Positions 1 through 64,000 of a DNA stretch of 64,000 bases are shown here, piece by piece. A program made the translations under genes and the position numbers. Location: positions 689,501 to 753,500 of the forward strand of contig NZ_FOEJ01000001.1 of the NCBI RefSeq assembly GCF_900110705.1, written 5' to 3'. Numbering within the stretch: the first letter of the stretch is position 1; each line of letters begins with the position of its first letter. The DNA is from Loktanella sp. DSM 29012. Lineage in GTDB: Bacteria; Pseudomonadota; Alphaproteobacteria; Rhodobacterales; Rhodobacteraceae. The notes below the pieces were generated by a model. It had not been told where the DNA came from, did no database searches, and saw only the letters and a list, made by a program, of their open reading frames with translations.

Positions 1-280
1 CATTTGCAGGGCGCACCAGATACCCGCGCACATCGCCCGTGCCGTTGGGCGAAGGATAGCTGATGTAATCGGCCACGATATCGGGGTCGTTGAACGAAAC
101 CTGTTCGGCCATCGCATAATTGGGCGACAACATGCCCAGCAGCGACAGCGCCGTCACGCCGCCCACCGCATAGCGTCCCGCCTGATCCAGAAACTCGCGC
201 TTGGTGATCTTGCCGTGCGCATAATAATCGTATAGATTCAGTAGTTCTTGGTCGAAATCCTTGGCTGTCATGCGTTTCAT
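1..280 (-). CDS. Dienelactone hydrolase family protein (YghX-like), N-terminal part only
   Basis: Only the first 93 or so codons are in the window; the rest lies beyond the left edge. The N-terminus (MKRMTAKDFDQELLNLYDYY, then AHGKITKREFLDQAGRYAVGG) matches the start of E. coli YghX-type dienelactone hydrolases. It has a hydrophobic stretch at about residues 36-56 ending NYAMA, which looks like an export signal, followed by the family's conserved YPSPNGTGDVRGYL segment. The start is supported by GGAGG about 7 bases upstream. The family is alpha/beta hydrolases of uncertain natural substrate. The catalytic residues are outside the window, so activity cannot be judged. It is transcribed divergently from the amidinotransferase gene. 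Confidence 0.85.
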   Translation of the reverse strand, partial: MKRMTAKDFDQELLNLYDYYAHGKITKREFLDQAGRYAVGGVTALSLLGMLSPNYAMAEQVSFNDPDIVADYISYPSPNGTGDVRGYLVRPAN

Positions 281-452
281 GGTCGTTCCTCCGTTTGAAC
301 CGCCCCACAGATAGCGCAGGCGCGGCTGTGTGCATGTCACGGTTGGGACAGCGGGGTGGGGCCGCCTGTGTGACGGGCCTTGGTTGAAACCCGTGCTTGC
401 TGGATCGGTATGGCCGCCCTACCACTGGTCGGGTGCAGATGCGGAGGGCACC

Positions 453-1562
453 ATGACCAAGACGATCGTCAACAGCTGGAATGAATGGGACCCCCTGCGC
501 CACGTCATCGTGGGTCGCGCGGATGATTGCCATATTCCACCCGCAGAACCCGCACTGGACGCCAAGGTGCCAGAGGACAGCGACATGCGCGGCCAATGGG
601 GCCGCCGGCCGCCGGACACCATCGACCGCGCGAATGAATTGCTGGACGGTTTTGCGGCGCTGCTGGAGGGGCGCGGCATCCGTGTCGATCGCCCCACGCC
701 CATCGACCACGCGCAGCCCGCCACGACCCCCGATTTTCATACCGACAGCCAATTCGGCTGCATGCCGCCGCGCGATGTCCTGCTGACAGTCGGGTCAGAA
801 ATCCTCGAGGCGACGATGTCCTATCGCTGCCGTTGGTTCGAATACCTCAACTACCGCCCCCTGATGCAGCGGTATTTCGAAGAGGACCCCCGGTTTCGCC
901 ACGAATCCGCGCCCAAGCCGCGCCTGACCGACGCCGATTATCACCCCGACTACCTGTCGGACAAAATCGGCACCGCGAAACGGCTGGAATGGGCCGCGGC
1001 GAAACATTTCGTCACGACCGAAGAAGAGCCGCTGTTCGACGCTGCCGACGTGCTGCGCTTTGGCCGTGATCTGGTGGTGCAGCATGGTTTCACGACCAAC
1101 CTCAAGGGGATCGAATGGCTACGCAGGCATTTCCCCGACCACCGCGTGCATGCCGTGAATTTTCCCGGTGACCCCTATCCGATCCATATCGACGCAACCT
1201 TTACACCGTTGCGCCCGGGTCTGATCCTGAACAACCCGCAACGGCGGTTGCCTGACGCGCAACGGCAGATGTTCGAACGCAACGGATGGGATATCGTGGA
1301 TGCCGCTCAACCGGCCCACAACAGCCCGCCACCGTTGTGCTATTCGTCCACATGGCTGTCGATGAACGTGCTGGTGCTGGACCCCAAGACCGTCTGCGTC
1401 GAGGCGTCAGAGGTTTACCAGATGGAACAGATGGACAAACTGGGAATGAACGTCATCCCGGTCGCATTGCGTGACGCCTATGCCTTTGGCGGGGGGCTGC
1501 ATTGCTGTACCGCGGATGTATATCGCGAAGGACAATGCGAAGACTATTTTCCCGTTCAATAA
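453..1562 (+). CDS. Glycine amidinotransferase-like enzyme (AGAT family)
   Basis: A 369-residue protein closely resembling animal L-arginine:glycine amidinotransferase, which moves the amidino group of arginine to an amine acceptor. Visible family blocks are FDAADVLRFGRD (about 195-206), NLKGIEWLRRHF (216-227), the catalytic-His segment HIDATF (245-250), WLSMNVLVLD (301-310) and the C-terminal GGGLHCCTADVYREG, where C351 aligns with the catalytic cysteine of human AGAT. The ATG at 453 was chosen because a GGAGGG site precedes it and homology begins there; the longer reading from 330 adds 41 residues with no family similarity. The acceptor amine (glycine, another amino acid or a polyamine) cannot be read from sequence. 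The next gene starts one base after the stop, implying coupled translation with a transporter. Confidence 0.88.
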   Translation: MTKTIVNSWNEWDPLRHVIVGRADDCHIPPAEPALDAKVPEDSDMRGQWGRRPPDTIDRANELLDGFAALLEGRGIRVDRPTPIDHAQPATTPDFHTDSQFGCMPPRDVLLTVGSEILEATMSYRCRWFEYLNYRPLMQRYFEEDPRFRHESAPKPRLTDADYHPDYLSDKIGTAKRLEWAAAKHFVTTEEEPLFDAADVLRFGRDLVVQHGFTTNLKGIEWLRRHFPDHRVHAVNFPGDPYPIHIDATFTPLRPGLILNNPQRRLPDAQRQMFERNGWDIVDAAQPAHNSPPPLCYSSTWLSMNVLVLDPKTVCVEASEVYQMEQMDKLGMNVIPVALRDAYAFGGGLHCCTADVYREGQCEDYFPVQ

Positions 1563-1563
1563 C

Positions 1564-2409
1564 ATGTTGCGCCTGATCTCTCTCGTGACGTTGGTCATGG
1601 TGGCCTTTGCCGCGAATTCGATCCTGAACCGGGTGGCCGTCGCAGGTCATAACATGGCACCGATGACATTCGCGGCCATGCGTGTGGCAGCGGGGGCTGC
1701 TGTGCTGCTGGCGTGCGCGCGGCGCGATCTGTTGCGCGTCACCCCTGCCAGGTTGGGCGGTGCCGTCACCCTGGCGATCTACATGATCGGTTTTTCCTGG
1801 GCCTACCTCGCGCTGGACGCAGGGTTGGGCGCGCTGATCCTGTTTGGATGCGTGCAGCTGGGCATGTTTGCCTCTGCCGTCGCGCGAGGGATCGTGGTCC
1901 CGGTGATGCGCTGGGTCGGTGCGGGGGTGGCGCTGGCCGGGCTGGCTGTTCTGCTGTGGCCCGCCGGCGGCGTGCAGGTGCCCGTGCTGCCGGCCATCGC
2001 CATGGTCGCGGCGGGTCTTGGCTGGGCTGGCTATACCTTGTTGGGGCAGGGGGCCGCTGACCCTGTCGCCGCCAGTGCGGTAAATTTCGTGCTATGCCTG
2101 CCGTTAGTGATCGTGGCGCTGATTGTCTCCGGCCAGATTGGGACGGTGACAGCACCTGCGATCCTCGCCGCCGTCACATCTGGTGCCGTGACCTCGGGGC
2201 TTGGCTATGCGCTGTGGTATCGGGTGCTGCCGCAGCTGCCGACGACTGTCGCCGCCATCGCGCAGCTCAGCGTGCCGGTCATCGCCGTCGCCGGTGGCGT
2301 GGTCTTGCTGGGAGAGCCTCTGACGCAGCGCCTCGTGATTGCAGCGGGGCTGGTGCTGGGCGGGATCGCACTGTCACTCTATCGTAAAAGCGGCTCGAGC
2401 GGGTCGTAA
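1564..2409 (+). CDS. EamA/DMT family transporter
   Basis: A 281-residue, very hydrophobic protein with about ten predicted membrane helices and the two-repeat layout of the drug/metabolite transporter (EamA) superfamily, typical length for the family. Its second half contains the usual LGYALWYRVLPQLPTTVAAIAQLSVPV-like block (about residues 210-235). The ATG at 1564 sits one base beyond the stop of the amidinotransferase gene, so the pair is probably translated together; an in-frame ATG at 1471 would overlap that gene by 92 bases and is less likely. Family members export amino acids, nucleotides and small metabolites. Context suggests, as inference only, export of the amidinotransferase product or uptake of its precursor. 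The end overlaps the convergent Nudix gene by 31 bases. Confidence 0.85.
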   Translation: MLRLISLVTLVMVAFAANSILNRVAVAGHNMAPMTFAAMRVAAGAAVLLACARRDLLRVTPARLGGAVTLAIYMIGFSWAYLALDAGLGALILFGCVQLGMFASAVARGIVVPVMRWVGAGVALAGLAVLLWPAGGVQVPVLPAIAMVAAGLGWAGYTLLGQGAADPVAASAVNFVLCLPLVIVALIVSGQIGTVTAPAILAAVTSGAVTSGLGYALWYRVLPQLPTTVAAIAQLSVPVIAVAGGVVLLGEPLTQRLVIAAGLVLGGIALSLYRKSGSSGS

Positions 2410-2822
2410 AATACCGTCACGCCGTCAAAGGCCACGGCCGCAAGACTGTCGGGTTTGACCTGCAGGCGTGTCAGTTCGGCCCGCGTGACCCAGCGCCTGT
2501 CGGTCACGATCCCCTCTGGGTCCTGCCAGTCGGGGTCGATCTGTGCATCGGCCACGGTACAGCGAAAATAGATGTCGACCTGATGCATGTCCCGTTCGGG
2601 ATCGTGAAATTCGTTCACGAGGCAGACCGGACCGATGTCCACGCGCAATCCGGTTTCCTCGATCATCTCGCGGCGCAGATTGTCATGCAGGCTGGCGTGT
2701 GCCTCGGCCCCGCCACCGGGTGCACACCACAGATCATCGCGCCCCTTGTAGGCATTGACCACCAGCAGGCGGTCGTTTTCCACGAGGACGGCGCGAACGG
2801 CAATGCGGGGCGGTTTCGACAT
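2379..2822 (-). CDS. NUDIX hydrolase
   Basis: A 147-residue protein from the ATG at 2822; an in-frame start at 2882 would add 20 residues outside the domain. It carries the Nudix helix PGGGAEAHASLHDNLRREMI followed by EETGL (about residues 43-67), which hydrolyses a nucleoside diphosphate linked to another moiety, using Mg bound by the REXXEE glutamates. The REMIEE core is intact, but the first glutamate of the G-x5-E-x7-REUXEEXGU signature is replaced by alanine, a position that is less critical. Substrate unknown. It is convergent with the EamA transporter and overlaps its 3' end by 31 bases. Confidence 0.85.
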   Translation of the reverse strand: MSKPPRIAVRAVLVENDRLLVVNAYKGRDDLWCAPGGGAEAHASLHDNLRREMIEETGLRVDIGPVCLVNEFHDPERDMHQVDIYFRCTVADAQIDPDWQDPEGIVTDRRWVTRAELTRLQVKPDSLAAVAFDGVTVFYDPLEPLLR

Positions 2823-2896
2823 AAGCGGACAGTGACGCTCCGGCGATTTGATCGCAAGCCTATTGCGCTGCGCCTGCGACACTCTAGCTTAGCGCC

Positions 2897-3646
2897 ATGA
2901 AACGCATCGCCCTGATACTGACACTATTTCTCGCCGCATGCGGCGGCGGAGGTCCCCTGATGGCTGATCCGGACAAGGATTGCGTCGTGCTGCTGCACGG
3001 TCTGGCCCGGTCTGAAACATCGCTGACGCCGATGCAGATCTACCTCGAAAACAGGGGCTATTTCGTCGTCAATCGTGGCTATCCCTCGACCGAAGAGACG
3101 ATCCAGCAGCTGGTTGCCGAAAACGTGGGTCAGGACGTGGCGCAATGCGGTGACCGTCGGGTGAATTTCGTGACCCACTCGATGGGTGGCATTCTTGTGC
3201 GGGCATGGCTGGAAAACAACCGTCCCGCCAATTTTGGCCGCGTGGTGATGCTGGCACCGCCGAACAACGGATCTGCACTGGTCGATGTGTTCGGTGATTG
3301 GGAACCGTTCGAATGGATCAACGGTCCCGCCGGTGAACAACTGGGCACCGAGGCGACGAGCCTGCCCAATCGCCTGTCGGGTGCGGCCGACTACGATCTG
3401 GGTGTGATCGCCGGATCACGCAGCCTGAACCCGATCTATTCCAACGTGATCGACGGGCCAGACGACGGCAAGGTCAGCGTTGAATCCACGATGCTGGAGG
3501 GCATGAACGACCACATCACCCTGCCGGTGACCCATACCTTCATGATGAACAACCCGCTGGTCATGGCGCAGGTGCTGTCGTTTCTGACGACGGGCGCATT
3601 CGATCGTGGCCTCAGCCTGACCGGCGTTATCTTGGGCGACGAATAG
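2897..3646 (+). CDS. Lipase-like alpha/beta hydrolase lipoprotein
   Basis: A 249-residue protein with a lipoprotein signal peptide: a hydrophobic stretch at residues 4-13 and lipobox LAAC, with C15 as the acylated cysteine. It then shows an alpha/beta-hydrolase pattern: [10 protein letters not shown] (30-39) for the oxyanion-hole strand and [14 protein letters not shown] (91-104) as the nucleophile elbow, with S95 the predicted nucleophile. Candidate catalytic histidines lie in the segment [15 protein letters not shown] near residue 210. It resembles the esterase/triacylglycerol lipase group usually annotated as alpha/beta hydrolase or PGAP1-like; the substrate is unknown. Likely anchored in the inner or outer membrane facing the periplasm. 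No strong Shine-Dalgarno is visible before the ATG. Confidence 0.8.
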
Positions 3647-3654
3647 GCGCGGGA

Positions 3655-4728
3655 CTAGGTCGCCGCACCCGTGACCGTGTTCACATGACCCATCTTGCGA
3701 CCCGGTTTAACCTCGGCCTTGCCATACAGGTGCAAGCTTGCGTCAGTCTTTGCGATTTGAGGAACACGGTCCATGTCGTCGCCGATCAGGTTTTCCATGG
3801 TGACATTGCTGTGGCGGCTTCCGTCGCCCAGCGGCCAGCCCGCCACGGCGCGGATGTGCTGTTCGAACTGGTCGATGGCGCAACCATTTTGCGTCCAATG
3901 GCCTGAATTATGCACGCGCGGCGCAATTTCGTTCACGATCAGCGCATCGCGGGTCACGAACAGCTCCACACCTAGCACGCCCACGTAATCCAACGCGTTC
4001 AGCACCCGTGCGGCAATCAGCACGGCGTCGGTGCGCTGACTGGGCGAGAGCGATGCAGGCACAGTCGTGGTGTGCAAAATCCCGTCGCGGTGCACGTTTT
4101 CGCCGGGGTCATAGCAGGCGACGGACCCGTCCTGCGCGCGGGCGGCTATCACCGACACCTCGCGCTGAAAATCGACGAAACCTTCCAGCACGGCAGGCGC
4201 ACCGTTCATTGCGGCCAAGGCGGCGTCTGCATCGTCCGGCGATTTGATCCGGGCCTGTCCCTTGCCGTCATATCCCATGCGCCGGGTTTTCAGGATCGAC
4301 GGTGTGCCGATACTGTTCAGCGCGGCGCGCAGGCTGTCCGCATCTGTCACATCGGCAAAGGGGGCGACCGACAGGCCGAGGCCGGTCAGAAATTCCTTTT
4401 CCGTCAAACGATCCTGCGAGGTCGCAAGCGCGCGGCGGTTGGGATGGATCGGCGTGATCGCCTCCAGCACATCCAGCGCGGCAGTGGGGATGTTTTCGAA
4501 TTCATAGGTGATCACATCGACAGACCGGGCAAAGCGTTCGAGTGCCGCATGATCGTCGTAATCGGCCTTGAGATGGAAATTCGCCACATGGCTTGCCGGG
4601 CAGTCGGAACCCGGTTCGAACACGCAGGTCTTGAAACCCAACCGGCTGGCAGCCACTGACAGCATCCGGCCCAGCTGGCCGCCGCCCAGAATGCCGATGG
4701 TCGCGCCTGTGCGCAGCGGTTCAGTCAT
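3655..4728 (-). CDS. purK: 5-(carboxyamino)imidazole ribonucleotide synthase
   Basis: A 357-residue ATP-grasp enzyme that uses ATP and bicarbonate to carboxylate aminoimidazole ribonucleotide, the step before PurE in de novo purine synthesis. The N-terminal [17 protein letters not shown] block, the central [17 protein letters not shown]-binding loop, and the late [16 protein letters not shown] signature are all present and full length. Its start overlaps the end of purE by 8 bases (ATGACTGA), so the two are translated from one message in the order purE-purK. Cytoplasmic. Confidence 0.97.
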
Positions 4729-5209
4729 CGGTCGGGACCTCTGGAATGGATGCGGACAGATCGCTGCGCCACTGGTCCAGACGGGCGGCCAGATCGGCGT
4801 CCTGCAGGGCGAGGATTCCGGCTGCCATCAGGCCGGCATTCTGTGCACCAGCAGCCCCGATCGCCATGGTGGCGACAGGAAATCCGCGCGGCATTTGCAG
4901 GATCGAATACAGGCTGTCCACGCCCGACAGCGCCTTGGTCTGGACCGGCACGCCGATCACCGGCACGCGCGTTTTCGACGCCATCATGCCGGGCAGATGG
5001 GCCGCACCCCCGGCCCCTGCGATAATGACCTGCAACCCACGATCCACAGCACCCTTGCCGTAGTCCCACAGACGGTCCGGCGTGCGATGCGCCGACACGA
5101 TCCGGGTTTCATAGGCGATGCCAAGGGTGTCGAGGATCAGCGCGGCCTCTTTCATCGTGGGCCAGTCGGACTGGCTACCCATGATGATGCCGACAGGTGG
5201 TTGGGTCAT
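4721..5209 (-). CDS. purE: N5-carboxyaminoimidazole ribonucleotide mutase
   Basis: A 162-residue class I PurE that moves the carboxylate of N5-CAIR to carbon, giving CAIR in purine synthesis. It shows the PurE landmarks [15 protein letters not shown] (8-22), [14 protein letters not shown] (39-52) with the catalytic-region [19 protein letters not shown] (64-78) and the GVPV segment near 88. Length is normal. It is the first gene of a purE-purK pair, separated by 67 bases from the upstream DUF465 gene. Confidence 0.97.
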
Positions 5210-5276
5210 GGCGGGACACCCCGGTAATTGAACGAAGCGGCACTATAGTCAGCAGCCGCAGGGGCGCAATGCGCCT

Positions 5277-5495
5277 TTAGGCGATGATGTCGGGGTTCAG
5301 CTGGTCCTCGATCCGCGCGATCCGATCCTTGAGCATCAATTTCTTGCGTTTCAGCCGCTTGATGGTCAGCACGTCGCCGGGGTGTGTCATCTGCAACGCG
5401 GAAATCGCAAGGTCGAGATCATGGTGTTCCTGCCGCAGCACGCCCAATTCGATGCGCTGCACTTCGGTCTCTGAAAGTCGGGATGAGGTGTTCAT
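5277..5495 (-). CDS. YdcH-like DUF465 small protein
   Basis: A 72-residue, highly charged, probably alpha-helical protein. The pattern LRQEHHDLDLAISALQ (21-36) followed by LTIKRLKRKKLMLKDRIARI (43-62) is the DUF465/YdcH signature, a helical hairpin of unknown function found widely in Proteobacteria. It lies immediately upstream of purE-purK in the same direction and may share their message, although DUF465 genes are found in many contexts. No signal peptide or membrane segment. Confidence 0.85.
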   Translation of the reverse strand: MNTSSRLSETEVQRIELGVLRQEHHDLDLAISALQMTHPGDVLTIKRLKRKKLMLKDRIARIEDQLNPDIIA

Positions 5496-5652
5496 GCGCG
5501 GTTGCCTGTCTGTCTGAACGTCCTTTTAGCGCGAACTGACCCACAGGCATAGGGTCTTGCGCGGGGGGCGCGCTGCACCCATATTTTTATCAGGACGGTT
5601 GCCGCAACGGGACCGCACGATTGATGTCGCTTGCATATAAGGACTGATCGCA

Positions 5653-6066
5653 ATGACGAAATTGGCTTTGGGAACGCATCCGTTCCTGCTGGGGTTCGAG
5701 GGGCTGGAACGGCTGGTGGAACGCACCGCCAAATCCGGCAACGAAGGTTATCCACCCTACAATATCGAACAGACCTCTGACACATCCTACCGGATCACGC
5801 TCGCCGTCGCGGGTTTTGCAGAGGATGACCTGAGCATCACGGTCGAGGACGCGACCCTCTTGATCCGTGGCCGCATGACCGAGGATATGGGCGAACGCGT
5901 TTTTTTGCATCGCGGTATCGCCGGGCGGCAGTTTCAACGTGCATTCGTGTTGGCCGACGGTGTCGATGTCGGTGCCGCCACGATGGAAAACGGCTTGTTG
6001 CACATCGATCTGAACCGAAAGCAGCCCGACCGCGTTATCCAGACAATACAGATCTCGAAAGGTTAA
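5653..6066 (+). CDS. Hsp20 family small heat shock protein
   Basis: A 137-residue small heat-shock chaperone of the IbpA type that binds unfolding proteins in the cytoplasm. The alpha-crystallin domain spans roughly residues 38-125, with YRITLAVAGFAEDDLSI as the first strands and the family's final strand ENGLLHIDL. The C-terminal I-x-I oligomerisation motif is present as IQI (132-134). An AAGGA site lies 12 bases before the ATG. It is followed after 3 bases by a DUF1150 gene, a pairing common in Rhodobacteraceae. Heat-shock control by RpoH is expected but I could not read a convincing sigma-32 promoter. Confidence 0.94.
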   Translation: MTKLALGTHPFLLGFEGLERLVERTAKSGNEGYPPYNIEQTSDTSYRITLAVAGFAEDDLSITVEDATLLIRGRMTEDMGERVFLHRGIAGRQFQRAFVLADGVDVGAATMENGLLHIDLNRKQPDRVIQTIQISKG

Positions 6067-6069
6067 ATC

Positions 6070-6294
6070 ATGTTTACGAAAAAAGACTTCGCCGATCTGG
6101 GCCAGAACATCGTCTATCTCAAGCAGGTACAGGTTGACGATCTGCCCGATGATGTCCGCCAGCAGGCGGGCGATCTGGATACGCTGTTCGCCGTGCATAA
6201 CACCAAGGGCGAACAGGTCGCACTTGTTGCCAGCGAAGGCATCGCAACACATCTGGCCGCCGAACACGACATGCAGTTGGTGACCCTGCAATAG
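6070..6294 (+). CDS. DUF1150 family protein
   Basis: A 74-residue acidic protein with the DUF1150 pattern: LGQNIVYLKQVQVDDLPDDV near the N-terminus and LFAVHNTKGEQVALVASEG in the middle. Function unknown. It begins 3 bases after the hsp20 stop codon and is therefore almost certainly in the same transcript; the recurrent association of DUF1150 with Hsp20 in alphaproteobacteria suggests a role in stress physiology, as inference. A hairpin follows at 6301-6323. Confidence 0.88.
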   Translation: MFTKKDFADLGQNIVYLKQVQVDDLPDDVRQQAGDLDTLFAVHNTKGEQVALVASEGIATHLAAEHDMQLVTLQ

Positions 6295-6300
6295 CCGACG

Positions 6301-6323
6301 GGGCGAACCAGCCCGGTTCGCCC
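6301..6323. terminator. Hairpin between convergent genes
   Basis: A 9-bp perfect stem (GGGCGAACC pairing with GGTTCGCCC) around a 5-base loop lies just after the DUF1150 stop and before the 3' end of the convergent response-regulator gene. There is no clear T tract on either side, so termination would be weak or factor-assisted. Confidence 0.5.
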
Positions 6324-6334
6324 ATGTAGCGGCT

Positions 6335-7270
6335 TCAGGCGACTTCGAACAGTTCGTCGTCCATGACGTCGCCGGACCCACTGCAATCCGCATGAACATT
6401 CACGAAATGCCGAACTGCGGCCACCGCGGTTCTGCTGGTCCAGACGCGTGTGCCTGAAATGCTGCCGCATGTGATGCCGTCGGCAATCCGGTCCTGACCG
6501 GCCTCAATCAGCGATTTCACGATGTTGATCTGTAACGCGCTCATGGATTCGCAGCGGCGGCCGTAGGTCACACCGACGAACAGACCATGACCCGCGTAGG
6601 CCAGGTCCATCTTGTGGTTGCCTGATGACAGCGCGGCACTAGCGACCGCACGCAGGTCAGCTGCAAAGGCCTCGGCCTCTTGTGGCTTGGGGGTGCGCTC
6701 GGCATGGGGGACCATGATGTGGAACAGGTGCAACGCATGACATCCCTGCGGGGCGGTCAGTAATCGGTTTTCAAGCTCCATATAGCGCAGCAATCCGGTC
6801 TGTGCGGACTGCGGCGGCAGCAGGGAAAACGCGTCCGTCAGCAGCACGGACAGGCTGTTTACCCGGATCTGTGCCTCGCGCCTTTTTTGAACCGCGTCAG
6901 CCAGTGTTTCGGCAACCAGCACACGTGTCAGCAGTTCGAGACCGTCAAATGGTTTCCTGACAAAATCGGTTGCCCCGGCAGAAAATGCCTCTTGGATCAG
7001 ATCGACATCGTTGCTGGCTGTCATGATCACGATCGGTGTCTGATCGTAGTCATTCAGTTTGCGCACGGCGCCACACAGCGCCATCCCGTTCTGGCCGGGC
7101 AGGTAGATATCGATCAGCAGCGCATCAAAAGGCGTGTCTGCCTCGGCGATGGCCCGCAGTGCGTCCGCCGCGCAACTAACGGGCGTGATCACGTGTGTGC
7201 CGCCCAGAACGTCAGGATCGCAAAGAAAGTCAAGAATGATAGGGTCGTCGTCCACCGCCAGGATACGCAT
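6335..7270 (-). CDS. Response regulator with unclassified output domain
   Basis: A 311-residue protein. Residues 1-125 form a receiver domain: acidic pocket D7-D9, phospho-acceptor D54 (LLIDIYLPG), T84 (IVIMTAS) and K106 (FVRKPF) are all present, so it should be phosphorylatable. Residues 130-311 form an output domain that I cannot place; the spacing of hydrophobic strands (LHLFHIMVPH, then MDLAYAGHGLFVGVTYG) is loosely like a GGDEF/cyclase fold with no active-site motif. No DNA-binding helix-turn-helix is visible. There is no adjacent histidine kinase, so the partner is encoded elsewhere. A purine-rich AGAGGAAAAAGGGA site precedes the ATG. Confidence 0.8.
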   Translation of the reverse strand: MRILAVDDDPIILDFLCDPDVLGGTHVITPVSCAADALRAIAEADTPFDALLIDIYLPGQNGMALCGAVRKLNDYDQTPIVIMTASNDVDLIQEAFSAGATDFVRKPFDGLELLTRVLVAETLADAVQKRREAQIRVNSLSVLLTDAFSLLPPQSAQTGLLRYMELENRLLTAPQGCHALHLFHIMVPHAERTPKPQEAEAFAADLRAVASAALSSGNHKMDLAYAGHGLFVGVTYGRRCESMSALQINIVKSLIEAGQDRIADGITCGSISGTRVWTSRTAVAAVRHFVNVHADCSGSGDVMDDELFEVA

Positions 7271-7382
7271 TCCCTTTTTCCTCTCTTGAGAGCAGTTTTG
7301 TTTTGATCGTGATCGCAGCCGATCTGGGCAAAATCATGGAGATGACGTGGCAAGAGGTCGCAGTTTGTGGCCGACCACAGAA

Positions 7383-7410
7383 AAAAGGCCGGGCTGATGC
7401 CCGGCCTTTT
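7383..7410 (-). terminator. Intrinsic terminator of sat/cysC
   Basis: A perfect 12-bp stem, AAAAGGCCGGGC with GCCCGGCCTTTT around a TGAT loop, lies 23 bases after the sat/cysC stop. On the minus strand it ends in a T run; because the stem is symmetric it could also stop plus-strand transcription. Confidence 0.9.
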
Positions 7411-7432
7411 GTTTTGCATGTTCGCGTTGGAT

Positions 7433-9514
7433 CTAGCCGCTGATCAGGCCCATGGATTCCAGCTTCAGAATGACCTGATGCGCGCAGTTGTCGACATCCT
7501 GTCCTTCGGTATCCAGCCGCAGTTCGGGGTCCTTCGGAACGTCATAGGGGTCTGAAATTCCGGTGAATTCCTTGATCTTACCTTCGCGTGCCAGCTTGTA
7601 CAGGCCCTTGCGGTCGCGGCGCTCGCATTCCTCGATCGAGGTCGCGACGTGCACTTCGATGAATGCGCCGAAATCCTCGATCTCTTCACGCACCGCGCGG
7701 CGGGTCGTGGCGTAGGGTGCAATCGGGGCACAGATGGCGATCCCGCCGTTCTTGGTGATCTCGGAGGCGACGTAGCCGATGCGGCGGATGTTCAGGTCGC
7801 GGTGTTCCTTGGAAAAGCCCAGTTCCGACGACAGGTTCTTGCGCACGATGTCACCGTCCAGCAACGTGACCGGGCGGCCACCCATTTCCATCAGCTTGAC
7901 CATCAGCGCGTTGGCGATGGTGGATTTGCCCGAACCGGAGAAGCCGGTGAAGAACACAGTAAAGCCCTGCTTGGACCGCGCTGGTTTCGTGCGGCGCAGC
8001 TCTTCAACGACCTGCGGAAAGCTGAACCATTCCGGGATTTCCAGGCCCTCTTGCAGGCGGCGGCGCAATTCGGTGCCGGAAATGTTCAGGATCGTGACGT
8101 TGTCGCGGTCCTCGATTTCGTCTGCGGGCTCGTATTGGGCGCGTTCCTGCACATAAACCATGTGTTTGAAATCGACCATTTCGATACCCATTTCCTCTTG
8201 ATGCTCGCGGAACAGGTCCTGCGCATCGTAGGGGCCGTAGAAATCGTCACCGGCAGAGTTCTTGCCCGGGCCTGCGTGGTCGCGGCCGACGATGAAATGG
8301 GTGCAGCCGTGGTTCTTGCGGATCAGCCCGTGCCAGACGGCCTCGCGCGGACCGGCCATGCGCATCGCGAGGTTCAGCAGGGACATGGTGGTCGTTGACG
8401 GCTGATACTGGTCCAGAACCGCCTCGTAGCAGCGCACGCGGGTAAAGTGATCAACGTCGCCCGGCTTGGTCAGGCCCACGACGGGGTGGATCAGCAGGTT
8501 GGCCTGTGCCCCCTTGGCGGCGCGGAAGGTCAGTTCCTGATGCGCGCGGTGCAGCGGGTTGCGGGTCTGGAACGCCACGACCTTGCGCCAGCCCAGCTTG
8601 CGGAAATAGGCGCGCAATTCGTTGGGCGTGTCGCGGCGGGCGCGGAAATCGTAATGCACCGGCTGCTGGATGCCGGTCACCGGGCCGCCCAGATAGACGT
8701 TGCCTGCGGTGTTGTGCAGATAGTTGACGGCGGGGTGCGCGGAATCGTCGGCGCCAAAGACCATCTCGGCCTCGCGGGCCTTGTTCGGCACCCATTTGTC
8801 CGTAACCGTCATGGTCGCAAGGATTACGCCTTCCTGGTCGCGCAGTGCGATGTCTTGACCCAGTTCGATCGTGTCGGCAAAGGCGTCAGTCACGTCCAGC
8901 GTGATCGGAATGGGCCACAGGTGGCCGTCTGCGGTGCGCATATTTTCCACGACACCGTTGTAATCTGCCTCGGACAGGAACCCCTTGAGCGGGTTGAAGC
9001 CACCGTTCATCAGCAGTTCCAGATCGCAGATCTGGCGTGGCGTCAGGTCGTGGCTGGTCAGATTCCCGGCCTCATGCTTCATCTTTTGTGCGCTCTCGAA
9101 CGACACATATAGCTCTGGGATGGGGGCAAGGTTGTTTTGCATCATTTGGGTCCTGTGGGTGGTTGGAATGTAGCCGCTGGTCGTTCCGGTCAGTTCGGCA
9201 TGAAGGGCGTCGTATTCAGCGAATTTTCGGGCAAGGAATTGATCCCTCAACCGCACCATTTCGGCTGCCCCGCGATGGGTCAGCACATAGGAAAACCGCT
9301 GTCGCCGGTCGGCGCTGGCACGGTCGCTGATCTGGATGAATCCGGCGGCAACCGCCGACTTGAGCAATGCGTTCAAACGTCCAAGCGACACCCCAAGCGC
9401 CACAGCCGTCGCACGTTGCGACGCCTCGGGCGCAAGGTTGACTTGACGCAGCAGCCGAAACAGGGCGACCTCTTCGTCAGATATGGGTGCTATGGTCTGG
9501 ACGGCCACGATCAC
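7433..9514 (-). CDS. Winged-helix (MarR/EPS type) - ATP sulfurylase - APS kinase
   Basis: One uninterrupted 693-codon frame. Residues about 10-110 match the MarR-family EPS-associated regulator pattern (VSLGRLNALLKSAVAAGFI, YVLTHRGAAEM, FLARKFAEYDALHAEL). Residues 125-515 are ATP sulfurylase, with the nucleotide motif QTRNPLHRAH at 316-325. Residues 517-693 are APS kinase, with P-loop GFSGSGKS at 524-531. The enzymes convert sulfate to APS then PAPS. The usual Rhodobacteraceae enzyme is about 570 residues and starts at MQNNLAPIPELYVSFESAQK; here ATGs at 9145 and 9142 have AGGA just upstream, so a normal-length enzyme can be made from an internal start as well as, or instead of, a fusion. The full-length start is GTG at 9514 with a poor ribosome site. 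Faces a palindromic region. Confidence 0.88.
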   Translation of the reverse strand: MIVAVQTIAPISDEEVALFRLLRQVNLAPEASQRATAVALGVSLGRLNALLKSAVAAGFIQISDRASADRRQRFSYVLTHRGAAEMVRLRDQFLARKFAEYDALHAELTGTTSGYIPTTHRTQMMQNNLAPIPELYVSFESAQKMKHEAGNLTSHDLTPRQICDLELLMNGGFNPLKGFLSEADYNGVVENMRTADGHLWPIPITLDVTDAFADTIELGQDIALRDQEGVILATMTVTDKWVPNKAREAEMVFGADDSAHPAVNYLHNTAGNVYLGGPVTGIQQPVHYDFRARRDTPNELRAYFRKLGWRKVVAFQTRNPLHRAHQELTFRAAKGAQANLLIHPVVGLTKPGDVDHFTRVRCYEAVLDQYQPSTTTMSLLNLAMRMAGPREAVWHGLIRKNHGCTHFIVGRDHAGPGKNSAGDDFYGPYDAQDLFREHQEEMGIEMVDFKHMVYVQERAQYEPADEIEDRDNVTILNISGTELRRRLQEGLEIPEWFSFPQVVEELRRTKPARSKQGFTVFFTGFSGSGKSTIANALMVKLMEMGGRPVTLLDGDIVRKNLSSELGFSKEHRDLNIRRIGYVASEITKNGGIAICAPIAPYATTRRAVREEIEDFGAFIEVHVATSIEECERRDRKGLYKLAREGKIKEFTGISDPYDVPKDPELRLDTEGQDVDNCAHQVILKLESMGLISG

Positions 9515-9523
9515 GACTCAATC

Positions 9524-9574
9524 TTTGTTCACGCGTGAACGCATACAGGAAAATTGCGTTCACAAAAGAACAAA
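9524..9574. promoter_or_regulatory. Nested palindromic operator upstream of winged-helix/sat/cysC
   Basis: Two inverted copies of TTTGTTC-n4-GTGAACGCA (plus strand 9524-9543, minus strand 9574-9555). Each copy contains a dyad: GTTCACGCGTGAAC (9527-9540, a perfect 14-bp palindrome) and GTTCACAAAAGAAC (9558-9571). The two dyads start 31 bp apart, about three helical turns. The array ends 10 bases before the GTG start at 9514. It is well placed as the binding site of the winged-helix domain encoded immediately downstream; that assignment is inference. Confidence 0.7.
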
Positions 9575-9673
9575 CATGTGTCCAAGGCTGAAAATCGCGG
9601 ATTTGCGCTGAAAACAGGGCAGGTGCATGGCCAATGCGCCGCCCTGCGCGCCATTGCGCGGCGCCACAGAGAC

Positions 9674-9710
9674 AACGGGGCCGGTCTGCGATGCGCAGCC
9701 CGGCCCCGTT
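9674..9710 (-). terminator. Terminator-like hairpin after trxB
   Basis: A long GC-rich hairpin: AACGGGGCCGG pairs with CCGGCCCCGTT, and CTGCG/CGCAG extends the stem inside a single mismatch. It lies 26 bases downstream of the trxB stop. The T tract on the minus strand is short, so strength is uncertain. Confidence 0.65.
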
Positions 9711-9735
9711 TTCGCATCAGGCTGGTCTGTGCCGT

Positions 9736-10743
9736 CTACTCGGCTGCGTTTACAGGCGCGCCGTAGCCCAGCGGCAATGTCGTGTCGGCCTCGACATCAC
9801 TGTCGTCCTGTTCGGCCAGGAACCGTTCCGCATCCAGTGCCGCCATGCAGCCCATCCCGGCGCTGGTCACGGCCTGACGGTAGACATGATCGGTCAGGTC
9901 ACCAGCGGCAAAGACGCCGGGGATCGCCGTGCGCGTCGTTCCGGGTTCAACCACGACATAGCCGCCATTGTGGGTTTCCAGCTTGTCCTTGACCAGTTCG
10001 GACGCCGGTGCGTGACCGATGGCGATGAACACGCCCTTGGCTGCGATTTCCGTGATCTCGCCGGTTTCGACGTGTTTCAGGCGCACCGCCTCGACCCCCT
10101 TGGGGTTTTCCGTGCCGACGATTTCGTCGATCTCGTGGAACCACAGGGTTTCGATCTTGGGGTTTTTCAACAAACGGTTTTGCAGGATTTTTTCCGCGCG
10201 CAATTCGTCGCGGCGGTGCACCAGCGTGACTTTGGATGCGAAATTCGTCAGGAACAGCGCCTCTTCGACGGCCGTATTGCCGCCGCCGACCACGATGATT
10301 TCCTGACCACGGTAGAAAAACCCGTCGCAGGTCGCGCAGGCGCTGACGCCAAAACCCTTGAATTTATCCTCGGATGGCAGGCCCAGCCATTTTGCGCGGG
10401 CACCGGTGGCCAAAATCACCGCGTCAGCCGTCACAACCGACCCGCTGTCGCAGGTCGCGGTAAAGGGGCGTTTGGACAGGTCCAGATCCGTGACGATGTC
10501 ATGCACAATGTTGCAGCCCATCGCGCGGGCGTGGGCCTCCATCCGGACCATCAGGTCGGGGCCCTGCACTTCGGTATCGCCGGGCCAGTTTTCGACCTCG
10601 GTGGTGGTGGTCAGCTGACCGCCCGGTTCGATCCCCTGGATCAGCATGGGTTCCAGCATCGCGCGGGATGCATAGACGCCTGCGGTATAGCCTGCCGGGC
10701 CAGAGCCTACGATCAAGACACGGGTGTGCTGGGGTGTGGACAT
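9736..10743 (-). CDS. trxB: Thioredoxin-disulfide reductase
   Basis: A 335-residue flavoprotein that passes electrons from NADPH to thioredoxin in the cytoplasm. FAD motif GSGPAG is at 13-18, the redox-active CATC is at C136/C139, and the NADPH-binding GGGNTAVEEALFL and the late GVFAAGDL FAD block are present. Length is normal. The start at 10743 is supported by AGGAGG 6 bases upstream; reading further upstream is open but has no similarity. It is divergent from an Lrp-type regulator, which may control it. Confidence 0.97.
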   Translation of the reverse strand: MSTPQHTRVLIVGSGPAGYTAGVYASRAMLEPMLIQGIEPGGQLTTTTEVENWPGDTEVQGPDLMVRMEAHARAMGCNIVHDIVTDLDLSKRPFTATCDSGSVVTADAVILATGARAKWLGLPSEDKFKGFGVSACATCDGFFYRGQEIIVVGGGNTAVEEALFLTNFASKVTLVHRRDELRAEKILQNRLLKNPKIETLWFHEIDEIVGTENPKGVEAVRLKHVETGEITEIAAKGVFIAIGHAPASELVKDKLETHNGGYVVVEPGTTRTAIPGVFAAGDLTDHVYRQAVTSAGMGCMAALDAERFLAEQDDSDVEADTTLPLGYGAPVNAAE

Positions 10744-10899
10744 GGGACCTCCTGTCGGTGTTGTTCCCCATATAGTCGGGCCGGGCTGGCAGCGAAAGGT
10801 CAACTGCGTTTCTGAAAGTTGCGCGTCAATGAAACTTTGTTGCGCAGGTTTGCCTTTGGTCGTAGTAATCAAAGCAACAACAAGGAGAGACCCCCCAAA

Positions 10900-11400
10900 A
10901 TGCCGGGTGCAAAGCTGGACGAAATCGACCGGATGATTCTTGCAGAACTCCAGGCCGATGGCCGGATGACCAATGTGGAATTGGCAAAACGGGTCGGCAT
11001 CAGCGCGCCGCCCTGCCTGCGCCGTGTCCGCACGCTGGAGGAGCAGGGCTATATTCTCGGCTATCACGCCGAGGTCGATCCGCGCGAACTGGGGTTCGAG
11101 GTTCAGGTGTTTGCCATGGTCGGTCTGGTCAGTCAGGCCGAGGCCGATCTGTCGGCATTCGAGGGGCGTTGCGAACATTGGCCGCTGGTACGCGAATGTC
11201 ATATGCTAAATGGCGAGGTCGATTTTATCCTGAAATGCGTGGCCCCCGACCTGCGGACCTTTCAGCGTTTCCTGACCGAGGAACTGACCAGCGCGCCCAA
11301 CGTGGCAAGCGTCAAGACATCCCTCGTGATCCGTGGTGCCAAGGATGAGCCGGGCGTGCCGTTCGATGTGCTCGAGGCGCGACTGGCAAAAGACGCCTGA
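10900..11400 (+). CDS. Lrp/AsnC family transcriptional regulator
   Basis: A 166-residue regulator. The N-terminal helix-turn-helix (LDEIDRMILAELQADGRMTN through ISAPPCLRRVRTLEEQGYI, residues 6-53) is followed by a RAM ligand-binding domain containing the typical HMLNGEVDFILKCVAPDL stretch. The ATG at 10900 has AAGGAGAG about 9 bases upstream. Proteins of this family form dimers to octamers and respond to amino acids. It is divergent from trxB with a 156-base shared control region; regulation of trxB or of itself is possible but not shown. Confidence 0.9.
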   Translation: MPGAKLDEIDRMILAELQADGRMTNVELAKRVGISAPPCLRRVRTLEEQGYILGYHAEVDPRELGFEVQVFAMVGLVSQAEADLSAFEGRCEHWPLVRECHMLNGEVDFILKCVAPDLRTFQRFLTEELTSAPNVASVKTSLVIRGAKDEPGVPFDVLEARLAKDA

Positions 11401-11458
11401 TACCACCCGTCATGAGCGTATGCCTATCCGCCGGACGACATGTCCTGCGACATAGGCC

Positions 11459-12313
11459 TCATGCAATGGATGACAGGTCCAGATCGCGCAGATGCAGGCG
11501 TGGATGCAGTAGCGGGCCGAAGTCGCCCAGCTGTTGCATGTGCGGAAACATCGACATCAACAGCTCGCGGCCGTCATTGCGCAGCTTGAGCAGGTGCGGC
11601 AGGCCCGGGTGCAGCGATTCAACCTCCAGACCGCCGCTGATGAGGATGCTGGCATGTTCGCGAAACCCCAGCTGATAGACATCGACCGCCGTGGCCGGAT
11701 GCAGTTCGACGATCGCGGACTGGTCGATGAAATCACGCGCGGGGATGAACGATACCTCGTCGCCGGACAGACGCTTGCTCATGTTGTGACGGTGGGCAAT
11801 GCGTGCGGCCGGGCCAAGCACGAGGTCCGCATTCGGTTTGCGGTAGCCCAGTGCGTCCTGCGTCAATCGCGTCATTGTTCCCATTTCGGGATTTGCGTTC
11901 TGCGCACCCGGTACGATCTGCATGCAGCCTTTCCACAAGAGCTGAACCATACCGTGACTGGTCGTCATCACACGGTCGCCGGGCCACAGGTCCTCGACCG
12001 CGCAGGGGCCGGTGTCCGTGGTAACGATCGCGCCGCGTCCAATCGCGGCAAAGCAATCTTCAAAAAGAGGTATTGCCGGGGCAATCCGGGTCACATCATC
12101 AATGTCAGAAGAGGGAGTCAGATGGACAATCTCGTAGCGACGCATGAGAGGCTTCACGCGTCGAGATTGTCCATCCAGACCAGCTGTCCGGTCTGAGGAA
12201 ACCGGGGTCGTATTTCGTTGCGGCGCATAAGACGCGGACCGCGGGAGGGACTGATTTAACATGTGTCGCACCATCTGGCTTGTCACATCATCTGTCGGCC
12301 CCACCGACAACAT
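11459..12313 (-). CDS. Hint-domain protein (Hint_2 type)
   Basis: A protein of up to 284 residues (start uncertain: none of the ATGs at 12313, 12274 or 12262 has a good ribosome site). Residues about 88-250 resemble the Hint_2 domain abundant in Rhodobacteraceae: CFAAIGRGAIVTTDTG, then VEDLWPGDRVMT, and the closing GGLEVESLHPG. Hint folds carry out autoproteolysis in hedgehog and intein proteins. The start of the domain has extra residues between the cysteine and the G-x-I block, so splicing or cleavage is doubtful. No partner gene is adjacent. A similar protein is at 38738-39772. Confidence 0.72.
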   Translation of the reverse strand: MLSVGPTDDVTSQMVRHMLNQSLPRSASYAPQRNTTPVSSDRTAGLDGQSRRVKPLMRRYEIVHLTPSSDIDDVTRIAPAIPLFEDCFAAIGRGAIVTTDTGPCAVEDLWPGDRVMTTSHGMVQLLWKGCMQIVPGAQNANPEMGTMTRLTQDALGYRKPNADLVLGPAARIAHRHNMSKRLSGDEVSFIPARDFIDQSAIVELHPATAVDVYQLGFREHASILISGGLEVESLHPGLPHLLKLRNDGRELLMSMFPHMQQLGDFGPLLHPRLHLRDLDLSSIA

Positions 12314-12508
12314 CTGAGGAGATCGTTGCTGTTGGGTTGATTAAGGCGTTATCCGCCGCATTTCGTCAAACTATTCGCAGGATTGAGTTGTGACCGGCGA
12401 TAGTTCTCCGTCTTGACGGCGATTGTTGAGGGAATGACGGGAAATTTTGCCATATTTGGCCGAATCAAAGGTCTGCACGCGGCGGGAATCACGAGGGAAA
12501 GCACAGAC

Positions 12509-13636
12509 GTGACACAGTTGCCTGAATTCACCATTGGGATCGAAGAGGAATATCTGCTGGTCGACGCAGATACGTTTGACCTGGTTGCAGCACCGGATTC
12601 GCTGATGGCGGCACTGACCGGGGCGCTGGGGAATCAGGTCAGCACCGAATTCCTGAACTGCCAGGTCGAGGTCGGAACCGGAATCTGCGCAACCATCGCC
12701 GAGGCACGCGCCGATCTGGGGCATTTGCGCAGAACCGTTGCGGAACTGGCCGCAGATCATGGGCTACGGCCTGTCGCGGCCTCTTGCCATCCTTTTGGTG
12801 ATTGGAAACAGCAGGGCCGCACGGACAAGCCGCGCTATGAACAGCTGGACGATGATCTGGGGGCGGTCGCACGACGCATGTTGATCGGTGGCATGCACGT
12901 TCACGTGGGGTTGCCCGATCAGGACAGTCGCATCGCGCTGATGAACCAGCTGTCCTATTTTCTGCCGCATCTTCTGGCCTTGTCCGCGTCTTCGCCGTTC
13001 TGGCAGGGCAGGGACACCGGGCTTGCCAGCTATCGCATGGCGGTTTTCGATTCCATGCCGCGGACGGGGTTGCCACCGCGTTTGCGGGACTGGGCGGACT
13101 GGGAGTCGCGGGTCCAGCGCCTGGTCGGGCTTGGTGTGATCGAGGATTCGTCCAAGATATGGTGGGATTTGCGCCCGTCGGGCAAATTTCCCACGCTCGA
13201 GACACGGATTTGCGATGTCTCACCGCGCCTCGCAGATACGCTGACGATCGCGGCGGTCGTGCAGGCGCTGACCCGGACGTTATGGCGGCGCACCCGCAAT
13301 GGACAGCCCTGGCGGGAATCCGACCCGATCATGGTGCAGGAAAATCGCTGGCGCGCGCAGCGATACGGTGTCTCGGCTGGCCTGATCGACAGCGCAGCCG
13401 ATCGGATCGTGCCGATGCCGCAGCTGATGGACGAACTGCTGGACCTGATTTCAGAGGATATGTTGGCGCTGGATAGCGTGGCCGAGGCGTCGCGGATTGC
13501 CGATATCGCAAGGTCGGGAACCGACGCGGATCGCCAGCGGGCGCTGTATCATTCTGCAATGGATGGGGGTGCTGACACCCATGACGCGCTGTGCGCCGTG
13601 GTTCGCGCCCTGGCGGATGATTTTACCGCCATCTGA
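12509..13636 (+). CDS. Carboxylate-amine ligase, YbdK/GCS2 type
   Basis: A 375-residue enzyme from a GTG start; homology begins at once with EFTIGIEEEYLLVDADTFDL (about residues 5-24). The GIEEE block, the GMHVHVG motif and the WWDLRPSGKFPTLETRICD segment are the hallmarks of the glutamate-cysteine ligase 2 fold used by YbdK, which has weak gamma-glutamylcysteine synthetase activity. The natural product is not known. In-frame starts at 12413 (TTG) and 12434 (ATG) would add 25-32 residues lacking similarity and are less likely. Single gene, no obvious operon partner. Confidence 0.88.
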   Translation: MTQLPEFTIGIEEEYLLVDADTFDLVAAPDSLMAALTGALGNQVSTEFLNCQVEVGTGICATIAEARADLGHLRRTVAELAADHGLRPVAASCHPFGDWKQQGRTDKPRYEQLDDDLGAVARRMLIGGMHVHVGLPDQDSRIALMNQLSYFLPHLLALSASSPFWQGRDTGLASYRMAVFDSMPRTGLPPRLRDWADWESRVQRLVGLGVIEDSSKIWWDLRPSGKFPTLETRICDVSPRLADTLTIAAVVQALTRTLWRRTRNGQPWRESDPIMVQENRWRAQRYGVSAGLIDSAADRIVPMPQLMDELLDLISEDMLALDSVAEASRIADIARSGTDADRQRALYHSAMDGGADTHDALCAVVRALADDFTAI

Positions 13637-13665
13637 CGGGCCAACGCGTCCCTCTGGTGTGGTGG

Positions 13666-13700
13666 AAAAAGCCCGTGCGGCCAGAGGTGGTCCGCACGGG
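13666..13700 (-). terminator. Intrinsic terminator of the small protein gene
   Basis: On the minus strand a 9-bp stem (CCCGTGCGG with CCGCACGGG, 11-base loop) is followed by CTTTTT. It lies about 55 bases after the stop of the 59-residue protein gene. Confidence 0.8.
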
Positions 13701-13754
13701 GGCAGTGGACCGGCCGAGGGGAAGCAGCCGGTCGTCGGGAAATCGGTGCGCGGC

Positions 13755-13934
13755 CTAGCCTGCCAGCGACATGCCTTCGGGAAGCGGTGCCAGAGAGATC
13801 TTCTTGTCGCGACCTTCGGTTTCAAGCCGGCGCGCGATCATGGCCTGACGGCGCAATCCGCGCTCCCAGGGCATCTTGGTCGTGCATTTCTCGGCTTCGG
13901 CGATGGTGTTCTTCATCCAGCGTGATTTGCTCAT
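13755..13934 (-). CDS. Conserved-looking small basic protein, unknown function
   Basis: A 59-residue, strongly basic protein beginning MSKSRWMKNTIAEAEKCTTK and continuing MPWERGLRRQAMIARR. An AGAGGACC site 7 bases before the ATG and a terminator downstream support that it is real. I recall similar short proteins annotated as hypothetical in Rhodobacteraceae. No signal peptide or membrane helix is evident; the charge could fit nucleic-acid or membrane-surface binding, but there is no direct support. An upstream in-frame ATG at 14012 adds 26 residues and is less likely. Confidence 0.68.
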   Translation of the reverse strand: MSKSRWMKNTIAEAEKCTTKMPWERGLRRQAMIARRLETEGRDKKISLAPLPEGMSLAG

Positions 13935-14204
13935 GGTCTCGGTCCTCTGTTTCAAAAAGCCCGCACTTTTCTGCGGGATTGGAAACAGTTTCACCCCGGG
14001 AATGGGCAGCAATTGGACAATCGATCGGGATTTTCAGTTTTTTTGCAGGCAGGGGCGGATGAACTTTGGCAACGTTGTTGCCGCATACGAAACACGATGT
14101 TTTCAGTGTTTTTGTGCTGAATTTTGGGTCAATGCGGCCCTCGGCCCGTGCATTGTTTCGCGTTTTGTGGCGAAACGGCGGCGGCATGCCGCCGCAAAGC
14201 GGCC

Positions 14205-14963
14205 CTAATCCAGCACGATGGACGCAATCATGCGCCCGTAATCTGCATCATTGGCATGGGTGGACCTGCGATAGCTGAAGAATCGCGCAGGGTCCGCATA
14301 GGTGCAGTGCCGCGTCCATGATGCATGGCCGATCCCGGCACCGCGCAGCCGGTGCAACCCGTAGGCGGGCAGATCGAAATGCAGCCTGTCGCCGGCCCCA
14401 TTGGCAAAGAACCGGCTGTTGGCGTCGTCTTCGGTCAAAAAGGCATCCATGAATTCCGGTCCGACCTCATAGGCGGCCTGGCTGATGGATGGTCCGATGA
14501 CGGCGCTGATCCGCGCCCGGTCCGCGCCCAGTGCCACCATCGCGTCGATCGTGTTTTCCAAAACGCCCGACAGCGCGCCTTTCCAGCCGGCGTGGGCCGC
14601 GCCGATCACCCGCGCTTGCGCATCGGCGAACAGCACGGGCTGGCAATCGGCGGTCAGGGTGCACAGGGCGACACCGGGGGTGGCCGTGACGATCCCGTCG
14701 GCCTTGGGCAGTGTGGTCGATGGCCCCGTGACGGCCACCACATCGGGCGAATGCACCTGATAGACACCCACCAGCCAATCCGGGTCGACCCCCATGTGAC
14801 CTGCGACCCGTTCACGGTTGATCGCCACGATTTCCGACTGATCGGCGCTGCCGATCCCGCAATTGAGCGATGCGTAGATACCAGAGGACGCACCGCCCTT
14901 GCGGGTGAAAAAACCGTGGCGCAAGGGTGCCAGGGCATCGTCGGTAATCGGGGCAAGTGTCAT
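14205..14963 (-). CDS. pgeF: Peptidoglycan editing factor / multicopper polyphenol oxidase family (YfiH)
   Basis: A 252-residue member of the YfiH/DUF152 family, in which characterised E. coli PgeF removes mis-incorporated amino acids from UDP-MurNAc precursors. The metal-ligand regions LTADCQPVLFAD and IGAAHAGWKGALSG are intact, with H, C and H ligands, and the N-terminal half has the usual QVHSPDV segment. Older annotations call it laccase domain or polyphenol oxidase. Its start overlaps the end of the upstream methyltransferase-like gene by 4 bases (ATGA), forming the end of an lgt operon concerned with the cell envelope. Confidence 0.92.
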   Translation of the reverse strand: MTLAPITDDALAPLRHGFFTRKGGASSGIYASLNCGIGSADQSEIVAINRERVAGHMGVDPDWLVGVYQVHSPDVVAVTGPSTTLPKADGIVTATPGVALCTLTADCQPVLFADAQARVIGAAHAGWKGALSGVLENTIDAMVALGADRARISAVIGPSISQAAYEVGPEFMDAFLTEDDANSRFFANGAGDRLHFDLPAYGLHRLRGAGIGHASWTRHCTYADPARFFSYRRSTHANDADYGRMIASIVLD

Positions 14964-16015
14964 GCGGTCAGTCCCGGTGGCGGCGTGCTGCCTGCGGCAT
15001 ACAGGCCCAATACCTTGAATAGGTCACCCATTTCGGCGGGGTGGGTCAACCGTCGGTGGGCCGAAATCAGGGTTTCGCGTGCGGGTTCGCTCAAACCTTT
15101 GGCAAGCGCCTGCGCCCGGTTGCTGATCCCGAGGCGTTCGAGAAACACGCCTTGTGGCGTCAGTTTGCTGTGCAGCGCAGGCTGTGCTGCCTGCGCCAAG
15201 GCCGCGAAATCGACATGCGCTGTCAAGTCCGCCGCCCCCGGAGTCGCAAAGGGATCGACGGGCTGGTGCGCCTGCACCGCCTGAAACGTGTCGCCGAAAC
15301 TAGTCCAGCCGCCGTAATCCACGATCATTGCAGCACCACCATGACCTGCAATGCGCGCACCGATGATGCGTGCTGCGTCCTGCGCAGGCGTGCTGACCTC
15401 GACCACGTCGCCGTCGCGGGTGTCGTCCAGGCGGTCCGCCAGCATTGCCAGCGGGGCGGGGTCGGTCAGTCCCAGCGTCAGTGCGCCATCCGACAGGCCC
15501 ACAACACGTTCCCGCCAGCCCTGACCGTCGCGCTGGAACTGCCGGATCGGCAGCGCGTCGAAAAATTCGTTGGCGACCAGAAACAGGGGCTGGGCAGGCA
15601 GGACATCCAGATGATCCAGCCAGATCGCATCAGGCACCATCTGCGCCTGTGCCGCGCGCAGCACCGGGGATGCCTCGATCAGATGGACCTCTGCGGCATC
15701 GCGGAATCCCGGCACCCGTGCTGTAGCGCGCAGGATATCCGCCATCAGCGTGCCGCGCCCCGGTCCCGGTTCAGCCAGCGAAAAACGCGCAGGCGATCCC
15801 TGATCCATCCACGCCTGCGCCAGCGCGAGGCCGATCAGCTCTCCGAACATCTGGCTGATCTCGGGCGCGGTGATGAAATCGCCAGCCGCCCCGAGCGGGT
15901 CGCGGGTCGCGTAATAGCCGTCGGTGGGGTCCAGCAGGCAGGTGGACATGTAGTCGGCCAATGTCATCGGGCCGTCAGTGGCGATGCGCGCCATCAGACG
16001 ATCAGCCAGTGTCAT
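14960..16015 (-). CDS. SAM-dependent methyltransferase of the MidA/NDUFAF7 family
   Basis: A 351-residue protein. It shows the family's opening DYMSTCLLDPTDGYYATRDP (about 21-40), GDFITAPEISQMFGELIG, and the SAM-binding EPGPGRGTLMADIL. Mitochondrial NDUFAF7 methylates an arginine of complex I; the bacterial role is not established. The ATG at 16015 overlaps the lgt stop (ATGA), and its stop overlaps pgeF by 4 bases, so lgt, this gene and pgeF form one tightly coupled operon. Confidence 0.9.
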   Translation of the reverse strand: MTLADRLMARIATDGPMTLADYMSTCLLDPTDGYYATRDPLGAAGDFITAPEISQMFGELIGLALAQAWMDQGSPARFSLAEPGPGRGTLMADILRATARVPGFRDAAEVHLIEASPVLRAAQAQMVPDAIWLDHLDVLPAQPLFLVANEFFDALPIRQFQRDGQGWRERVVGLSDGALTLGLTDPAPLAMLADRLDDTRDGDVVEVSTPAQDAARIIGARIAGHGGAAMIVDYGGWTSFGDTFQAVQAHQPVDPFATPGAADLTAHVDFAALAQAAQPALHSKLTPQGVFLERLGISNRAQALAKGLSEPARETLISAHRRLTHPAEMGDLFKVLGLYAAGSTPPPGLTA

Positions 16016-16887
16016 CGGCGGGACAGAACGATCAGTGTCAGACCAAACAGGATCATCGGCAGGCTGAGCAATTGGCCCATCGTCAGACCCCATGCGCCGA
16101 AATCCAGCGCCCAGCCCAGCGGGTTGCCCGGGCCCTGAAACTGCGCATCGGGCTGGCGTACGAATTCGATCATGAACCGCGCCAGCGCATAGCCCGCGCA
16201 GAACACGCCGGTGATGAACCAAGGTGCCTTCAACCCGCCACGGCGGTATACAAGAAACAGCAGGATCGCACCCAGCACCAACCCTTCGAGTGCGGATTCG
16301 TACAATTGGCTGGGGTGCCGTGCGCACAGCCCCAGTGTGTCGCCACAGTCCTGTGCCGCAGCCCCGGGAAACACGACGGCCCAGGGCACGTCGGTCGGAC
16401 GCCCCCAAAGCTCTCCGTTGACGAAATTCGCGACGCGCACCAGCAGGATCGCGGGTGTCGCAGCCAGACAGGTCACGTCCGCCATCGACCCGAACGACGC
16501 GCCATTGCGGCGGCTGAACAGATAGACTGCCAGGACGACCCCCAGAAAACCGCCGTGAAACGACATCCCGCCGGTCCAGATCGCGGGAATTTCCAGTGGA
16601 TTGGCTAGGTAGTAGGCGGGTTGGTAGAACAGGCAGTAGCCCAGACGCCCGCCCGCGATCACGCCTACCACGATGTAGGTCAGGTAATCTTCCAGCCGCG
16701 CCGCCGCGACCGGCGGTTCACCGCGCCACAGCGCGGGGCGGTTCAGCGCCTGCTTGATCATCTGATAGCCGACGGCGATGCCCACGATATAGGCCAGCGC
16801 ATACCAGCGCAGGGCAAAACTGCGCCCGAACAGGTCGATCGAAAATACCTCGGGCGAGATATCGGGAAAGGGAAGGGCGGCCAACAT
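16012..16887 (-). CDS. lgt: Prolipoprotein diacylglyceryl transferase
   Basis: A 291-residue inner-membrane enzyme with about seven membrane helices that attaches diacylglycerol to the lipobox cysteine of prelipoproteins. The Lgt signature appears as VRVANFVNGELWGRPTDVPW, and the essential His/Tyr/Arg regions GGMSFHGGFLG and RHPSQLYESALEG are present. The ATG at 16887 starts the normal family N-terminus (ISPEVFSIDLFG). First gene of an operon with a MidA-like gene and pgeF; it would process the several lipoproteins encoded in this window. Confidence 0.96.
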   Translation of the reverse strand: MLAALPFPDISPEVFSIDLFGRSFALRWYALAYIVGIAVGYQMIKQALNRPALWRGEPPVAAARLEDYLTYIVVGVIAGGRLGYCLFYQPAYYLANPLEIPAIWTGGMSFHGGFLGVVLAVYLFSRRNGASFGSMADVTCLAATPAILLVRVANFVNGELWGRPTDVPWAVVFPGAAAQDCGDTLGLCARHPSQLYESALEGLVLGAILLFLVYRRGGLKAPWFITGVFCAGYALARFMIEFVRQPDAQFQGPGNPLGWALDFGAWGLTMGQLLSLPMILFGLTLIVLSRR

Positions 16888-16996
16888 GCCGCCATCTGTG
16901 TAATCGGGCGCGGGTGAAGTCAACCAGCCGCGCTTGAATACAGGCGCGCCGCCGCCCATATATAGGATAACAAATTCCTCAGCGCAGGTGGATACC

Positions 16997-17239
16997 ATGC
17001 AACAACGCGGCAAGATTTTCGACGACATCAGCCAATTGATGACCAACGCGATGGGCGTGGCCCAAGGTGCCAAGGACGAGGCGAACAACGCCATCTCGGG
17101 CATGATGGACCGCTGGCTGGCCGACCGTGATTTCGTCACGCGCGAAGAATTCGACGCCGTCCGCGCCATGGCGCAAAAGGCGCGCGAAGAGAACGCGGCC
17201 CTTCTTGCGCGGATTGAGGCGCTGGAGGCCAAAGGCTGA
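16997..17239 (+). CDS. UbiK/BMFP accessory factor family
   Basis: An 80-residue protein with the membrane-fusogenic BMFP domain: GKIFDDISQLMTNAMGVAQG at the N-terminus and a C-terminal coiled coil beginning FVTREEFDAVRAMAQKAREE and ending in the family's IEALEAK. E. coli UbiK assists aerobic ubiquinone synthesis by binding UbiJ and membranes. It is divergent from lgt; the ATG at 16997 follows a GGTGG site and matches the family start. An intrinsic terminator follows at 17266. Confidence 0.88.
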   Translation: MQQRGKIFDDISQLMTNAMGVAQGAKDEANNAISGMMDRWLADRDFVTREEFDAVRAMAQKAREENAALLARIEALEAKG

Positions 17240-17265
17240 CCTGACCCGCGAAAACGGACATCGAA

Positions 17266-17303
17266 AAAACACCCGCCCGCATCTGCGTGGCGGGTGTTTT
17301 GTT
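17266..17303 (+). terminator. Intrinsic terminator after the UbiK gene
   Basis: A perfect 12-bp stem AAAACACCCGCC/GGCGGGTGTTTT with an 11-base loop, ending in TTTTGTT, 26 bases after the UbiK-like stop codon. Confidence 0.92.
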
Positions 17304-17336
17304 GTGCGTGGCACGCCGGTGGTCTAGGCGGTGCAG

Positions 17337-17669
17337 ATGGATGATACCCTGCCACCGTGCCCCGAATGTGCTGCCGACATGACATATGCGGTTGATGCCT
17401 TGCTAAATTGTCCCGCCTGCGGCCATGCGTGGTCAGCCGCGGATACCGCCGCTGACGTGGTGCGCGATGCGGTCGGCAACCCGCTGGCGGATGGCGACAC
17501 GGTCACCGTGATCAAGGATCTGCGCCTCAAGGGCGGGTCTGGTGTGGTCAAGGTCGGCACAAAGGTCAGCAATATCCGTCTGGTGGACGGCGATCACGAT
17601 ATCGATTGCAAGGTTCCCGGATTTGGCCAGATGGGCCTGAAATCGCAATTCGTGAAAAAGGTGACCTAG
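17337..17669 (+). CDS. PhnA/YjdM zinc-ribbon protein
   Basis: A 110-residue protein with an N-terminal zinc ribbon (CPECAADMTY and NCPACGHAW, two CxxC pairs) and a C-terminal PhnA/YjdM domain ending QMGLKSQFVKKV. Despite the name alkylphosphonate utilisation protein, YjdM homologues are not phosphonoacetate hydrolases and their role is unclear. The ATG at 17337 is preceded by GGCGG; a GTG two codons earlier is an alternative. It sits directly after the UbiK terminator as its own unit and is convergent with comM. Confidence 0.9.
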   Translation: MDDTLPPCPECAADMTYAVDALLNCPACGHAWSAADTAADVVRDAVGNPLADGDTVTVIKDLRLKGGSGVVKVGTKVSNIRLVDGDHDIDCKVPGFGQMGLKSQFVKKVT

Positions 17670-17693
17670 GCACCGGACCAATGGGTCGGGAAA

Positions 17694-19208
17694 CTAGACC
17701 TCCTTAGTCAGGGTCAATCGAAAGCTGACGGCCTCGGCGATATGGGCGCGGCCCACGTCATTACTGGATTCGAGATCGGCAATCGTGCGGGCGACGCGCA
17801 GCACGCGGTGATATCCCCGCGCGGACAGGCCAAAGCGTTCGGCCACGTCGCGCAGCAACGCGCGGCCTGCATCGTCAGGGGTGGCAACCGCCTCTAGCAC
17901 GTCGCCCTGTGCGTCGGCGTTGGACCACATCGCGGATTCTGCGGCATAGCGATCCGTCTGGATGCGGCGCGCACCGGCAATGCGCTGTGCGATTACCTGT
18001 GATGTTTCGCCTGTCGCGGGCAAGTCGAGGTCGGTATAGGCCACGGGCGGCACCTCGACCCGCAAATCGAAACGATCCATCAGTGGCCCGGAAATGCGTC
18101 CAAGGTAATCGTCGCCACAGACGGGTGCGCGCCCGCAGGCGCGGGCCGGATCGGGCAGATACCCACATTTGCAAGGGTTCGCCGCCGCCACCAGCATGAA
18201 CCGGCAGGGATAGCGGACGTGCGCATTGGCGCGGGCAACCACCACCTCGCCCGTCTCGATGGGTTGCCGCAGCGTTTCCAGCACCTGGCGCGGAAATTCG
18301 GGGAATTCGTCCATGAACAGCACACCATTGTGCGCGAGGCTGATTTCGCCCGGTTTGGCCCCGCGCCCGCCGCCGACGATTGCGGGGGTGGATGCGGTGT
18401 GATGCGGTTCGCGAAAGGGTCGCGTGCGGTTGATGCCGCCCTCGGTCAGCAATCCCGCGACGGAATGGATCATCGAGGTTTCCAGCGCCTCGACCGGCGT
18501 CAGCGGCGGCAACAGACCGGGCAGGCGGGCGGCGAGCATGGATTTGCCTGATCCCGGCGTGCCGACCATCATCAGATGGTGCCGCCCGGCCGCCGCGATT
18601 TCCAGTGCACGTTTCGCACGTTCCTGGCCCTTGACCTCGGACAGGCAACGCGCGCCGCTGTGTTGGGTGACCTCGCCTGCCTCGGCAGGGTCCAGCACGC
18701 GGCGTCCGGTGAAATGGTCGATGGCTTGCGACAGCGTGGCAGGGGCCAGGACGCGGACGCTGTCCACCCAGGCGGCCTCTGCACCGCAGGGCTGCGGACA
18801 CATCAACGCGCGATCCTCTGACCCGGCGGCCACGGCGGCGGGCAGTGCGCCTGTCACCGGCACCAATGCGCCGTTCAGCGACAGCTCGCCCAAGGCCACG
18901 GTGGCGGCGATGTCATCCTTGGGCAGGATGTCGATGGCCCCCAGCACCGCCAGGGCGATGGGCAGATCGAAATGCGACCCTTCCTTGAGGATGTCGGCGG
19001 GCGACAGGTTGATGCTGATCCGTGCGCTGGGCAACGCGATGGCAAGGGCTGCGAGGGCCGCCCGCACACGCTCGCGTGCCTCTGATACAGCCTTGTCCGG
19101 CAATCCCACGATGGCAAAGGCCGGCAGTCCGGGGGTGATGGCGCATTGCACCTGCACCAGCCGCGCGTCGATGCCGTCAAAGGCGACTGTATAGGCAAGG
19201 GCGGTCAT
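17694..19208 (-). CDS. comM: YifB/ComM family Mg-chelatase-like AAA+ ATPase
   Basis: A 504-residue AAA+ protein with an N-terminal Lon-protease-like fold region (LVQVQCAITPGLPAFAIVGL at 17-36), a Walker A GTPGSGKSML, a Walker B LFMDEFPEF, the characteristic VAAANPCKCGYLPDP cysteine region, and the C-terminal GLSARGYHRVLRVARTIADL helicase-like bundle. Vibrio ComM is a hexameric helicase that promotes branch migration during natural transformation. Full length. Convergent with the PhnA gene; a dispersed repeat (19287-19342) lies upstream. Confidence 0.93.
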   Translation of the reverse strand: MTALAYTVAFDGIDARLVQVQCAITPGLPAFAIVGLPDKAVSEARERVRAALAALAIALPSARISINLSPADILKEGSHFDLPIALAVLGAIDILPKDDIAATVALGELSLNGALVPVTGALPAAVAAGSEDRALMCPQPCGAEAAWVDSVRVLAPATLSQAIDHFTGRRVLDPAEAGEVTQHSGARCLSEVKGQERAKRALEIAAAGRHHLMMVGTPGSGKSMLAARLPGLLPPLTPVEALETSMIHSVAGLLTEGGINRTRPFREPHHTASTPAIVGGGRGAKPGEISLAHNGVLFMDEFPEFPRQVLETLRQPIETGEVVVARANAHVRYPCRFMLVAAANPCKCGYLPDPARACGRAPVCGDDYLGRISGPLMDRFDLRVEVPPVAYTDLDLPATGETSQVIAQRIAGARRIQTDRYAAESAMWSNADAQGDVLEAVATPDDAGRALLRDVAERFGLSARGYHRVLRVARTIADLESSNDVGRAHIAEAVSFRLTLTKEV

Positions 19209-19286
19209 GGCGGCCTGTGGTGGTTGCCGTGCCAGTTGACTGCGAGATCGTTGTTAATTGGTTAAAGCCGGGCTGATTTCGATGTC

Positions 19287-19342
19287 GGAGGGGGCGCTGC
19301 CCCCGCCTGCGGCCCCCCGGGATATTTCTGACCAGAAGAAGG
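19287..19342 (+). repeat. Dispersed GC-stem repeat, copy A (ATATTT subtype)
   Basis: A G/C-rich block (GGAGGGGGCGCTGCCCCC, then GCCTGCGGCCCCCC) followed by GGATATTTCTGACCAGAAGA and AGG. The same tail recurs at 24398-24420 with one mismatch. The copy lies between two minus-strand genes but points along the plus strand, so it is not a simple terminator of the gene before it. Confidence 0.75.
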
Positions 19343-20209
19343 TCAGACCAGTGCCATGAATTTTGGCCATGCAGCAGGATCGGCCACGGTCTTGTCGCGG
19401 CAAAACGCGTTGCAAAATCCGAACGTGCGTCCGTCCATGGTCATGAGGTGGGTCACGGGATCCCCCGAATAAGGGCAGGTCCGGTTTTCGGCTGTGCCCT
19501 GATCGACGGCGCGGGCGTGCAGTGGCGCGGGGCCGGGCCAGGGGCGTTTGGGCAGGTCCATCGCATAGGGCATCGGATCGTAGCTCTGCGTCAGCCCCAT
19601 CGCCCGCCATTGCCGGATCAGCGGATCGTTCAAGTGGGCGGCAACATAGGCCTGCGCCGCGTCAGACACCGGCAGGTCGTATGTGGCGATGCGCAATGCC
19701 GCGGGCGCATAGAAAACATCCGCCAGCGAATAGGTCCCGAACAGCCAGGGACCACCTGCCTCATGGCGCGCACGGGCCAGCGCCCAGAGTGTTTCCAAGC
19801 GCGCCAGATCGGCCAGCACGTCCGGTCCGGGGGTGAACCCCTGCCAGCCGTGGGCCAGCATCATCGGGCAATCGCCGCGCAGGGCTGCAAATCCGCTGTG
19901 CATCTCGGCCACGAGCGACCGGGCCAGCGCGCGTGCGCCGGGATCGGCCGGGTACAGACCGGCCTGAGGATGCGCCTCGGCCAGTGTTTCGGCCATGGCG
20001 ATGCTGTCGGTCAGCACGTGTCCCCGCGGCGTCCGCAGGACCGGGACGGTCCGTGCCGGAGCCAGATCAGCAAGGTCAGCTGCCATCGTCCCGGAATAGA
20101 GCCCCACCACATGGCTACGGTACGGCAGATCAAAAGCTTCAAGCATCAACCATCCGCGCAGGGACCAGCTGGAAAACGTGCGGTCTCCGATAAACAGGTC
20201 GTAGGTCAT
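19343..20209 (-). CDS. Glutathione S-transferase with C-terminal YHS-like cysteine tail
   Basis: A 288-residue protein. Residues 1-80 are a thioredoxin-like GST N-domain with the probable glutathione-activating serine in TFSSWSLRGW; PARTVPVLRT and LTDSIAMAETL are the glutathione-binding loop and helix. Residues 90-215 are the helical GST domain. Residues 243-288 form an extra tail with C245, C266 and C270 in TCPYSGDP and FGFCNAFCRDK, ending in VADPAAWPKF, which resembles the small metal-binding YHS/TRASH fold. The tail could bind a metal or act as a redox module; substrate unknown. Start at 20209 has a GGAGAT site upstream. The stop overlaps a dispersed repeat edge. Confidence 0.85.
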   Translation of the reverse strand: MTYDLFIGDRTFSSWSLRGWLMLEAFDLPYRSHVVGLYSGTMAADLADLAPARTVPVLRTPRGHVLTDSIAMAETLAEAHPQAGLYPADPGARALARSLVAEMHSGFAALRGDCPMMLAHGWQGFTPGPDVLADLARLETLWALARARHEAGGPWLFGTYSLADVFYAPAALRIATYDLPVSDAAQAYVAAHLNDPLIRQWRAMGLTQSYDPMPYAMDLPKRPWPGPAPLHARAVDQGTAENRTCPYSGDPVTHLMTMDGRTFGFCNAFCRDKTVADPAAWPKFMALV

Positions 20210-20286
20210 GGCGGATCTCCTTGATGTTAATCCATTTTAGCGGGCAAATGTGGCGTCGCGCCAACGGTTATCCGTGATGGGGGCCA

Positions 20287-20859
20287 TCAAGGGCGGTGAT
20301 TGACCGCACCCAGCGTCCAGCCGTCGATGCCCCGGTCCATCCTGCTGACACTGAGCGGGTCGATGCTGTGGCCCATCGCCTGATAGGCACTGCCCCCGGC
20401 GCGGGTGAATTGCGACATGATCACGCCCATGTGGGCCACCACGATCAGATGTTGCGGGGCATGGACCGCAATCAGCGCGTCAATTGCCGCGGTGACCCTA
20501 TGCGTCAGGTCGTTCCAGCTCTCGCCGTCGGGCGCGCGCAGGTCACCGGGCTGTTCCCAGAACTGACGGGACAGCACCGGGTCGCGGGCACTGACCTGTG
20601 TATGGTGCAGGCCGTCCCAGGCACCAAAGTCGATTTCGCGCAATGCCGGGTCATGGGGCAGACGCAGGCGGTCGCCCTGGATCGCATCTGCCGTGGTCAC
20701 GGCGCGGATCAGATCCGACGATATCACCGGTCCAATTGGCAGGTGGCCGGCAAGACGCGCCAGCGCTGCCCGGTCTGACAGATCCGCCGGCACATCACGC
20801 CAACCGGTCATGGATTTTTGATGCGTGGGCCCATGCCGGACCAGCCAGAGCGTCGTCAT
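20287..20859 (-). CDS. Histidine phosphatase family protein
   Basis: A 190-residue branch-1 histidine phosphatase: the catalytic VRHGPTHQ is at 7-14, LREIDFGAWDG carries the acid glutamate region, and the second catalytic histidine is in VAHMGVIM. Its ATG overlaps the cobU stop by 4 bases (ATGA), so it is translated with cobU. That linkage makes alpha-ribazole phosphatase (CobC-like, late cobalamin assembly) the best guess, but the family is broad and another phosphomonoester is possible. Confidence 0.85.
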   Translation of the reverse strand: MTTLWLVRHGPTHQKSMTGWRDVPADLSDRAALARLAGHLPIGPVISSDLIRAVTTADAIQGDRLRLPHDPALREIDFGAWDGLHHTQVSARDPVLSRQFWEQPGDLRAPDGESWNDLTHRVTAAIDALIAVHAPQHLIVVAHMGVIMSQFTRAGGSAYQAMGHSIDPLSVSRMDRGIDGWTLGAVNHRP

Positions 20860-21380
20860 GGTGCGGCCTTGAGCATCAATGGCAGGCCAGCCATCACGGC
20901 GACCACCTGATCGGCCTGTGCAGCCAGGTCGCGGTTCAGGCGGCCCTGTGCCGTACGGAACCTGCGCGACAGCGCGTTATCCGGGACAATACCCATGCCC
21001 ACCTCGTTGGAGACCACGACGACGGGGCAGGGGCAGGCGGCAATCGCATCCAGCAGATCGGCACAGGCGCGGTCCACATCCGCCTCTGCCAATATCACGT
21101 TGGTTAGCCACAACGTGACACAGTCCAAGAGCACCACGGCGTCCGGCGATTGCGCACGCAGGACCTGCGGCGCATCCATCGGGGCCTCTATCGTGGTCCA
21201 GTCCGGTCCGCGTTGCAGGAGGTGGGCTGCAATTTTCGCCCGCATCTCATCGTCAAAGGCCTGGGCTGTCGCAACGTAAACCCTTGAAAATCCAGTCTCG
21301 GGCAAGAGCGCCTCTGCATAGGCAGACTTGCCAGAGTTGGCACCGCCTAGAACGAAAGTAACTTTGGCCAACTTTTTCAT
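20856..21380 (-). CDS. cobU: Bifunctional adenosylcobinamide kinase / guanylyltransferase
   Basis: A 174-residue protein with the P-loop GGANSGKSAYAEALL (13-27), the region VYVATAQAFDDEMRAKIAAH containing the guanylylated histidine area, and VVVSNEVGMGIVPDNALSRR typical of CobU/CobP. It phosphorylates adenosylcobinamide and transfers GMP to it in cobalamin nucleotide-loop assembly. It begins divergently from rpoH; the two starts are only 89 bases apart. No cobalamin riboswitch is visible in that gap. Confidence 0.94.
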   Translation of the reverse strand: MKKLAKVTFVLGGANSGKSAYAEALLPETGFSRVYVATAQAFDDEMRAKIAAHLLQRGPDWTTIEAPMDAPQVLRAQSPDAVVLLDCVTLWLTNVILAEADVDRACADLLDAIAACPCPVVVVSNEVGMGIVPDNALSRRFRTAQGRLNRDLAAQADQVVAVMAGLPLMLKAAP

Positions 21381-21405
21381 GGAACTTTAATGCTTTCGTC
21401 GCGTT
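21381..21405 (+). promoter_or_regulatory. ECF-type promoter candidate for rpoH
   Basis: GGAAC (21381-21385) and CGTT (21402-21405) are separated by 16 bases, the layout of alphaproteobacterial EcfG-like and other group IV sigma promoters. It begins directly after the cobU start codon and would start transcription about 55-60 bases before the rpoH ATG. Which sigma factor uses it is not known. Confidence 0.45.
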
Positions 21406-21469
21406 CTCAACCCAAGTTCAAGCTGTACCCGTTCGGAATGACAAACAGCAAGCTTCAGGGGGATGACCA

Positions 21470-22348
21470 ATGGCGTTTGATGGATTTTCAGATCAGAAAC
21501 TCTCACGCACAGCAATGAAGGCCGAATTGCTGGATGCGGAAACAGAACTCAGACTGGCCTATGCCTGGCGCGACGAGCGATGCGAGGAAAGCCTGCACCG
21601 CCTGATCACCGCTTACATGCGTTTGGCCATTTCGATGGCGGCCAAGTTCAAACGCTATGGTGCTCCGATGAACGACCTCATTCAGGAGGCCTCTGTAGGT
21701 CTCATGAAGGCGGCCGAAAAATTTGATCCCGATCGCGGCGTGCGCTTTTCGACCTATGCGGTCTGGTGGATCAAGGCATCCATCCAGGACTATGTGATGC
21801 GCAACTGGTCGATGGTGCGCACCGGGTCCACGTCCAGCCAGAAATCCCTGTTTTTCAACATGCGCCGGGTACAGGCGCGTCTGGAACGCGAAGCTGCGGC
21901 CGAAGGTCGCAAGCTTGAAGGGCACGTCATGCGCCAGTTGATTTCGACCGAGGTGGGCGTTCCGCTGCACGACGTCGAAATGATGGAAGGTCGTCTGTCC
22001 GGGTCCGACTATTCGCTGAACGCGACCCAGTCCTCCGAAGACGAAGGGCGCGAGTGGATTGATGCGTTGCAGGACGACAGCTCTCAGGCGGCGGAAAACG
22101 TGGAACTGTCGCATGACAACGAACGTCTGCGTGGCTGGTTGCTGGCGGCATTGTCCGACCTGAACGACCGCGAACGGTTCATCGTGCGCGAACGCAAGAT
22201 CCGCGATGACCCCCGCACCCTCGAAAGTCTGGGGACAGAGCTTGGGCTGTCGAAGGAACGCGTGCGTCAGCTGGAGGCCGCTGCCTTCGGCAAGATGCGA
22301 AAGAACCTCGAGAGCCAGAGCCGGGAAGTCATGAACTTTCTCGCATGA
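21470..22348 (+). CDS. rpoH: RNA polymerase sigma factor RpoH, probably RpoHII type
   Basis: A 292-residue group 3 sigma factor. Region 2 contains RLITAYMRLAISMAAKFKRY, DLIQEASVGLMKAAEKFDPD and RFSTYAVWWIKASIQDYVMR; region 4 contains LSDLNDRERFIVRERKI and LGLSKERVRQLEAAAFGKM. The sequence matches the RpoHII branch of Rhodobacteraceae better than RpoHI; in R. sphaeroides that factor is controlled by the singlet-oxygen sigma factor RpoE. A GGGGGATGA site precedes the ATG. Its stop overlaps the next start (ATGA). A GGAAC-n16-CGTT promoter candidate lies upstream. Confidence 0.92.
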   Translation: MAFDGFSDQKLSRTAMKAELLDAETELRLAYAWRDERCEESLHRLITAYMRLAISMAAKFKRYGAPMNDLIQEASVGLMKAAEKFDPDRGVRFSTYAVWWIKASIQDYVMRNWSMVRTGSTSSQKSLFFNMRRVQARLEREAAAEGRKLEGHVMRQLISTEVGVPLHDVEMMEGRLSGSDYSLNATQSSEDEGREWIDALQDDSSQAAENVELSHDNERLRGWLLAALSDLNDRERFIVRERKIRDDPRTLESLGTELGLSKERVRQLEAAAFGKMRKNLESQSREVMNFLA

Positions 22349-23115
22349 TCCGCCTGATCGCGGCTGTTTGCCTTGCGACACCTGTTGCCGCTGACGTCGG
22401 TCCGCTACCACGGGCCGACGTTTTCGTGTTGGGTGAACTGCATGACAACCCCGATCATCATGCCATGCAAGCGGACCTGACGGCACGGATCGCGCCCAGC
22501 GCGCTGGTGTTCGAAATGATCAGTCCGGCGGATGCAGATGCGGTGACGCAGATCACCGATGTCGAAGCGCTGGCGGAGACCTTGCGTTGGTCGGAAAAAG
22601 GCTGGCCGGATTTCGCGATGTATCACCCCATCTTTCTGGCGGCACCGGATGCGGTCATTGTCGGGGCCGATGTGGACCGCGATGACCTGATGGCCGCGAT
22701 GCAAGGCAGTGCAGCCGATGTGCTGGGTATAGGCGTCACGGGTTTCAACCTGTGGACAAACTTTGGACCCGACTATGACGGGCTGATTGCCGATCAACGC
22801 GATGCCCACTGCGGGATGCTGCCAGAGGACATGCTGCCCGGCATGGTCGAGGCGCAGCGCCTGCGGGACGCGGCCCTGGCGCTTGCCACGCGTGATGCGT
22901 TTGACGACACCGGCGGGCCGGTTGTCGTGATCACAGGTAACGGTCATGCCCGCATTGACACTGCGGTGCCTGCGCTGCTGGCGACCTTGGCACCCGAACT
23001 GACCGTCTGGGCGCTGGGCCAGTTCGAGACCGACCCCGGCGATGCGCCATTCGATGCGGTCCATGTGACGCAACCGATCCCGCGCGATGACCCTTGCCTG
23101 ATGCTGGCGAACTAG
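22345..23115 (+). CDS. ChaN family (haem-binding-uptake/Tiki fold) exported protein
   Basis: A 256-residue protein with an N-terminal signal peptide (LIAAVCLATPVAA, cleavage likely near residue 17) and the ChaN/Tiki pattern VFVLGELHDNPDHHAMQ followed by LVFEMISPADAD and later VVVITGNGHARIDTAVP. Related ChaN proteins bind haem and are membrane lipoproteins; this one lacks a clear lipobox cysteine and may be periplasmic. Its ATG overlaps the rpoH stop, so it is co-translated with the stress sigma factor, suggesting a link between haem or iron handling and oxidative stress (inference). Confidence 0.85.
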   Translation: MIRLIAAVCLATPVAADVGPLPRADVFVLGELHDNPDHHAMQADLTARIAPSALVFEMISPADADAVTQITDVEALAETLRWSEKGWPDFAMYHPIFLAAPDAVIVGADVDRDDLMAAMQGSAADVLGIGVTGFNLWTNFGPDYDGLIADQRDAHCGMLPEDMLPGMVEAQRLRDAALALATRDAFDDTGGPVVVITGNGHARIDTAVPALLATLAPELTVWALGQFETDPGDAPFDAVHVTQPIPRDDPCLMLAN

Positions 23116-23176
23116 CCGCCGTTGCATCAGGCGTCCGGCCTGCCTACACCTGTATCGACCACAGGCGGGGCACCTC

Positions 23177-24370
23177 ATGTTGCATGGCAAACGAATCCTC
23201 TTGATCATCGGTGGCGGTATCGCGGCCTACAAGTCGCTGTTGCTGATCCGGTTGCTGCGGGCCTCGGGTGCCAGCGTTACGCCCGTAATGACGCGTGCGG
23301 CGTCGGAATTTGTGACCCCCCTCAGTGTTGCATCGCTGGCCGGGGAAAAGGTCTATGATCACCTGTTCGATCTGACCGACGAGGCCGAGATGGGCCATAT
23401 CCAGCTGTCGCGCGTGGCGGACCTGATCGTCGTGGCACCTGCGACTGCCGATCTGATGGCGCAGGCAGCCAGCGGTCTGGCGCGTGATCTGGCGACGACG
23501 CTCTTGCTGGCGACCGACACGCCCGTGCTGATGTCACCCGCGATGAACGTGCGCATGTGGAACCACCCTGCAACCCAACGCAACCTGACCACGTTGCGCG
23601 GCGATGGCGTCCGTTTTGTGGGACCGGATGAGGGCGACATGGCTTGCGGTGAATACGGCCCCGGTCGTCTGGCAGAACCAGAGGCGATCATGGACGCCAT
23701 CCGGGCGCAGCTGGCGGACGGACCATTGGCGGGCAAGCATGTGATCGTGACTTCCGGTCCGACGCACGAACCGATCGACCCGGTACGCTATATTGCGAAC
23801 CGTTCCTCCGGGGCGCAGGGCACGGCGATTGCCGTGGCGCTGGCTGCACTGGGTGCGCAGGTGACATTCGTGACCGGTCCTGCGGATGTGCCGCCCCCGC
23901 AGGGTGTGCAGGTCGTGGCGGTGCAGACCGCGCGGCAGATGCACGCGGCCGTCATGGCAGCGCTGCCTGCCGATGCGGGCGTCTTTGCCGCCGCTGTCGC
24001 GGATTGGCATGTCGCCAATGCAGGCGACCAGAAGATCAAGAAAACCAAGGACGGCCTGCCATCACTGTCCTTTGCCGAAAACCCCGACATCCTGGCGACG
24101 GTCGCGGGGCTGGATCAGGACCGTCCCCGGCTTGTTGTCGGCTTTGCTGCCGAAACGCAGGATGTTCTGGCCAATGCCACCGCCAAACGCCTGCGCAAGG
24201 GCTGCGACTGGATCGTCGCCAATGATGTGTCCGAGGGGACGGGGATCATGGGCGGATCGGAAAATGCCGTGACCCTGATCACCGAGGCCGGGGCCGAGGA
24301 CTGGCCTCGCATGGACAAGGGACAGGTCGCGCGGCGTTTGGCACAGAAACTGGCCGAGGCGCTGGCATGA
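23177..24370 (+). CDS. coaBC: Phosphopantothenoylcysteine decarboxylase / synthetase
   Basis: A 397-residue bifunctional enzyme for two steps of coenzyme A synthesis. CoaC (about 1-185): GGGIAAYKSLLLIRLLRASG, the substrate-site PAMNVRMW and the catalytic-cysteine loop MACGEYGPGRLAEP. CoaB (190-397): VTSGPTHEPIDPVRYIANRS, DWHVANAGDQKIKK with the conserved lysine region, and ANDVSEGTGIMGGSENAV. Length is normal for the fusion. It follows chaN by 61 bases and is followed by a dispersed repeat and dut, the usual alphaproteobacterial coaBC-dut order. Confidence 0.96.
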   Translation: MLHGKRILLIIGGGIAAYKSLLLIRLLRASGASVTPVMTRAASEFVTPLSVASLAGEKVYDHLFDLTDEAEMGHIQLSRVADLIVVAPATADLMAQAASGLARDLATTLLLATDTPVLMSPAMNVRMWNHPATQRNLTTLRGDGVRFVGPDEGDMACGEYGPGRLAEPEAIMDAIRAQLADGPLAGKHVIVTSGPTHEPIDPVRYIANRSSGAQGTAIAVALAALGAQVTFVTGPADVPPPQGVQVVAVQTARQMHAAVMAALPADAGVFAAAVADWHVANAGDQKIKKTKDGLPSLSFAENPDILATVAGLDQDRPRLVVGFAAETQDVLANATAKRLRKGCDWIVANDVSEGTGIMGGSENAVTLITEAGAEDWPRMDKGQVARRLAQKLAEALA

Positions 24371-24376
24371 GGCTGC

Positions 24377-24420
24377 GGGACGCCTCGCCGGCGGGGCGGA
24401 TATTTTTGACCAGAAGAAGG
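24377..24420 (+). repeat. Dispersed GC-stem repeat, copy B (ATATTT subtype)
   Basis: GGGACGCCTCGCCGGCGGGG followed by CGGATATTTTTGACCAGAAG and AAGG, between the coaBC stop and the dut start. Its tail matches copy A at 19287-19342 except one base. The G-C stem plus T run could also terminate some transcripts here. Confidence 0.75.
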
Positions 24421-24432
24421 TAGGACCGGCGC

Positions 24433-24882
24433 TTGAGGATCAACGTTGCCTTTGTCGATGGGGCGGATCGTGACCTGCCGCTGCCGTTTTATGCGACGGG
24501 TGGTGCGGCGGGTGCGGATGTTTGTGCAAACCTTGCTGATCGCGGCACACTGACGCTGGCCCCTGGCGCGCGCGCAGTGGTGCCCACGGGTCTGCGCATG
24601 GCAATCCCAGAAGGGTTCGAGGTGCAGGTGCGGCCACGGTCGGGTCTTGCGCTGAAACACGGTGTGACTGTGGTGAACGCACCCGGCACCATTGACAGCG
24701 ATTACCGGGGCGAGGTTGGCGTTCTGCTGGTGAACCTTGGCGATATGCCCTTTGTGGTCAGCCACGGGATGCGGGTGGCGCAACTTGTCGCGGCCCCGGT
24801 TGTTCAGGCGCAGTTTGCCCTAGGTTCCCTGACAGATACCGCGCGCGGTGCTGGCGGATTTGGATCGACGGGGACTGACTGA
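24433..24882 (+). CDS. dut: Deoxyuridine 5'-triphosphate nucleotidohydrolase
   Basis: A 149-residue trimeric dUTPase converting dUTP to dUMP and pyrophosphate, keeping uracil out of DNA and feeding dTMP synthesis. All five motifs are readable: [47 protein letters not shown] and the C-terminal [12 protein letters not shown]. The start is TTG at 24433, preceded by AAGGTAGGA and giving the family N-terminus [20 protein letters not shown]. The stop overlaps the start of the following gene by one base (TGATG). Confidence 0.95.
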
Positions 24883-25931
24883 TGATCATGGTTTTTGCGA
24901 TGATTGGCGCGATCTGGGGGATCGGTGCCGTCATGAAGGCTCCGCGCCGTGGGCGCTGGATCATGACATTTGTCCTGCTGGGCGTGGTGATCCTGACCCA
25001 CCTCGTTCTGCCTGCGGACAATGCGCTGCGGCAGGCCACGGGCGGGGATGCCCGCCTGTGGTTGCTGCTGATCGCCGCCGGTATCCTGATCAAGGGCTAT
25101 TCCTTGATCCTGCGTCGTCTCAAGGCGCGGGTGCAGCCCGTTGAAACACAGGCCCCGCGTAAGGGATTTACCGAAACCGAACTGACACGCTATGCCCGGC
25201 ACATCATGCTGCGCGAAATCGGCGGGACCGGGCAGGCGACGCTCCAGGGCGCGCGTGTTCTGGTGGTGGGGGCCGGCGGGCTTGGGTCGCCTGCGCTGAT
25301 GTATCTGGCCGCCAGCGGTGTCGGGACGATCGGTGTGATCGACGATGACGACGTCGACGCCAGTAATCTGCAACGGCAGGTCATTCACCGCGACGCCTGG
25401 ATCGGCACACCCAAGGTGGCGGCCGCGAAACAGGCGATCCTGGAACTGAACCCGCATGTCAAGCTGCGCCCCTATCACCGCCGTCTGACGCCCGAGATCG
25501 CCGCCGACCTGATCGCGGATTTCGATCTGGTGCTGGACGGCTGCGATAATTTCGAGACGCGCTACCTGGTCAACGAAACCTGTGTTGCCGCGGGCGTGCC
25601 GCTGATCGCAGGCGCGCTGACGCAATGGGAAGGGCAACTGGGACTGTACGATCCGGCGCGCGGTGGGCCCTGTTTTGCCTGCGTGTTCCCCGCAGCCCCG
25701 GCCCCTGACCTGGTGCCGACCTGCGCCGAGGCGGGGGTCGCGGGCCCGTTGCCCGGTGTCGTGGGATCCATGATGGCGGTCGAGGCGCTGAAGCTGCTGG
25801 TGGATGCGGGGACCGGCCTGCGCAACAGGCTGCTGATTTATGATGCACTTTATGCCGAAACCCGCGACATGAAGACCAAAGCGCGCGCTGACTGCCCTGT
25901 CTGTCAGGGACGGGGCTTGCACGTGACATGA
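24882..25931 (+). CDS. Membrane-anchored MoeB/ThiF-type adenylyltransferase
   Basis: A 349-residue E1-like enzyme. Residues 100-349 are the ThiF/MoeB fold: [20 protein letters not shown] with the nucleotide-binding glycines, [36 protein letters not shown] with the catalytic-region cysteine, and paired CxxC motifs (CFACVFP and CPVCQG) for zinc. It would activate the C-terminus of MoaD or ThiS for sulfur transfer. Residues 1-85 hold two or three membrane helices, unlike E. coli MoeB, so the enzyme should be tethered to the inner membrane. Coupled to dut by a one-base overlap. Confidence 0.9.
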
Positions 25932-25971
25932 CGGATTGTCACTGTCAGACATCACATCCTTGGGGGATCAC

Positions 25972-26751
25972 ATGAAAATCATCACCACCATCGCCGCCAC
26001 CCTGTTTGCGGGCGCGGCCAGCGCTGCGGCCCATTTGCCGGACCTGTCAGGGCAAGAGATCACGGTCGCTGTCGAAAATGCCTACCCGCCGCTGCAATTC
26101 ATGCAGGACGGCGCGGCCGTGGGTTGGGAATACGATGCCATGGCCGAAATCGCGGCCCGACTGAACCTGACCATCGACTATCAGACCATCAGCTGGGATG
26201 CGATGATCCCCGCTGTAGCCGAAGGCCAGTTCGATCTGGGCATGACCGGGATCACCATCCGCGAGGACCGCGCAGAGGTGGTCGATTTTTCGGACAGCTA
26301 CATGACCTCGGAAATGGTCATGCTGGTCCGCGGTGACGAGGACAGGTTCACCGATGCCGCCAGTTTTGCCGCCGATGCGGAGTTGCTGATGGCTGCCCAG
26401 CCCGGCACGACACCGTTCTATGTCGGCGTCTATGACGTGCTGGACGGTGACGAGGCAAACCCCCGGATCGTCAAGATGGAGACATTCGGTGCCACCGTGC
26501 AGGCGCTGCGCACGGGTGACGTGGATCTGGTCCTGACCGACGGCACGGCAGGTCAGGGCTATGTCGATGCCAGCGATGGCGGGCTGAAGGTCATCGGGGA
26601 AAAACTGGGGACCGAGGATTTCGGTTTCATCTTTCCCAATGGGTCCGACCTGGTCGGACCGATGAACGCCGCCATTGCCGACATGCAGTCGGATGGCACC
26701 ATCGACGCGCTGAACACCAAGTGGTTCCTTGATTTCAAGATGGGCGAATAA
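25972..26751 (+). CDS. Amino-acid-type ABC transporter substrate-binding protein
   Basis: A 259-residue periplasmic binding protein with signal peptide ([19 protein letters not shown]) and the family 3 solute-binding pattern: [54 protein letters not shown] and [17 protein letters not shown]. Such proteins deliver polar amino acids or related compounds to a permease. The ATG at 25972 has GGGGGATC upstream. The permease follows directly; no ATPase gene is adjacent, so the third component must be encoded elsewhere. Confidence 0.9.
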
Positions 26752-26770
26752 GGATCGCCGGGCAGCGCGC

Positions 26771-27544
26771 GTGACACCGCAGGTGCCCGGCGACCGGGAC
26801 TTTCCTTGGTGGCTGGTGGCCGTCGTCGGTCTGGGGATCTGGATGTTTTATCAGGTCGCGACCGACGACGCCTATCGCGGCGTTGTGGGTACGCTGGCCA
26901 AGGGTATCCAGATCACCGTTTTCGTGGCGATTGTCAGCTACCTGATGGCCTGCGCGTTGGGCCTGCTGCTGGCGGTCATGGCGTTGTCGAAATCGCGCGT
27001 CCTGCGGCAGGTCGCGCGATTTTATGTCGAGGTGATGCGCGGGATACCGATCATCGTGCTGCTTCTCTATGTGGCATTTGTGCTGGCCCCGGCGCTGGTC
27101 AGTGCGTGGAACGCCATCGGCCTGCCAGAGGCGCGCACCCGCGATTTCAGCCTGCTGTGGCGCGCGATCATCGCGTTGACACTGGCCTATGCATCGTTTC
27201 TGGCAGAGGTGTTTCGCGCCGGGCTGCAATCCGTGGACCGTGGCCAGATCGAAGCGGCCGAGGCGCTGGGCCTGGGCCGGTGGCAGCGGTTCCGTCACAT
27301 CGTCTGGCCACAGGCGCTGCGCACGATCCTGCCGCCGCTGGGCAATGATTTCGTGGCCATGGTCAAGGATTCCTCGCTGGTGTCGGTCGTGGGCGTGGCC
27401 GACATTACCCAGCTGGGCAAGATTACGGCGGCTGGCAATTTCAGATATTTCGAGACCTATAACGTTGTCGCATTGATCTATCTGACGATGACCATCGGGT
27501 TGTCCATCGCGCTGCGCCGGTTTGAACGTGGACTGCGCCGCTGA
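26771..27544 (+). CDS. Amino-acid-type ABC transporter permease
   Basis: A 257-residue inner-membrane permease of the HisM/GlnP type with about five helices and the cytoplasmic EAA loop in QIEAAEALGLGRWQRFRHIV followed by WPQALRTILPPLGNDFVAMV. The GTG at 26771 gives the likeliest N-terminus (TPQVPGDRDFPWWL); the frame is open upstream to a TTG at 26729, which would overlap the binding-protein gene. Forms a unit with the preceding binding protein. The element at 27556 follows its stop. Confidence 0.88.
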   Translation: MTPQVPGDRDFPWWLVAVVGLGIWMFYQVATDDAYRGVVGTLAKGIQITVFVAIVSYLMACALGLLLAVMALSKSRVLRQVARFYVEVMRGIPIIVLLLYVAFVLAPALVSAWNAIGLPEARTRDFSLLWRAIIALTLAYASFLAEVFRAGLQSVDRGQIEAAEALGLGRWQRFRHIVWPQALRTILPPLGNDFVAMVKDSSLVSVVGVADITQLGKITAAGNFRYFETYNVVALIYLTMTIGLSIALRRFERGLRR

Positions 27545-27555
27545 CGCGGCTGGTT

Positions 27556-27578
27556 GAGTATTTTCAGCAAGATGATGC
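27556..27578 (+). repeat. Dispersed repeat tail, copy C
   Basis: GAGTATTTTCAGCAAGATGA followed by TGC, matching the tails at 54543, 58044 and 60720 with two changes, but without the long G/C stem in front. It lies between the ABC permease and the M3 peptidase genes. Confidence 0.6.
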
Positions 27579-27633
27579 AGGGGGGTGTGAGCCGTGGCAC
27601 CCAATCCTTATGTTGATAGCAAAGGAGAATGAC

Positions 27634-29658
27634 ATGACCAATCCGCTACTGACCGCTTGGGACACGCCCTTTGGACTGCCGCCATTCGATGCGATCGAGG
27701 ACGATCATTTTGCACCCGCGGTCGAAAAGGCATTGGCTGACGCGCGTGCGGCGATCAACGCGATTGCGACCTCTGATGAGGAGCCCAGCTTTGCCAACAC
27801 CATTGAAGCGATGGCATTGGCAGAGGGCGATCTCGACCGGGTACTAGGTGCGTTCTACGGTGTTGCTGGTGCGGACAGCACGCCCGCGCGCGAGGCGTTG
27901 CAGCGCGATTTTGCGCCGCTGCTGTCGGCCTTTGGGTCGGAAGTGTCCAGCAACAAGGACCTGTTCGCGCGGATCGAGTCCCTGTGGCAGGCCCGCGATA
28001 CGCTGGATCTGACCGACGAACAGGCCATGGTGCTGAAACTGACACACCGGTCCTTTGTGCGTCAGGGAGCAGAACTGGAAGGCTATGCCAGCGACCGGCT
28101 GCGCGACGTGACAGCGCGGCTGTCGGTGCTGGGCACGCAGTTCAGTCAGAATCTGCTGGCGGATGAACGCAGCTGGTTCATGCCATTGTCAGAGGATGAC
28201 CTGGCCGCGCTGCCTGATTTCGTGGCCGACGCTGCCCGTGCGGCGGGTGAGGCTGGCGATCATGGTGGCCCCGTCGTGACCCTGTCGCGTTCGCTCATTG
28301 TGCCGTTCCTGCAATTCTCGCCCAACCGCGCCTTGCGCGAACGGGCGTATAACGCCTGGACGTCGCGCGGGATGAACGGTGGTGACACGGACAACCGCGA
28401 TCTGGCGGCGGAGACGCTGGCGCTGCGGGCCGAACGCGCCAATCTGCTGGGCTACGACAGCTTTGCCGATTTCAAGCTGGAAACCGAGATGGCCAAAACC
28501 CCGCAAGCGGTGCGCGATCTGCTGATGCAGGTGTGGGAGCCTGCGCGCACAAGCGCGGAGGCTGATCAGACCAAATTGCAGGCGATGATGCACAACGATG
28601 GCGCGACCGGTCCGCTGGAACCCTGGGACTGGCGTTACTATTCGGAAAAGCGCCGGCAGGCCGAACATGATCTGGACGAGTCCGTGATCAAGCCATACCT
28701 GCAACTGGACCGCATGATCGACGCGGCGTTCGACTGTGCCAACCGCCTGTTCGGCCTGGAATTTTCACCGATCGACGCACCGACCTACCACGCGGACGTG
28801 CGTCTGTGGGAGGTCACGCGCGATGGTCAGCACGTCGCCGTGTTCATGGGGGATTATTTCGCACGGGCCTCGAAACGGTCGGGGGCGTGGTGCATGGCAA
28901 TGCGCAGTCAGCAGCGGCTGGCGGGCGACATTCGCCCCATCGTCGTCAACGTCTGCAACTTTGCCAAGCCTGCCGCCGGGAAACCGGCGCTGCTGTCATA
29001 TGACGACGCGCGCACGCTGTTTCATGAATTCGGCCACGCGCTGCACCAGATGCTGTCGGATGTGACCTATGCGTCGGTCAGCGGCACATCCGTCGCACGC
29101 GACTTCGTCGAGCTGCCCAGCCAGTTGTTCGAGCACTGGCTGGAGGTGCCAGAGGTGCTTACCAAATACGCGACGCATGCCGACACAGGGGACGCGATGC
29201 CAGCCGAGATGTTGGATCGCCTGCTGGCCGCCAGCACCTATGACATGGGGTTCCAGACGGTTGAATATGTCGCCAGCGCCCTGGTCGATTTGGAATTTCA
29301 CGCAACAGATGACGCGCCGCGTGACCCGATGCAGCGACAGGCCGAAATCCTGGAAGAGATCGGGATGCCGCATGCCATTGGCATGCGCCATGCGACGCCG
29401 CATTTTGCCCATGTGTTTTCCGGCGACGGCTATTCCAGCGGCTACTATAGCTACATGTGGTCCGAGGTGATGGACGCCGATGCGTTCGATGCCTTTACCG
29501 AAGCGGGTGACGCGTTTGATCCCGCGCTTGCGAAACGGCTGGAAGACACGGTGCTGTCATCGGGCGGATCGGTCGAACCCGACGTTCTGTATACCGCGTT
29601 CCGGGGGCGGATGCCGGGGGTCGATGCGCTGTTGCGCGGGCGGGGTCTTGCCGCCTGA
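27634..29658 (+). CDS. M3 family metallopeptidase (oligopeptidase A / Dcp type)
   Basis: A 674-residue zinc endo-oligopeptidase with the thimet-oligopeptidase layout. The HExxH zinc motif is in LFHEFGHALHQML and the downstream glutamate ligand region in DFVELPSQLFEHWLEVPEVL; the C-terminal SGYYSYMWSEVMDADAF substrate-binding block is intact. It degrades short peptides, probably in the cytoplasm because no signal peptide is present. The ATG at 27634 has AAAGGAGAA upstream and matches the family start NPLLTAWDTPFGLPPFDAI; an in-frame ATG at 27610 is less likely. Confidence 0.95.
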   Translation: MTNPLLTAWDTPFGLPPFDAIEDDHFAPAVEKALADARAAINAIATSDEEPSFANTIEAMALAEGDLDRVLGAFYGVAGADSTPAREALQRDFAPLLSAFGSEVSSNKDLFARIESLWQARDTLDLTDEQAMVLKLTHRSFVRQGAELEGYASDRLRDVTARLSVLGTQFSQNLLADERSWFMPLSEDDLAALPDFVADAARAAGEAGDHGGPVVTLSRSLIVPFLQFSPNRALRERAYNAWTSRGMNGGDTDNRDLAAETLALRAERANLLGYDSFADFKLETEMAKTPQAVRDLLMQVWEPARTSAEADQTKLQAMMHNDGATGPLEPWDWRYYSEKRRQAEHDLDESVIKPYLQLDRMIDAAFDCANRLFGLEFSPIDAPTYHADVRLWEVTRDGQHVAVFMGDYFARASKRSGAWCMAMRSQQRLAGDIRPIVVNVCNFAKPAAGKPALLSYDDARTLFHEFGHALHQMLSDVTYASVSGTSVARDFVELPSQLFEHWLEVPEVLTKYATHADTGDAMPAEMLDRLLAASTYDMGFQTVEYVASALVDLEFHATDDAPRDPMQRQAEILEEIGMPHAIGMRHATPHFAHVFSGDGYSSGYYSYMWSEVMDADAFDAFTEAGDAFDPALAKRLEDTVLSSGGSVEPDVLYTAFRGRMPGVDALLRGRGLAA

Positions 29659-29661
29659 CGG

Positions 29662-29889
29662 TCAGTCCAGACGTTCGACAGCCGCCAGGATCAGCCGCAT
29701 TTCGTCGGCCAGGGCCGCCTCGATCGCGAATGCGGGGTCGGGGCCATCGGCGCTGGGGTCCTCTTCGGGGATGCTGACCGTGGACCGGTCCCGCAAAAAG
29801 CCGCGCATCGCATCGCCATGGGCGTGGATCAACCGTGCGAGGATCTGGCGCTGCGCGATCAGGCGGCCTTCGATGGATTCGGGCGACAT
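29662..29889 (-). CDS. Small protein of unknown function
   Basis: A 75-residue acidic protein with no family I recognise, probably helical (IEGRLIAQRQILARLIHAHG, then AFAIEAALADEMRLILAAVE) with a charged loop between. A GAGAGGA site 9 bases before the ATG supports translation. It lies 22 bases downstream of the CDF transporter start region in the order SH3 protein... CDF...; more exactly it follows the CDF gene on the same strand and may share its transcript. No signal peptide or membrane helix. Confidence 0.65.
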   Translation of the reverse strand: MSPESIEGRLIAQRQILARLIHAHGDAMRGFLRDRSTVSIPEEDPSADGPDPAFAIEAALADEMRLILAAVERLD

Positions 29890-29911
29890 GGTGATGTCCT
29901 CTCTGGGGTGT

Positions 29912-30817
29912 TCAACTGCGGGGATCGTCGGGATGGGGTTGGACGCCGCGCGGGTCCTTGTGGATCAGCACGTCGGCGCGCGGATAGGCCGCGATGATCG
30001 CGCGGCGCAGGGCCGCCCCGATGGCATGCGCCTCGTGCAGGGTCTGATCGCCGTCCAGTTCGATGTGCAGATTGACGAAAACGCGGCTGCCCGCGCGGCG
30101 CGTCTTGAGGTCGTGAAACCCGTGCACGCCGTCAAAATTGCGCGCAATCTCTGAAATGCCCGCGATCATGTCGGGATCGGCTTGCCTGTCCATCAGGGCA
30201 TCCCACGCCTCTTTGCCGATGCGGATGGCACCGATGACGAGGATCAGCGCCGCGCCAAGGGCCACGACACTATCGACCTGTGCAAGACCCAGCGCTGACG
30301 AGGCCCAAAGTGCGACAAGGGCACCGACATTGGGGATCAAGTCACCGAGGTAGTGCAGGGAATCCGCCTTGACCACGGCGTTGCCGGTCCGTGCCGCGAC
30401 CCTGCGTTGCCACAACACCAATGCCAGCGTCAGCACGATGGACAGTGCGATGATCGCCATGCCCGACCCTTCGTTTTCGGGCATCTGCGCATCGCCGCGC
30501 ACCAGGCGCAGGATCGCAACCGTGGCGATCACGCCAGCCGAGGCGATGATGATCAGCGACTGACCTAGTGCTGCCAGATCCTCGGCCGAGGAATGACCGA
30601 AATTATGGTCGTCGTCGGCAGGTTTGGCCGCATAGGCAATCGCGGCCAGCGCGCCCAGCGACATCATGAGGTCCATCGCGGAATCGGCCAGCGTGGCGGC
30701 CACCGCCAATGACCCGGTTTCCCCAAGCGCCCAGAGTTTTGCGACAACCAGCGTGAGTGCGACGGCAGAGGACATCAGCCCTGCGGACAGGTTCAGGCGT
30801 GTGTCGCTGCGGCTCAT
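29912..30817 (-). CDS. Cation diffusion facilitator (FieF-like)
   Basis: A 301-residue CDF transporter with six predicted membrane helices and a C-terminal cytoplasmic domain. The metal-site residues are visible in LADSAMDLMMSLG (helix II, D-x3-D) and HYLGDLIPNVGAL (helix V, H-x3-D), and NFGHSSAEDLAALGQS follows helix II. It exports divalent metals such as zinc or iron in exchange for protons. The start at 30817 is 6 bases after the upstream SH3-protein stop, so they are probably cotranscribed. Confidence 0.92.
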   Translation of the reverse strand: MSRSDTRLNLSAGLMSSAVALTLVVAKLWALGETGSLAVAATLADSAMDLMMSLGALAAIAYAAKPADDDHNFGHSSAEDLAALGQSLIIIASAGVIATVAILRLVRGDAQMPENEGSGMAIIALSIVLTLALVLWQRRVAARTGNAVVKADSLHYLGDLIPNVGALVALWASSALGLAQVDSVVALGAALILVIGAIRIGKEAWDALMDRQADPDMIAGISEIARNFDGVHGFHDLKTRRAGSRVFVNLHIELDGDQTLHEAHAIGAALRRAIIAAYPRADVLIHKDPRGVQPHPDDPRS

Positions 30818-30823
30818 GGTTGA

Positions 30824-31363
30824 TTACTCTTTGGTCTCATCGGGATTGACACCCCAGATTGCGGCTTGTGGTGCCCAACCGCGATAGCCATCGGCATTCA
30901 GTTCGCACCAGTTTTGTTCACAGGCACCCAGTCTCGCGACGACGCCTTGTTCCAGATAGGCACGTTCGGATGCATTTGCATCGGGCTGGCTGTGCAGGGT
31001 CAGGACCTGTTCGGTCACAAGCGCGGTGCGCACGCCTGACAGCATCGTGTAGTGGACCCAGCCGCCCTGGCCATCGCGATCTATGACACGACGCCAGTGG
31101 CCGTATTCCGCGACGACCTGCAACGGCATGCCGCGCCGCTGGAACACCCAGTCGATCCGGTGGGTCAAAGATGGGCCGCGGCGCACATTGGCCTCGGACG
31201 CCTTGAGGCTGACGTAACGCGGCAAGGGCAGGTTCGTGACGGGTCCGGTCTGTGCCGCAGCGGCGGGGGCCGAGACAGGCACCACGTCTTGTGCCGCACC
31301 CTGCGTTGCCAGACATACTGCCAATGCGCTGGCCACGCCGCGCAACCACCCCGAGGTTCCCAT
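30824..31363 (-). CDS. Exported SH3-domain protein
   Basis: A 179-residue protein starting at 31363 with a signal peptide (WLRGVASALAVCLATQGAAQ) and a proline/alanine-rich linker. Two bacterial SH3-like repeats follow: SEANVRRGPSLTHRIDWVFQ with HWRRVIDRDGQGGWVHYTML, and LTLHSQPDANASERAYLEQG with CELNADGYRGWAPQAAIWGV. Such domains usually bind cell-wall peptides in the periplasm. This arrangement is the common DUF1058/SH3_3 type of Rhodobacteraceae. Just upstream of the CDF gene; divergent from a D-2-hydroxyacid dehydrogenase. Confidence 0.85.
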   Translation of the reverse strand: MGTSGWLRGVASALAVCLATQGAAQDVVPVSAPAAAAQTGPVTNLPLPRYVSLKASEANVRRGPSLTHRIDWVFQRRGMPLQVVAEYGHWRRVIDRDGQGGWVHYTMLSGVRTALVTEQVLTLHSQPDANASERAYLEQGVVARLGACEQNWCELNADGYRGWAPQAAIWGVNPDETKE

Positions 31364-31479
31364 ATCCGCTATCCGCCTGCTGTCATTCGCTCTGTAGGCG
31401 CATCGGTTCTTGTGCCGCGCGTCCCTGACTGGCAACCTGCCACCGATGCGGTGCATTTGAAAGTGGGCAGGGGGGTCCG

Positions 31480-32466
31480 ATGCCGGGTAAGAAGCTGAGT
31501 GTTGTCGTCACGCGACGGTTGCCCGAACCGGTCGAGACCCGGATGAAGGAACTGTTTGACGTCACCCTGCGCGAAAGTGACGAACCGATGACCCGCGAGG
31601 CGCTGGCCGCCGCCATGCAGGGGGCCGACGTCATCGTGCCGACCATTACGGACCAGATCGACGCGGCCCTGCTGGCGCAGGCCGGGGAACGGCTGAAACT
31701 GATCGCGAACTATGGGGCAGGGGTCGACAATATCGACGTCGCCACGGCCCGCCAGCGCGGCATTCTGGTGTCGAACACCCCCGGCGTGCTGACCGACGAT
31801 ACCGCTGACATGACGCTCGCGCTGATGCTGTCCGTCGTGCGGCGCATCCCCGAAGGCATGCGCATCGCCCAGGGCGAAAGCTGGGAAGGCTGGTCGCCGA
31901 CCGCCAATCTGGGTGCGCGACTGGGCGGTCGCAGGTTGGGCATCCTTGGCATGGGGCGCATCGGTCAGGCCGTCGCACAACGTGCGCGCGCCTTTGGCAT
32001 GCAGATCCACTATCATAACCGCAAACGCCTACGCCCCGAGGTCGAGAACCCTATCGAGGCGACCTATTGGGAAAGCCTCGACCAGATGGTCGCGCGGATG
32101 GATGTGGTATCGGTGAATTGTCCGCATACGCCGTCCACATTTCACCTGCTGAACGCGCGGCGGCTGAAACTGATGAAACCCAATGCCGTGATTGTGAATA
32201 CTTCGCGGGGCGAGGTCATCGACGAAAACGCGCTGACCCGCGCGCTGCGTGCGGGCGAACTGGGCGGCGCGGGGCTGGATGTTTTCGAACGCGGCCATGA
32301 GATCAATCCCCGGCTCAAGGCGCTACCGAACGTGATCTTGTTGCCGCACATGGGATCCGCCACGATCGAGGGGCGGATCGAGATGGGCGAAAAGGTCCTG
32401 ATCAACGTCAAGACGTTCGCCGACGGCCATCGTCCGCCCGACCTCGTCGTGCCGGGCCTGATGTGA
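31480..32466 (+). CDS. D-2-hydroxyacid dehydrogenase (glycerate/glyoxylate reductase type)
   Basis: A 328-residue NAD(P)-dependent enzyme. The Rossmann glycine motif is LGILGMGRIGQAVAQRA, and the catalytic residues appear in IVNTSRGEVIDENAL (arginine), the following GGAGLDVFERGHEINP (glutamate) and LLPHMGSATIEGR (histidine). It is similar to hydroxypyruvate/glyoxylate reductases that act in glycolate, serine-cycle or photorespiratory metabolism; the exact substrate cannot be fixed. Divergent from the SH3 protein gene, start about 116 bases away. Confidence 0.92.
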   Translation: MPGKKLSVVVTRRLPEPVETRMKELFDVTLRESDEPMTREALAAAMQGADVIVPTITDQIDAALLAQAGERLKLIANYGAGVDNIDVATARQRGILVSNTPGVLTDDTADMTLALMLSVVRRIPEGMRIAQGESWEGWSPTANLGARLGGRRLGILGMGRIGQAVAQRARAFGMQIHYHNRKRLRPEVENPIEATYWESLDQMVARMDVVSVNCPHTPSTFHLLNARRLKLMKPNAVIVNTSRGEVIDENALTRALRAGELGGAGLDVFERGHEINPRLKALPNVILLPHMGSATIEGRIEMGEKVLINVKTFADGHRPPDLVVPGLM

Positions 32467-32497
32467 TAGACGTGTTCTGCAACCACCGGAGAAAACC

Positions 32498-32806
32498 ATG
32501 TATCGCATGATGTCGGCCATTGGCCTGCTTGCATTGACCACCGCCTGCGCAGAGGTGCCGCCGACCCCGTTTGACGGACGTCAGATCAACCCTTCACGCC
32601 CGGCACCCGTGCAACCCATCTTGACCGCACCGCCCGTGTCGGCGATCCCGGAACCCGACCGGATCACCACCGGCCCCATCGGCGCGCCTGCCGTGCCGCG
32701 CCCCAGCACGAACGGCATGGCACCACCGCCCGTGGAAATCGGTGTGGTCGGCGCGCCGCCACCGCCACCACCGCCGCCCGCAGAAGACACGTCCGAGGAC
32801 GCCTGA
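32498..32806 (+). CDS. Proline-rich lipoprotein, unknown function
   Basis: A 102-residue putative lipoprotein: signal MYRMMSAIGLLALTTAC with a lipobox-like LTTAC (C17), then a low-complexity proline-rich chain including PPPPPPPPAEDTSEDA at the C-terminus. No enzyme domain is visible. Such extended proline-rich tails can span the periplasm. The gene lies 31 bases after the dehydrogenase gene in the same direction and ends with a strong terminator. Confidence 0.7.
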   Translation: MYRMMSAIGLLALTTACAEVPPTPFDGRQINPSRPAPVQPILTAPPVSAIPEPDRITTGPIGAPAVPRPSTNGMAPPPVEIGVVGAPPPPPPPPAEDTSEDA

Positions 32807-32812
32807 CACAAG

Positions 32813-32838
32813 AAGGGACCGCCCAGCGGTCCCTTTTT
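32813..32838 (+). terminator. Intrinsic terminator after the proline-rich lipoprotein gene
   Basis: A perfect 10-bp stem AAGGGACCGC/GCGGTCCCTT with a CCA loop and five Ts. It lies between two convergent lipoprotein genes and can act on both strands, since AAGGG is mirrored on the other side. Confidence 0.92.
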
Positions 32839-32875
32839 CATTGGCCGAAAGGCCGCCGTATTTTTGAAAATGAGG

Positions 32876-33022
32876 TTACTGCACGCCTTCGGTGATGGCG
32901 ACGTAGTTGCGCGTCGAAAACCGCAACATGTCGTTGTCGGCGCGACTGTTTACAGGCAGCGGCTGCGCACAGGCGGTCAGGCCCATCACGGCAGCCACCG
33001 CAATCAGGGTGGTGCGTTTCAT
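32876..33022 (-). CDS. 48-residue lipoprotein, unknown function
   Basis: A short gene: ATG at 33022, stop TAA at 32876. Its product begins MKRTTLIAVAAVMGLTACAQ, a textbook lipoprotein signal with lipobox LTAC (C18), followed by only about 30 residues including DMLRFSTRNYVAITEGVQ. A GGAGAGC site 5 bases before the ATG supports translation. No family recognised. It is convergent with the proline-rich lipoprotein and shares the bidirectional terminator. Confidence 0.75.
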   Translation of the reverse strand: MKRTTLIAVAAVMGLTACAQPLPVNSRADNDMLRFSTRNYVAITEGVQ

Positions 33023-33211
33023 ACTGCTCTCCTCAGCCCGCCTCTGACGTGCGGTGCTGTGGATAAATTAGCATCAAACTGCGGCGGAAATAAGGCAAGC
33101 CGCCAAAAATTGGCCACATTTGCGCCCTGTACGCCCATGCGCCGACCGCAAATTTCCAGCAGGGCAGGGGTTTGCGGACCTGTACCCCCCGATCACTGTG
33201 GCAGCTGCGCC

Positions 33212-34021
33212 TCAGCGATAGATCTCTTCTTCGGTCGGAAAGGCGCGGTTTTTCACGTCCTCGGCGTAGCGCCGGACGGAATCCTCGATCATCGGACCCA
33301 GCTGGCCGTAGACCTTGACGAACTTGGGTGTCCAGGGGTTCAGGCCCAGCATGTCTTCCAGCACCAGGATCTGGCCATCGCAATCCTTGCTGGCCCCGAT
33401 TCCGATGGTGGGAATGTCGATTTCGGTGGTGATCTTGGCGGCCAGCGGTTCGACCATGCCCTCCAGCACCACGGCGAATGCGCCGGCCTCTGCCACGGCG
33501 CGGGCGTCCTCGCGGTGCGCGTCCCAGCTGGATTCGTCGCGGCCCTGTGTCTTGAACCCGCCCATCACATGCGACGACTGCGGTGTCAGGCCGGTGTGCG
33601 CCATCACGGGAATACCGCGTTCCACGAGAAAGTGGATGGTTTCGGCCATGCGCGCGCCACCTTCCAGCTTGACCGCACCGCAGCCGGTTTCCTTCATGAT
33701 CTTGGCGGCATTGCGGAACGCGACCTGCGGCGATTCCTCGTAGGTGCCGAATGGCATATCGACCACGATCAGCGCCTTTTGCGTGCCGCGCACCACGGCC
33801 TTGCCGTGCATGATCATCAGGTCCAGTGGCACGCCCACCGTGCTTTCCATGCCGTGCATCACCATGCCCAGACTGTCACCGACCAGAATGAAATCCGCGA
33901 ATTTGTCCACGATGGCGGCCGTATGCGCGTGGTAGCTGGTCAGCGACACGATCGGTTCGCCGCCCTTGCGCTTGGCGATCTGCGGCACGGTGGTCCGGCG
34001 GATTTGGGCTTGGGTGCTCAT
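33212..34021 (-). CDS. panB: 3-methyl-2-oxobutanoate hydroxymethyltransferase
   Basis: A 269-residue enzyme making ketopantoate from alpha-ketoisovalerate and methylene-THF, the first pantothenate step. Family blocks are [39 protein letters not shown] (magnesium and substrate site), [12 protein letters not shown] and [20 protein letters not shown]-like [12 protein letters not shown]. The start overlaps the panC stop by 4 bases, so the operon order is panC-panB. Confidence 0.97.
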
Positions 34022-34860
34022 GGTGTCATCTCCTTTTGGTCGATCAGCAGGACATCCCCGAACTGGGCGCTGATCATGATGCCAAGTGTATCTGTGGCCC
34101 GTCCGGACACGGGGGTAAAGGTCCGGGCGTCCACGACGTCGAGTCCAACCAGCGTGGCCTGCGGCACATCCGCGATCATCGCGCGGATGGCGTCTGTCGC
34201 ATCCTCGATGGTGCCGCCAGCCTGGATGACCTGTTCTGCCGCCAGTAGCGCTCGGTGCAGCACGGGCGCCGCTGCGCGATCATCCGGCGTCAGCCGCACG
34301 TTGCGCGACGACATCGCAAGGCCGTCCGCCTCGCGCACGGTGGGCACACCGTGCACGGTGGTCGGCATCGACAGATCATGGGCCATGCGGCGGATCACGG
34401 CGAGCTGCTGATAATCCTTTTCACCGAAATAAGCGGCGTCCGCCCCGATGATGTTGAAAAGCTTGGTCACGATGGTCGCCACGCCGCGAAAATGGCCGGG
34501 GCGGACGGCCCCGTGCAGAATGTTGGCCAGATGTGTGGTTTCGACGATTGTTTCGGACCCCGCCGGATACATCGTGTCCACGTCCGGCATGAACACCGCC
34601 GCCACCCCGGCGGCCTGCAACATCGCAAGGTCGGCCTGTTCGGTGCGGGGGTATTTTTCCAGATCGGACGGGTCGCCAAACTGCGTGGGATTCACGAAAA
34701 TCGTCGCAATCACGTTGGCATGGTCCGCCTGCGCCGCCGCAACCAGTGCCATGTGCCCCGCATGCAATGCACCCATCGTGGTGACCAGACCGACACTGCC
34801 TGCATCGCGCAATGCGGCAGCGGCGCTGCGCATCTCGGCAATCGTTTTGCAGATCAACAT
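34018..34860 (-). CDS. panC: Pantoate--beta-alanine ligase
   Basis: A 280-residue ATP-dependent ligase joining pantoate and beta-alanine to give pantothenate, the precursor for the CoaBC step encoded at 23-24 kb. The ATP motif [35 protein letters not shown] and [15 protein letters not shown] are intact. The ATG at 34860 gives the normal start [12 protein letters not shown]; an upstream ATG at 34875 is an alternative. ATGA overlap with panB. Confidence 0.96.
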
Positions 34861-34919
34861 CCCGTGGCCCCCCATCCGTGCCGCGTTTCTAGGCGGCGGC
34901 GGTCAGCGGGGCAAGCGGG

Positions 34920-35558
34920 TCAACCGACAACGGACAGCACATCGGGATCGACGAGCATTGCCAGCAGATCGTCGCGCGGCAGATCACAGGTCAGGCTGAC
35001 CTCCGACACGCTGTCGCTGCTCTTGCGCAACCCGCGCCTGACCCGGTTGCCGCGAAAACGGTCGACGGTTCCGGTGACGGGGCTGTAGATCCACAGCCCC
35101 CTTGTGGCGGGTTTGCGCCGCGCGGCACCGGTGTTGATCGGCGCAAGGAACAGGTGATCGGCGCAGGCATCGAATATCCGACCACTGTCGATCCGCAACA
35201 GCGTCAGATCACCCATCTGCGACAGGCTGCCGACAAAGGCGGCGGGTGCCTTGCGCGGCCAAAAGAAGATCCGTTCGTCCAGTTGCAGCGCCCAGTCCTG
35301 CAGGGTTCCACCGGTCAGAAAATCCTTGTCGCGGCCCGCCAGCAGGGGACGCTGGTGGTTCAGGGTCACGGGGCCGTGCCCCAACACGATCGTTTCGGGG
35401 TCGCGCCGCAGCGCCAGATCAACCGGGTTCAGCCCCACCGCACGCGCCACGGCGGCAGGCCGCATCAGCCCTGCGGCGGCGATGCCGGGCAGGTTGCTGG
35501 TCAGCGTGGCGTGAAACAGCACTGGTCCAGCCAATTTGATGAATGCATCGCGGTCCAT
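34920..35558 (-). CDS. DUF7002-like protein, unknown function
   Basis: A 212-residue soluble protein. It opens with LFHATLTSNLPGIAAAGLMR (residues 14-33), then QLDERIFFWP near residue 95 and DLTLLRIDSGRIFDACADHL. This H-T-x3-NLP..-GL then (D/E)R-x-FFW order is like the family annotated DUF7002, and the first block recalls the NAD-binding front of ADP-ribosyltransferase-fold proteins such as DarT, which is only a hypothesis. No catalytic glutamate can be assigned with confidence. It stands alone 60 bases upstream of panC and on the same strand. Confidence 0.6.
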   Translation of the reverse strand: MDRDAFIKLAGPVLFHATLTSNLPGIAAAGLMRPAAVARAVGLNPVDLALRRDPETIVLGHGPVTLNHQRPLLAGRDKDFLTGGTLQDWALQLDERIFFWPRKAPAAFVGSLSQMGDLTLLRIDSGRIFDACADHLFLAPINTGAARRKPATRGLWIYSPVTGTVDRFRGNRVRRGLRKSSDSVSEVSLTCDLPRDDLLAMLVDPDVLSVVG

Positions 35559-35625
35559 CTGGTCAGTCTAACGCAGCCCGCACACACCACCTACAGCCAT
35601 TGTGCGACGCAGGTCGGTTTCCTGC

Positions 35626-35631
35626 TATAAT
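35626..35631 (+). promoter_or_regulatory. Candidate -10 box for the FAD/GcvT gene
   Basis: A perfect TATAAT, rare in this GC-rich sequence, lies 73 bases before the start codon at 35705. The region 17 bp upstream (TGCGAC) is a poor -35, so strength would depend on an activator or the extended context. Confidence 0.45.
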
Positions 35632-35704
35632 CTGTCGGATGGTTCCCGCACAGCCTGACCGTCTGGGGCATATGTGACGGGAATATCGTGCAAGGAATAC
35701 TGCC

Positions 35705-38209
35705 ATGAAAACGTCTGTCAAAGCTCTGGTCGTCGGTGGCGGTGCTGTCGGCACTTCGATCGCCTATCACCTGGCCGCTGCGGGCTGGGACGACGTGATG
35801 TTGCTGGAACGGGACGAGCTGACATCGGGGTCGACATGGCACGCCGCCGGTCTGCTGCCCTATTTCAACATGAGCTATGCGACGACCCACATTCACGACT
35901 ATTCGATCAAGTTCTACAAGACGCTGGAGGAAGAGACCGGCCTGAACGCCGGTTTTGCCGTCGTGGGCAACCTGCGCATGGCCCAGACCCAAGAGCGGAT
36001 GGAGGAATTCCAGCTTTATGCCTCGACCGCCGAAACGGTGGGCGTGCCATATGTTTTCATGACCCCCGACGAGATCAAGGCGAAATGGCCGTTGATCGAA
36101 ACTTCCGACCTCAAGGGTGCGCTGTATCACACCCAGGACGGCTACATTAATCCTGCCGATGTGACGATGGCGATGGCCAAGGGCGCGCGCCAGCGTGGGG
36201 TCGAGATCGTGCGCAAGTGGCAGGCCGATGGGTTCAACTGGAACGGCACCGCGTGGGAGGTCACCTGCACCAAGATGGTGGAAAAGGGCGGCAACCTGAT
36301 TCCGTCAGACGAACAGATCGTCATCACCGCCGAACATGTGGTCACCGCATCAGGCAACCACGCGCAGCGCACGGCGAAAATGCTGGGCATCAAGATTCCC
36401 GCGATCCCCGTCGAACACCAATTCATCGTGATGGATACGGACCCCGCGCTGGTTGATTTCCGCAAGGACAACCCCGAACACCCCGTCATCCGCGACGCCG
36501 ACGCCCAATCCTATGTGCGCGAGGAACGCGGCGGCTGGATCTTGGGCGTGTATGAACCCAATGCGCCTGCACGTTTCGAATACGGCGTCCCCGACAGTTT
36601 CCGCGCGGACCTGTTCGAACTCGACCTCGAACGGATCGAGGAACAATACATGGCGATGATCCACCGGATTCCATCCTGCGAGGAATCGGGCCTGAAGAAC
36701 GATTTCAACGGTCCCATCTGCTATACCCCTGACGGCAATCCACTGGTCGGCCCGGCCCCCGGACTGCACAACATGTGGCTGGCCGAAGGCTTCAGCTTTG
36801 GCATCACGGCGGCGGGTGGCACGGGCTACTACCTTGCGCAGATGATGGTGCAGGGCGAGGCAGAGATCGACATGGCGTCGCTAGATCCCAAACGCTACGG
36901 CGACTGGATGACGACCGAATGGGCCGCCCGCAAGAACGAGGAAGCCTACGAACACGTCTATATCCTGCACCACCCGGACGAGGAACGGCCCGCCTGCCGT
37001 CCGCTGCGCACCACGCCTGCCTATGACCGGCAAAAGGCGCGCGGCGCGCAATTCGGCTGGGTCAACGGCTGGGAACGCCCGAACTATTTCGGCCCCCTCG
37101 ATGCGCCTGAAAATTTCGACCACGACGCGCGGTCGTTCCGCCGTGGTGGCTGGTGGCAATACGCCGTGGATGAGGCCCGCGCGATCCGCGAGGGCGTCGG
37201 CCTGATCGACGCCTCCGCCTTTACCAAGCACCGCATCAGCGGGCCGGGTGCGACTGCGTTTCTGGATTGGTTCACCACCAACAAACTGCCCAGCGTGGGC
37301 CGTATCAACCTGACCTATGCGCTGACCGACCACGGCACCACGCGCACCGAATACACCATCGCCCGGATTGCAGAGGATGATTATTACCTGATCTCTGCCG
37401 GGGCGTGGACCGCCTATGATCAGGATTACCTGTACAAGGCGATCATGGCGAACGAGGACCGGTTTGGCCGGATCAATGAACAAGAGGTGACGACGCAGTG
37501 GGGTGTCTTTGCCATCGCTGGCCCGAAATCCCGCGACGTGCTGCAATCCATCATCAAGGACGCGGACCCCGCGACCGTTCTGTCAAACAAGCGTTTTCCG
37601 TGGCTGTCCGTGCGCGACATCGAATTGGGCATGTGTCCAGTGCGCGCCATCCGCGTCGCCTATACGGGCGAGTTGGGCTGGGAATTGCACCACCCGATCG
37701 AAATGCAGAACTATCTGTTTGATCTGCTGGAAAAGGCAGGCGCGGAACACGGCATGAAACTGGTCGGCGCGCGGGCGCAGAACTGGCTGCGGCAGGAAAA
37801 ATCCTATCGCGCATTCGGCAACGAGTTGGGTCGCGACGCCACCCCGCTGGAGGCTGACTTGCCGCGCTTTGTCGATCTGAACAAGGATTTCAACGGCAAG
37901 CAGGCGATGCTGGACAAGGGCATCCGGTCCAAATGCGTCACGCTGCTGATCGACGGCCCCGACGATGCCGACCCTTGGGGCCGCGAGGTGCTCTATGCTG
38001 GTGACACTCGCGTGGGGCGTCTAACGTCGGGCGGCTATTCGGTGCATTTCAACAAGAGCATCGGCATGGGCTACGTCCACCCTGACCATGCAACCGTGGG
38101 CACGCGTTTGCAGGTCAAGATGTTCGACCGGCTGTGGCCCTGCGAAATCGTCGAGGACAGCCCCTACGACCCCGAGAACAAGACGATCCGCAAGAATATC
38201 GCGGATTGA
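35705..38209 (+). CDS. FAD-dependent oxidoreductase / GcvT fusion (dimethylglycine or sarcosine dehydrogenase type)
   Basis: An 834-residue two-part enzyme. Residues 1-380 are a DAO-type flavin domain (VVGGGAVGTSIAYHLAAAGW at 10-29; STWHAAGLLPYF, the usual site of covalent FAD; WLAEGFSFGITAAGGTGYYL). Residues 440-834 are GcvT-like folate-binding domains (GVGLIDASAFTKHRISGPGA, and near the end LTSGGYSVHFNKSIGMGYVH). Family members oxidatively demethylate dimethylglycine, sarcosine or similar N-methyl compounds and pass the C1 unit to tetrahydrofolate, as in glycine betaine breakdown in marine Roseobacters. The exact substrate is not determinable. It is followed by a bidirectional terminator. 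Confidence 0.92.
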   Translation: MKTSVKALVVGGGAVGTSIAYHLAAAGWDDVMLLERDELTSGSTWHAAGLLPYFNMSYATTHIHDYSIKFYKTLEEETGLNAGFAVVGNLRMAQTQERMEEFQLYASTAETVGVPYVFMTPDEIKAKWPLIETSDLKGALYHTQDGYINPADVTMAMAKGARQRGVEIVRKWQADGFNWNGTAWEVTCTKMVEKGGNLIPSDEQIVITAEHVVTASGNHAQRTAKMLGIKIPAIPVEHQFIVMDTDPALVDFRKDNPEHPVIRDADAQSYVREERGGWILGVYEPNAPARFEYGVPDSFRADLFELDLERIEEQYMAMIHRIPSCEESGLKNDFNGPICYTPDGNPLVGPAPGLHNMWLAEGFSFGITAAGGTGYYLAQMMVQGEAEIDMASLDPKRYGDWMTTEWAARKNEEAYEHVYILHHPDEERPACRPLRTTPAYDRQKARGAQFGWVNGWERPNYFGPLDAPENFDHDARSFRRGGWWQYAVDEARAIREGVGLIDASAFTKHRISGPGATAFLDWFTTNKLPSVGRINLTYALTDHGTTRTEYTIARIAEDDYYLISAGAWTAYDQDYLYKAIMANEDRFGRINEQEVTTQWGVFAIAGPKSRDVLQSIIKDADPATVLSNKRFPWLSVRDIELGMCPVRAIRVAYTGELGWELHHPIEMQNYLFDLLEKAGAEHGMKLVGARAQNWLRQEKSYRAFGNELGRDATPLEADLPRFVDLNKDFNGKQAMLDKGIRSKCVTLLIDGPDDADPWGREVLYAGDTRVGRLTSGGYSVHFNKSIGMGYVHPDHATVGTRLQVKMFDRLWPCEIVEDSPYDPENKTIRKNIAD

Positions 38210-38269
38210 TCCGCAAAGGTTCATGAGGGGTTAAATCGACCCCGACCCTTTGGAATCGCCTCATTTTAG

Positions 38270-38301
38270 CCCTGATTGCCAGTTGGCAATCAGGGTTTTT
38301 T
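38270..38301 (+). terminator. Strong intrinsic terminator
   Basis: A perfect 11-bp stem CCCTGATTGCC/GGCAATCAGGG, AGTT loop and six Ts, 60 bases after the FAD/GcvT stop. The right arm overlaps the last codons of the convergent membrane-protein gene, whose own transcription would also meet the stem. Confidence 0.93.
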
Positions 38302-38649
38302 GCGGTTTTTCCAGCGCTCGGCCCGCCTGCGCATGGCGATCAGGAATCCCGCCACGGGCCTGCGCAGCCGTGGCACATCGACCGACAGCAACAGCAGGCC
38401 GACCGGGATCATCCACAGCCCGAAAATCGGCAGGATGGCGAGGAATCCGCCCAGAATGAACAGGATGCCGACCGGCACGCGCACCAGCGTCCAGCCCGGT
38501 CGGCTGAGGGTCTGCACGATACGGCCAAGGACGGGGCTATAGCGGCGCAGCCAGGCGAACTGCCGTTCGAGACGCGCGCGCTCTCTTTTCACCGGTGACA
38601 GGAATCGGATCTGTCTGGGTGGCTTTTGCGATGGGGGACGGTCGGACAC
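38290..38649 (-). CDS. Small membrane protein, unknown function
   Basis: A 119-residue protein with a basic N-terminus (RFLSPVKRERARLERQFAWL), one or two closely spaced membrane helices at about 56-88 (VPVGILFILGGFLAILPIFG and IPVGLLLLSVDVP) and a basic C-terminal tail. It recalls short Rhodobacteraceae membrane proteins annotated as hypothetical. No catalytic motif. Its end overlaps the terminator of the convergent FAD/GcvT gene. Confidence 0.72.
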   Translation of the reverse strand: MSDRPPSQKPPRQIRFLSPVKRERARLERQFAWLRRYSPVLGRIVQTLSRPGWTLVRVPVGILFILGGFLAILPIFGLWMIPVGLLLLSVDVPRLRRPVAGFLIAMRRRAERWKNRKKP

Positions 38650-38737
38650 GCTGCCTTATTCTTTCCCAATACGGAACAATGATGAGCCATGCCGGGCATA
38701 GATGATGCAGATCGAACCAAATCTGGGGAGTGGCATC

Positions 38738-39772
38738 ATGGCATTCATTTCGGCGATCACATATCCCAAGACCGTGCCAATGGCGACACCCGCCGTGGGC
38801 CAGGTGCAGATCACCGCCGCACCCGCCGACCTTGCGCGTCTGGACGCATTGTCACTGGCGATTTACCGCGACGATGGGACGCTGGCAGCCGGACTGTCGC
38901 TGTCCGAACAGGACGGCGTGATCGACCCCGATACAGGTTGGACCGCATGGAACATCGCAGCACCACTTCAGGTGCCCGGTGATGCGGCACGGGCTGTTGC
39001 GCTGATCGACGCAGGCAATGCGAACCCGGTGTTATGCTTTTATGCGCCCCATGGTCCCGTGACAGCCGTCGATGGTCCTGCTGCAGGCACCGATGCGATG
39101 GTGCTCTTGCCAGCGACAGATGAAAAAATCACCTTTGACGGGTACGGCAACCGTCTGGATGTCCCGCATGATGATGCCAGCGCACCAGTTTCCCTGACCA
39201 GCGGCACGATGATCGACACCCCCGAGGGCCCAAGACTGATCGACGATCTGGCCGTCGGTGACCTTGTGTTGACCTGGGACGGGACGGCACAGCCCATTCG
39301 GTTGATCCAAAAGCGCCGCATCGCCGGTGACGATCTGCGCAACCGCCGGACATTCTGGCCTGTCTGCATTCAGGCCGGCGCGTTGGGGTTCGGTTTACCG
39401 CATCGCAATCTGTGGGTCAGTCCGCAGCACCGGATGCTGTTTCAGAACATCAAGGTGTCACTGATGTTCGGCGAGGATGCGGTTTTTGTCCGGGCCAAAT
39501 CCATGGCGGCCACGTTCGAGCAGATCTACGTTGACAGCGGACTGACCGAAGTCACGTATTTCAACCTGATTTTCGATCGCCACGAGGTCATTTTTGCCGA
39601 AGGGTCGGCGACAGAAAGCTTTCATCCCGGATCAGAGAGTGTTGCGACACTGTCGCCCGATGCGCGGCAAGAATTGTTCGCCGTCTTTCCCGAATTGCGG
39701 ATCGGCGGGGGCAATCAGGATGCTGATTTCACCACGTTGCGCAGTTGGGAACTGATGGCCTGCGTGGCCTGA
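38738..39772 (+). CDS. Hint-domain protein (Hint_2 type)
   Basis: A 344-residue protein from the ATG at 38738, preceded by GGGAG. The N-terminal 130 residues are a beta-rich unknown region. Residues about 150-310 form a Hint_2 domain: SLTSGTMIDTPEGPRLIDDL, then VGDLVLTWDGTAQPIRLI, NLWVSPQHRMLFQ and the closing FAEGSATESFHPGS. The usual nucleophile cysteine at the domain start is replaced by serine (S-L-T-S-G-T instead of C-F-T-P-G-T), which might still permit cleavage. Function unknown; compare the shorter homologue at 11459-12313. Confidence 0.78.
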   Translation: MAFISAITYPKTVPMATPAVGQVQITAAPADLARLDALSLAIYRDDGTLAAGLSLSEQDGVIDPDTGWTAWNIAAPLQVPGDAARAVALIDAGNANPVLCFYAPHGPVTAVDGPAAGTDAMVLLPATDEKITFDGYGNRLDVPHDDASAPVSLTSGTMIDTPEGPRLIDDLAVGDLVLTWDGTAQPIRLIQKRRIAGDDLRNRRTFWPVCIQAGALGFGLPHRNLWVSPQHRMLFQNIKVSLMFGEDAVFVRAKSMAATFEQIYVDSGLTEVTYFNLIFDRHEVIFAEGSATESFHPGSESVATLSPDARQELFAVFPELRIGGGNQDADFTTLRSWELMACVA

Positions 39773-39788
39773 GCAAAGCCATTTGCAC

Positions 39789-40859
39789 TTATCGGCTGAA
39801 CCGCGCGGGCGACAACTGTGCTGCGACCTCTGCCCCGATGGCGGGCGTGCGTTCGGCTACGACATCCGCGATGTGCTGTCCCGCGGCAGGTGACGATTGC
39901 ACGCCATAACCGCCCTGACCCGCGCACCAGATGAATGATGGGTCCGCCGTATCGCGCCCCAGCACCAGTGACCGGTCGGGGGCAAAGGTCCGCAGTCCGG
40001 CCCATGTCGCGATCGGGCGTGTGACCTCGACCGTGACGGCGTCCTGATATCGTGCGAGGCCTTCTGCCAGAACCATGTCATCGGGCCAGGCGTCCATCGG
40101 CGCGACCGGGTCCTCTTCTGCCGGGGACACTAGCAACGCGCCTGCGTCGGGTTTGGCGTACCAGCTTTCGCCGGGGCCAAAGATCATCGGCCAATGGCGC
40201 AGGTCGTGGCCGCCGGGTGCGGCCAGCCGCGCCATGGACCGGCGTAGCGGCGTCAGGCCCAGCGGTGCAATCCCGGCAATCTGCGCGATCTGGTCGGCCC
40301 AGGCACCGGCTGCGTTCACGATGACGGGGGCTGTCAGCACGTCACCGCCGATCTCCATGCGCCAGCCAGCGGAGGTCTTTGTGATCTGTGACACCTCTGC
40401 GCCGGTTTGGACCGTGCCGCCGTTGGCGCGAATTTGCTTGATCCATGTCTGCATCAGCAGATCGGTGTCGATGTCCTGCGCCCCGTCAAAATGTGCGGCG
40501 CGGGTGATGGCTGACGACAGGATCGGCACAAGGGCACGGGCGTCGTCCATCGAGATTTCCGACAGGTTCATGTCGAGGATATCGGCGGAAAATTGATCGG
40601 CCTCGTGGTCCTGTGCCACGATCATCAGACCGCGCGGGGATAACACGCCAAGCGCTGCATGGGCCTCACGGCTGGCGCGGTTCAGCGCGCGGGTCGTGGG
40701 TTTGCCGTAGTTCTCCTCGAACAGCGCGGCAGAACGGCCAGAGCTGTGATAGCCCGTCTGCTTTTCCCGTTCCAGCAACGTCACTTTGACCGTTTCAGAC
40801 AGGGCAGCGGCAGCGGACAGGCCAGCGACTCCTCCGCCAATCACGATCACATCGGTCAT
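39789..40859 (-). CDS. FAD-dependent oxidoreductase (DAO family)
   Basis: A 356-residue flavin enzyme. The dinucleotide motif VIVIGGGVAGLSAAAAL is at 4-20, followed by YHSSGRSAALFEENYG and, near the C-terminus, IWCAGQGGYGVQSSPAAGQH, all typical of the D-amino-acid/glycine oxidase superfamily. The electron acceptor and substrate are unknown. It starts within the stop codon of an aldo/keto reductase gene (ATGA overlap), implying joint expression with it. Confidence 0.9.
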   Translation of the reverse strand: MTDVIVIGGGVAGLSAAAALSETVKVTLLEREKQTGYHSSGRSAALFEENYGKPTTRALNRASREAHAALGVLSPRGLMIVAQDHEADQFSADILDMNLSEISMDDARALVPILSSAITRAAHFDGAQDIDTDLLMQTWIKQIRANGGTVQTGAEVSQITKTSAGWRMEIGGDVLTAPVIVNAAGAWADQIAQIAGIAPLGLTPLRRSMARLAAPGGHDLRHWPMIFGPGESWYAKPDAGALLVSPAEEDPVAPMDAWPDDMVLAEGLARYQDAVTVEVTRPIATWAGLRTFAPDRSLVLGRDTADPSFIWCAGQGGYGVQSSPAAGQHIADVVAERTPAIGAEVAAQLSPARFSR

Positions 40860-41788
40860 GGCACTTCCTCCAGTCGGTCAGTTGCGGGCGGCGGTGTCGG
40901 TGATAATGCGGTAATGCGGTCATACAGCACGTCATCCATGACAAAATGCTGTGCCGCCAGCGAGGGAGCCAGTTGTTCTGTCGATTTCGCCGAAATGATG
41001 GGTGAAATGCCGGTCCGGCGTGCGACCCATGCCACAGCCAGTGTGGCGGGGTCGGTGCCGATGTCGCGTGCGATGTCCGCCAGACCCGCGGCGGCGGCAT
41101 GCATCCAGTCTTGTCCGTAGCGTGCGGCATACATCTGGTCGGTGCTCAGCCGTCCGGTTTCCCCGCGGGCGTATTTTCCCGTCAGCAAACCACCGCCAAG
41201 GGGGGAATAGGTGCAGGCCAACATCCCCTGATCGGCTGCCATGGGCAGGATTTCGACCTCTGCCTGACGCTTCACAATGTTGTACATGGGTTGAAGCACA
41301 TCAATCCGGGTGCCCAGCTGTGCACAAACGGCCTGTGCCTTCATCACTTGCCAGGCGGCGTAATTGGAAACGCCGATGTGACGGATCACGCCGTTTTGTT
41401 GCAGCTCGGCCAAGGTGGCAAAGGTTTCGGCCAGATCGGTGTCGGGGTCCCAGCGATGCAGATACAACAGGTCGACACTGTCGAGTTTCAGTTGGCTGCG
41501 GCTAATGTCCATCTGACGCAGGATGTTGGACCGGCCACATCCGCCTGTGTAACCTACTTTGGTTGCTAGGAAAATTGCGTCTCGTTCAGCGCTGGCCATA
41601 GGTCCCAGCAGCGTTTCCGAGGCCCCGTCGGTGTAGCGGACGGCGGTGTCAAAGTGGTTCACACCTGCGTCGCGCGCGGCATCATACATGCCGCGGCTGG
41701 CGGGCGGATCGGCCCGGCCACCAAATTGCATTGTTCCGAACGTCAGTGCGGAAAGTAGCGTTCCATCACGTGTTTGTAAGGCTGTCAT
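40856..41788 (-). CDS. Aldo/keto reductase
   Basis: A 310-residue NADPH-dependent oxidoreductase with the (beta/alpha)8 AKR signature: FDTAVRYTDGASETLLG (aspartate and catalytic tyrosine), FLATKVGYTGG (lysine), YLHRWDPDT (histidine) and IGVSNYAAWQVMKA. The ATG at 41788 gives the normal N-terminus; an upstream in-frame ATG at 41854 adds 22 unrelated residues. Substrate unknown. It overlaps the downstream DAO oxidase by 4 bases. Confidence 0.9.
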   Translation of the reverse strand: MTALQTRDGTLLSALTFGTMQFGGRADPPASRGMYDAARDAGVNHFDTAVRYTDGASETLLGPMASAERDAIFLATKVGYTGGCGRSNILRQMDISRSQLKLDSVDLLYLHRWDPDTDLAETFATLAELQQNGVIRHIGVSNYAAWQVMKAQAVCAQLGTRIDVLQPMYNIVKRQAEVEILPMAADQGMLACTYSPLGGGLLTGKYARGETGRLSTDQMYAARYGQDWMHAAAAGLADIARDIGTDPATLAVAWVARRTGISPIISAKSTEQLAPSLAAQHFVMDDVLYDRITALSPTPPPATDRLEEVP

Positions 41789-41862
41789 GGGTTTTGTGTG
41801 ACATGCCTGTGTCACAAAAAACAGGGGCTTTGTTCCGTTCATTTTTGCACACAAGGCTGTCT

Positions 41863-41899
41863 AGTACTGATGGGTATCGTATTTTCGATAGGCACCCTA
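41863..41899 (+). promoter_or_regulatory. Conserved upstream element of duplicated gene 1
   Basis: AGTACTGATGGGTATC followed 13 bases later by GGCACCCTA, an imperfect GGGTA/TACCC-type inverted repeat with a TATCG/CGATA arm inside. The element ends 58 bases before the ATG. The same blocks, with the same internal spacing and the same distance to the ATG, stand before the second copy at 42425. Confidence 0.55.
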
Positions 41900-41957
41900 A
41901 TTGCCATTCACAACGACGGCCTACCCGCCGCCGACCAATTCAAATTAGGAGAAGACC

Positions 41958-42269
41958 ATGAAAAACGTAATCAAATCCGCCCTGATCGTCGCAACCGTTG
42001 CACTGTCCGCAACTGCTGCATCCGCTGCATCCACACCGCTGCTGCCGGTCGAGCGTTTCGTCGTGTCCAACGAGAACCGCGCGAACTTTGACGCCAACCT
42101 GTCCACGCTGGGTATCGAACTGCGCCCCGGCCAGGTGCTGACTGGCGAAGAGCGTGACGACGCCGTTCGCATCATGAATTCGGGCATCTACGACGAGACC
42201 AAGATCCAGCTGATCCGCGCGCTCTATGCCGACGACGAGGCCGTGATCCAGTCGAACGGTCTGTACTAG
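41958..42269 (+). CDS. Small exported protein, duplicate copy 1
   Basis: A 103-residue protein with a Sec signal peptide (MKNVIKSALIVATVALSATA, cleavage near ASA-AS at about residue 24) and a mature domain of about 79 residues: LLPVERFVVSNENRANFDAN, then LGIELRPGQVLTGEERDDAV, RIMNSGIYDETKIQLIRALY and a short tail SNGLY. No family is recognised; the mature part is acidic, helix-rich and cysteine-free. An AGGAGAAG ribosome site precedes the ATG. It is 82-plus percent similar by eye to copy 2. Likely periplasmic or secreted. Confidence 0.8.
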   Translation: MKNVIKSALIVATVALSATAASAASTPLLPVERFVVSNENRANFDANLSTLGIELRPGQVLTGEERDDAVRIMNSGIYDETKIQLIRALYADDEAVIQSNGLY

Positions 42270-42310
42270 GCCAGCTACAAACCCCGTTCCTCCACGGTGG
42301 TTTGTCTGCG

Positions 42311-42341
42311 AAAGGCCTGTCCATGATGGACAGGCCTTTTT
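42311..42341 (+). terminator. Intrinsic terminator after duplicate copy 1
   Basis: A perfect 12-bp stem AAAGGCCTGTCC/GGACAGGCCTTT with ATGAT loop and five Ts, separating the two duplicated genes so that each needs its own promoter. Confidence 0.93.
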
Positions 42342-42424
42342 GCTGTCCGGGCGCGCGCAAGCAGGGATCAGCAGGTGCGACGGTGTAAAAGTAGTTCCGT
42401 GCATAAATGCACAAAAAAATAGGC

Positions 42425-42461
42425 AGTACTGATGGGTATCAAATTTTTGCACGGTACCCTA
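42425..42461 (+). promoter_or_regulatory. Conserved upstream element of duplicated gene 2
   Basis: AGTACTGATGGGTATC is identical to the element of copy 1 and is followed at the same spacing by GGTACCCTA; GGGTA and TACCC form an inverted repeat. It ends 58 bases before the ATG at 42520. The bases between are poorly conserved, so the conserved blocks probably bind a regulator or polymerase. Confidence 0.55.
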
Positions 42462-42519
42462 TCTCTATTCCACAAGGACGACGCTGATGTCGCCACTGAA
42501 TAGAACTTTGGAGAAGACC

Positions 42520-42840
42520 ATGAAAAACGTAATCAAATCCGCCCTCATCGTTGCAACCGTTGCACTGTCCGCAACCGCCGCAACCGCCGCATCCGCCGCA
42601 TCCACGCAGTTGCTGCCGGTCGAGCGTTTCGTTGTGTCCAACGAGAACCGCGCAAACTTTGACGCGAACCTGGCTACGCTGGGCATTGCGCTGCGCCCCG
42701 GCGAGGTCCTGACCGGCGAAGAGCGTGACGATGCCGTCCGCATCATGAACTCGGGCATCTACGACGAGACCAAGACCCAGCTGATCCGCGCACTCTATGC
42801 CGACGACGAGGCCGTCATCCAGTCGAACGGCCTGTACTAA
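42520..42840 (+). CDS. Small exported protein, duplicate copy 2
   Basis: A 106-residue paralogue of the preceding gene, with the same signal sequence and a three-residue expansion of an alanine-threonine repeat (ATAATAASAAST) at the cleavage region. The mature part differs at only a handful of positions (for example LATLGIALRPGEVL against LSTLGIELRPGQVL). The start at 42520 has TTTGGAGAAG upstream; an in-frame ATG at 42487 is less likely. Function unknown. Confidence 0.8.
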   Translation: MKNVIKSALIVATVALSATAATAASAASTQLLPVERFVVSNENRANFDANLATLGIALRPGEVLTGEERDDAVRIMNSGIYDETKTQLIRALYADDEAVIQSNGLY

Positions 42841-42871
42841 GCCGCAACCGGCCTGTCCGGATTGTGAACAC

Positions 42872-42902
42872 AAGGCTCGCCCTTCGGGGCGGGCCTTTTT
42901 AT
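42872..42902 (+). terminator. Intrinsic terminator after duplicate copy 2
   Basis: An 11-bp stem AAGGCTCGCCC/GGGCGGGCCTT (one T-G wobble) with a stable TTCG tetraloop and five or more Ts, 31 bases after the stop of copy 2. Confidence 0.92.
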
Positions 42903-42944
42903 TTGTCCGATGCCATGCCATCGTTTTCCCGACTGGAGGATCAC

Positions 42945-43631
42945 ATGGCTGACCATATTCTTGTTTTCGACGTGAATGAGACCTTGCTGGATCTGACGAC
43001 GCTGGAGCCGCTGTTCGCGGGGCTGTTCGGTGATCCGGCGATGATGCGGCAATGGTTCGCCCATCTCATCCTGTATTCAGAGGCAATGACCCTGTCGGGT
43101 GAATATGCGCCCTTTGGCACATTGGCCCAAGGCACCTTGCGCATGATGGGCGAAACGCAGGGCGTGTCTGTCGGCGATGCCGATGCCGCGGAACTGGTGC
43201 ATCTGCTGACCAACATGCCGGCCTGCGACGACGTGATTCCGGCGCTGACCCGGTTGCAAGAGGCAGGCGTGCGCATGGTGACGCTGACGAATTCGCCCCC
43301 CACCGACAGTCCGACCCCCATGGAAAAGGCCGGCATCGCCCATTTTTTCGAGGCGCATTACAGCGTGCACAGCGTCGGAAAATTCAAACCGCATCCCGAT
43401 TGTTACCGGCTTGTGTCCGAATCCCTGGATGTGCACATCGCCTCCTTGTGTCTGGTTGCCGCACATCTGTGGGACACCATGGGCGCGCAGGGGGCCGGGG
43501 CCAGCGGTGCATTCATCACGCGGACGGGCAACGCGATGCTGCCGTCGGACGGCATCGCGCAACCGACCTATGTGGCCCCTGACCTTGGTGCATTCGCGGA
43601 CCAGTGGCTGGCCCTGCAGGGTATCGTCTAG
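42945..43631 (+). CDS. HAD-superfamily hydrolase, haloacid dehalogenase type II-like
   Basis: A 228-residue HAD enzyme. Motif I is VFDVNETLLDLTTLEPLF with the nucleophilic aspartate, motif II is MVTLTNSPPT, the motif III lysine is in VGKFKPHPDCYRLV, and VAAHLWDTMGAQGAG supplies the acidic motif. The layout is that of type II haloacid dehalogenases, though many such genes act on phosphoesters. GGAGG lies 6 bases before the ATG at 42945. Its stop codon shares the CTAG at 43628-43631 with the stop of the convergent mtlK-like gene. Confidence 0.88.
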   Translation: MADHILVFDVNETLLDLTTLEPLFAGLFGDPAMMRQWFAHLILYSEAMTLSGEYAPFGTLAQGTLRMMGETQGVSVGDADAAELVHLLTNMPACDDVIPALTRLQEAGVRMVTLTNSPPTDSPTPMEKAGIAHFFEAHYSVHSVGKFKPHPDCYRLVSESLDVHIASLCLVAAHLWDTMGAQGAGASGAFITRTGNAMLPSDGIAQPTYVAPDLGAFADQWLALQGIV

Positions 43632-45091
43632 CGGGACAGATAGGCGTCGATCGTCGCAGCCGCCCCGTCGGCCCAAAGCTGATTGAGCCAGTTTCCAAAG
43701 GCATTCGCGAACAGTGGATTGTCGCCCAGTTCGCCATAAAAACCGTCTTGTGCCAGCCAGACCTGGGGATCGTGGCGGGTGGCCTGCGCTGCATCGACCA
43801 AGCTGTCCCATAGCGGATCATTGGGCGCGATCTGGCTGCCGTCCTCACGGGTGCCGGCACACATACGTGCCCACAATGCCTCGGTCAGGGCCAGACCCTG
43901 GATGTCTCCACCTGCTGCCAGCGCGTCGCGCAGGGTCGGCAGGACGAAACCGGGGTGACGCGACGAGCCGTCGAATGCGACACGCCGCGTCGTGTCGCGA
44001 ATCTTGGGGTTCGCGAACCGCGTTTCAATAAGCGCGAGGTATTTCGCAGCGGGCATGCCGTCGACCGCATCGACATAGGGGATGATCCCCGTGGTCTGCA
44101 CCTTGCGAAAGAAGGCGGCGATCCGCGGATCGTCCATGCAGTCCGCGATGGTCTGGTGACCGATGATTTCGCCCACGTTCGCCAGCACCTGATGGCCCGC
44201 GTTCAGAATCCGGATTTTCATGCTTTCGTACGGATGCACGTTGTCGGTCATCGTGGCACCGGCGGCGGCCCAGTCCGGGCGGCCCGCACAAAAATGATCC
44301 TCGATCACCCATTGGCGGAAATTTTCGTGGGTAACGGGGGCCGCGTCGTCGATGCCGAGATCCTGCACGATGCTGCGTTCGGCGTCGCCCGTTGCGGGAA
44401 CGATGCAGTCGACCATCGCATCCGGAAACGCGCCCTGCGTGTCGATCCAATCGGCTAGATCCGGGTCCGACAACCGGGCAAGACCGACCACGGTCTGCCG
44501 CAGGATTGCGCCATTGCCTTGCAGGTTGTCGCAGCACATCGCGGTAAAGGGTGGGTGCCCCGCCGTGCGGCGCGCCCGTAGTGCTGCCACCATCGCGCCA
44601 AAGGCGGTGCGGGGCGTTGCAGGATGGGCAGCATCGTGTTTCAGGTCGGCATGTCCGGTGTCCAGTCCGCCGTCCGCGCGGCGGTAATATCCGCCCTCGG
44701 TCACGGTCAGGGACACGATCCGGATCGCGGGATCGGACATGGTGGCAATCAGTTGCGCGTTGTCCTCCTCGATCGGCAAAAAATCGATCATCGCGCCAGT
44801 CACCTCGGCCGAAATACCGGCGGGGTCCAGCTCGATCAGCGTATTCAGGCAGTCCTGCGCCAGCAGGCGGTCGCGCATCGCCGCATCACCCGGACGCACA
44901 CCTGCGCCAATGATCGCCCAGTCATGGGCCTGACCCTGTTGCATCAGACGGTGCAGATACCAAGCCTGATGCGCACGGTGGAAATTGCCCAGACCGATAT
45001 GCACGATGCCCGGCGTCAGCGCGGACCGGTCGTAGGTCGGCCTTACGATTGCTTGCGGCAGGTCGGCCAGCGTCGCATTGCTCAGTTTCAT
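43628..45091 (-). CDS. mtlK: Mannitol dehydrogenase family protein
   Basis: A 487-residue polyol-specific long-chain dehydrogenase oxidising mannitol (or arabitol, sorbitol) to the ketose with NAD. The cofactor region IVHIGLGNFHRAHQAWYLHR and the catalytic YESMKIRILNAGHQVLANVG (lysine, asparagine, histidine) are present. The ATG at 45091 follows AAGGA; an in-frame ATG at 45118 overlaps the smoS stop (TGATG) and is equally coupled. It ends the polyol operon, as mtlK does in R. sphaeroides. Confidence 0.9.
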   Translation of the reverse strand: MKLSNATLADLPQAIVRPTYDRSALTPGIVHIGLGNFHRAHQAWYLHRLMQQGQAHDWAIIGAGVRPGDAAMRDRLLAQDCLNTLIELDPAGISAEVTGAMIDFLPIEEDNAQLIATMSDPAIRIVSLTVTEGGYYRRADGGLDTGHADLKHDAAHPATPRTAFGAMVAALRARRTAGHPPFTAMCCDNLQGNGAILRQTVVGLARLSDPDLADWIDTQGAFPDAMVDCIVPATGDAERSIVQDLGIDDAAPVTHENFRQWVIEDHFCAGRPDWAAAGATMTDNVHPYESMKIRILNAGHQVLANVGEIIGHQTIADCMDDPRIAAFFRKVQTTGIIPYVDAVDGMPAAKYLALIETRFANPKIRDTTRRVAFDGSSRHPGFVLPTLRDALAAGGDIQGLALTEALWARMCAGTREDGSQIAPNDPLWDSLVDAAQATRHDPQVWLAQDGFYGELGDNPLFANAFGNWLNQLWADGAAATIDAYLSR

Positions 45092-45117
45092 GGCGCGGTG
45101 TCCTTGTGCGTCTTTCA

Positions 45118-45891
45118 TCAGCTCATCCAGTTGCCGCCGTCGACGTTATACGTCTGGGCGACGATGTATTCCGCCTCGGCACTGGCGAGAAAGATCGCCA
45201 TGCCGGTCAGGTCGTCGGCGGTGCCCATGCGGCCAAAGGGAACGGCATTGCCGACCTCTTTTTTCTTTTGTCCGGGGGCCTTGTTTTCGTGTTTGGCAAA
45301 GAACGCATCGACGCCGTCCCAGTGTTCGCCATCGACGACACCGGGCGCGATGGCGTTCACATTGATGCCGTGCTGGATCAGGTTCAGGCCTGCCGATTGC
45401 GTCAGGCTGATGACGGCGGCCTTGGTCGCGCAATAGACGGCGACTAGGGATTCGCCGCGCCGCCCGGCCTGGGATGCCATGTTGATGATATTGCCGCGAA
45501 TGCCACGGTCGATCATGTGCTGGGCGACAGCCTGCATGGTGAACAAACAGCCGCTGACGTTGATCGCAAAGGCGCGGTCATAATCGGCACGGGTGATTTC
45601 GGCGATCGGTGCTGCGGTAAAAATGGCGGCGTTGTTGATCAGAATGTCGATCTGGCCCAAGCGATCGACGGTTTCCGCCACACCGGCGTCGATGCTGGCC
45701 TGATCGGATACGTCCAGTTTGACGGCTATGGCGGCATCACCGATCTGGTCCGCCGCGGCCTGCGCACGGGCAAGGTCGATGTCGGCAATGGCGACACGCG
45801 CGCCTTCGGCGACGTAGGCCCGTGCAAAGGCCAGCCCGATGCCGCGCGCGGCACCGGTGATTAATGCTGTTTTTCCCTCTAGTCGTTTCAT
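45118..45891 (-). CDS. smoS: Sorbitol dehydrogenase (short-chain type)
   Basis: A 257-residue SDR: NAD motif [28 protein letters not shown], catalytic serine in [14 protein letters not shown] and YxxxK in [18 protein letters not shown]. The C-terminal [16 protein letters not shown] is typical of R. sphaeroides SmoS, which oxidises D-glucitol to fructose and galactitol to tagatose. It overlaps smoK by 4 bases and the following dehydrogenase by one, inside a polyol operon. Confidence 0.92.
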
Positions 45892-46892
45892 GCGATCCGC
45901 AGCCCCGCTTTGTCAAAGCGATGGAATTCGTCCATGCGAGGCGACAGGTGGATGGTGTCGCCGTGCCGCAGGCTGATGTCGCCGATGGCGCGCACGGTCA
46001 GGGTTTCGGCCAGCCCCGTGTTGTGGATGTGGAAAAACGTATCCGACCCAAGGTGTTCTGCCACGCCGACGGTGCCCTGCCAGACGCCGTCCGATTGCAC
46101 GACGTCGATGTGTTCGGGACGGATACCGATGGTATGGGCGTTGTGCTTGTCCGCTTCTGGTCCTGTCAGCAGGTTCATTTTCGGCGACCCGATGAACCCT
46201 GCGACAAAGGTGTTGCGCGGCGCGCGATACAGTTCCAGCGGCGATCCGACCTGTTCGATCACACCGGCCTGAAGCACGACGATCTTGTCCGCCATGGTCA
46301 TCGCCTCGACCTGATCGTGGGTCACATAGATCATCGTGGTGTCGAGCTTCTTGTGCAGTTCGGAAATTTCCATCCGCATGCCCACACGTAGGGCGGCGTC
46401 AAGGTTGGACAGTGGTTCGTCGAACAGGAATGCCGAGGGTTCGCGGACGATGGCGCGACCAATGGCGACACGTTGGCGCTGGCCACCTGACAACTGCCCC
46501 GGACGGCGGTCCAGATAGGCGGTCAGGTTCAGCACGGATGCCGCCCCTTCGACGCGGCGATCGATTTCCGCCAGGTCCATCTTGGCCATTTTCAGCGGAA
46601 ACGCGATGTTCTTGCGCACCGACATATGCGGGTAAAGGGCGTAGGACTGGAACACCATCGCAAGGCCGCGCTTGGCCGGAACCAGTGTCGTCGCATCCTT
46701 GCCGTCGATTTCGATGTGACCAGAGGTGATGTCCTCCAACCCGGCAATCAGGCGCAGCAGGGTGGATTTGCCGCAACCTGACGGTCCGACGAAGACCGTG
46801 AATTCCCCGTCGTGGATCGTCAGGTCGAGTGGCGGAATGACCTCGGCGTCGCCAAAGCGTTTCGTCACTTGCTTGAGTTCGATTTTTCCCAT
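45888..46892 (-). CDS. smoK: Polyol ABC transporter ATP-binding protein
   Basis: A 334-residue ATPase of the MalK/UgpC type. Walker [19 protein letters not shown], signature [19 protein letters not shown], Walker [19 protein letters not shown] and the H-loop [18 protein letters not shown] are intact, followed by a C-terminal regulatory OB-fold (residues about 240-334). It energises import of sorbitol/mannitol through the two permeases encoded upstream. Confidence 0.93.
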
Positions 46893-46904
46893 GAGTCCGG
46901 GTCC

Positions 46905-47735
46905 TTATTTCACTGCGCCGAATGTCAGGCCGCGTACAAGTTGTTTCTGGCTGAACCAGCCAAGGATGAGGATCGGCGCGATGGCCATTGTCGAGGCCGC
47001 GCTGAGTTTCGCGTAGAACAGACCCTCGGGGCTGGAATAGCTGGCGATAAAGGCCGTCAGCGGTGCCGCCTTGGCCGCCGTCAGGTTGAGGGTCCAAAAC
47101 GCCTCGTTCCAAGCAAGGATGAAGTTCAGCAACAGGGTCGATGCAATGCCGGGGATCGCCATTGGTGTCAGCACATACAGGATTTCTTCCTTGAGGCTGG
47201 CGCCGTCCATGCGGGCCGCCTCCAGGATCTCGCCCGGGATCTCCTTGAAGTAGGTGTAAAGCATCCAGACGATGATCGGCAGGTTGATCAACATCAGGAT
47301 GACCACCAGCGCGATGCGGCTGTCCAGCAATCCCAGTTCGATGCAGATCAGATAGATCGGATACAGAACCCCCACGGCCGGCAACATCTTGGTCGAGAGC
47401 ATCCAGAGCAGGATGTCCTTGGTCCGGCGACTGGGCACGAATGCCATCGACCAGGCGGCCGGCACCGCGATCAGCACACCCAGAACAGTGGACCCGCCTG
47501 CGATGATGACCGAATTCCACAGGAAACGCATGTAGTTGGACCGTTCCTGCACGACCGCATAGTTTTCCAGCGTCCAGTCAAAGAACAGGAACACCGGTGG
47601 ATCGCTGATCGCCTGCGCCTCTGTCTTGAAGCTGGTCAGGATGGTCCAGAGGATCGGAAAGAAGATCGTGAAACCGATGGCCCAGGCCGCGGCTGTGGTG
47701 ATGATCTTGCGGCGGGTTGTGGTCGAGCGTGCCAT
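46905..47735 (-). CDS. smoG: Polyol ABC transporter permease (SmoG-like)
   Basis: A 276-residue inner-membrane permease of the MalG/CUT1 class with six predicted helices. The cytoplasmic EAA loop reads EILEAARMDGASLKEEILYV, and the N-terminal helix is followed by FFPILWTILTSFKTEAQAIS. It is separated from smoK by 12 bases and from the other permease by 14, and forms the heterodimeric channel with it. Confidence 0.93.
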   Translation of the reverse strand: MARSTTTRRKIITTAAAWAIGFTIFFPILWTILTSFKTEAQAISDPPVFLFFDWTLENYAVVQERSNYMRFLWNSVIIAGGSTVLGVLIAVPAAWSMAFVPSRRTKDILLWMLSTKMLPAVGVLYPIYLICIELGLLDSRIALVVILMLINLPIIVWMLYTYFKEIPGEILEAARMDGASLKEEILYVLTPMAIPGIASTLLLNFILAWNEAFWTLNLTAAKAAPLTAFIASYSSPEGLFYAKLSAASTMAIAPILILGWFSQKQLVRGLTFGAVK

Positions 47736-47749
47736 GTTCTGATCCTCCC

Positions 47750-48628
47750 TTATGTATCGAGGTTCTTGCCGACGATGCGCATCAGAAAGATCGCAACGAT
47801 ATTGGCAAGGATGATGGCATAGACACCGCCTGCGGACCCCAGGCCCACGTTCTGGCTTTCCAGCACGCGCTGAAAGATGAGGTAGGTCAGTGTCCGGGAC
47901 CCAAAGGCACCGCCGGTTGTGACAAAGATTTCCGCAAAGACGGACAGCAGGAAAATCGTCTGGATCAGGATCACGATGGTCACGGCACGGCTGAGGTGCG
48001 GCAGAACGATATGGCCAAAGCGAGCCAGCGGTGATGCGCCGTCCATTTCGGCTGCCTCCAGCTGTTCACTGTCCAGCGATTGAATGGCGGTCAGCAGAAT
48101 GAGGGTGGCAAAGGGCAACCACTGCCAGCTGACGATCAGGATGATCGAGGGCAGGGATGCCTCGCTGAGCCATGACACGGGTTCAGCGCCAAACAGTCGC
48201 CACAGGTGCGAAAACAATCCGTTGTTGGCGTCCATGAACATGTTTTTCCAGACCAGTGCGGACACGGTCGGCATGACGAAAAAGGGCGCGATGACAAGGA
48301 TGCGGACAATGCCCTGGCCCCACATCGGCTGGTCCAGCAGCATCGCAAGCAGGATGCCGAGGCAGACGGTGATGACCAGAACGCCGCCCACGATGATCAG
48401 CGTGGTGATGACCGATGGCCAGAACGCGCTGGATGACACGAACCGCACGTAGTTTTCGAAACCGACCCATTCGAGGCCGTTTTCCCAGCGGTCGCCGCGC
48501 AGCGGCAGGAATTTCTTGAACGAAAAGAACAGGGTCAGGACGAGAGGAATCAGCATCCAGCCCAGTAGCAGGATCACTGCGGGTGCCATCATCATCCGCG
48601 CGGCAGAGCGGGAAGCCTTGGTCGCCAT
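47750..48628 (-). CDS. smoF: Polyol ABC transporter permease (SmoF-like)
   Basis: A 292-residue permease of the MalF class with about six helices. PAVILLLGWMLIPLVLTLFF is the first helix and the EAA loop is EQLEAAEMDGASPLARFGHI. The ATG at 48628 is backed by GGAGACG; an in-frame ATG at 48655 is less likely. It lies 113 bases downstream of the binding-protein gene, with a strong stem-loop in the gap that probably lowers its expression relative to the binding protein. Confidence 0.92.
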   Translation of the reverse strand: MATKASRSAARMMMAPAVILLLGWMLIPLVLTLFFSFKKFLPLRGDRWENGLEWVGFENYVRFVSSSAFWPSVITTLIIVGGVLVITVCLGILLAMLLDQPMWGQGIVRILVIAPFFVMPTVSALVWKNMFMDANNGLFSHLWRLFGAEPVSWLSEASLPSIILIVSWQWLPFATLILLTAIQSLDSEQLEAAEMDGASPLARFGHIVLPHLSRAVTIVILIQTIFLLSVFAEIFVTTGGAFGSRTLTYLIFQRVLESQNVGLGSAGGVYAIILANIVAIFLMRIVGKNLDT

Positions 48629-48698
48629 GAACACGTCTCCTTTGGCGGTGGTCATAAACCATCACCGGTGAGGCCAGAAAAATAAATGGGAAAGGGTG

Positions 48699-48728
48699 GT
48701 CAGGGGGCGGCGGATGCTGCCCCCTGAC
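48699..48728 (-). terminator. Intercistronic stem-loop between smoE and smoF
   Basis: A 13-bp stem (GTCAGGGGGCGGC with GCTGCCCCCTGAC, one G-U pair) around a GGAT loop, 13 bases after the smoE stop. There is no run of Ts on the minus strand, so it more likely stabilises smoE message or partially attenuates than terminates. Confidence 0.75.
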
Positions 48729-48741
48729 GGGGAGGGGTGCC

Positions 48742-50055
48742 TTAGTAGCCTGCGGCTTCCATGGCTTCGGTGGTGATGTCCTGCGCCTTGGCGAGGGCCT
48801 CTTCGACGGTCTGCTGACCTGCATAGGCGGCCGAGAATTCCTGGCTTACCTCGGATGCGATGCCCGCAAATTCCGGGATCGCCGCGAACTGCACGCCGAC
48901 ATAGGGAACCGGATCAACCGTTGGGTTCTGCGGATCGGCCGACAGGATCGAATCCAACGTCATCTGTGCGAACGGCACGTCCTGGTAGTTGGGGTTTTCG
49001 TACAGCGAGGTCCGTGCACCCGGCGGGACGTTGGCCCAGCCTTCGTTGGCCGCAACCAGCTCGATATAGTCTTTGGACGTGGCCCACTCGATGAATTGCA
49101 GGGCTTCTGCCTGCTGCTGCGTGCCGGCGGGGATCGCCAGTGCCCAGGCCCAGAGCCAGTTGGACCGCTTGCCCAGACCGGTATCGGGTGCCAATGCAAA
49201 ACCAACGCTGTCAGCCACGGTGCTGTCGTTGGGGTTGGTGACAAAGGACGCCGCCACGGTGGCATCGATCCACATGCCGCAGTTGCCCTGCTGGAACAGG
49301 CTCAGGTTTTCGTTGAACCCGTTGGTGGCATAACCGGCGGGGCCGGATGCATCCATCATGTCCTTGAAGAAGTTGACGGTGTTTGCCCATGCTTCGGTGT
49401 CGAACTGGGCGTTCCACTCTTCGTCGAACCAGCGCGCGCCAAAAGAGTTGGACATGGCGGTGATGAACGCGCCACCCTCGCCCCAGCCGGCCTTGCCGCG
49501 CAGACAGATGCCGTTGATGTCGTTGTCGCGGTCCGTCATTGCAGCGGCTGCATCACGGATGAATTCCCAGGTGGGGGCCTCTGGCATTTCCAGACCGGCG
49601 GCTTCCATCAGGTCGGTGCGATACATGATCATCGACGATTCGCCGTAGAACGGTGCCGCATAGAGCGTGCCGTCATGGCTCAGGCCACCGGCCATCGCGG
49701 GCAGGATGTCGCCAGCGTCATAATCGTCGGACAGGTTGTCCAGCGGGACCAGCCAGCCGTTGCTGCCCCAGATCGGGGTCTCGTACATGCCGATGGTCAT
49801 GATGTCGAACTGACCGCCGCTGGTGGTGATGTCGGTGGTGACGCGCTGACGCAGGACGTTCTCCTCCAGCGTGACCCATTCGACGTTGATGCCGGTCTGT
49901 TCGGTGAACTGATCGGTATAGCCCTGCATCCGGATCATGTCGCCGTTGTTGACGGTCGCGATCGTGATGGTGGGCGAGTGTGCTTCGGCGTAGGCGCCGC
50001 CGGCTGTGACCAGCGCGAGCGCCGTCGCAGCACTCAGAGTGCTCTTCAATGACAT
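48742..50055 (-). CDS. smoE: Polyol ABC transporter substrate-binding protein
   Basis: A 437-residue periplasmic binding protein (family 1) with signal peptide KSTLSAATALALVTAGGAYA. It resembles R. sphaeroides SmoE: ITIATVNNGDMIRMQGYTDQ near the start, EQTGINVEWVTLEENVLRQR, and NFFKDMMDASGPAGYATNGF. It binds sorbitol/mannitol-like polyols for the SmoFGK complex. Upstream lies an 18-bp palindrome matching the neighbouring LacI regulator's expected operator, and an AGGATACC site precedes the ATG. Confidence 0.93.
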   Translation of the reverse strand: MSLKSTLSAATALALVTAGGAYAEAHSPTITIATVNNGDMIRMQGYTDQFTEQTGINVEWVTLEENVLRQRVTTDITTSGGQFDIMTIGMYETPIWGSNGWLVPLDNLSDDYDAGDILPAMAGGLSHDGTLYAAPFYGESSMIMYRTDLMEAAGLEMPEAPTWEFIRDAAAAMTDRDNDINGICLRGKAGWGEGGAFITAMSNSFGARWFDEEWNAQFDTEAWANTVNFFKDMMDASGPAGYATNGFNENLSLFQQGNCGMWIDATVAASFVTNPNDSTVADSVGFALAPDTGLGKRSNWLWAWALAIPAGTQQQAEALQFIEWATSKDYIELVAANEGWANVPPGARTSLYENPNYQDVPFAQMTLDSILSADPQNPTVDPVPYVGVQFAAIPEFAGIASEVSQEFSAAYAGQQTVEEALAKAQDITTEAMEAAGY

Positions 50056-50124
50056 CAGGTATCCTCCCTAGATCGATGTTCTGTGGGTGAGCATAGGGAT
50101 GAGGGCTACGCGGCGTCAATAAAA

Positions 50125-50142
50125 AATTTACGCGCGTAAATT
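50125..50142. promoter_or_regulatory. LacI-type operator upstream of smoE
   Basis: AATTTACGCGCGTAAATT is a perfect 18-bp palindrome with the central CG typical of LacI-family operators. It lies 70 bases before the smoE start and 8 bases after the lacI stop, so it is placed to control the polyol operon. Confidence 0.78.
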
Positions 50143-50149
50143 AGCGGTA

Positions 50150-51217
50150 TCAGGCCGAGTCGCGCAGGATCAGACGGCCCTCGATTCGCGTGCTTTGCCA
50201 ACGCTCTACGCTGCCATCGATCGCGGCGAACAGTGTGTCGGCAGCGTGTTTGGATACGGCGTCATAGTCGTGGGAAATCGTCGTCAGTGGCGGGCAGGTG
50301 TAGCGCGAATGGGGGTGTCCGTCCTGACCGGCGATTCGCACCGTGCTGCCGTCGCCACGACCAACGGTGATTCCCCGCTCGTAGCACGCGGTCAGCAGAC
50401 CGATGGCCAGGCGATCGTTGCTGCACAGGATCGTGTTGGTCGGAAACAGGTTCCTGGCAAAGGCGTCGTGACCACCGACCCGCCCGATTTCTTCGAAACC
50501 CCAACCTTCGCCCGCGACGGATATGACGTGCGGGCTGTGGCCGAACGTTTCCATTGCGGCCAGATAGGCGTGCCTGCGCCGATGCGCATTCGGGTTTGCG
50601 GGGTTTTTCATCTCGAAAAAGCAGGGTGGTTCACCGGTGCGGCACAGATAATCGGTGATATGCGCGGTGAACTGCTGGTTGTCAGACCCGACAAAGGCAA
50701 TGCCCAGTTCGGCAACGCTGCTGTCAAAGATCAGCGTCGGCACATCATCGCAGAACTTGGCCAGGACTTCGGTGTCGCTGGCACGGCCCAGCGGTGCCAG
50801 CAAGACACCCGCAGGTTTGAGCGCCCGCAAGTTGTTAAGGACAGCAACCTCTTGTTCGGGGTCGCCATGCGCACTGAACAATGTCGGGGAATATCCGGCG
50901 ACAATGCAGCGCTGCTCCAGGTTCCGTGCGATTTCCGCGAAATAGGGATCAGCCAGCAGGGGTACCACGATGCCGACATTCTTGGTCAGCTTGCGATTCT
51001 GGTTCATGGCAAAGATGTTCGGCCGGTAATCGTATTGTTCGATCGCGGCTTCGATCCGGGCACGGGTGGTCTGGCGCACGCTGTCGGGGTTGTGGAAATA
51101 TTTGGATACGGTCGGGCGGGATATGCCGCTGACGGCAGCAAATTGATCCATGTTGCGAATTTCGCGTGGCGACACCTGCAGTCCTCGTCGGTTCTGGCTT
51201 TCCATAGAGTTTAACAT
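50150..51217 (-). CDS. LacI family regulator of the polyol operon
   Basis: A 355-residue repressor. The helix-turn-helix is MDQFAAVSGISRPTVSKYFH followed by the hinge-region pattern RARIEAAIEQYDYRPN; residues 75-340 are a periplasmic-binding-protein-like ligand domain beginning VGIVVPLLADPYFAEIARNL. It lies upstream of and in the same direction as smoE and presumably responds to a polyol or its phosphate. Palindromes containing TTTACGC/GCGTAAA lie on both sides of the gene, suggesting control of the operon and of itself. The N-terminus has about 20 extra residues before the helix-turn-helix. Confidence 0.9.
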   Translation of the reverse strand: MLNSMESQNRRGLQVSPREIRNMDQFAAVSGISRPTVSKYFHNPDSVRQTTRARIEAAIEQYDYRPNIFAMNQNRKLTKNVGIVVPLLADPYFAEIARNLEQRCIVAGYSPTLFSAHGDPEQEVAVLNNLRALKPAGVLLAPLGRASDTEVLAKFCDDVPTLIFDSSVAELGIAFVGSDNQQFTAHITDYLCRTGEPPCFFEMKNPANPNAHRRRHAYLAAMETFGHSPHVISVAGEGWGFEEIGRVGGHDAFARNLFPTNTILCSNDRLAIGLLTACYERGITVGRGDGSTVRIAGQDGHPHSRYTCPPLTTISHDYDAVSKHAADTLFAAIDGSVERWQSTRIEGRLILRDSA

Positions 51218-51237
51218 TGGGAAAGTGATTTTGTCGC

Positions 51238-51252
51238 GCGTAAAATTTACGC
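51238..51252. promoter_or_regulatory. Second TTTACGC inverted repeat upstream of lacI
   Basis: GCGTAAA-A-TTTACGC, a 7+1+7 inverted repeat, 21 bases before the lacI start codon. Half-sites match those of the 50125 operator but are joined in the opposite order; with the preceding GTCGCGCGTAAAA they may also form an imperfect copy of that operator. Likely autoregulatory site. Confidence 0.55.
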
Positions 51253-51319
51253 TGTGATCCAGTCATCAAGATTTGGAAAGTTCGGCAAGGCAGCAAACTT
51301 TGCGTGCCCCAAAAGTGCA

Positions 51320-51350
51320 AAGGGCGACCCGCAGGCCGCCCTTCGTCTTT
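51320..51350. terminator. Terminator-like hairpin after the BMP gene
   Basis: AAGGGCG pairs with CGCCCTT around a 10-base loop, followed on the plus strand by CGTCTTTTT. On the minus strand, downstream of the BMP-protein gene, the T tract is broken (TTTGCACTTTT), so it probably gives partial termination before lacI. Confidence 0.6.
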
Positions 51351-51365
51351 TTCGGTTGGTCCCGC

Positions 51366-52448
51366 TTATTGCGGAATTTCGCCTTCGATGCCTTCGACGT
51401 AGAAATTCATCCCCGCCAGCGTGCCGTCATCCGCAATCTCGCCCTCTGCCAGCCAGACGGACCCGTCCTGCCGGTTGATCGGCCCGGTAAAGGGATGGTA
51501 GCTGCCATCTGCAATCGCGTCGCGCATGGCCTCGGCGGACGCCTTAACCTCGGCGGGAACAGCGTCGGTGATTTCACCGATGCCGACCATGCCTGGACCG
51601 ATGCCGTCCCAGGTGCTAGTCGATTCCCATGTGCCATCCATCACGGCCTGCGTGCGCGCGATGTAATAGGGGGCCCAATCGTCGATGATCGAGGACACGC
51701 GCGGCATGGGGGCGTATTCCGCCATGTCCGATGCCTGACCGAATGTATAGACGTTGCCAGCCGCCTGAGCGGCCGCCTGCGGTGCCGTGGAGTCGGTGTG
51801 CTGCAACACCACGTCGGCACCCTGTTCGATCAGGACGGTTGCGGCTTCGGCCTCTTTCGCGGGGTCGAACCATGTGTAGGCCCAGACAATCTTGAACTCG
51901 ACGTCGGGGTTCACTTCCTTGGCGTGCAGGTAGGCGCTGTTGATGCCGCGAATGACCTCGGGGATCGGAAAGGACGCGATGTAGCCGATGATGTTGGATT
52001 CGGTGATCTGGCCTGCAATGTGGCCCTGAATGGCGCGACCTTCGTAGAAACGCGCGCTGTAGACGCTGACGTTGTCCGCCTGCTTGTAGCCGGTCGCGTG
52101 TTCGAATTTCACGTCCGGAAATTTGGCCGCGACGTTCACGGTCGGGTCCATGAAACCGAACGAGGTGGTGAAAATCAGGTCAGCGCCGTCCAGCGCCATC
52201 TGGGTGATCACACGTTCTGCATCGGGGCCTTCGGGGACGCTCTCGACGAAGACGGTCTCGACCGCGTCACCGAACTCTGCCTCGACGGCCAGACGCCCCT
52301 GATCGTGCTCGTAGGTCCAGCCGCCGTCGCCGACGGGGCCCACGTAGACGAAACCGACCTTGGTTTTTTCTGCATGAGCGGCGGCAAATGCGCCCGTGCC
52401 CATGGCGATGACGGCAGCCGTGCTGGCAATTAGTGTTCTGCGTTTCAT
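51366..52448 (-). CDS. BMP family ABC transporter substrate-binding protein
   Basis: A 360-residue exported protein with signal peptide KRRTLIASTAAVIAMGTGAF and the BMP/PnrA pattern KVGFVYVGPVGDGGWTYEHD, DLIFTTSFGFMDPTVNVAAK and VVLQHTDSTAPQAAAQAAG. BMP proteins bind nucleosides or purines. The ATG at 52448 has GGAGAGAG upstream; the frame is open further up but into the permease gene. Last gene of an xdhABC-ATPase-permease-permease-binding protein series, so the ligand is most likely a purine base or nucleoside. Confidence 0.92.
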   Translation of the reverse strand: MKRRTLIASTAAVIAMGTGAFAAAHAEKTKVGFVYVGPVGDGGWTYEHDQGRLAVEAEFGDAVETVFVESVPEGPDAERVITQMALDGADLIFTTSFGFMDPTVNVAAKFPDVKFEHATGYKQADNVSVYSARFYEGRAIQGHIAGQITESNIIGYIASFPIPEVIRGINSAYLHAKEVNPDVEFKIVWAYTWFDPAKEAEAATVLIEQGADVVLQHTDSTAPQAAAQAAGNVYTFGQASDMAEYAPMPRVSSIIDDWAPYYIARTQAVMDGTWESTSTWDGIGPGMVGIGEITDAVPAEVKASAEAMRDAIADGSYHPFTGPINRQDGSVWLAEGEIADDGTLAGMNFYVEGIEGEIPQ

Positions 52449-52473
52449 TTCACTCTCTCCTGTTGGTGCGGCC

Positions 52474-53388
52474 CTAGCGGGCGGCGTGGAATATCCGTCC
52501 CAGTGATCCTGGGCTCCGTCCGGCGGACATGATGACCAGAACGGCGATGGTGGCAAGATAGGGCGACATCGACAGGTACTCGACCGGGATCGCAACTCCT
52601 GCCGCCTGCAAATTCAGCTGCAGGACAGTGACGCCGCCGAAAAGATAGGCACCCAGCACCAGCCGTCCCGGCCGCCAGCTGGCGAATACGACGATGGCCA
52701 GTGCGATCCATCCAGCACCCGCGGTCATGCCCTCGGTCCATTGCGGGACGCGCACCAGCGACAGATAGGCACCGCCCAGACCCGCGCAGGCCCCGCCGAA
52801 TGCAATCGCCAGCATCCGCGTGCGACGCACGTTGTAACCCAGCGCATGGGCGGCATCGTGGTTTTCCCCCACGGCGCGCAGCACCAGCCCGGCGCGGCTA
52901 CGGAACAGGAAAAACCAGACGGCCAGTGCGATCAGCAGCCCGATATACACCATCGGATCATGCTGGAACACGATGGGACCGATAACCGGGATATCGCCCA
53001 GTATCGGGACATGGATATCCGGAAAGGACGGTGCCTTGATCCCGATATAGCCCTGTCCCATCAGTGCTGACAGGCCCAGCCCAAACAGCGTCAACGCAAG
53101 CCCCGTCGCCACCTGATTGGATAGCAGATATTGCGTCAGGAATCCGAACACCTGGCTCAGCAATGCGCCACCCAGGGCCGCCCCTGCGAACCCCAGCCAG
53201 GGGCTGCCGGTTGCCACGGCGACGATAAATCCTGTCACTGCGCCGGTGATCATCATGCCCTCGACGCCCAGGTTCAGAACGCCCGCACGTTCGACGACCA
53301 GTTCGCCGATTGCGGCCAGCAGGATCGGTGTGGCCGCCACCATCAGTGACGCAAAGAACAGGATCGGATTGATCGACGACAGGTCCAT
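52474..53388 (-). CDS. BMP-linked ABC transporter permease (second subunit)
   Basis: A 304-residue inner-membrane permease of the BPD_transp_2 (sugar/nucleoside) class with about eight to nine helices, including the conserved ERAGVLNLGVEGMMITGAVT block at 34-53 and the GENHDAAHALGYNVRRTRML coupling loop. Similar to YufQ/NupQ of nucleoside importers. GGAGG lies before the ATG at 53388. It works with the permease encoded just upstream. Confidence 0.92.
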   Translation of the reverse strand: MDLSSINPILFFASLMVAATPILLAAIGELVVERAGVLNLGVEGMMITGAVTGFIVAVATGSPWLGFAGAALGGALLSQVFGFLTQYLLSNQVATGLALTLFGLGLSALMGQGYIGIKAPSFPDIHVPILGDIPVIGPIVFQHDPMVYIGLLIALAVWFFLFRSRAGLVLRAVGENHDAAHALGYNVRRTRMLAIAFGGACAGLGGAYLSLVRVPQWTEGMTAGAGWIALAIVVFASWRPGRLVLGAYLFGGVTVLQLNLQAAGVAIPVEYLSMSPYLATIAVLVIMSAGRSPGSLGRIFHAAR

Positions 53389-53443
53389 CAGATGATGCCT
53401 CCGTGCAGGGTCAGGCGAACCACGCAGGTCTTGGTGCCGAACA

Positions 53444-54529
53444 TCACGACACCTCCTTGCGCAGCATCCGGATGCGATAGGTGGTGAACACGTCCACGGC
53501 CAGCAGGTTGAACAGCAGCATCCCCTGCAACAGGTTGATCGCTGCGGCAGGTAGCCCGAGGCTGGATTGCGCGATGCCGCCCCCGATGTAGGTCAATGCC
53601 ATCAGCGCGCCTGCGGCCATGATGCCGATGGGGTGCAGGCGACCAAGGAATGCCACGATGATCGCGGTGAACCCGTAGCCTACGTTGAAATCGATGCTGA
53701 TCTGGCCGGCCGGGCCTGCGACCTCGAACAGGCCAGCGGCCCCGGCCAGGGCACCGGACAGTCCCATGCAGATCAGCACCATGCGTGCCGGATTCACGCC
53801 CGCGAATTTCGCCGCGCGCGGGGCCTGTCCGGCCAGCCGCACGTGAAATCCGAAGACATGACGCGACAGCGTCACGTAGGCAAAGATGACAGTGATCAGG
53901 GCCGCGACCACGCCCCAGTGCATCCCGCTGCCCGATATCAGTTCAAGGTTCGCGGCAGATGGATATTGCGACAGGTTGCGGCTTCCGGGGAACCCCATGC
54001 CTTCGGGGTTGCGCATGGCACCCAGCGCCATGGCGGCCAGCAGTTGTTCCGCCACATAGACCAGCATTAGGCTGACCAGAATTTCATTGGTGCCGAACCG
54101 CACGCGCAGCAGGCCGGGGATCATTGCCCAGGCCCAGCCGCCCAACGCACCCGCCAGCACCATCGACGGAAAGATCAGCCAGCGTGCGTCCATCGGATAA
54201 AGTGCCAGCGCCACGCCCGCCCCGCAAATGGCACCGACGATGTACTGCCCCTCGGCTCCAATGTTCCACACCCCCGCACGAAAGCCAAAGCTCAACCCGA
54301 TGGCGATCAACACAAGCGGCGCGCCCTTGATCAGGATTTGCGGGCGGTAGAACCACGCAAATTCCGAAAACAGCGGATCAAGAAAAATCGTACGGATCAC
54401 GGTGATTGAATTCTGGCCAAGGGCCGCGAACAGCAGGCCGCCCAGCACCATGGTCAGCAAAACCGCCATGACCGGACTGCCCCAGGCCCACAGCCGCGAC
54501 GGCGCCTCGCGTTTTTCCAGAACGATCAC
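53444..54529 (-). CDS. BMP-linked ABC transporter permease (first subunit)
   Basis: A 361-residue permease of the same class as its neighbour (YufP/NupP-like), with about nine helices and the block FRAGVWNIGAEGQYIVGAIC (84-103) plus the coupling loop GQAPRAAKFAGVNPARMVLI. The start is GTG at 54529. A copy of the dispersed repeat separates it from the ATPase gene, the only notable gap in an otherwise tightly packed operon. Confidence 0.92.
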   Translation of the reverse strand: MIVLEKREAPSRLWAWGSPVMAVLLTMVLGGLLFAALGQNSITVIRTIFLDPLFSEFAWFYRPQILIKGAPLVLIAIGLSFGFRAGVWNIGAEGQYIVGAICGAGVALALYPMDARWLIFPSMVLAGALGGWAWAMIPGLLRVRFGTNEILVSLMLVYVAEQLLAAMALGAMRNPEGMGFPGSRNLSQYPSAANLELISGSGMHWGVVAALITVIFAYVTLSRHVFGFHVRLAGQAPRAAKFAGVNPARMVLICMGLSGALAGAAGLFEVAGPAGQISIDFNVGYGFTAIIVAFLGRLHPIGIMAAGALMALTYIGGGIAQSSLGLPAAAINLLQGMLLFNLLAVDVFTTYRIRMLRKEVS

Positions 54530-54542
54530 AGCGCAGCCTTTT

Positions 54543-54583
54543 GTATCATCTTGCCAAAAATACTCGCCCGCCGCAGGCGTCCC
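54543..54583 (-). repeat. Dispersed GC-stem repeat, copy E
   Basis: Read on the minus strand: GGGACGCCTGCGGCGGGC then GAGTATTTTTGGCAAGATGA and TAC. The 20-base tail core is identical to that of copy G at 60754. It lies between the ATPase and permease genes of the purine transporter, in the direction of transcription. Confidence 0.8.
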
Positions 54584-56107
54584 TCACTCTGCCACATGCG
54601 CGACCTCCATGTCGTGGGCACCGCCCAGCATCATCCCGATCTGGTCGACCGTCAGCCCGCGGGCCGCGCGTGGCGCGCTCAGCCGGCCTTCGGTCAGGGC
54701 ACAGAACCGGTCCGAGATCTCCATCAGCTCGTCCAGATCCTGAGAGATCACGACAACGGCAGCCCCTTCATCCGCCAGCGTCAGCAGCGCCTGCCGGATT
54801 GCTGCCGCAGCCGCCGCATCAACGCCCCATGTCGGCTGGTTGACGACCAGAACGCGGGGGGCCTGCATGATCTCGCGGCCGATCACGAATTTCTGCAGGT
54901 TGCCACCCGACAGGGAGGCCGCCGTATGCTGCGGTCCGGGCGTTCGGACATCGAATTGCGCGATGACCGCGCTGGCAAAGGCCCGCGCCTGCGGCCAGTC
55001 CACAAATCCGCGCCGTGTCAGTGATTTGCGGGTGATCGCCGTGACGGCCGCGTTTTCTGTCAGGCTCATGTCCGGTGCCGCCGCATGGCCCAACCGCTCC
55101 TCGGGCGCGCAGAGCAATCCCAGTGCGCGGCGTGCATTCACCGGGCTACGCCCCACCGGTTTGCCATCCAGCAATACGGCGTCGTTGTCGCTCATCGTCT
55201 CGCCGGACAGCACGGCCACCAGTTCATCTTGGCCGTTCCCGGCCACGCCACCGATGCCCAGCACCTCGCCCGCGCGTACGGCGATGCGGATGTCGCGCAG
55301 CGCCGTGCCGAACCGATGCGATGCGGGGGCTGACAATCCTGTCAGTTCCAGCGCCATGGCTCCTTCCGGTCGGGCGGCGCGCACGGGTGATTGCAGGACC
55401 TGACCCACCATAAGTTCTGCCATCTCGCGCGGCGCGGTAGTGCGGGGGTCGCAGGTCGCCACGACCTGTCCCATCCGCAGGATCGTCGCGGCCTCGCACA
55501 GGGCCGCGATTTCCGACAGCTTGTGGCTGATATACAGGATCGATGTCCCCTCGGCCGCCAGTTTGCGCAGGGTCTTGAACAGGATCTCCACCTCCTGCGG
55601 CGTCAGCACCGAGGTTGGTTCATCCATGATCAGCAGCTTGGGGTTCTGAAGAAGGCAGCGGATGATCTCGACCCGCTGGCGTTCGCCAGCGGACAGATCG
55701 CCTACGATCTGATCGGGGTCCAGCGGCAGACCGTACTGATCCGACACGCGCCGCACCTCGGCTGCGATGGCGCGGGGGCTGGGTGGATTGTCCATGCCCA
55801 GGACGATGTTTTCCGCGACCGTCAACGCGTCGAACAATGAAAAGTGCTGGAACACCATGCCCACACCGGCCTTGCGTGCGGCGGCCGGGTCCGTCGGCGC
55901 AAAGGGTGCCCCCCGCATGTCCATCGTCCCGCTGTCGGGTTTGACCAACCCGTATATGGTCTTCACGAGCGTTGACTTGCCTGCGCCATTCTCGCCCAGC
56001 AAGGCATGGATTTCACCCACGCCCACGGAAAACGATACCTCCCTGTTTGCGATCACGCTGCCATAGGCCTTGGTCAGGCCCGTGATGTTCAGCAGCGTGT
56101 CCCTCAT
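54584..56107 (-). CDS. BMP-linked ABC transporter ATP-binding protein (two ATPase domains)
   Basis: A 507-residue tandem ATPase like RbsA/YufO. The first domain has Walker A LLGENGAGKSTLVKTIYGL, signature LSAGERQRVEIIRCLLQNP and Walker B LLIMDEPTSVL. The second domain (about 255-507) has a degenerate Walker A (GIGGVAGNGQDELVAVL), signature LSGGNLQKFVIGREIMQAP, and VLVVNQPTWGVD where the Walker B glutamate is replaced, as usual for this family. It energises purine/nucleoside import. Start overlaps the xdhC stop by 4 bases. Confidence 0.93.
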   Translation of the reverse strand: MRDTLLNITGLTKAYGSVIANREVSFSVGVGEIHALLGENGAGKSTLVKTIYGLVKPDSGTMDMRGAPFAPTDPAAARKAGVGMVFQHFSLFDALTVAENIVLGMDNPPSPRAIAAEVRRVSDQYGLPLDPDQIVGDLSAGERQRVEIIRCLLQNPKLLIMDEPTSVLTPQEVEILFKTLRKLAAEGTSILYISHKLSEIAALCEAATILRMGQVVATCDPRTTAPREMAELMVGQVLQSPVRAARPEGAMALELTGLSAPASHRFGTALRDIRIAVRAGEVLGIGGVAGNGQDELVAVLSGETMSDNDAVLLDGKPVGRSPVNARRALGLLCAPEERLGHAAAPDMSLTENAAVTAITRKSLTRRGFVDWPQARAFASAVIAQFDVRTPGPQHTAASLSGGNLQKFVIGREIMQAPRVLVVNQPTWGVDAAAAAAIRQALLTLADEGAAVVVISQDLDELMEISDRFCALTEGRLSAPRAARGLTVDQIGMMLGGAHDMEVAHVAE

Positions 56108-56847
56108 GCGCGGCGGTCCTGTCTAGCAGCGGTCTGTCGCATCATCGCGTATGCGACACCAATGGCAATGGCCTGCGGGTGTTTTCCCAGGCCCGGATCG
56201 CCGATTGGACAGGCGATGCGTGCAATTTGTGCAGACGCATGACCCAGAGATTGCAACCGCCCCCGAAACCGTGCCCATTTCGTCGCCGATCCGATCAGCC
56301 CCACCGTCGCAAAGCGCCGCGACAGGATGGCGTGGCACAAATCCAGATCGATCCTGTGCGAATAGGTCACGATCAGATGATGGGTGTCATCGGGTGCGTG
56401 GGCCACGGCCCGCACCATGTCGGCGGCCACCAGCGGGGTCACATCCGGCGGCAGCAATGACGGCATCCGGTCGGCCGCGTCGTCGATCAGTGTCACCGAC
56501 CACTCTGGCAGCGGGGCCATCGTGGCTGCGATGGCGCGACCGACATGACCTGCACCCCAGATCCACAAGGGTGCGCCTTGTGGGGGCTCCAGCCGGTCCG
56601 CCAGATCATAGTCAAGCGTCACAGACCCGCCGCAGCATTGCCCCAGCGCAGGCCCCAGCGGCACGGTCTGGCGGCTCTCCGCCCGGCCCTCACGCAGCAT
56701 CGCACGGGCGCGGGCGATGGCCTCCCATTCCAGCGCACCACCACCGATGGTACCTTCGGTGCGGTCCGGCCAGACCAGCATGGCCGTGCCTGTTTCACGG
56801 GGGACAGATCCCGCGGTCTGGCTCACGGTGATGCGGATCGCCGTCAT
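56104..56847 (-). CDS. xdhC: Xanthine dehydrogenase accessory protein
   Basis: A 247-residue XdhC that carries and inserts sulfurated molybdenum cofactor into XdhB. VSQTAGSVPRETGTAMLVWP and TIGGGALEWEAIARARAML form the N-terminal XdhC domain, with the conserved cysteine pair in LGQCCGGSVTLDY; the C-terminal Rossmann part has LWIWGAGHVGRAIA and TVGLIGSATKWARFRGRL. The ATG at 56847 overlaps the xdhB stop (ATGA). Full length. Confidence 0.95.
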   Translation of the reverse strand: MTAIRITVSQTAGSVPRETGTAMLVWPDRTEGTIGGGALEWEAIARARAMLREGRAESRQTVPLGPALGQCCGGSVTLDYDLADRLEPPQGAPLWIWGAGHVGRAIAATMAPLPEWSVTLIDDAADRMPSLLPPDVTPLVAADMVRAVAHAPDDTHHLIVTYSHRIDLDLCHAILSRRFATVGLIGSATKWARFRGRLQSLGHASAQIARIACPIGDPGLGKHPQAIAIGVAYAMMRQTAARQDRRA

Positions 56848-59264
56848 CGCCGACCTTTGGCGCGCCCGATAGCGGCCAGAACCTGTTCGGCGGTCGCGGG
56901 GGCTTGCAGGTCCGGCCAATGCGGCCCGCAGGATGCCACCGCATCCGCGAGTGCGGCAAAGTTCGACACGCCCAGCATGAACGGCGGCTCGCCCACGGCC
57001 TTGGACCGGTAGATTGTCGCGGCCGGGTTCGGCTGATCCCAAAGGTCCACGTTGAACACCGGCGGACGGTCCGAACAGGCCGGGATCTTGTAGGTGCTGG
57101 GCGCATGGGTCTTGAGGGTGCCCGCCTTGTCCCAGACCAGTTCCTCCATGGTCAGCCAGCCCGCACCCTGCACATAGCCGCCCTCGACCTGCCCGATATC
57201 AAGGGCAGGGTTCAGCGAGGCACCGGCGTCATGCAGCACATCCGTGCGCAAGATGCGGTTTTCGCCGGTCAGGGTATCGACCACCACTTCGGTGACGGCA
57301 CAGCCCTGGGCAAAATAGAAAAACGGACGTCCCTGTCCGGCGATCCGGTCCCAGGCCAGGTCCGGTGTCTTGTAAAATCCGGTCGCCGACAGGCTGACCC
57401 GGTTCTGATAGGCGGTCAGGGCAGCCTGCGCAAAGGTCATGGTCTCGCCTGCGACCGTCACGGCATTCTCCTCGAACACCACCGTCTGTGGTGCGACCTG
57501 ATGCAGCGCGGCCAGACAATCCGCAATCCGGTCCCGGATCGTGTCACAGGCAATCGCCACCGCCATGCCGTTCAGATCAGCCCCGGACGAGGCTGCGGTC
57601 GCGCTCGTGTTGGGCACCTTGTCGGTATCGGTCGCGGTGATCTTGACGGCACCCACATCCACGCCAAAACGAGACGCCGCAACCTGTGCGACCTTCTGGA
57701 ACAACCCCTGTCCCATCTCGGTGCCGCCATGGTTCAAATGGATCGACCCGTCCTGATACACATGCACCAGCGCGCCAGCCTGATTGAGGTGCGTCAGCGT
57801 GAACGAAATCCCGAACTTGACCGGGGCAAATCCGATGCCGCGTTTCAACACGGGCGATCCTGCGTTCCAATCCGCAATCGCCGCACGCCGGGCGGCATAG
57901 TCCGCCGTATCCAGCAGCCGGTCGGTCATCTCATGCAGAATAAAGTCTTCGACCGCCATGCCGTAGGGTGTGGTATTCACATCGTCAGCCACGACCGCGT
58001 GCCGATCGTCCGCCACAGTCTGCGATCCGCGCGATGCTAGGTCCGCATGCATCATCTTGCCGGAAATACTCTCGGGGGGGGCCGCAGGCCGGGGGGCAGA
58101 CAGCCCCCCCGCGACATCGCCCATCGCGCGGTAGTAGTTGACCCGGCGCACTGCGACAGGGTCCAGCCCAAGCGTCTGTGCGACATGGTCCATCACCCGC
58201 TCGATCCCCACGACGCCCTGCGGCCCGCCGAACCCGCGAAAGGCGGTGGCACTTTGGGTGTTGGTTTTCAGCCGGTGTGACGTGATCCGGCAGGCGTCCA
58301 GCAGATAGGCGTTGTCGGCATGCAGCATCGCGCGATCTGCCACGGGCAGCGACAGGTCCATTGCCCAGCCACAGCGCGTATAATGCGTGAAATCCACAGC
58401 CTGCAGCCGACCATCTGCGTCAAATCCCACGTCGTAGTCGACGGTGAAATCATGCCGTTTTCCGGTGATGACCATGTCATCGTCGCGGTCATAACGCATC
58501 TTGCACGGACGCCTCGTGGCAGCGGCGGCCACAGCGCAAGCCACAGCCAGCGCATTGCCCTGGCTTTCCTTGCCGCCGAAACCGCCGCCCATCCGGCGCA
58601 CGGCCACGCGGACCGCGTGCATGGGCACGCCCAGTGCCTCTGCAACCTTGTGCTGGATTTCGGTGGGATGCTGGGTGCTGGAATGCACCAGCATGTCGCC
58701 CGCCTCTTGCGGGATGGCGAGGGCGGATTGCCCTTCGAGGTAGAAATGTTCCTGCCCGCCCATGGTGATCCGGCCCTGCAGGCGGTGGGGTGCTCTGGAC
58801 AGGGCGGCGTCGGGGTCGCCCTTGGTCCAGACGCGGGGTCCGTCCTCGAACCGGCTGTCGGCGGCAAGGGCCTGTTCCACCGTCAGGATCGGGTCCTGTG
58901 CGTCGTAGGTGATCTGCGCCAGCGCCGCTGCACGGCGGGCCTGACCATGGCTTTCTGCGATCACCAGAAACACCGGCTGGCCCGCATAATGCACGGTGCC
59001 GTCAGACAAAAGCGGCTCGTCATGGTTTGACGGACTGACGTCGCAGTCGCGTGGCAGATCGTCCGCAGTCATTACCATGACCACGCCCGGTGCCGCGCGC
59101 ACGGCGTCAAGGTCCATCGCCGTGATCGTGCCGCGCGCGCAAGTCGACAGGCCAAAGGCCAGCGACAGCGTGTTCGCGGGTGTCGGGATATCATCCACAT
59201 AGCGGGCGGTCCCCGTCACATGCAGGGCCGCGGCGTCATGGGGCAGGGGTTTCGCGACACTCAT
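56844..59264 (-). CDS. xdhB: Xanthine dehydrogenase molybdopterin-binding subunit
   Basis: An 806-residue large subunit that hydroxylates hypoxanthine and xanthine at a molybdenum centre. The molybdopterin and active-site blocks are intact: [20 protein letters not shown] (223-242), [20 protein letters not shown] (340-359) and the catalytic-glutamate segment [19 protein letters not shown] near 775. Between NYYRA (376-380) and [11 protein letters not shown] (431-441), where homologues usually have a short loop, there is a long insert whose codons 385-407 are a copy of the dispersed repeat found between genes. Overlaps xdhA and xdhC by 4 bases each. Confidence 0.93.
58044..58112 (-). repeat. Dispersed GC-stem repeat, copy F, inside xdhB in frame
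   Basis: Minus strand: a G run with CTGTCTGCCCCCCGGCCTGC, GGCCCCCCCC, then GAGAGTATTTCCGGCAAGAT and GATGC. It matches the intergenic copies A, E and G, but here is translated as [20 protein letters not shown] plus MHA within XdhB without breaking the frame. Confidence 0.85.
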
Positions 59265-60613
59265 GCTGTCACCGCATGCAGGTTGATGGCCTGTCCCGTG
59301 AGGTCGGCGTGGTAGCGGCGCAGCAGGTTCTGGGCCGTTTGCAAACGGTACGCCGCACTGGCGCGCATGTCCGACAACGGCTGGAAATCATCGGCAAAGG
59401 CGGGCAGGGCAGCATTCACGGTTGCGATGGTCCAGGGCTGGCCGATCAAGACAGCCTCTACTGCCCCGGCGCGCATCGGTGTGCCCGCCATACCGCCGAA
59501 CGCGATCCGCGCGGTCGTCACGACTCCATCCGCGATTTCCAGATCAAACGCCCCGCAGACCGCCGAAATATCCTGATCAAAGCGTTTGGAGATCTTGTAG
59601 ACGCGGTGGTTCGCGCGGCCCTTGGGGATCGTGACGCCGGTGACGAATTCGCCCGGCGCGCGGTCCTGCTTGCCGTAGCTGAGAAAGAAGTCCTGCAGCG
59701 GCATGTCGCGCGTCGCGTCCCCGCAGCGCAGGTGCAACGTCGTACCCAGGGCGATCAGCGCAGGCGGATTGTCCCCGATGGGAGAGCCATTGGCGATATT
59801 GCCGCCGATGGTCGCGGCATTGCGCACCTGGACCGAGCCATAGCGCCGGATCATCGCGGCATAGGACGGGTAATGCGGTGCGATGGCGTCCAGCACGCGG
59901 GTCATCGTGACGCCCGCACCAAGATGGATCGCATCATCGGTCTGGGTGATCTGTTGCAAGTCGGCGCAGCGGTTCAGAAACGCCACCTCGCCCAGGTCGC
60001 GGAACTGTTTGGTGACCCACAGGCCCACATCCGTGGCCCCCGCAATCAGCGTGCCGTCAGGGTGCGCCTGATACCAGGCGGCCAGCGCATCGGCACTGTC
60101 CGGTGCAAATGGCGCGTCAACGTCAACGGGTGCGTCGTGCATCCATGCGGGGACCTCTGCGGCTGCGGTCGCCTCGGCTGCGCGAATGATTGGCGCATAG
60201 CCGGTGCAGCGGCACAGGTTGCCGGACAGTTGGTCGTCGTGATCGGTGCGACCGTTCAGATGTGCGGTCGCCATGCTGACGATGAATCCCGGCGTGCAGA
60301 ACCCGCACTGGCTACCGTGATGGTCGATCATCGCCTGCTGCGCGGGATGCATTGTGCCGTCTGGACCTGCGATCCCTTCGACCGTGCGGATCGATTTGCC
60401 CGCCAGTTGCGGCATGAACAGGATGCAGGCGTTCAGCGCGCGGGCCCCTTGATCGTCGGTGACCATGACGGTGCAGGCCCCGCAGTCGCCTTCGTTGCAG
60501 CCTTCCTTTGTGCCGGTCAGGCCGCGGTTTTCGCGGAGCCAATCCAGCAGGGTGCGCGTGGCTGTGGTGTCGGCGGTGACGACCTCGCCGTTGAGGCGAA
60601 AGGTGATGTCCAT
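59261..60613 (-). CDS. xdhA: Xanthine dehydrogenase small subunit (2Fe-2S and FAD)
   Basis: A 450-residue electron-transfer subunit. The plant-type [2Fe-2S] cysteines are C39, C44, C47 and C63; the second cluster has C103, C106, C134 and C136 (CGFCTPGF and NLCRCTGY). Residues 170-440 form the FAD domain, with [20 protein letters not shown] and [20 protein letters not shown]. First gene of the xdhABC-transporter series; divergent from the glyoxalase-like gene, with a dispersed repeat in the gap. Confidence 0.95.
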
Positions 60614-60719
60614 GAATTATGTCCGCCGCGATACCGGATGTGCAGGAACGGGCGCGTCGATGCGGCGTAGACGCGGCCCGGTGAGTAGAAAACCGGATCG
60701 GGCTGCATTTGGCAAGTGC

Positions 60720-60776
60720 GGAGGGGGCGCGGCCCCCGGCTGCGCCTCCCCCGGAGTATTTTTGGCAAGATGATAC
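60720..60776 (+). repeat. Dispersed GC-stem repeat, copy G
   Basis: GGAGGGGGCGCGGCCCCCGG then CTGCGCCTCCCCC and GAGTATTTTTGGCAAGATGA TAC. The arms GGAGGGGGCGC and GCGCCTCCCCC can pair with one mismatch and one wobble, giving a stem followed by TATTTTT, a terminator-like shape. It sits in the divergent gap between xdhA and the glyoxalase-like gene. Confidence 0.85.
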
Positions 60777-60832
60777 AGCACCATGGCGAAGGAAGCAGCA
60801 CCATGCGAATATGCGCGGCAGAGGGGTTCGCG

Positions 60833-61192
60833 ATGACTGGTTTCAGGATTTCGGCGCTGCATCACGTCCAACTGGCCATGCCAGAAGGGGCAGAAGACAT
60901 GGCGCGTGCCTTTTACGCCGGGCGGCTGGGGCTGACCGAGGTGGCAAAGCCTGCGGCCCTGGCCGTGCGGGGAGGCGTCTGGTTCGCGGGTGGCACTCTG
61001 TCGCTGCATCTGGGGGTCGAGGACCCGTTCATCCCCGCGCGCAAGGCGCATCCCGCGTTGATTGTCGATGATCTCGAGGCGGCGCAGGCTGCCTTGGGTG
61101 GGTCGCAGATCACGGCACTGCCGGGGTTGCGGCGGTTTTATGTCGACGATCCCTTTGGCAACCGGATCGAAATCGTGCAGCCTGTGGCGTGA
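60833..61192 (+). CDS. Glyoxalase/bleomycin-resistance (VOC) fold protein
   Basis: A 119-residue single-domain VOC protein: LHHVQLAMPEGAEDMARAFY at 8-27, GVWFAGGTLSLHLGVEDPF in the middle and RRFYVDDPFGNRIEIVQP at the end, the usual metal-ligand spacing of H, H and E. Family members are metal-dependent lyases, dioxygenases or antibiotic-binding proteins; the substrate here is unknown. The ATG at 60833 follows GAGGGG; an in-frame ATG at 60803 is an alternative. Confidence 0.88.
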   Translation: MTGFRISALHHVQLAMPEGAEDMARAFYAGRLGLTEVAKPAALAVRGGVWFAGGTLSLHLGVEDPFIPARKAHPALIVDDLEAAQAALGGSQITALPGLRRFYVDDPFGNRIEIVQPVA

Positions 61193-61196
61193 CCTT

Positions 61197-61493
61197 TCAG
61201 CGTTCCTGCAGGTAAGCTGCCGAGACGTGGCCCTTGATCCCGCCCAGTGACACGGCGCACCAGCGGGTGTTGCCCATCGGTTGGCAGGAATCCACGTTCA
61301 GAATCGTCCCGTTGGGCAGGCCCAGCACCGTGACGAAACCTGTGCCGGGGCCGGCGCGCATTTTCAGCATGTCGTCTTCCTCGACGCCGATGACCTCGAA
61401 CTGGCCGAGGCCGGGCAGCAGGTTGACGTCGCCGTCGCGCCCGCAACCGGTCAAGGCCATTGCCGCCGCAGCGGCGCAAAATGTGATGCGCAT
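61197..61493 (-). CDS. SH3-domain lipoprotein
   Basis: A 98-residue lipoprotein: signal MRITFCAAAAAMALTGCG with lipobox LTGC (C17), followed by one bacterial SH3-like domain (DMLKMRAGPGTGFVTVLGLP, then NTRWCAVSLGGIKGHVSAAY). Two further cysteines (in DSCQPMG and RWCAV) could pair as a disulfide. Predicted periplasmic and membrane-anchored; likely wall-binding but without direct evidence. Convergent with the VOC gene, 4 bases away. Confidence 0.83.
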   Translation of the reverse strand: MRITFCAAAAAMALTGCGRDGDVNLLPGLGQFEVIGVEEDDMLKMRAGPGTGFVTVLGLPNGTILNVDSCQPMGNTRWCAVSLGGIKGHVSAAYLQER

Positions 61494-61525
61494 CGCGTTC
61501 TCCTGTTTTCGGAATGAGGGCAGGG

Positions 61526-62005
61526 TTAGAGTGTCCTGGCCAATGTGTCGAGTTGTGTCGTGGCAGTCCCCCAGCCGTCATGAAATCCCATGTCCGCGTG
61601 CGCCTGTGCGACCGCGGCGGTGGCGTGGGTGCAGGTGGCGGTGTAGGTGCAGCCGCCCGGGGCGGGGGCTATCAGGATCTCGGCGGTGAATGCGAAATCA
61701 GTCGCATCACGGCCCAGCATGTTGGGCCGGAAACCCGGCCCCAGCGCATTGGTCCAGACCAGGCGCTTGCCTGGCTCTGCGATCAGGATGCAGCCGGGTG
61801 CGGTTGCCATTTCGCCGTGATCCGGGATGACCATGACAGTGCGAAACCCGCCGCCAGGACGGGGATCGATGTCGGCATGGGTGACCTGAACCGGCTGCGG
61901 GGCGAACCACTGACGGATCAGGTCCGGTTCGGTCCAGCAGCGCCAGACCTGTGCGGGCGTCGCAGACAGGCTGCGGGTGAATGACAGGGCATGCGGTGCA
62001 GCCAT
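61526..62005 (-). CDS. SRPBCC / AHSA1-like domain protein
   Basis: A 159-residue START-like protein: LSFTRSLSATPAQVWRCWTE (8-27), LIRQWFAPQPVQVTHADIDP with PGGGFRTVMVIPDHGEM, and the C-terminal helix DMGFHDGWGTATTQLDTLAR, as in the activator-of-Hsp90-ATPase-homologue family. Members bind hydrophobic ligands in a deep cavity. It lies 12 bases after an ArsR-type regulator, a very common pairing in Proteobacteria in which the two are co-expressed. Confidence 0.92.
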   Translation of the reverse strand: MAAPHALSFTRSLSATPAQVWRCWTEPDLIRQWFAPQPVQVTHADIDPRPGGGFRTVMVIPDHGEMATAPGCILIAEPGKRLVWTNALGPGFRPNMLGRDATDFAFTAEILIAPAPGGCTYTATCTHATAAVAQAHADMGFHDGWGTATTQLDTLARTL

Positions 62006-62017
62006 GGTCGTAATCCC

Positions 62018-62359
62018 TTATGAATTTTCCAGATCGTCGGTGTCGTCCAGCATCAGGGCCATCTGGCCTTGTTCGCCCAGCCGCCGTTCCCATATTGCCC
62101 GTTGCCATGCCAGCCAGCCCTGCGCCTCCATCAGGGGGTCGGTGTTCAGATGGCAGGTGCGCACACGGCCTTTCTTGACCGAACGGACAAGGCCTGCGGC
62201 CTCGAGCTTGCCCAGATGTTTCATGAAGGTGGGCAGGGCGATGGGGTGAGGTGCCGCCAGAGCCGTGACCGTTTTCGGCCCGCCCGCCAGCTGTTCGAGG
62301 ACCGCGCGGCGGGTGGGATCGGCAAGGGCCGAGAAAAAGGCGTTCAATGGCAGGGTCAT
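62018..62359 (-). CDS. ArsR family winged-helix regulator
   Basis: A 113-residue regulator: FFSALADPTRRAVLEQLAGG (8-27) and the recognition region ALPTFMKHLGKLEAAGLVRS are the ArsR/SmtB helix-turn-helix. There is no CxC metal-binding motif, so it probably does not sense metals. It is co-directional with the SRPBCC gene 12 bases on and likely represses that pair. No Shine-Dalgarno is evident before the ATG, so the message may be leaderless. Confidence 0.9.
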   Translation of the reverse strand: MTLPLNAFFSALADPTRRAVLEQLAGGPKTVTALAAPHPIALPTFMKHLGKLEAAGLVRSVKKGRVRTCHLNTDPLMEAQGWLAWQRAIWERRLGEQGQMALMLDDTDDLENS

Positions 62360-62444
62360 ACATCATTAGATTGCATCGGCGGGATGCCACGTCAACGTCG
62401 CTTGTGGGCTTTCGCGCGGTGGCCCGCCGCCGTAACCTGCGGTC

Positions 62445-64000
62445 ATGAGCAAAGCACCCCGATTCATTCATCTGCGCGTCCACACCGAATATTCGTTGCT
62501 GGAAGGTGCCGTGCCGGTCAAGAAACTGGCAGGCATGGTTGAGGCGGCGGGTATGCCCGCGGTCGCCATGACCGACACCAACAACATGTTCGCGGCCCTC
62601 GAGTTCAGCGAATACGCGGCCAAGGCTGGGGTGCAGCCCATCGTCGGTTGTCAGATCAGCCTGGGCTATACCACGCCGGAACCCGGCAAGCGGCCGGATG
62701 CGCCTGCGCCCATCGTGCTGCTGGCGCAGTCCGAGGCGGGTTACATGAACCTGATGAAGCTGAATTCGGCGCTGTATCTGTCGGGCGACGGGCTGACACC
62801 GCAGATCACCGTCGATGATCTGTGCCATCATTACGCGGGCCTGATCTGCCTGACCGGCGGGCCTGACGGACCCATCGGTCGGTTGTTGCGCCAGGGCCAG
62901 CGCGCCAAGGCCGAAGCATTGACCGATACGCTGCATGCACTGTTCGGCGACCGGCTTTATGTCGAATTGCAGCGCCACCCTGACGGCGGTGGCCTGCCCG
63001 AGGCGGAACGCCTGTCCGAGCGTGGCCATATCGAGATCGCCTATGCAAAGGGCTTGCCGCTGGTCGCGACCAACGATGTTTATTTCCCGAAATCCGACCT
63101 GTACGAGGCGCATGATGCGCTGCTGTGCATCGCGGACGGGGCCTATGTCGATCAGCAAGAGGACCGCAGGCGGCTGACGCCGCAGCATTATTTCAAATCG
63201 GAACGGGAAATGGCGACGCTTTTTGCCGATCTGCCAGAGGCGCTGGACAACACCATCGAGATCGCAAAGCGGTGCGCTTTCAAGGTCTACAAGCGCGATC
63301 CGATCCTGCCGAAATTCGCTGATGACGAGGTGGCGGAATTGCGGCGTCAGGCGCAGGAAGGTCTGCGTGCGCGTCTGGCCATCATTCCGCATGCGGCCCC
63401 CGTCGAGGACTACGAAAAGCGGCTGGAATTCGAACTGGGCATCATCGAGGGCATGGGGTTCCCCGGCTATTTCCTGATCGTGGCGGATTTTATCAAATGG
63501 GCCAAGGGTCAGGACATCCCCGTGGGCCCGGGCCGTGGGTCCGGTGCGGGGTCGCTGGTGGCCTATGCGCTGCTGATTACCGACCTTGATCCGCTGCGCT
63601 ACAGCCTGCTGTTCGAACGGTTCCTGAATCCCGAACGGGTCTCGATGCCCGATTTCGATATCGATTTTTGCATGGACCGCCGCGAAGAGGTGATCCGCTA
63701 CGTGCAGGACAAATACGGGCGCGACAAGGTCGGGCAGATCATCACGTTCGGTGCGCTGCTGTCCAAGGCGGCCGTGCGTGACGTGGGCCGCGTGTTGCAG
63801 ATGCCGTATGGCCAGGTGGACCGCCTTTCCAAGATGATCCCGGTCGAAGGTGTGAAGCCCGTCAGCATCGAAAAGGCGCTGGCGGACGAGCCGCGCTTGC
63901 GCGAAGAGGCCAAGAACGAAGAGGTCGTGGACCGGCTGCTGACCTATGCCCAACAGGTCGAAGGGCTGTTGCGCAACGCATCGACCCACGCGGCTGGTGT
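62445..64000 (+). CDS. dnaE: DNA polymerase III subunit alpha, N-terminal part
   Basis: The first 518 codons of the replicative polymerase, cut by the right edge. The PHP domain opens FIHLRVHTEYSLLEGAVPVK and AVAMTDTNNMFAALEFSEYA; the polymerase palm follows with IPVGPGRGSGAGSLVAYALL, the catalytic-aspartate segment MPDFDIDFCMDRREEVIRYV and GALLSKAAVRDVGRVLQMPY. It is the main chromosomal copy rather than DnaE2/ImuC, judging by this start and by the full PHP region. Start ATG at 62445 is 85 bases from the divergent ArsR gene. Confidence 0.95.
   Translation, partial: MSKAPRFIHLRVHTEYSLLEGAVPVKKLAGMVEAAGMPAVAMTDTNNMFAALEFSEYAAKAGVQPIVGCQISLGYTTPEPGKRPDAPAPIVLLAQSEAGYMNLMKLNSALYLSGDGLTPQITVDDLCHHYAGLICLTGGPDGPIGRLLRQGQRAKAEALTDTLHALFGDRLYVELQRHPDGGGLPEAERLSERGHIEIAYAKGLPLVATNDVYFPKSDLYEAHDALLCIADGAYVDQQEDRRRLTPQHYFKSEREMATLFADLPEALDNTIEIAKRCAFKVYKRDPILPKFADDEVAELRRQAQEGLRARLAIIPHAAPVEDYEKRLEFELGIIEGMGFPGYFLIVADFIKWAKGQDIPVGPGRGSGAGSLVAYALLITDLDPLRYSLLFERFLNPERVSMPDFDIDFCMDRREEVIRYVQDKYGRDKVGQIITFGALLSKAAVRDVGRVLQMPYGQVDRLSKMIPVEGVKPVSIEKALADEPRLREEAKNEEVVDRLLTYAQQVEGLLRNASTHAAG

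Follow-up and report, generated by a model that had tools for sequence, protein, structure and literature searches.

Within the 64,000-nucleotide stretch of the Loktanella sp. DSM 29012 genome analysed here (hereafter, the window), a MarR-type winged helix runs in one open frame into an ATP sulfurylase and an APS kinase. This raises the question of what such a gene makes and what a DNA-binding domain would do on a sulfate-activating enzyme. A previous sequence-only reading had suggested either a PAPS-producing enzyme able to bind DNA or a translational restart by which this one gene yields a tagged form and a plain enzyme, with exopolysaccharide (EPS) control as a natural rationale. The relevant parts of the frame are the following.

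7433..9514, minus strand: fused open frame (MarR-type winged helix, linker, ATP sulfurylase, APS kinase), from translation and profiles; long product of 693 residues from GTG 9514, or of 691 residues from GTG 9508
9188..9472, minus strand: winged-helix DNA-binding domain with a long C-terminal (dimerisation-type) helix, residues about 15–109
9143..9187, minus strand: conserved linker with a putative internal ribosome-binding site, translated in frame as judged from codon-position divergence
7433..9142, minus strand: predicted plain bifunctional Sat-CysC product, 569 residues, 63.9 kDa, from the PRK05537 profile

On translation, 7433–9514 is a single frame with zero stops, and the computed mass of the long form is 77.3–77.5 kDa. 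Residues 122–692 belong to PRK05537 (bifunctional Sat/CysC), which they match with 1035.3 bits against an NCBIfam cut-off of 669, and the Pfam domains PUA_2, ATP-sulfurylase and APS_kinase are all detected. The catalytic motifs, which we take to be QxRNPxHxxH, GRDHAG and the P-loop GxSGSGKS, are intact in the translation (QTRNPLHRAH, GRDHAG and GFSGSGKST, respectively). PDB matches to the solved chains 1i2d and 1m8p, both presumably ATP sulfurylases of fungal origin, and 2gks span residues 145–691 of the fused product. Judged by profile, the enzyme part of the fusion is intact, and the fused gene is the sole Sat-CysC match in the host genome. At the other end of the protein, TIGR04176 (MarR_EPS) aligns to residues 15–109 with 73.5 bits, or 77.6 bits in the genome-wide profile search, in both cases below the NCBIfam cut-off of 88. 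Note that a strong terminator-like hairpin lies directly downstream of the gene, at window positions 7383–7410; it was reported on the plus strand with a T-run, and the minus-strand sequence likewise ends in a T run.

AlphaFold2 (AF2) gives a good model of the winged helix (mean pLDDT 86); helices are predicted at residues 13–27, 33–40, 44–56 and 80–109 and strands at residues 60–64 and 74–78, the C-terminal helix being single and long. This predicted winged helix with a helical dimerisation part conforms to the MarR superfamily fold: ranks 1–19 of the best 50 Foldseek matches are MarR-type (E-values 3e-5 to 7e-4; for a few of these ranks the label is our assumption), and Sso10a-2 comes at rank 20. 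A search of the PDB with the winged-helix sequence profile gave no match. The AF2 model of the full-length protein is poor (mean pLDDT 69, with the enzyme part poorly modelled and residues 120–135 of low confidence), so that no domain–domain contact can be claimed from it. The winged helix is minimal and seems to lack the usual MarR ligand pocket; any signal would enter through the enzyme.

That the fusion arose by chance or through a sequencing error is ruled out by its conservation. A search within the family gave a match in 279 of 295 genomes; from at least 149 matches listed, we chose 90 loci, namely every listed match covering the winged helix, together with further matches that showed long frames or stops. 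Fifty-seven of them carry the fusion with no intervening stop and 33 code for the plain enzyme; the other 59 listed matches align solely from residue 112 or later. Scanning named genomes with a winged-helix alignment yielded 309 relatives; of the best 80 of these, which are Rhodobacteraceae loci, 79 are fused without a stop (76 parsed by pattern and three by reading), and the 80th (L112) is interrupted by a contig end yet has the same linker. At the class level (385 genomes, E-value 1e-8), frames of about 694 residues were matched solely in two genomes of Loktanella's own family, winged-helix matches elsewhere sitting in shorter frames. The winged helix is 100% identical in a Loktanella sp. 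3ANDIMAR09 record. The earlier claim that an unbroken frame joins a regulator domain to Sat-CysC is thus upheld, with no stop here and none inside 119 non-redundant fused homologues. The comparison with close relatives that had been suggested as a check returned loci that are either fused or devoid of the domain, except for one decayed remnant (L083, see below), and the pattern named in advance as the mark of a spurious fusion, a conserved stop between the domains, was found in none of the loci read.

Two elements of the linker define a candidate second start.

9151..9154, minus strand: AGGA, putative internal Shine-Dalgarno, occupying −12 to −9 relative to the internal start, each base conserved
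9140..9142, minus strand: putative internal start codon of the plain enzyme, ATG here (ATG in 103, GTG in 14 and TTG in 1 of 118 genes)

We compared these elements in a non-redundant set of 119 fused genes (less than 95% nucleotide identity, kept from 133), 118 rows of which were anchored. AGGA lies exactly 12 nt 5′ of an internal ATG, GTG or TTG in 118 of the 119 genes, and its four bases are conserved, in order, in 117 (A), 118 (G), 118 (G) and 118 (A) of the 118 anchored genes. The arginine column of the linker uses AGG in 117 of 118 rows, against 12% AGG or less in the other 47 conserved arginine columns; the row without arginine in that column, L040, is out of register because of an indel, and anchoring it on its start places AGG at −12. 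In every one of the 118 anchored rows AGG is followed by an A, which opens a codon for T, S, N, M or I, and the start position is occupied solely by Met (ATG), Val (GTG) or Leu (TTG), with no other Val codon. In the 50 pattern-parsed fused family genes, AGG stands exactly 12 nt before the internal start without exception and is rare otherwise (21 of 2610 other Arg codons). Six of the remaining seven fused family genes also have AGG, the counter-example being L052, where CGG is used and CGGA replaces AGGA through loss of the first A. AGG is likewise found at −12 in all 76 parsed named loci, in L112 and in three loci read later.

Codon-position divergence in the helix-and-linker columns (0.24/0.12/0.54) indicates that translation continues in frame through the linker, up to the internal start, the corresponding values for the winged helix being 0.27/0.19/0.59. 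Since third positions differ in 54% of comparisons, conservation of the internal site is not due to the youth of the genes. Mean anti-Shine-Dalgarno pairing amounts to −4.5 kcal/mol at the internal start, −2.2 kcal/mol at the assumed upstream start and −1.8 kcal/mol at 1787 other in-frame Met codons, and in 115 of 117 genes the internal start pairs more strongly than the assumed upstream one. Altogether, internal restart has strong comparative support, and the conservation pattern indicates that the internal start is under selection at the nucleotide level. The proposal that one gene yields a tagged form as well as the plain enzyme is therefore strengthened by nucleotide conservation of the internal start and its Shine-Dalgarno across the 119 genes. 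Of the two ATGs (9145 and 9142) that had been put forward with AGGA upstream, both are present, with AGGA at 9154–9151, and conservation singles out 9142. Gene annotations reading 'bifunctional sulfate adenylyltransferase/adenylylsulfate kinase' may consequently need two starts.

Upstream of the frame, the comparison brought out three further elements.

9517..9519, minus strand: GAG, putative weak Shine-Dalgarno of the upstream start, within a conserved TTGAG
9527..9540, minus strand: candidate operator GTTCACGCGTGAAC, a perfect palindrome, from the GTTCA-N4-TGAAC comparison
9558..9571, minus strand: second, imperfect copy of the palindrome GTTCTTTTGTGAAC, 31 bp upstream, from the GTTC-N6-GAAC comparison

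GTTCA-N4-TGAAC is present just upstream of the gene in 55 of 57 fused family loci versus none of the 33 plain ones, and it was not found anywhere else in these 33 loci either. The two fused family loci without the exact palindrome are L007, which has a variant (GTTCG...), and L009, which is interrupted by a contig end; among parsed named fused loci, 74 of 76 carry it, the exceptions being L157 and L162. Of 117 fused genes, 22, this one among them, have a second GTTC-N6-GAAC in the 90 nt upstream, with a spacing that is most often 32 bp. When 117 genes are aligned on the palindrome, CTTT stands at −29 to −26 and ATG(C/T)G runs into the first base of the palindrome, which is followed by TTGAG, occupying +19 to +23 relative to the start of the operator, and then by the start codon. 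CTTT and ATG(C/T)G presumably form a −35/−10 pair, the palindrome covering the end of the −10 element and the transcription start; this placement is drawn from conservation, as a sigma-70 scan gave no consensus promoter. Counted from the first base of the palindrome, the start codons of the relatives, assumed by position, follow at a median distance of 33 nt, which makes GTG 9508 a likelier start than GTG 9514. Its position and its co-occurrence with the fused domain suggest that the palindrome is the operator of its own gene.

Does the palindrome have other targets? The Loktanella genome contains six exact copies, versus one match for a reversed control pattern, and the five further copies read as inside coding frames (L096 by eye only), none of which was recognised as an EPS gene. 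With a stricter 15-mer, we found 56 distinct sites in 26 fused genomes, 23 at the fused gene and 33 elsewhere, with one to five sites per genome; the fused gene is the only site in 7 of the 26. Three genomes (G165, G081 and G238) have no 15-mer at the fused gene, L007 of G081 being the locus with the variant palindrome. All 33 other sites were inspected: 32 fall within open frames of 60 aa or longer, those of L203, L204, L212 and L226 being covered solely by frames of 88–150 aa, and at L223 no frame reaching 60 aa covers the site. These last five sites are each confined to a single genome. Three groups of sites do recur: L192/L202/L211/L225, whose common frame we take to be infC, L196/L199 (ABC ATPase-like) and L220/L236 (nitrite-reductase-like). 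Since the site lies in each case inside a frame shared between genomes, these groups are read as coding. No second non-coding target common to the fused genomes was found with the 15-mer in the 26 genomes, in which a longer 18-mer pattern had no match. A regulon beyond sat was set aside on account of these own-genome copies in coding frames and of the lack of a shared non-coding site; further targets may exist, since most fused genomes contain extra palindromes.

The plain loci show what the locus looks like without the domain. The fused-domain profile detected no separate upstream regulator gene in the 33 of them (about 2 kb upstream or less), except for the remnant in L083. In this locus, from MAG G157, the regulator part has decayed to a weak profile match with stops in the frame and the palindrome is absent from the 4.2 kb examined, with AGGA-N8-ATG and the enzyme frame intact; L083 fits the model proposed below, being a naturally occurring internal start without an intact regulator in front of it, with the caveat that it comes from a single, incomplete MAG. 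A BLAST match starting from residue 55 on the Roseobacter litoralis plasmid pRLO149_63 (L091) turned out to be a plain enzyme when the locus was read. This sat-cysC lies near dTDP-rhamnose, galE and glycosyltransferase genes and may be a separate, polysaccharide-linked copy. In G006, of the same genus as Loktanella, a plain enzyme immediately follows trxB, and both winged helix and palindrome are missing (L071/L185). More generally, trxB lies within 400 nt of the enzyme start in 14 of the 33 plain loci; as trxB also adjoins there, the regulator module has been gained or lost in place, at least in these 14. A Sat-CysC tree built by a quick method is poorly resolved, with 21 label changes, at least four of them forced by starred branches, and it gives no separation of repeated loss from repeated gain; a single origin of the fusion was accordingly not retained. 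The distribution indicates that the winged-helix module is dispensable in many members of the family.

The neighbourhood of the fused gene is also conserved: 76 of the 80 named loci have trxB upstream in the same orientation, and 70 have an AsnC-type gene upstream. Here too the gene adjoins trxB and an AsnC-type gene, a setting distinct from the stand-alone, EPS-cluster one expected of MarR_EPS regulators. Stand-alone relatives of the winged helix were examined at seven loci (L178–L184) in four other alphaproteobacterial families. Five of the seven are separate regulator frames that score 56–92 bits with the fused-domain profile and adjoin NusG-like or polysaccharide-type genes (neighbours judged by eye), so that 'EPS' would denote the ancestry of the domain rather than its role here. 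A NusG/RfaH-like frame is found near the stand-alone winged helix in six of these seven loci, possibly as part of a regulator–antiterminator pair. As regards sulfur metabolism, the sole PF01507 match over the cut-off in the host genome is a CysH-like protein (L186, contig C13), whose gene lies beside sulfite-reductase-like and ferredoxin-reductase-like frames (identified by eye). This protein has CC...CxPC cysteine pairs, which we take to be associated with APS reductases. If it is one, PAPS is unneeded for sulfate reduction in this organism and may serve sulfation or signalling.

We propose, with a probability of roughly three in four, that one conserved Rhodobacteraceae gene gives two products, a tagged form that represses its own promoter and a plain enzyme that predominates. 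A weak upstream start would yield the winged-helix–Sat-CysC protein, about 77 kDa, as the minor form, and the internal ribosome-binding site in the linker would yield the plain 569-residue Sat-CysC, 64 kDa, probably as the major product. The tagged form would dimerise, bind GTTCA-N4-TGAAC where it overlaps the −10/start region and repress the promoter, so that sulfate-activating capacity would limit its own synthesis. Because the winged helix is minimal, the signal is presumably read by the enzyme part, either as its oligomeric state or as its occupancy by APS, PAPS or ATP. Autorepression would explain why domain and palindrome are present together, why both are absent from plain loci and why there is no shared second target; the frame may have remained without a stop because a regulator made separately would no longer be tied to the enzyme. 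In a more specific and tentative version, which we hold at somewhat less than even odds, tagged and plain subunits form mixed Sat-CysC oligomers in a ratio fixed by the two competing starts, sense APS/PAPS and switch their own promoter only. Sulfate activation would then be its own transcription factor, with APS/PAPS sensed via the catalytic or APS-kinase sites, in a one-gene feedback loop where the enzyme is the sensor and the internal ribosome-binding site sets the loop gain.

Other accounts of the same gene have to be weighed against this proposal. If the long fusion were the sole product, the AGGA–ATG of the linker would reflect a need of the protein for Arg ... Met, and the frame is indeed continuous and the linker conserved as protein. 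We regard this as highly improbable in view of the codons used: 117 of 118 rows use the rare AGG for this Arg, a codon that accounts for 21 of the 2610 Arg codons at other positions of 50 fused genes, the Met is swapped solely for Val as GTG or Leu as TTG, and the amino acid after this Arg changes from gene to gene although its codon always begins with A. Conversely, the plain enzyme could be the only product made in quantity, with the upstream part as a decaying relic or a translational-coupling leader. Both the apparent strength of the internal site, greater than that of the assumed upstream site in 115 of 117 genes, and the decay seen in L083 would suit this account, which is nevertheless very unlikely given that the winged helix evolves under protein-level constraint with zero stops in 119 genes and that the palindrome is kept with the domain and found in no locus lacking it.

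A different regulator might bind the palindrome, the winged helix acting elsewhere or merely tethering the enzyme to the nucleoid. Binding of the palindrome by the winged helix is deduced from sequence, 33 further strict-pattern sites exist in the 26 fused genomes, and the Loktanella genome itself has six palindromes against a single control match. This account is unlikely all the same, considering that site and domain co-occur at one locus (55/57 vs 0/33), that any recurrence of the 33 other sites between genomes is confined to shared open frames and that a palindrome suits a homodimeric winged helix. Finally, the idea that the fusion couples sulfate activation to EPS control, for example through sulfated EPS, is in our view the least probable of these alternatives and we do not retain the earlier rationale built on it. 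It could draw on the NusG-like and polysaccharide-type neighbours of the stand-alone relatives in other families, on the plain plasmid-borne sat-cysC of Roseobacter litoralis, which sits among rfb and glycosyltransferase genes, and on a Sulfotransfer_3 match in the host genome. The domain, however, scores below the MarR_EPS cut-off, the five other own-genome palindromes read as inside coding frames with no recognised EPS gene among them, the 26 genomes share no non-coding second palindrome, and the usual upstream neighbours are trxB and the AsnC-type gene.

Marine Rhodobacteraceae are important in the ocean sulfur cycle, and autorepression by the tagged form, if confirmed, would bear on the regulation of sulfate assimilation in these bacteria. 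It would also represent a compact and widespread feedback design, in which one gene gives an enzyme and the same enzyme with an apparent repressor attached, acting on one consistent target site. In a full-text literature search, whose coverage lies largely outside subscription papers, nothing on a winged helix–Sat-CysC fusion appeared among the titles and abstract openings listed.

How does this gene compare with known systems? Its whole enzyme part is the same as PRK05537 Sat/CysC, represented by the solved chains 1i2d, 1m8p and 2gks; these chains have no match to the winged helix, which the fusion adds and which the internal start would remove again to restore the plain enzyme. MarR_EPS (TIGR04176) regulators have a related winged helix, but the known ones are stand-alone, whereas this one is fused to an enzyme and lies outside an EPS neighbourhood. 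PutA, BirA and NadR are trigger enzymes or enzyme–regulator fusions, and CheA and IF2 are examples of in-frame alternative-start proteoform pairs. In trigger enzymes and enzyme–regulator fusions, BzdR included, a DNA-binding domain is joined through a linker to a metabolic (kinase-type) domain, as here; in BzdR the enzyme activity is reported to have been lost (PMC3602430), whereas here profile matching indicates an intact enzyme, a regulator-free version of which is apparently encoded by the gene as well. Bacterial N-terminal proteoform pairs arise from in-frame alternative starts in one gene (PMC11005335), and two in-frame starts in one gene are also what we find. The choice of start would here add a DNA-binding domain to a metabolic enzyme or remove it, across much of one family. 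The PAPS reductase of Tuber melanosporum is reported to be a sulfate-assimilation enzyme moonlighting with a transcriptional role (PMC4848566). It is a different enzyme, from a fungus, and uses a C-terminal activation peptide, where the Rhodobacteraceae enzyme would rely on a winged helix.
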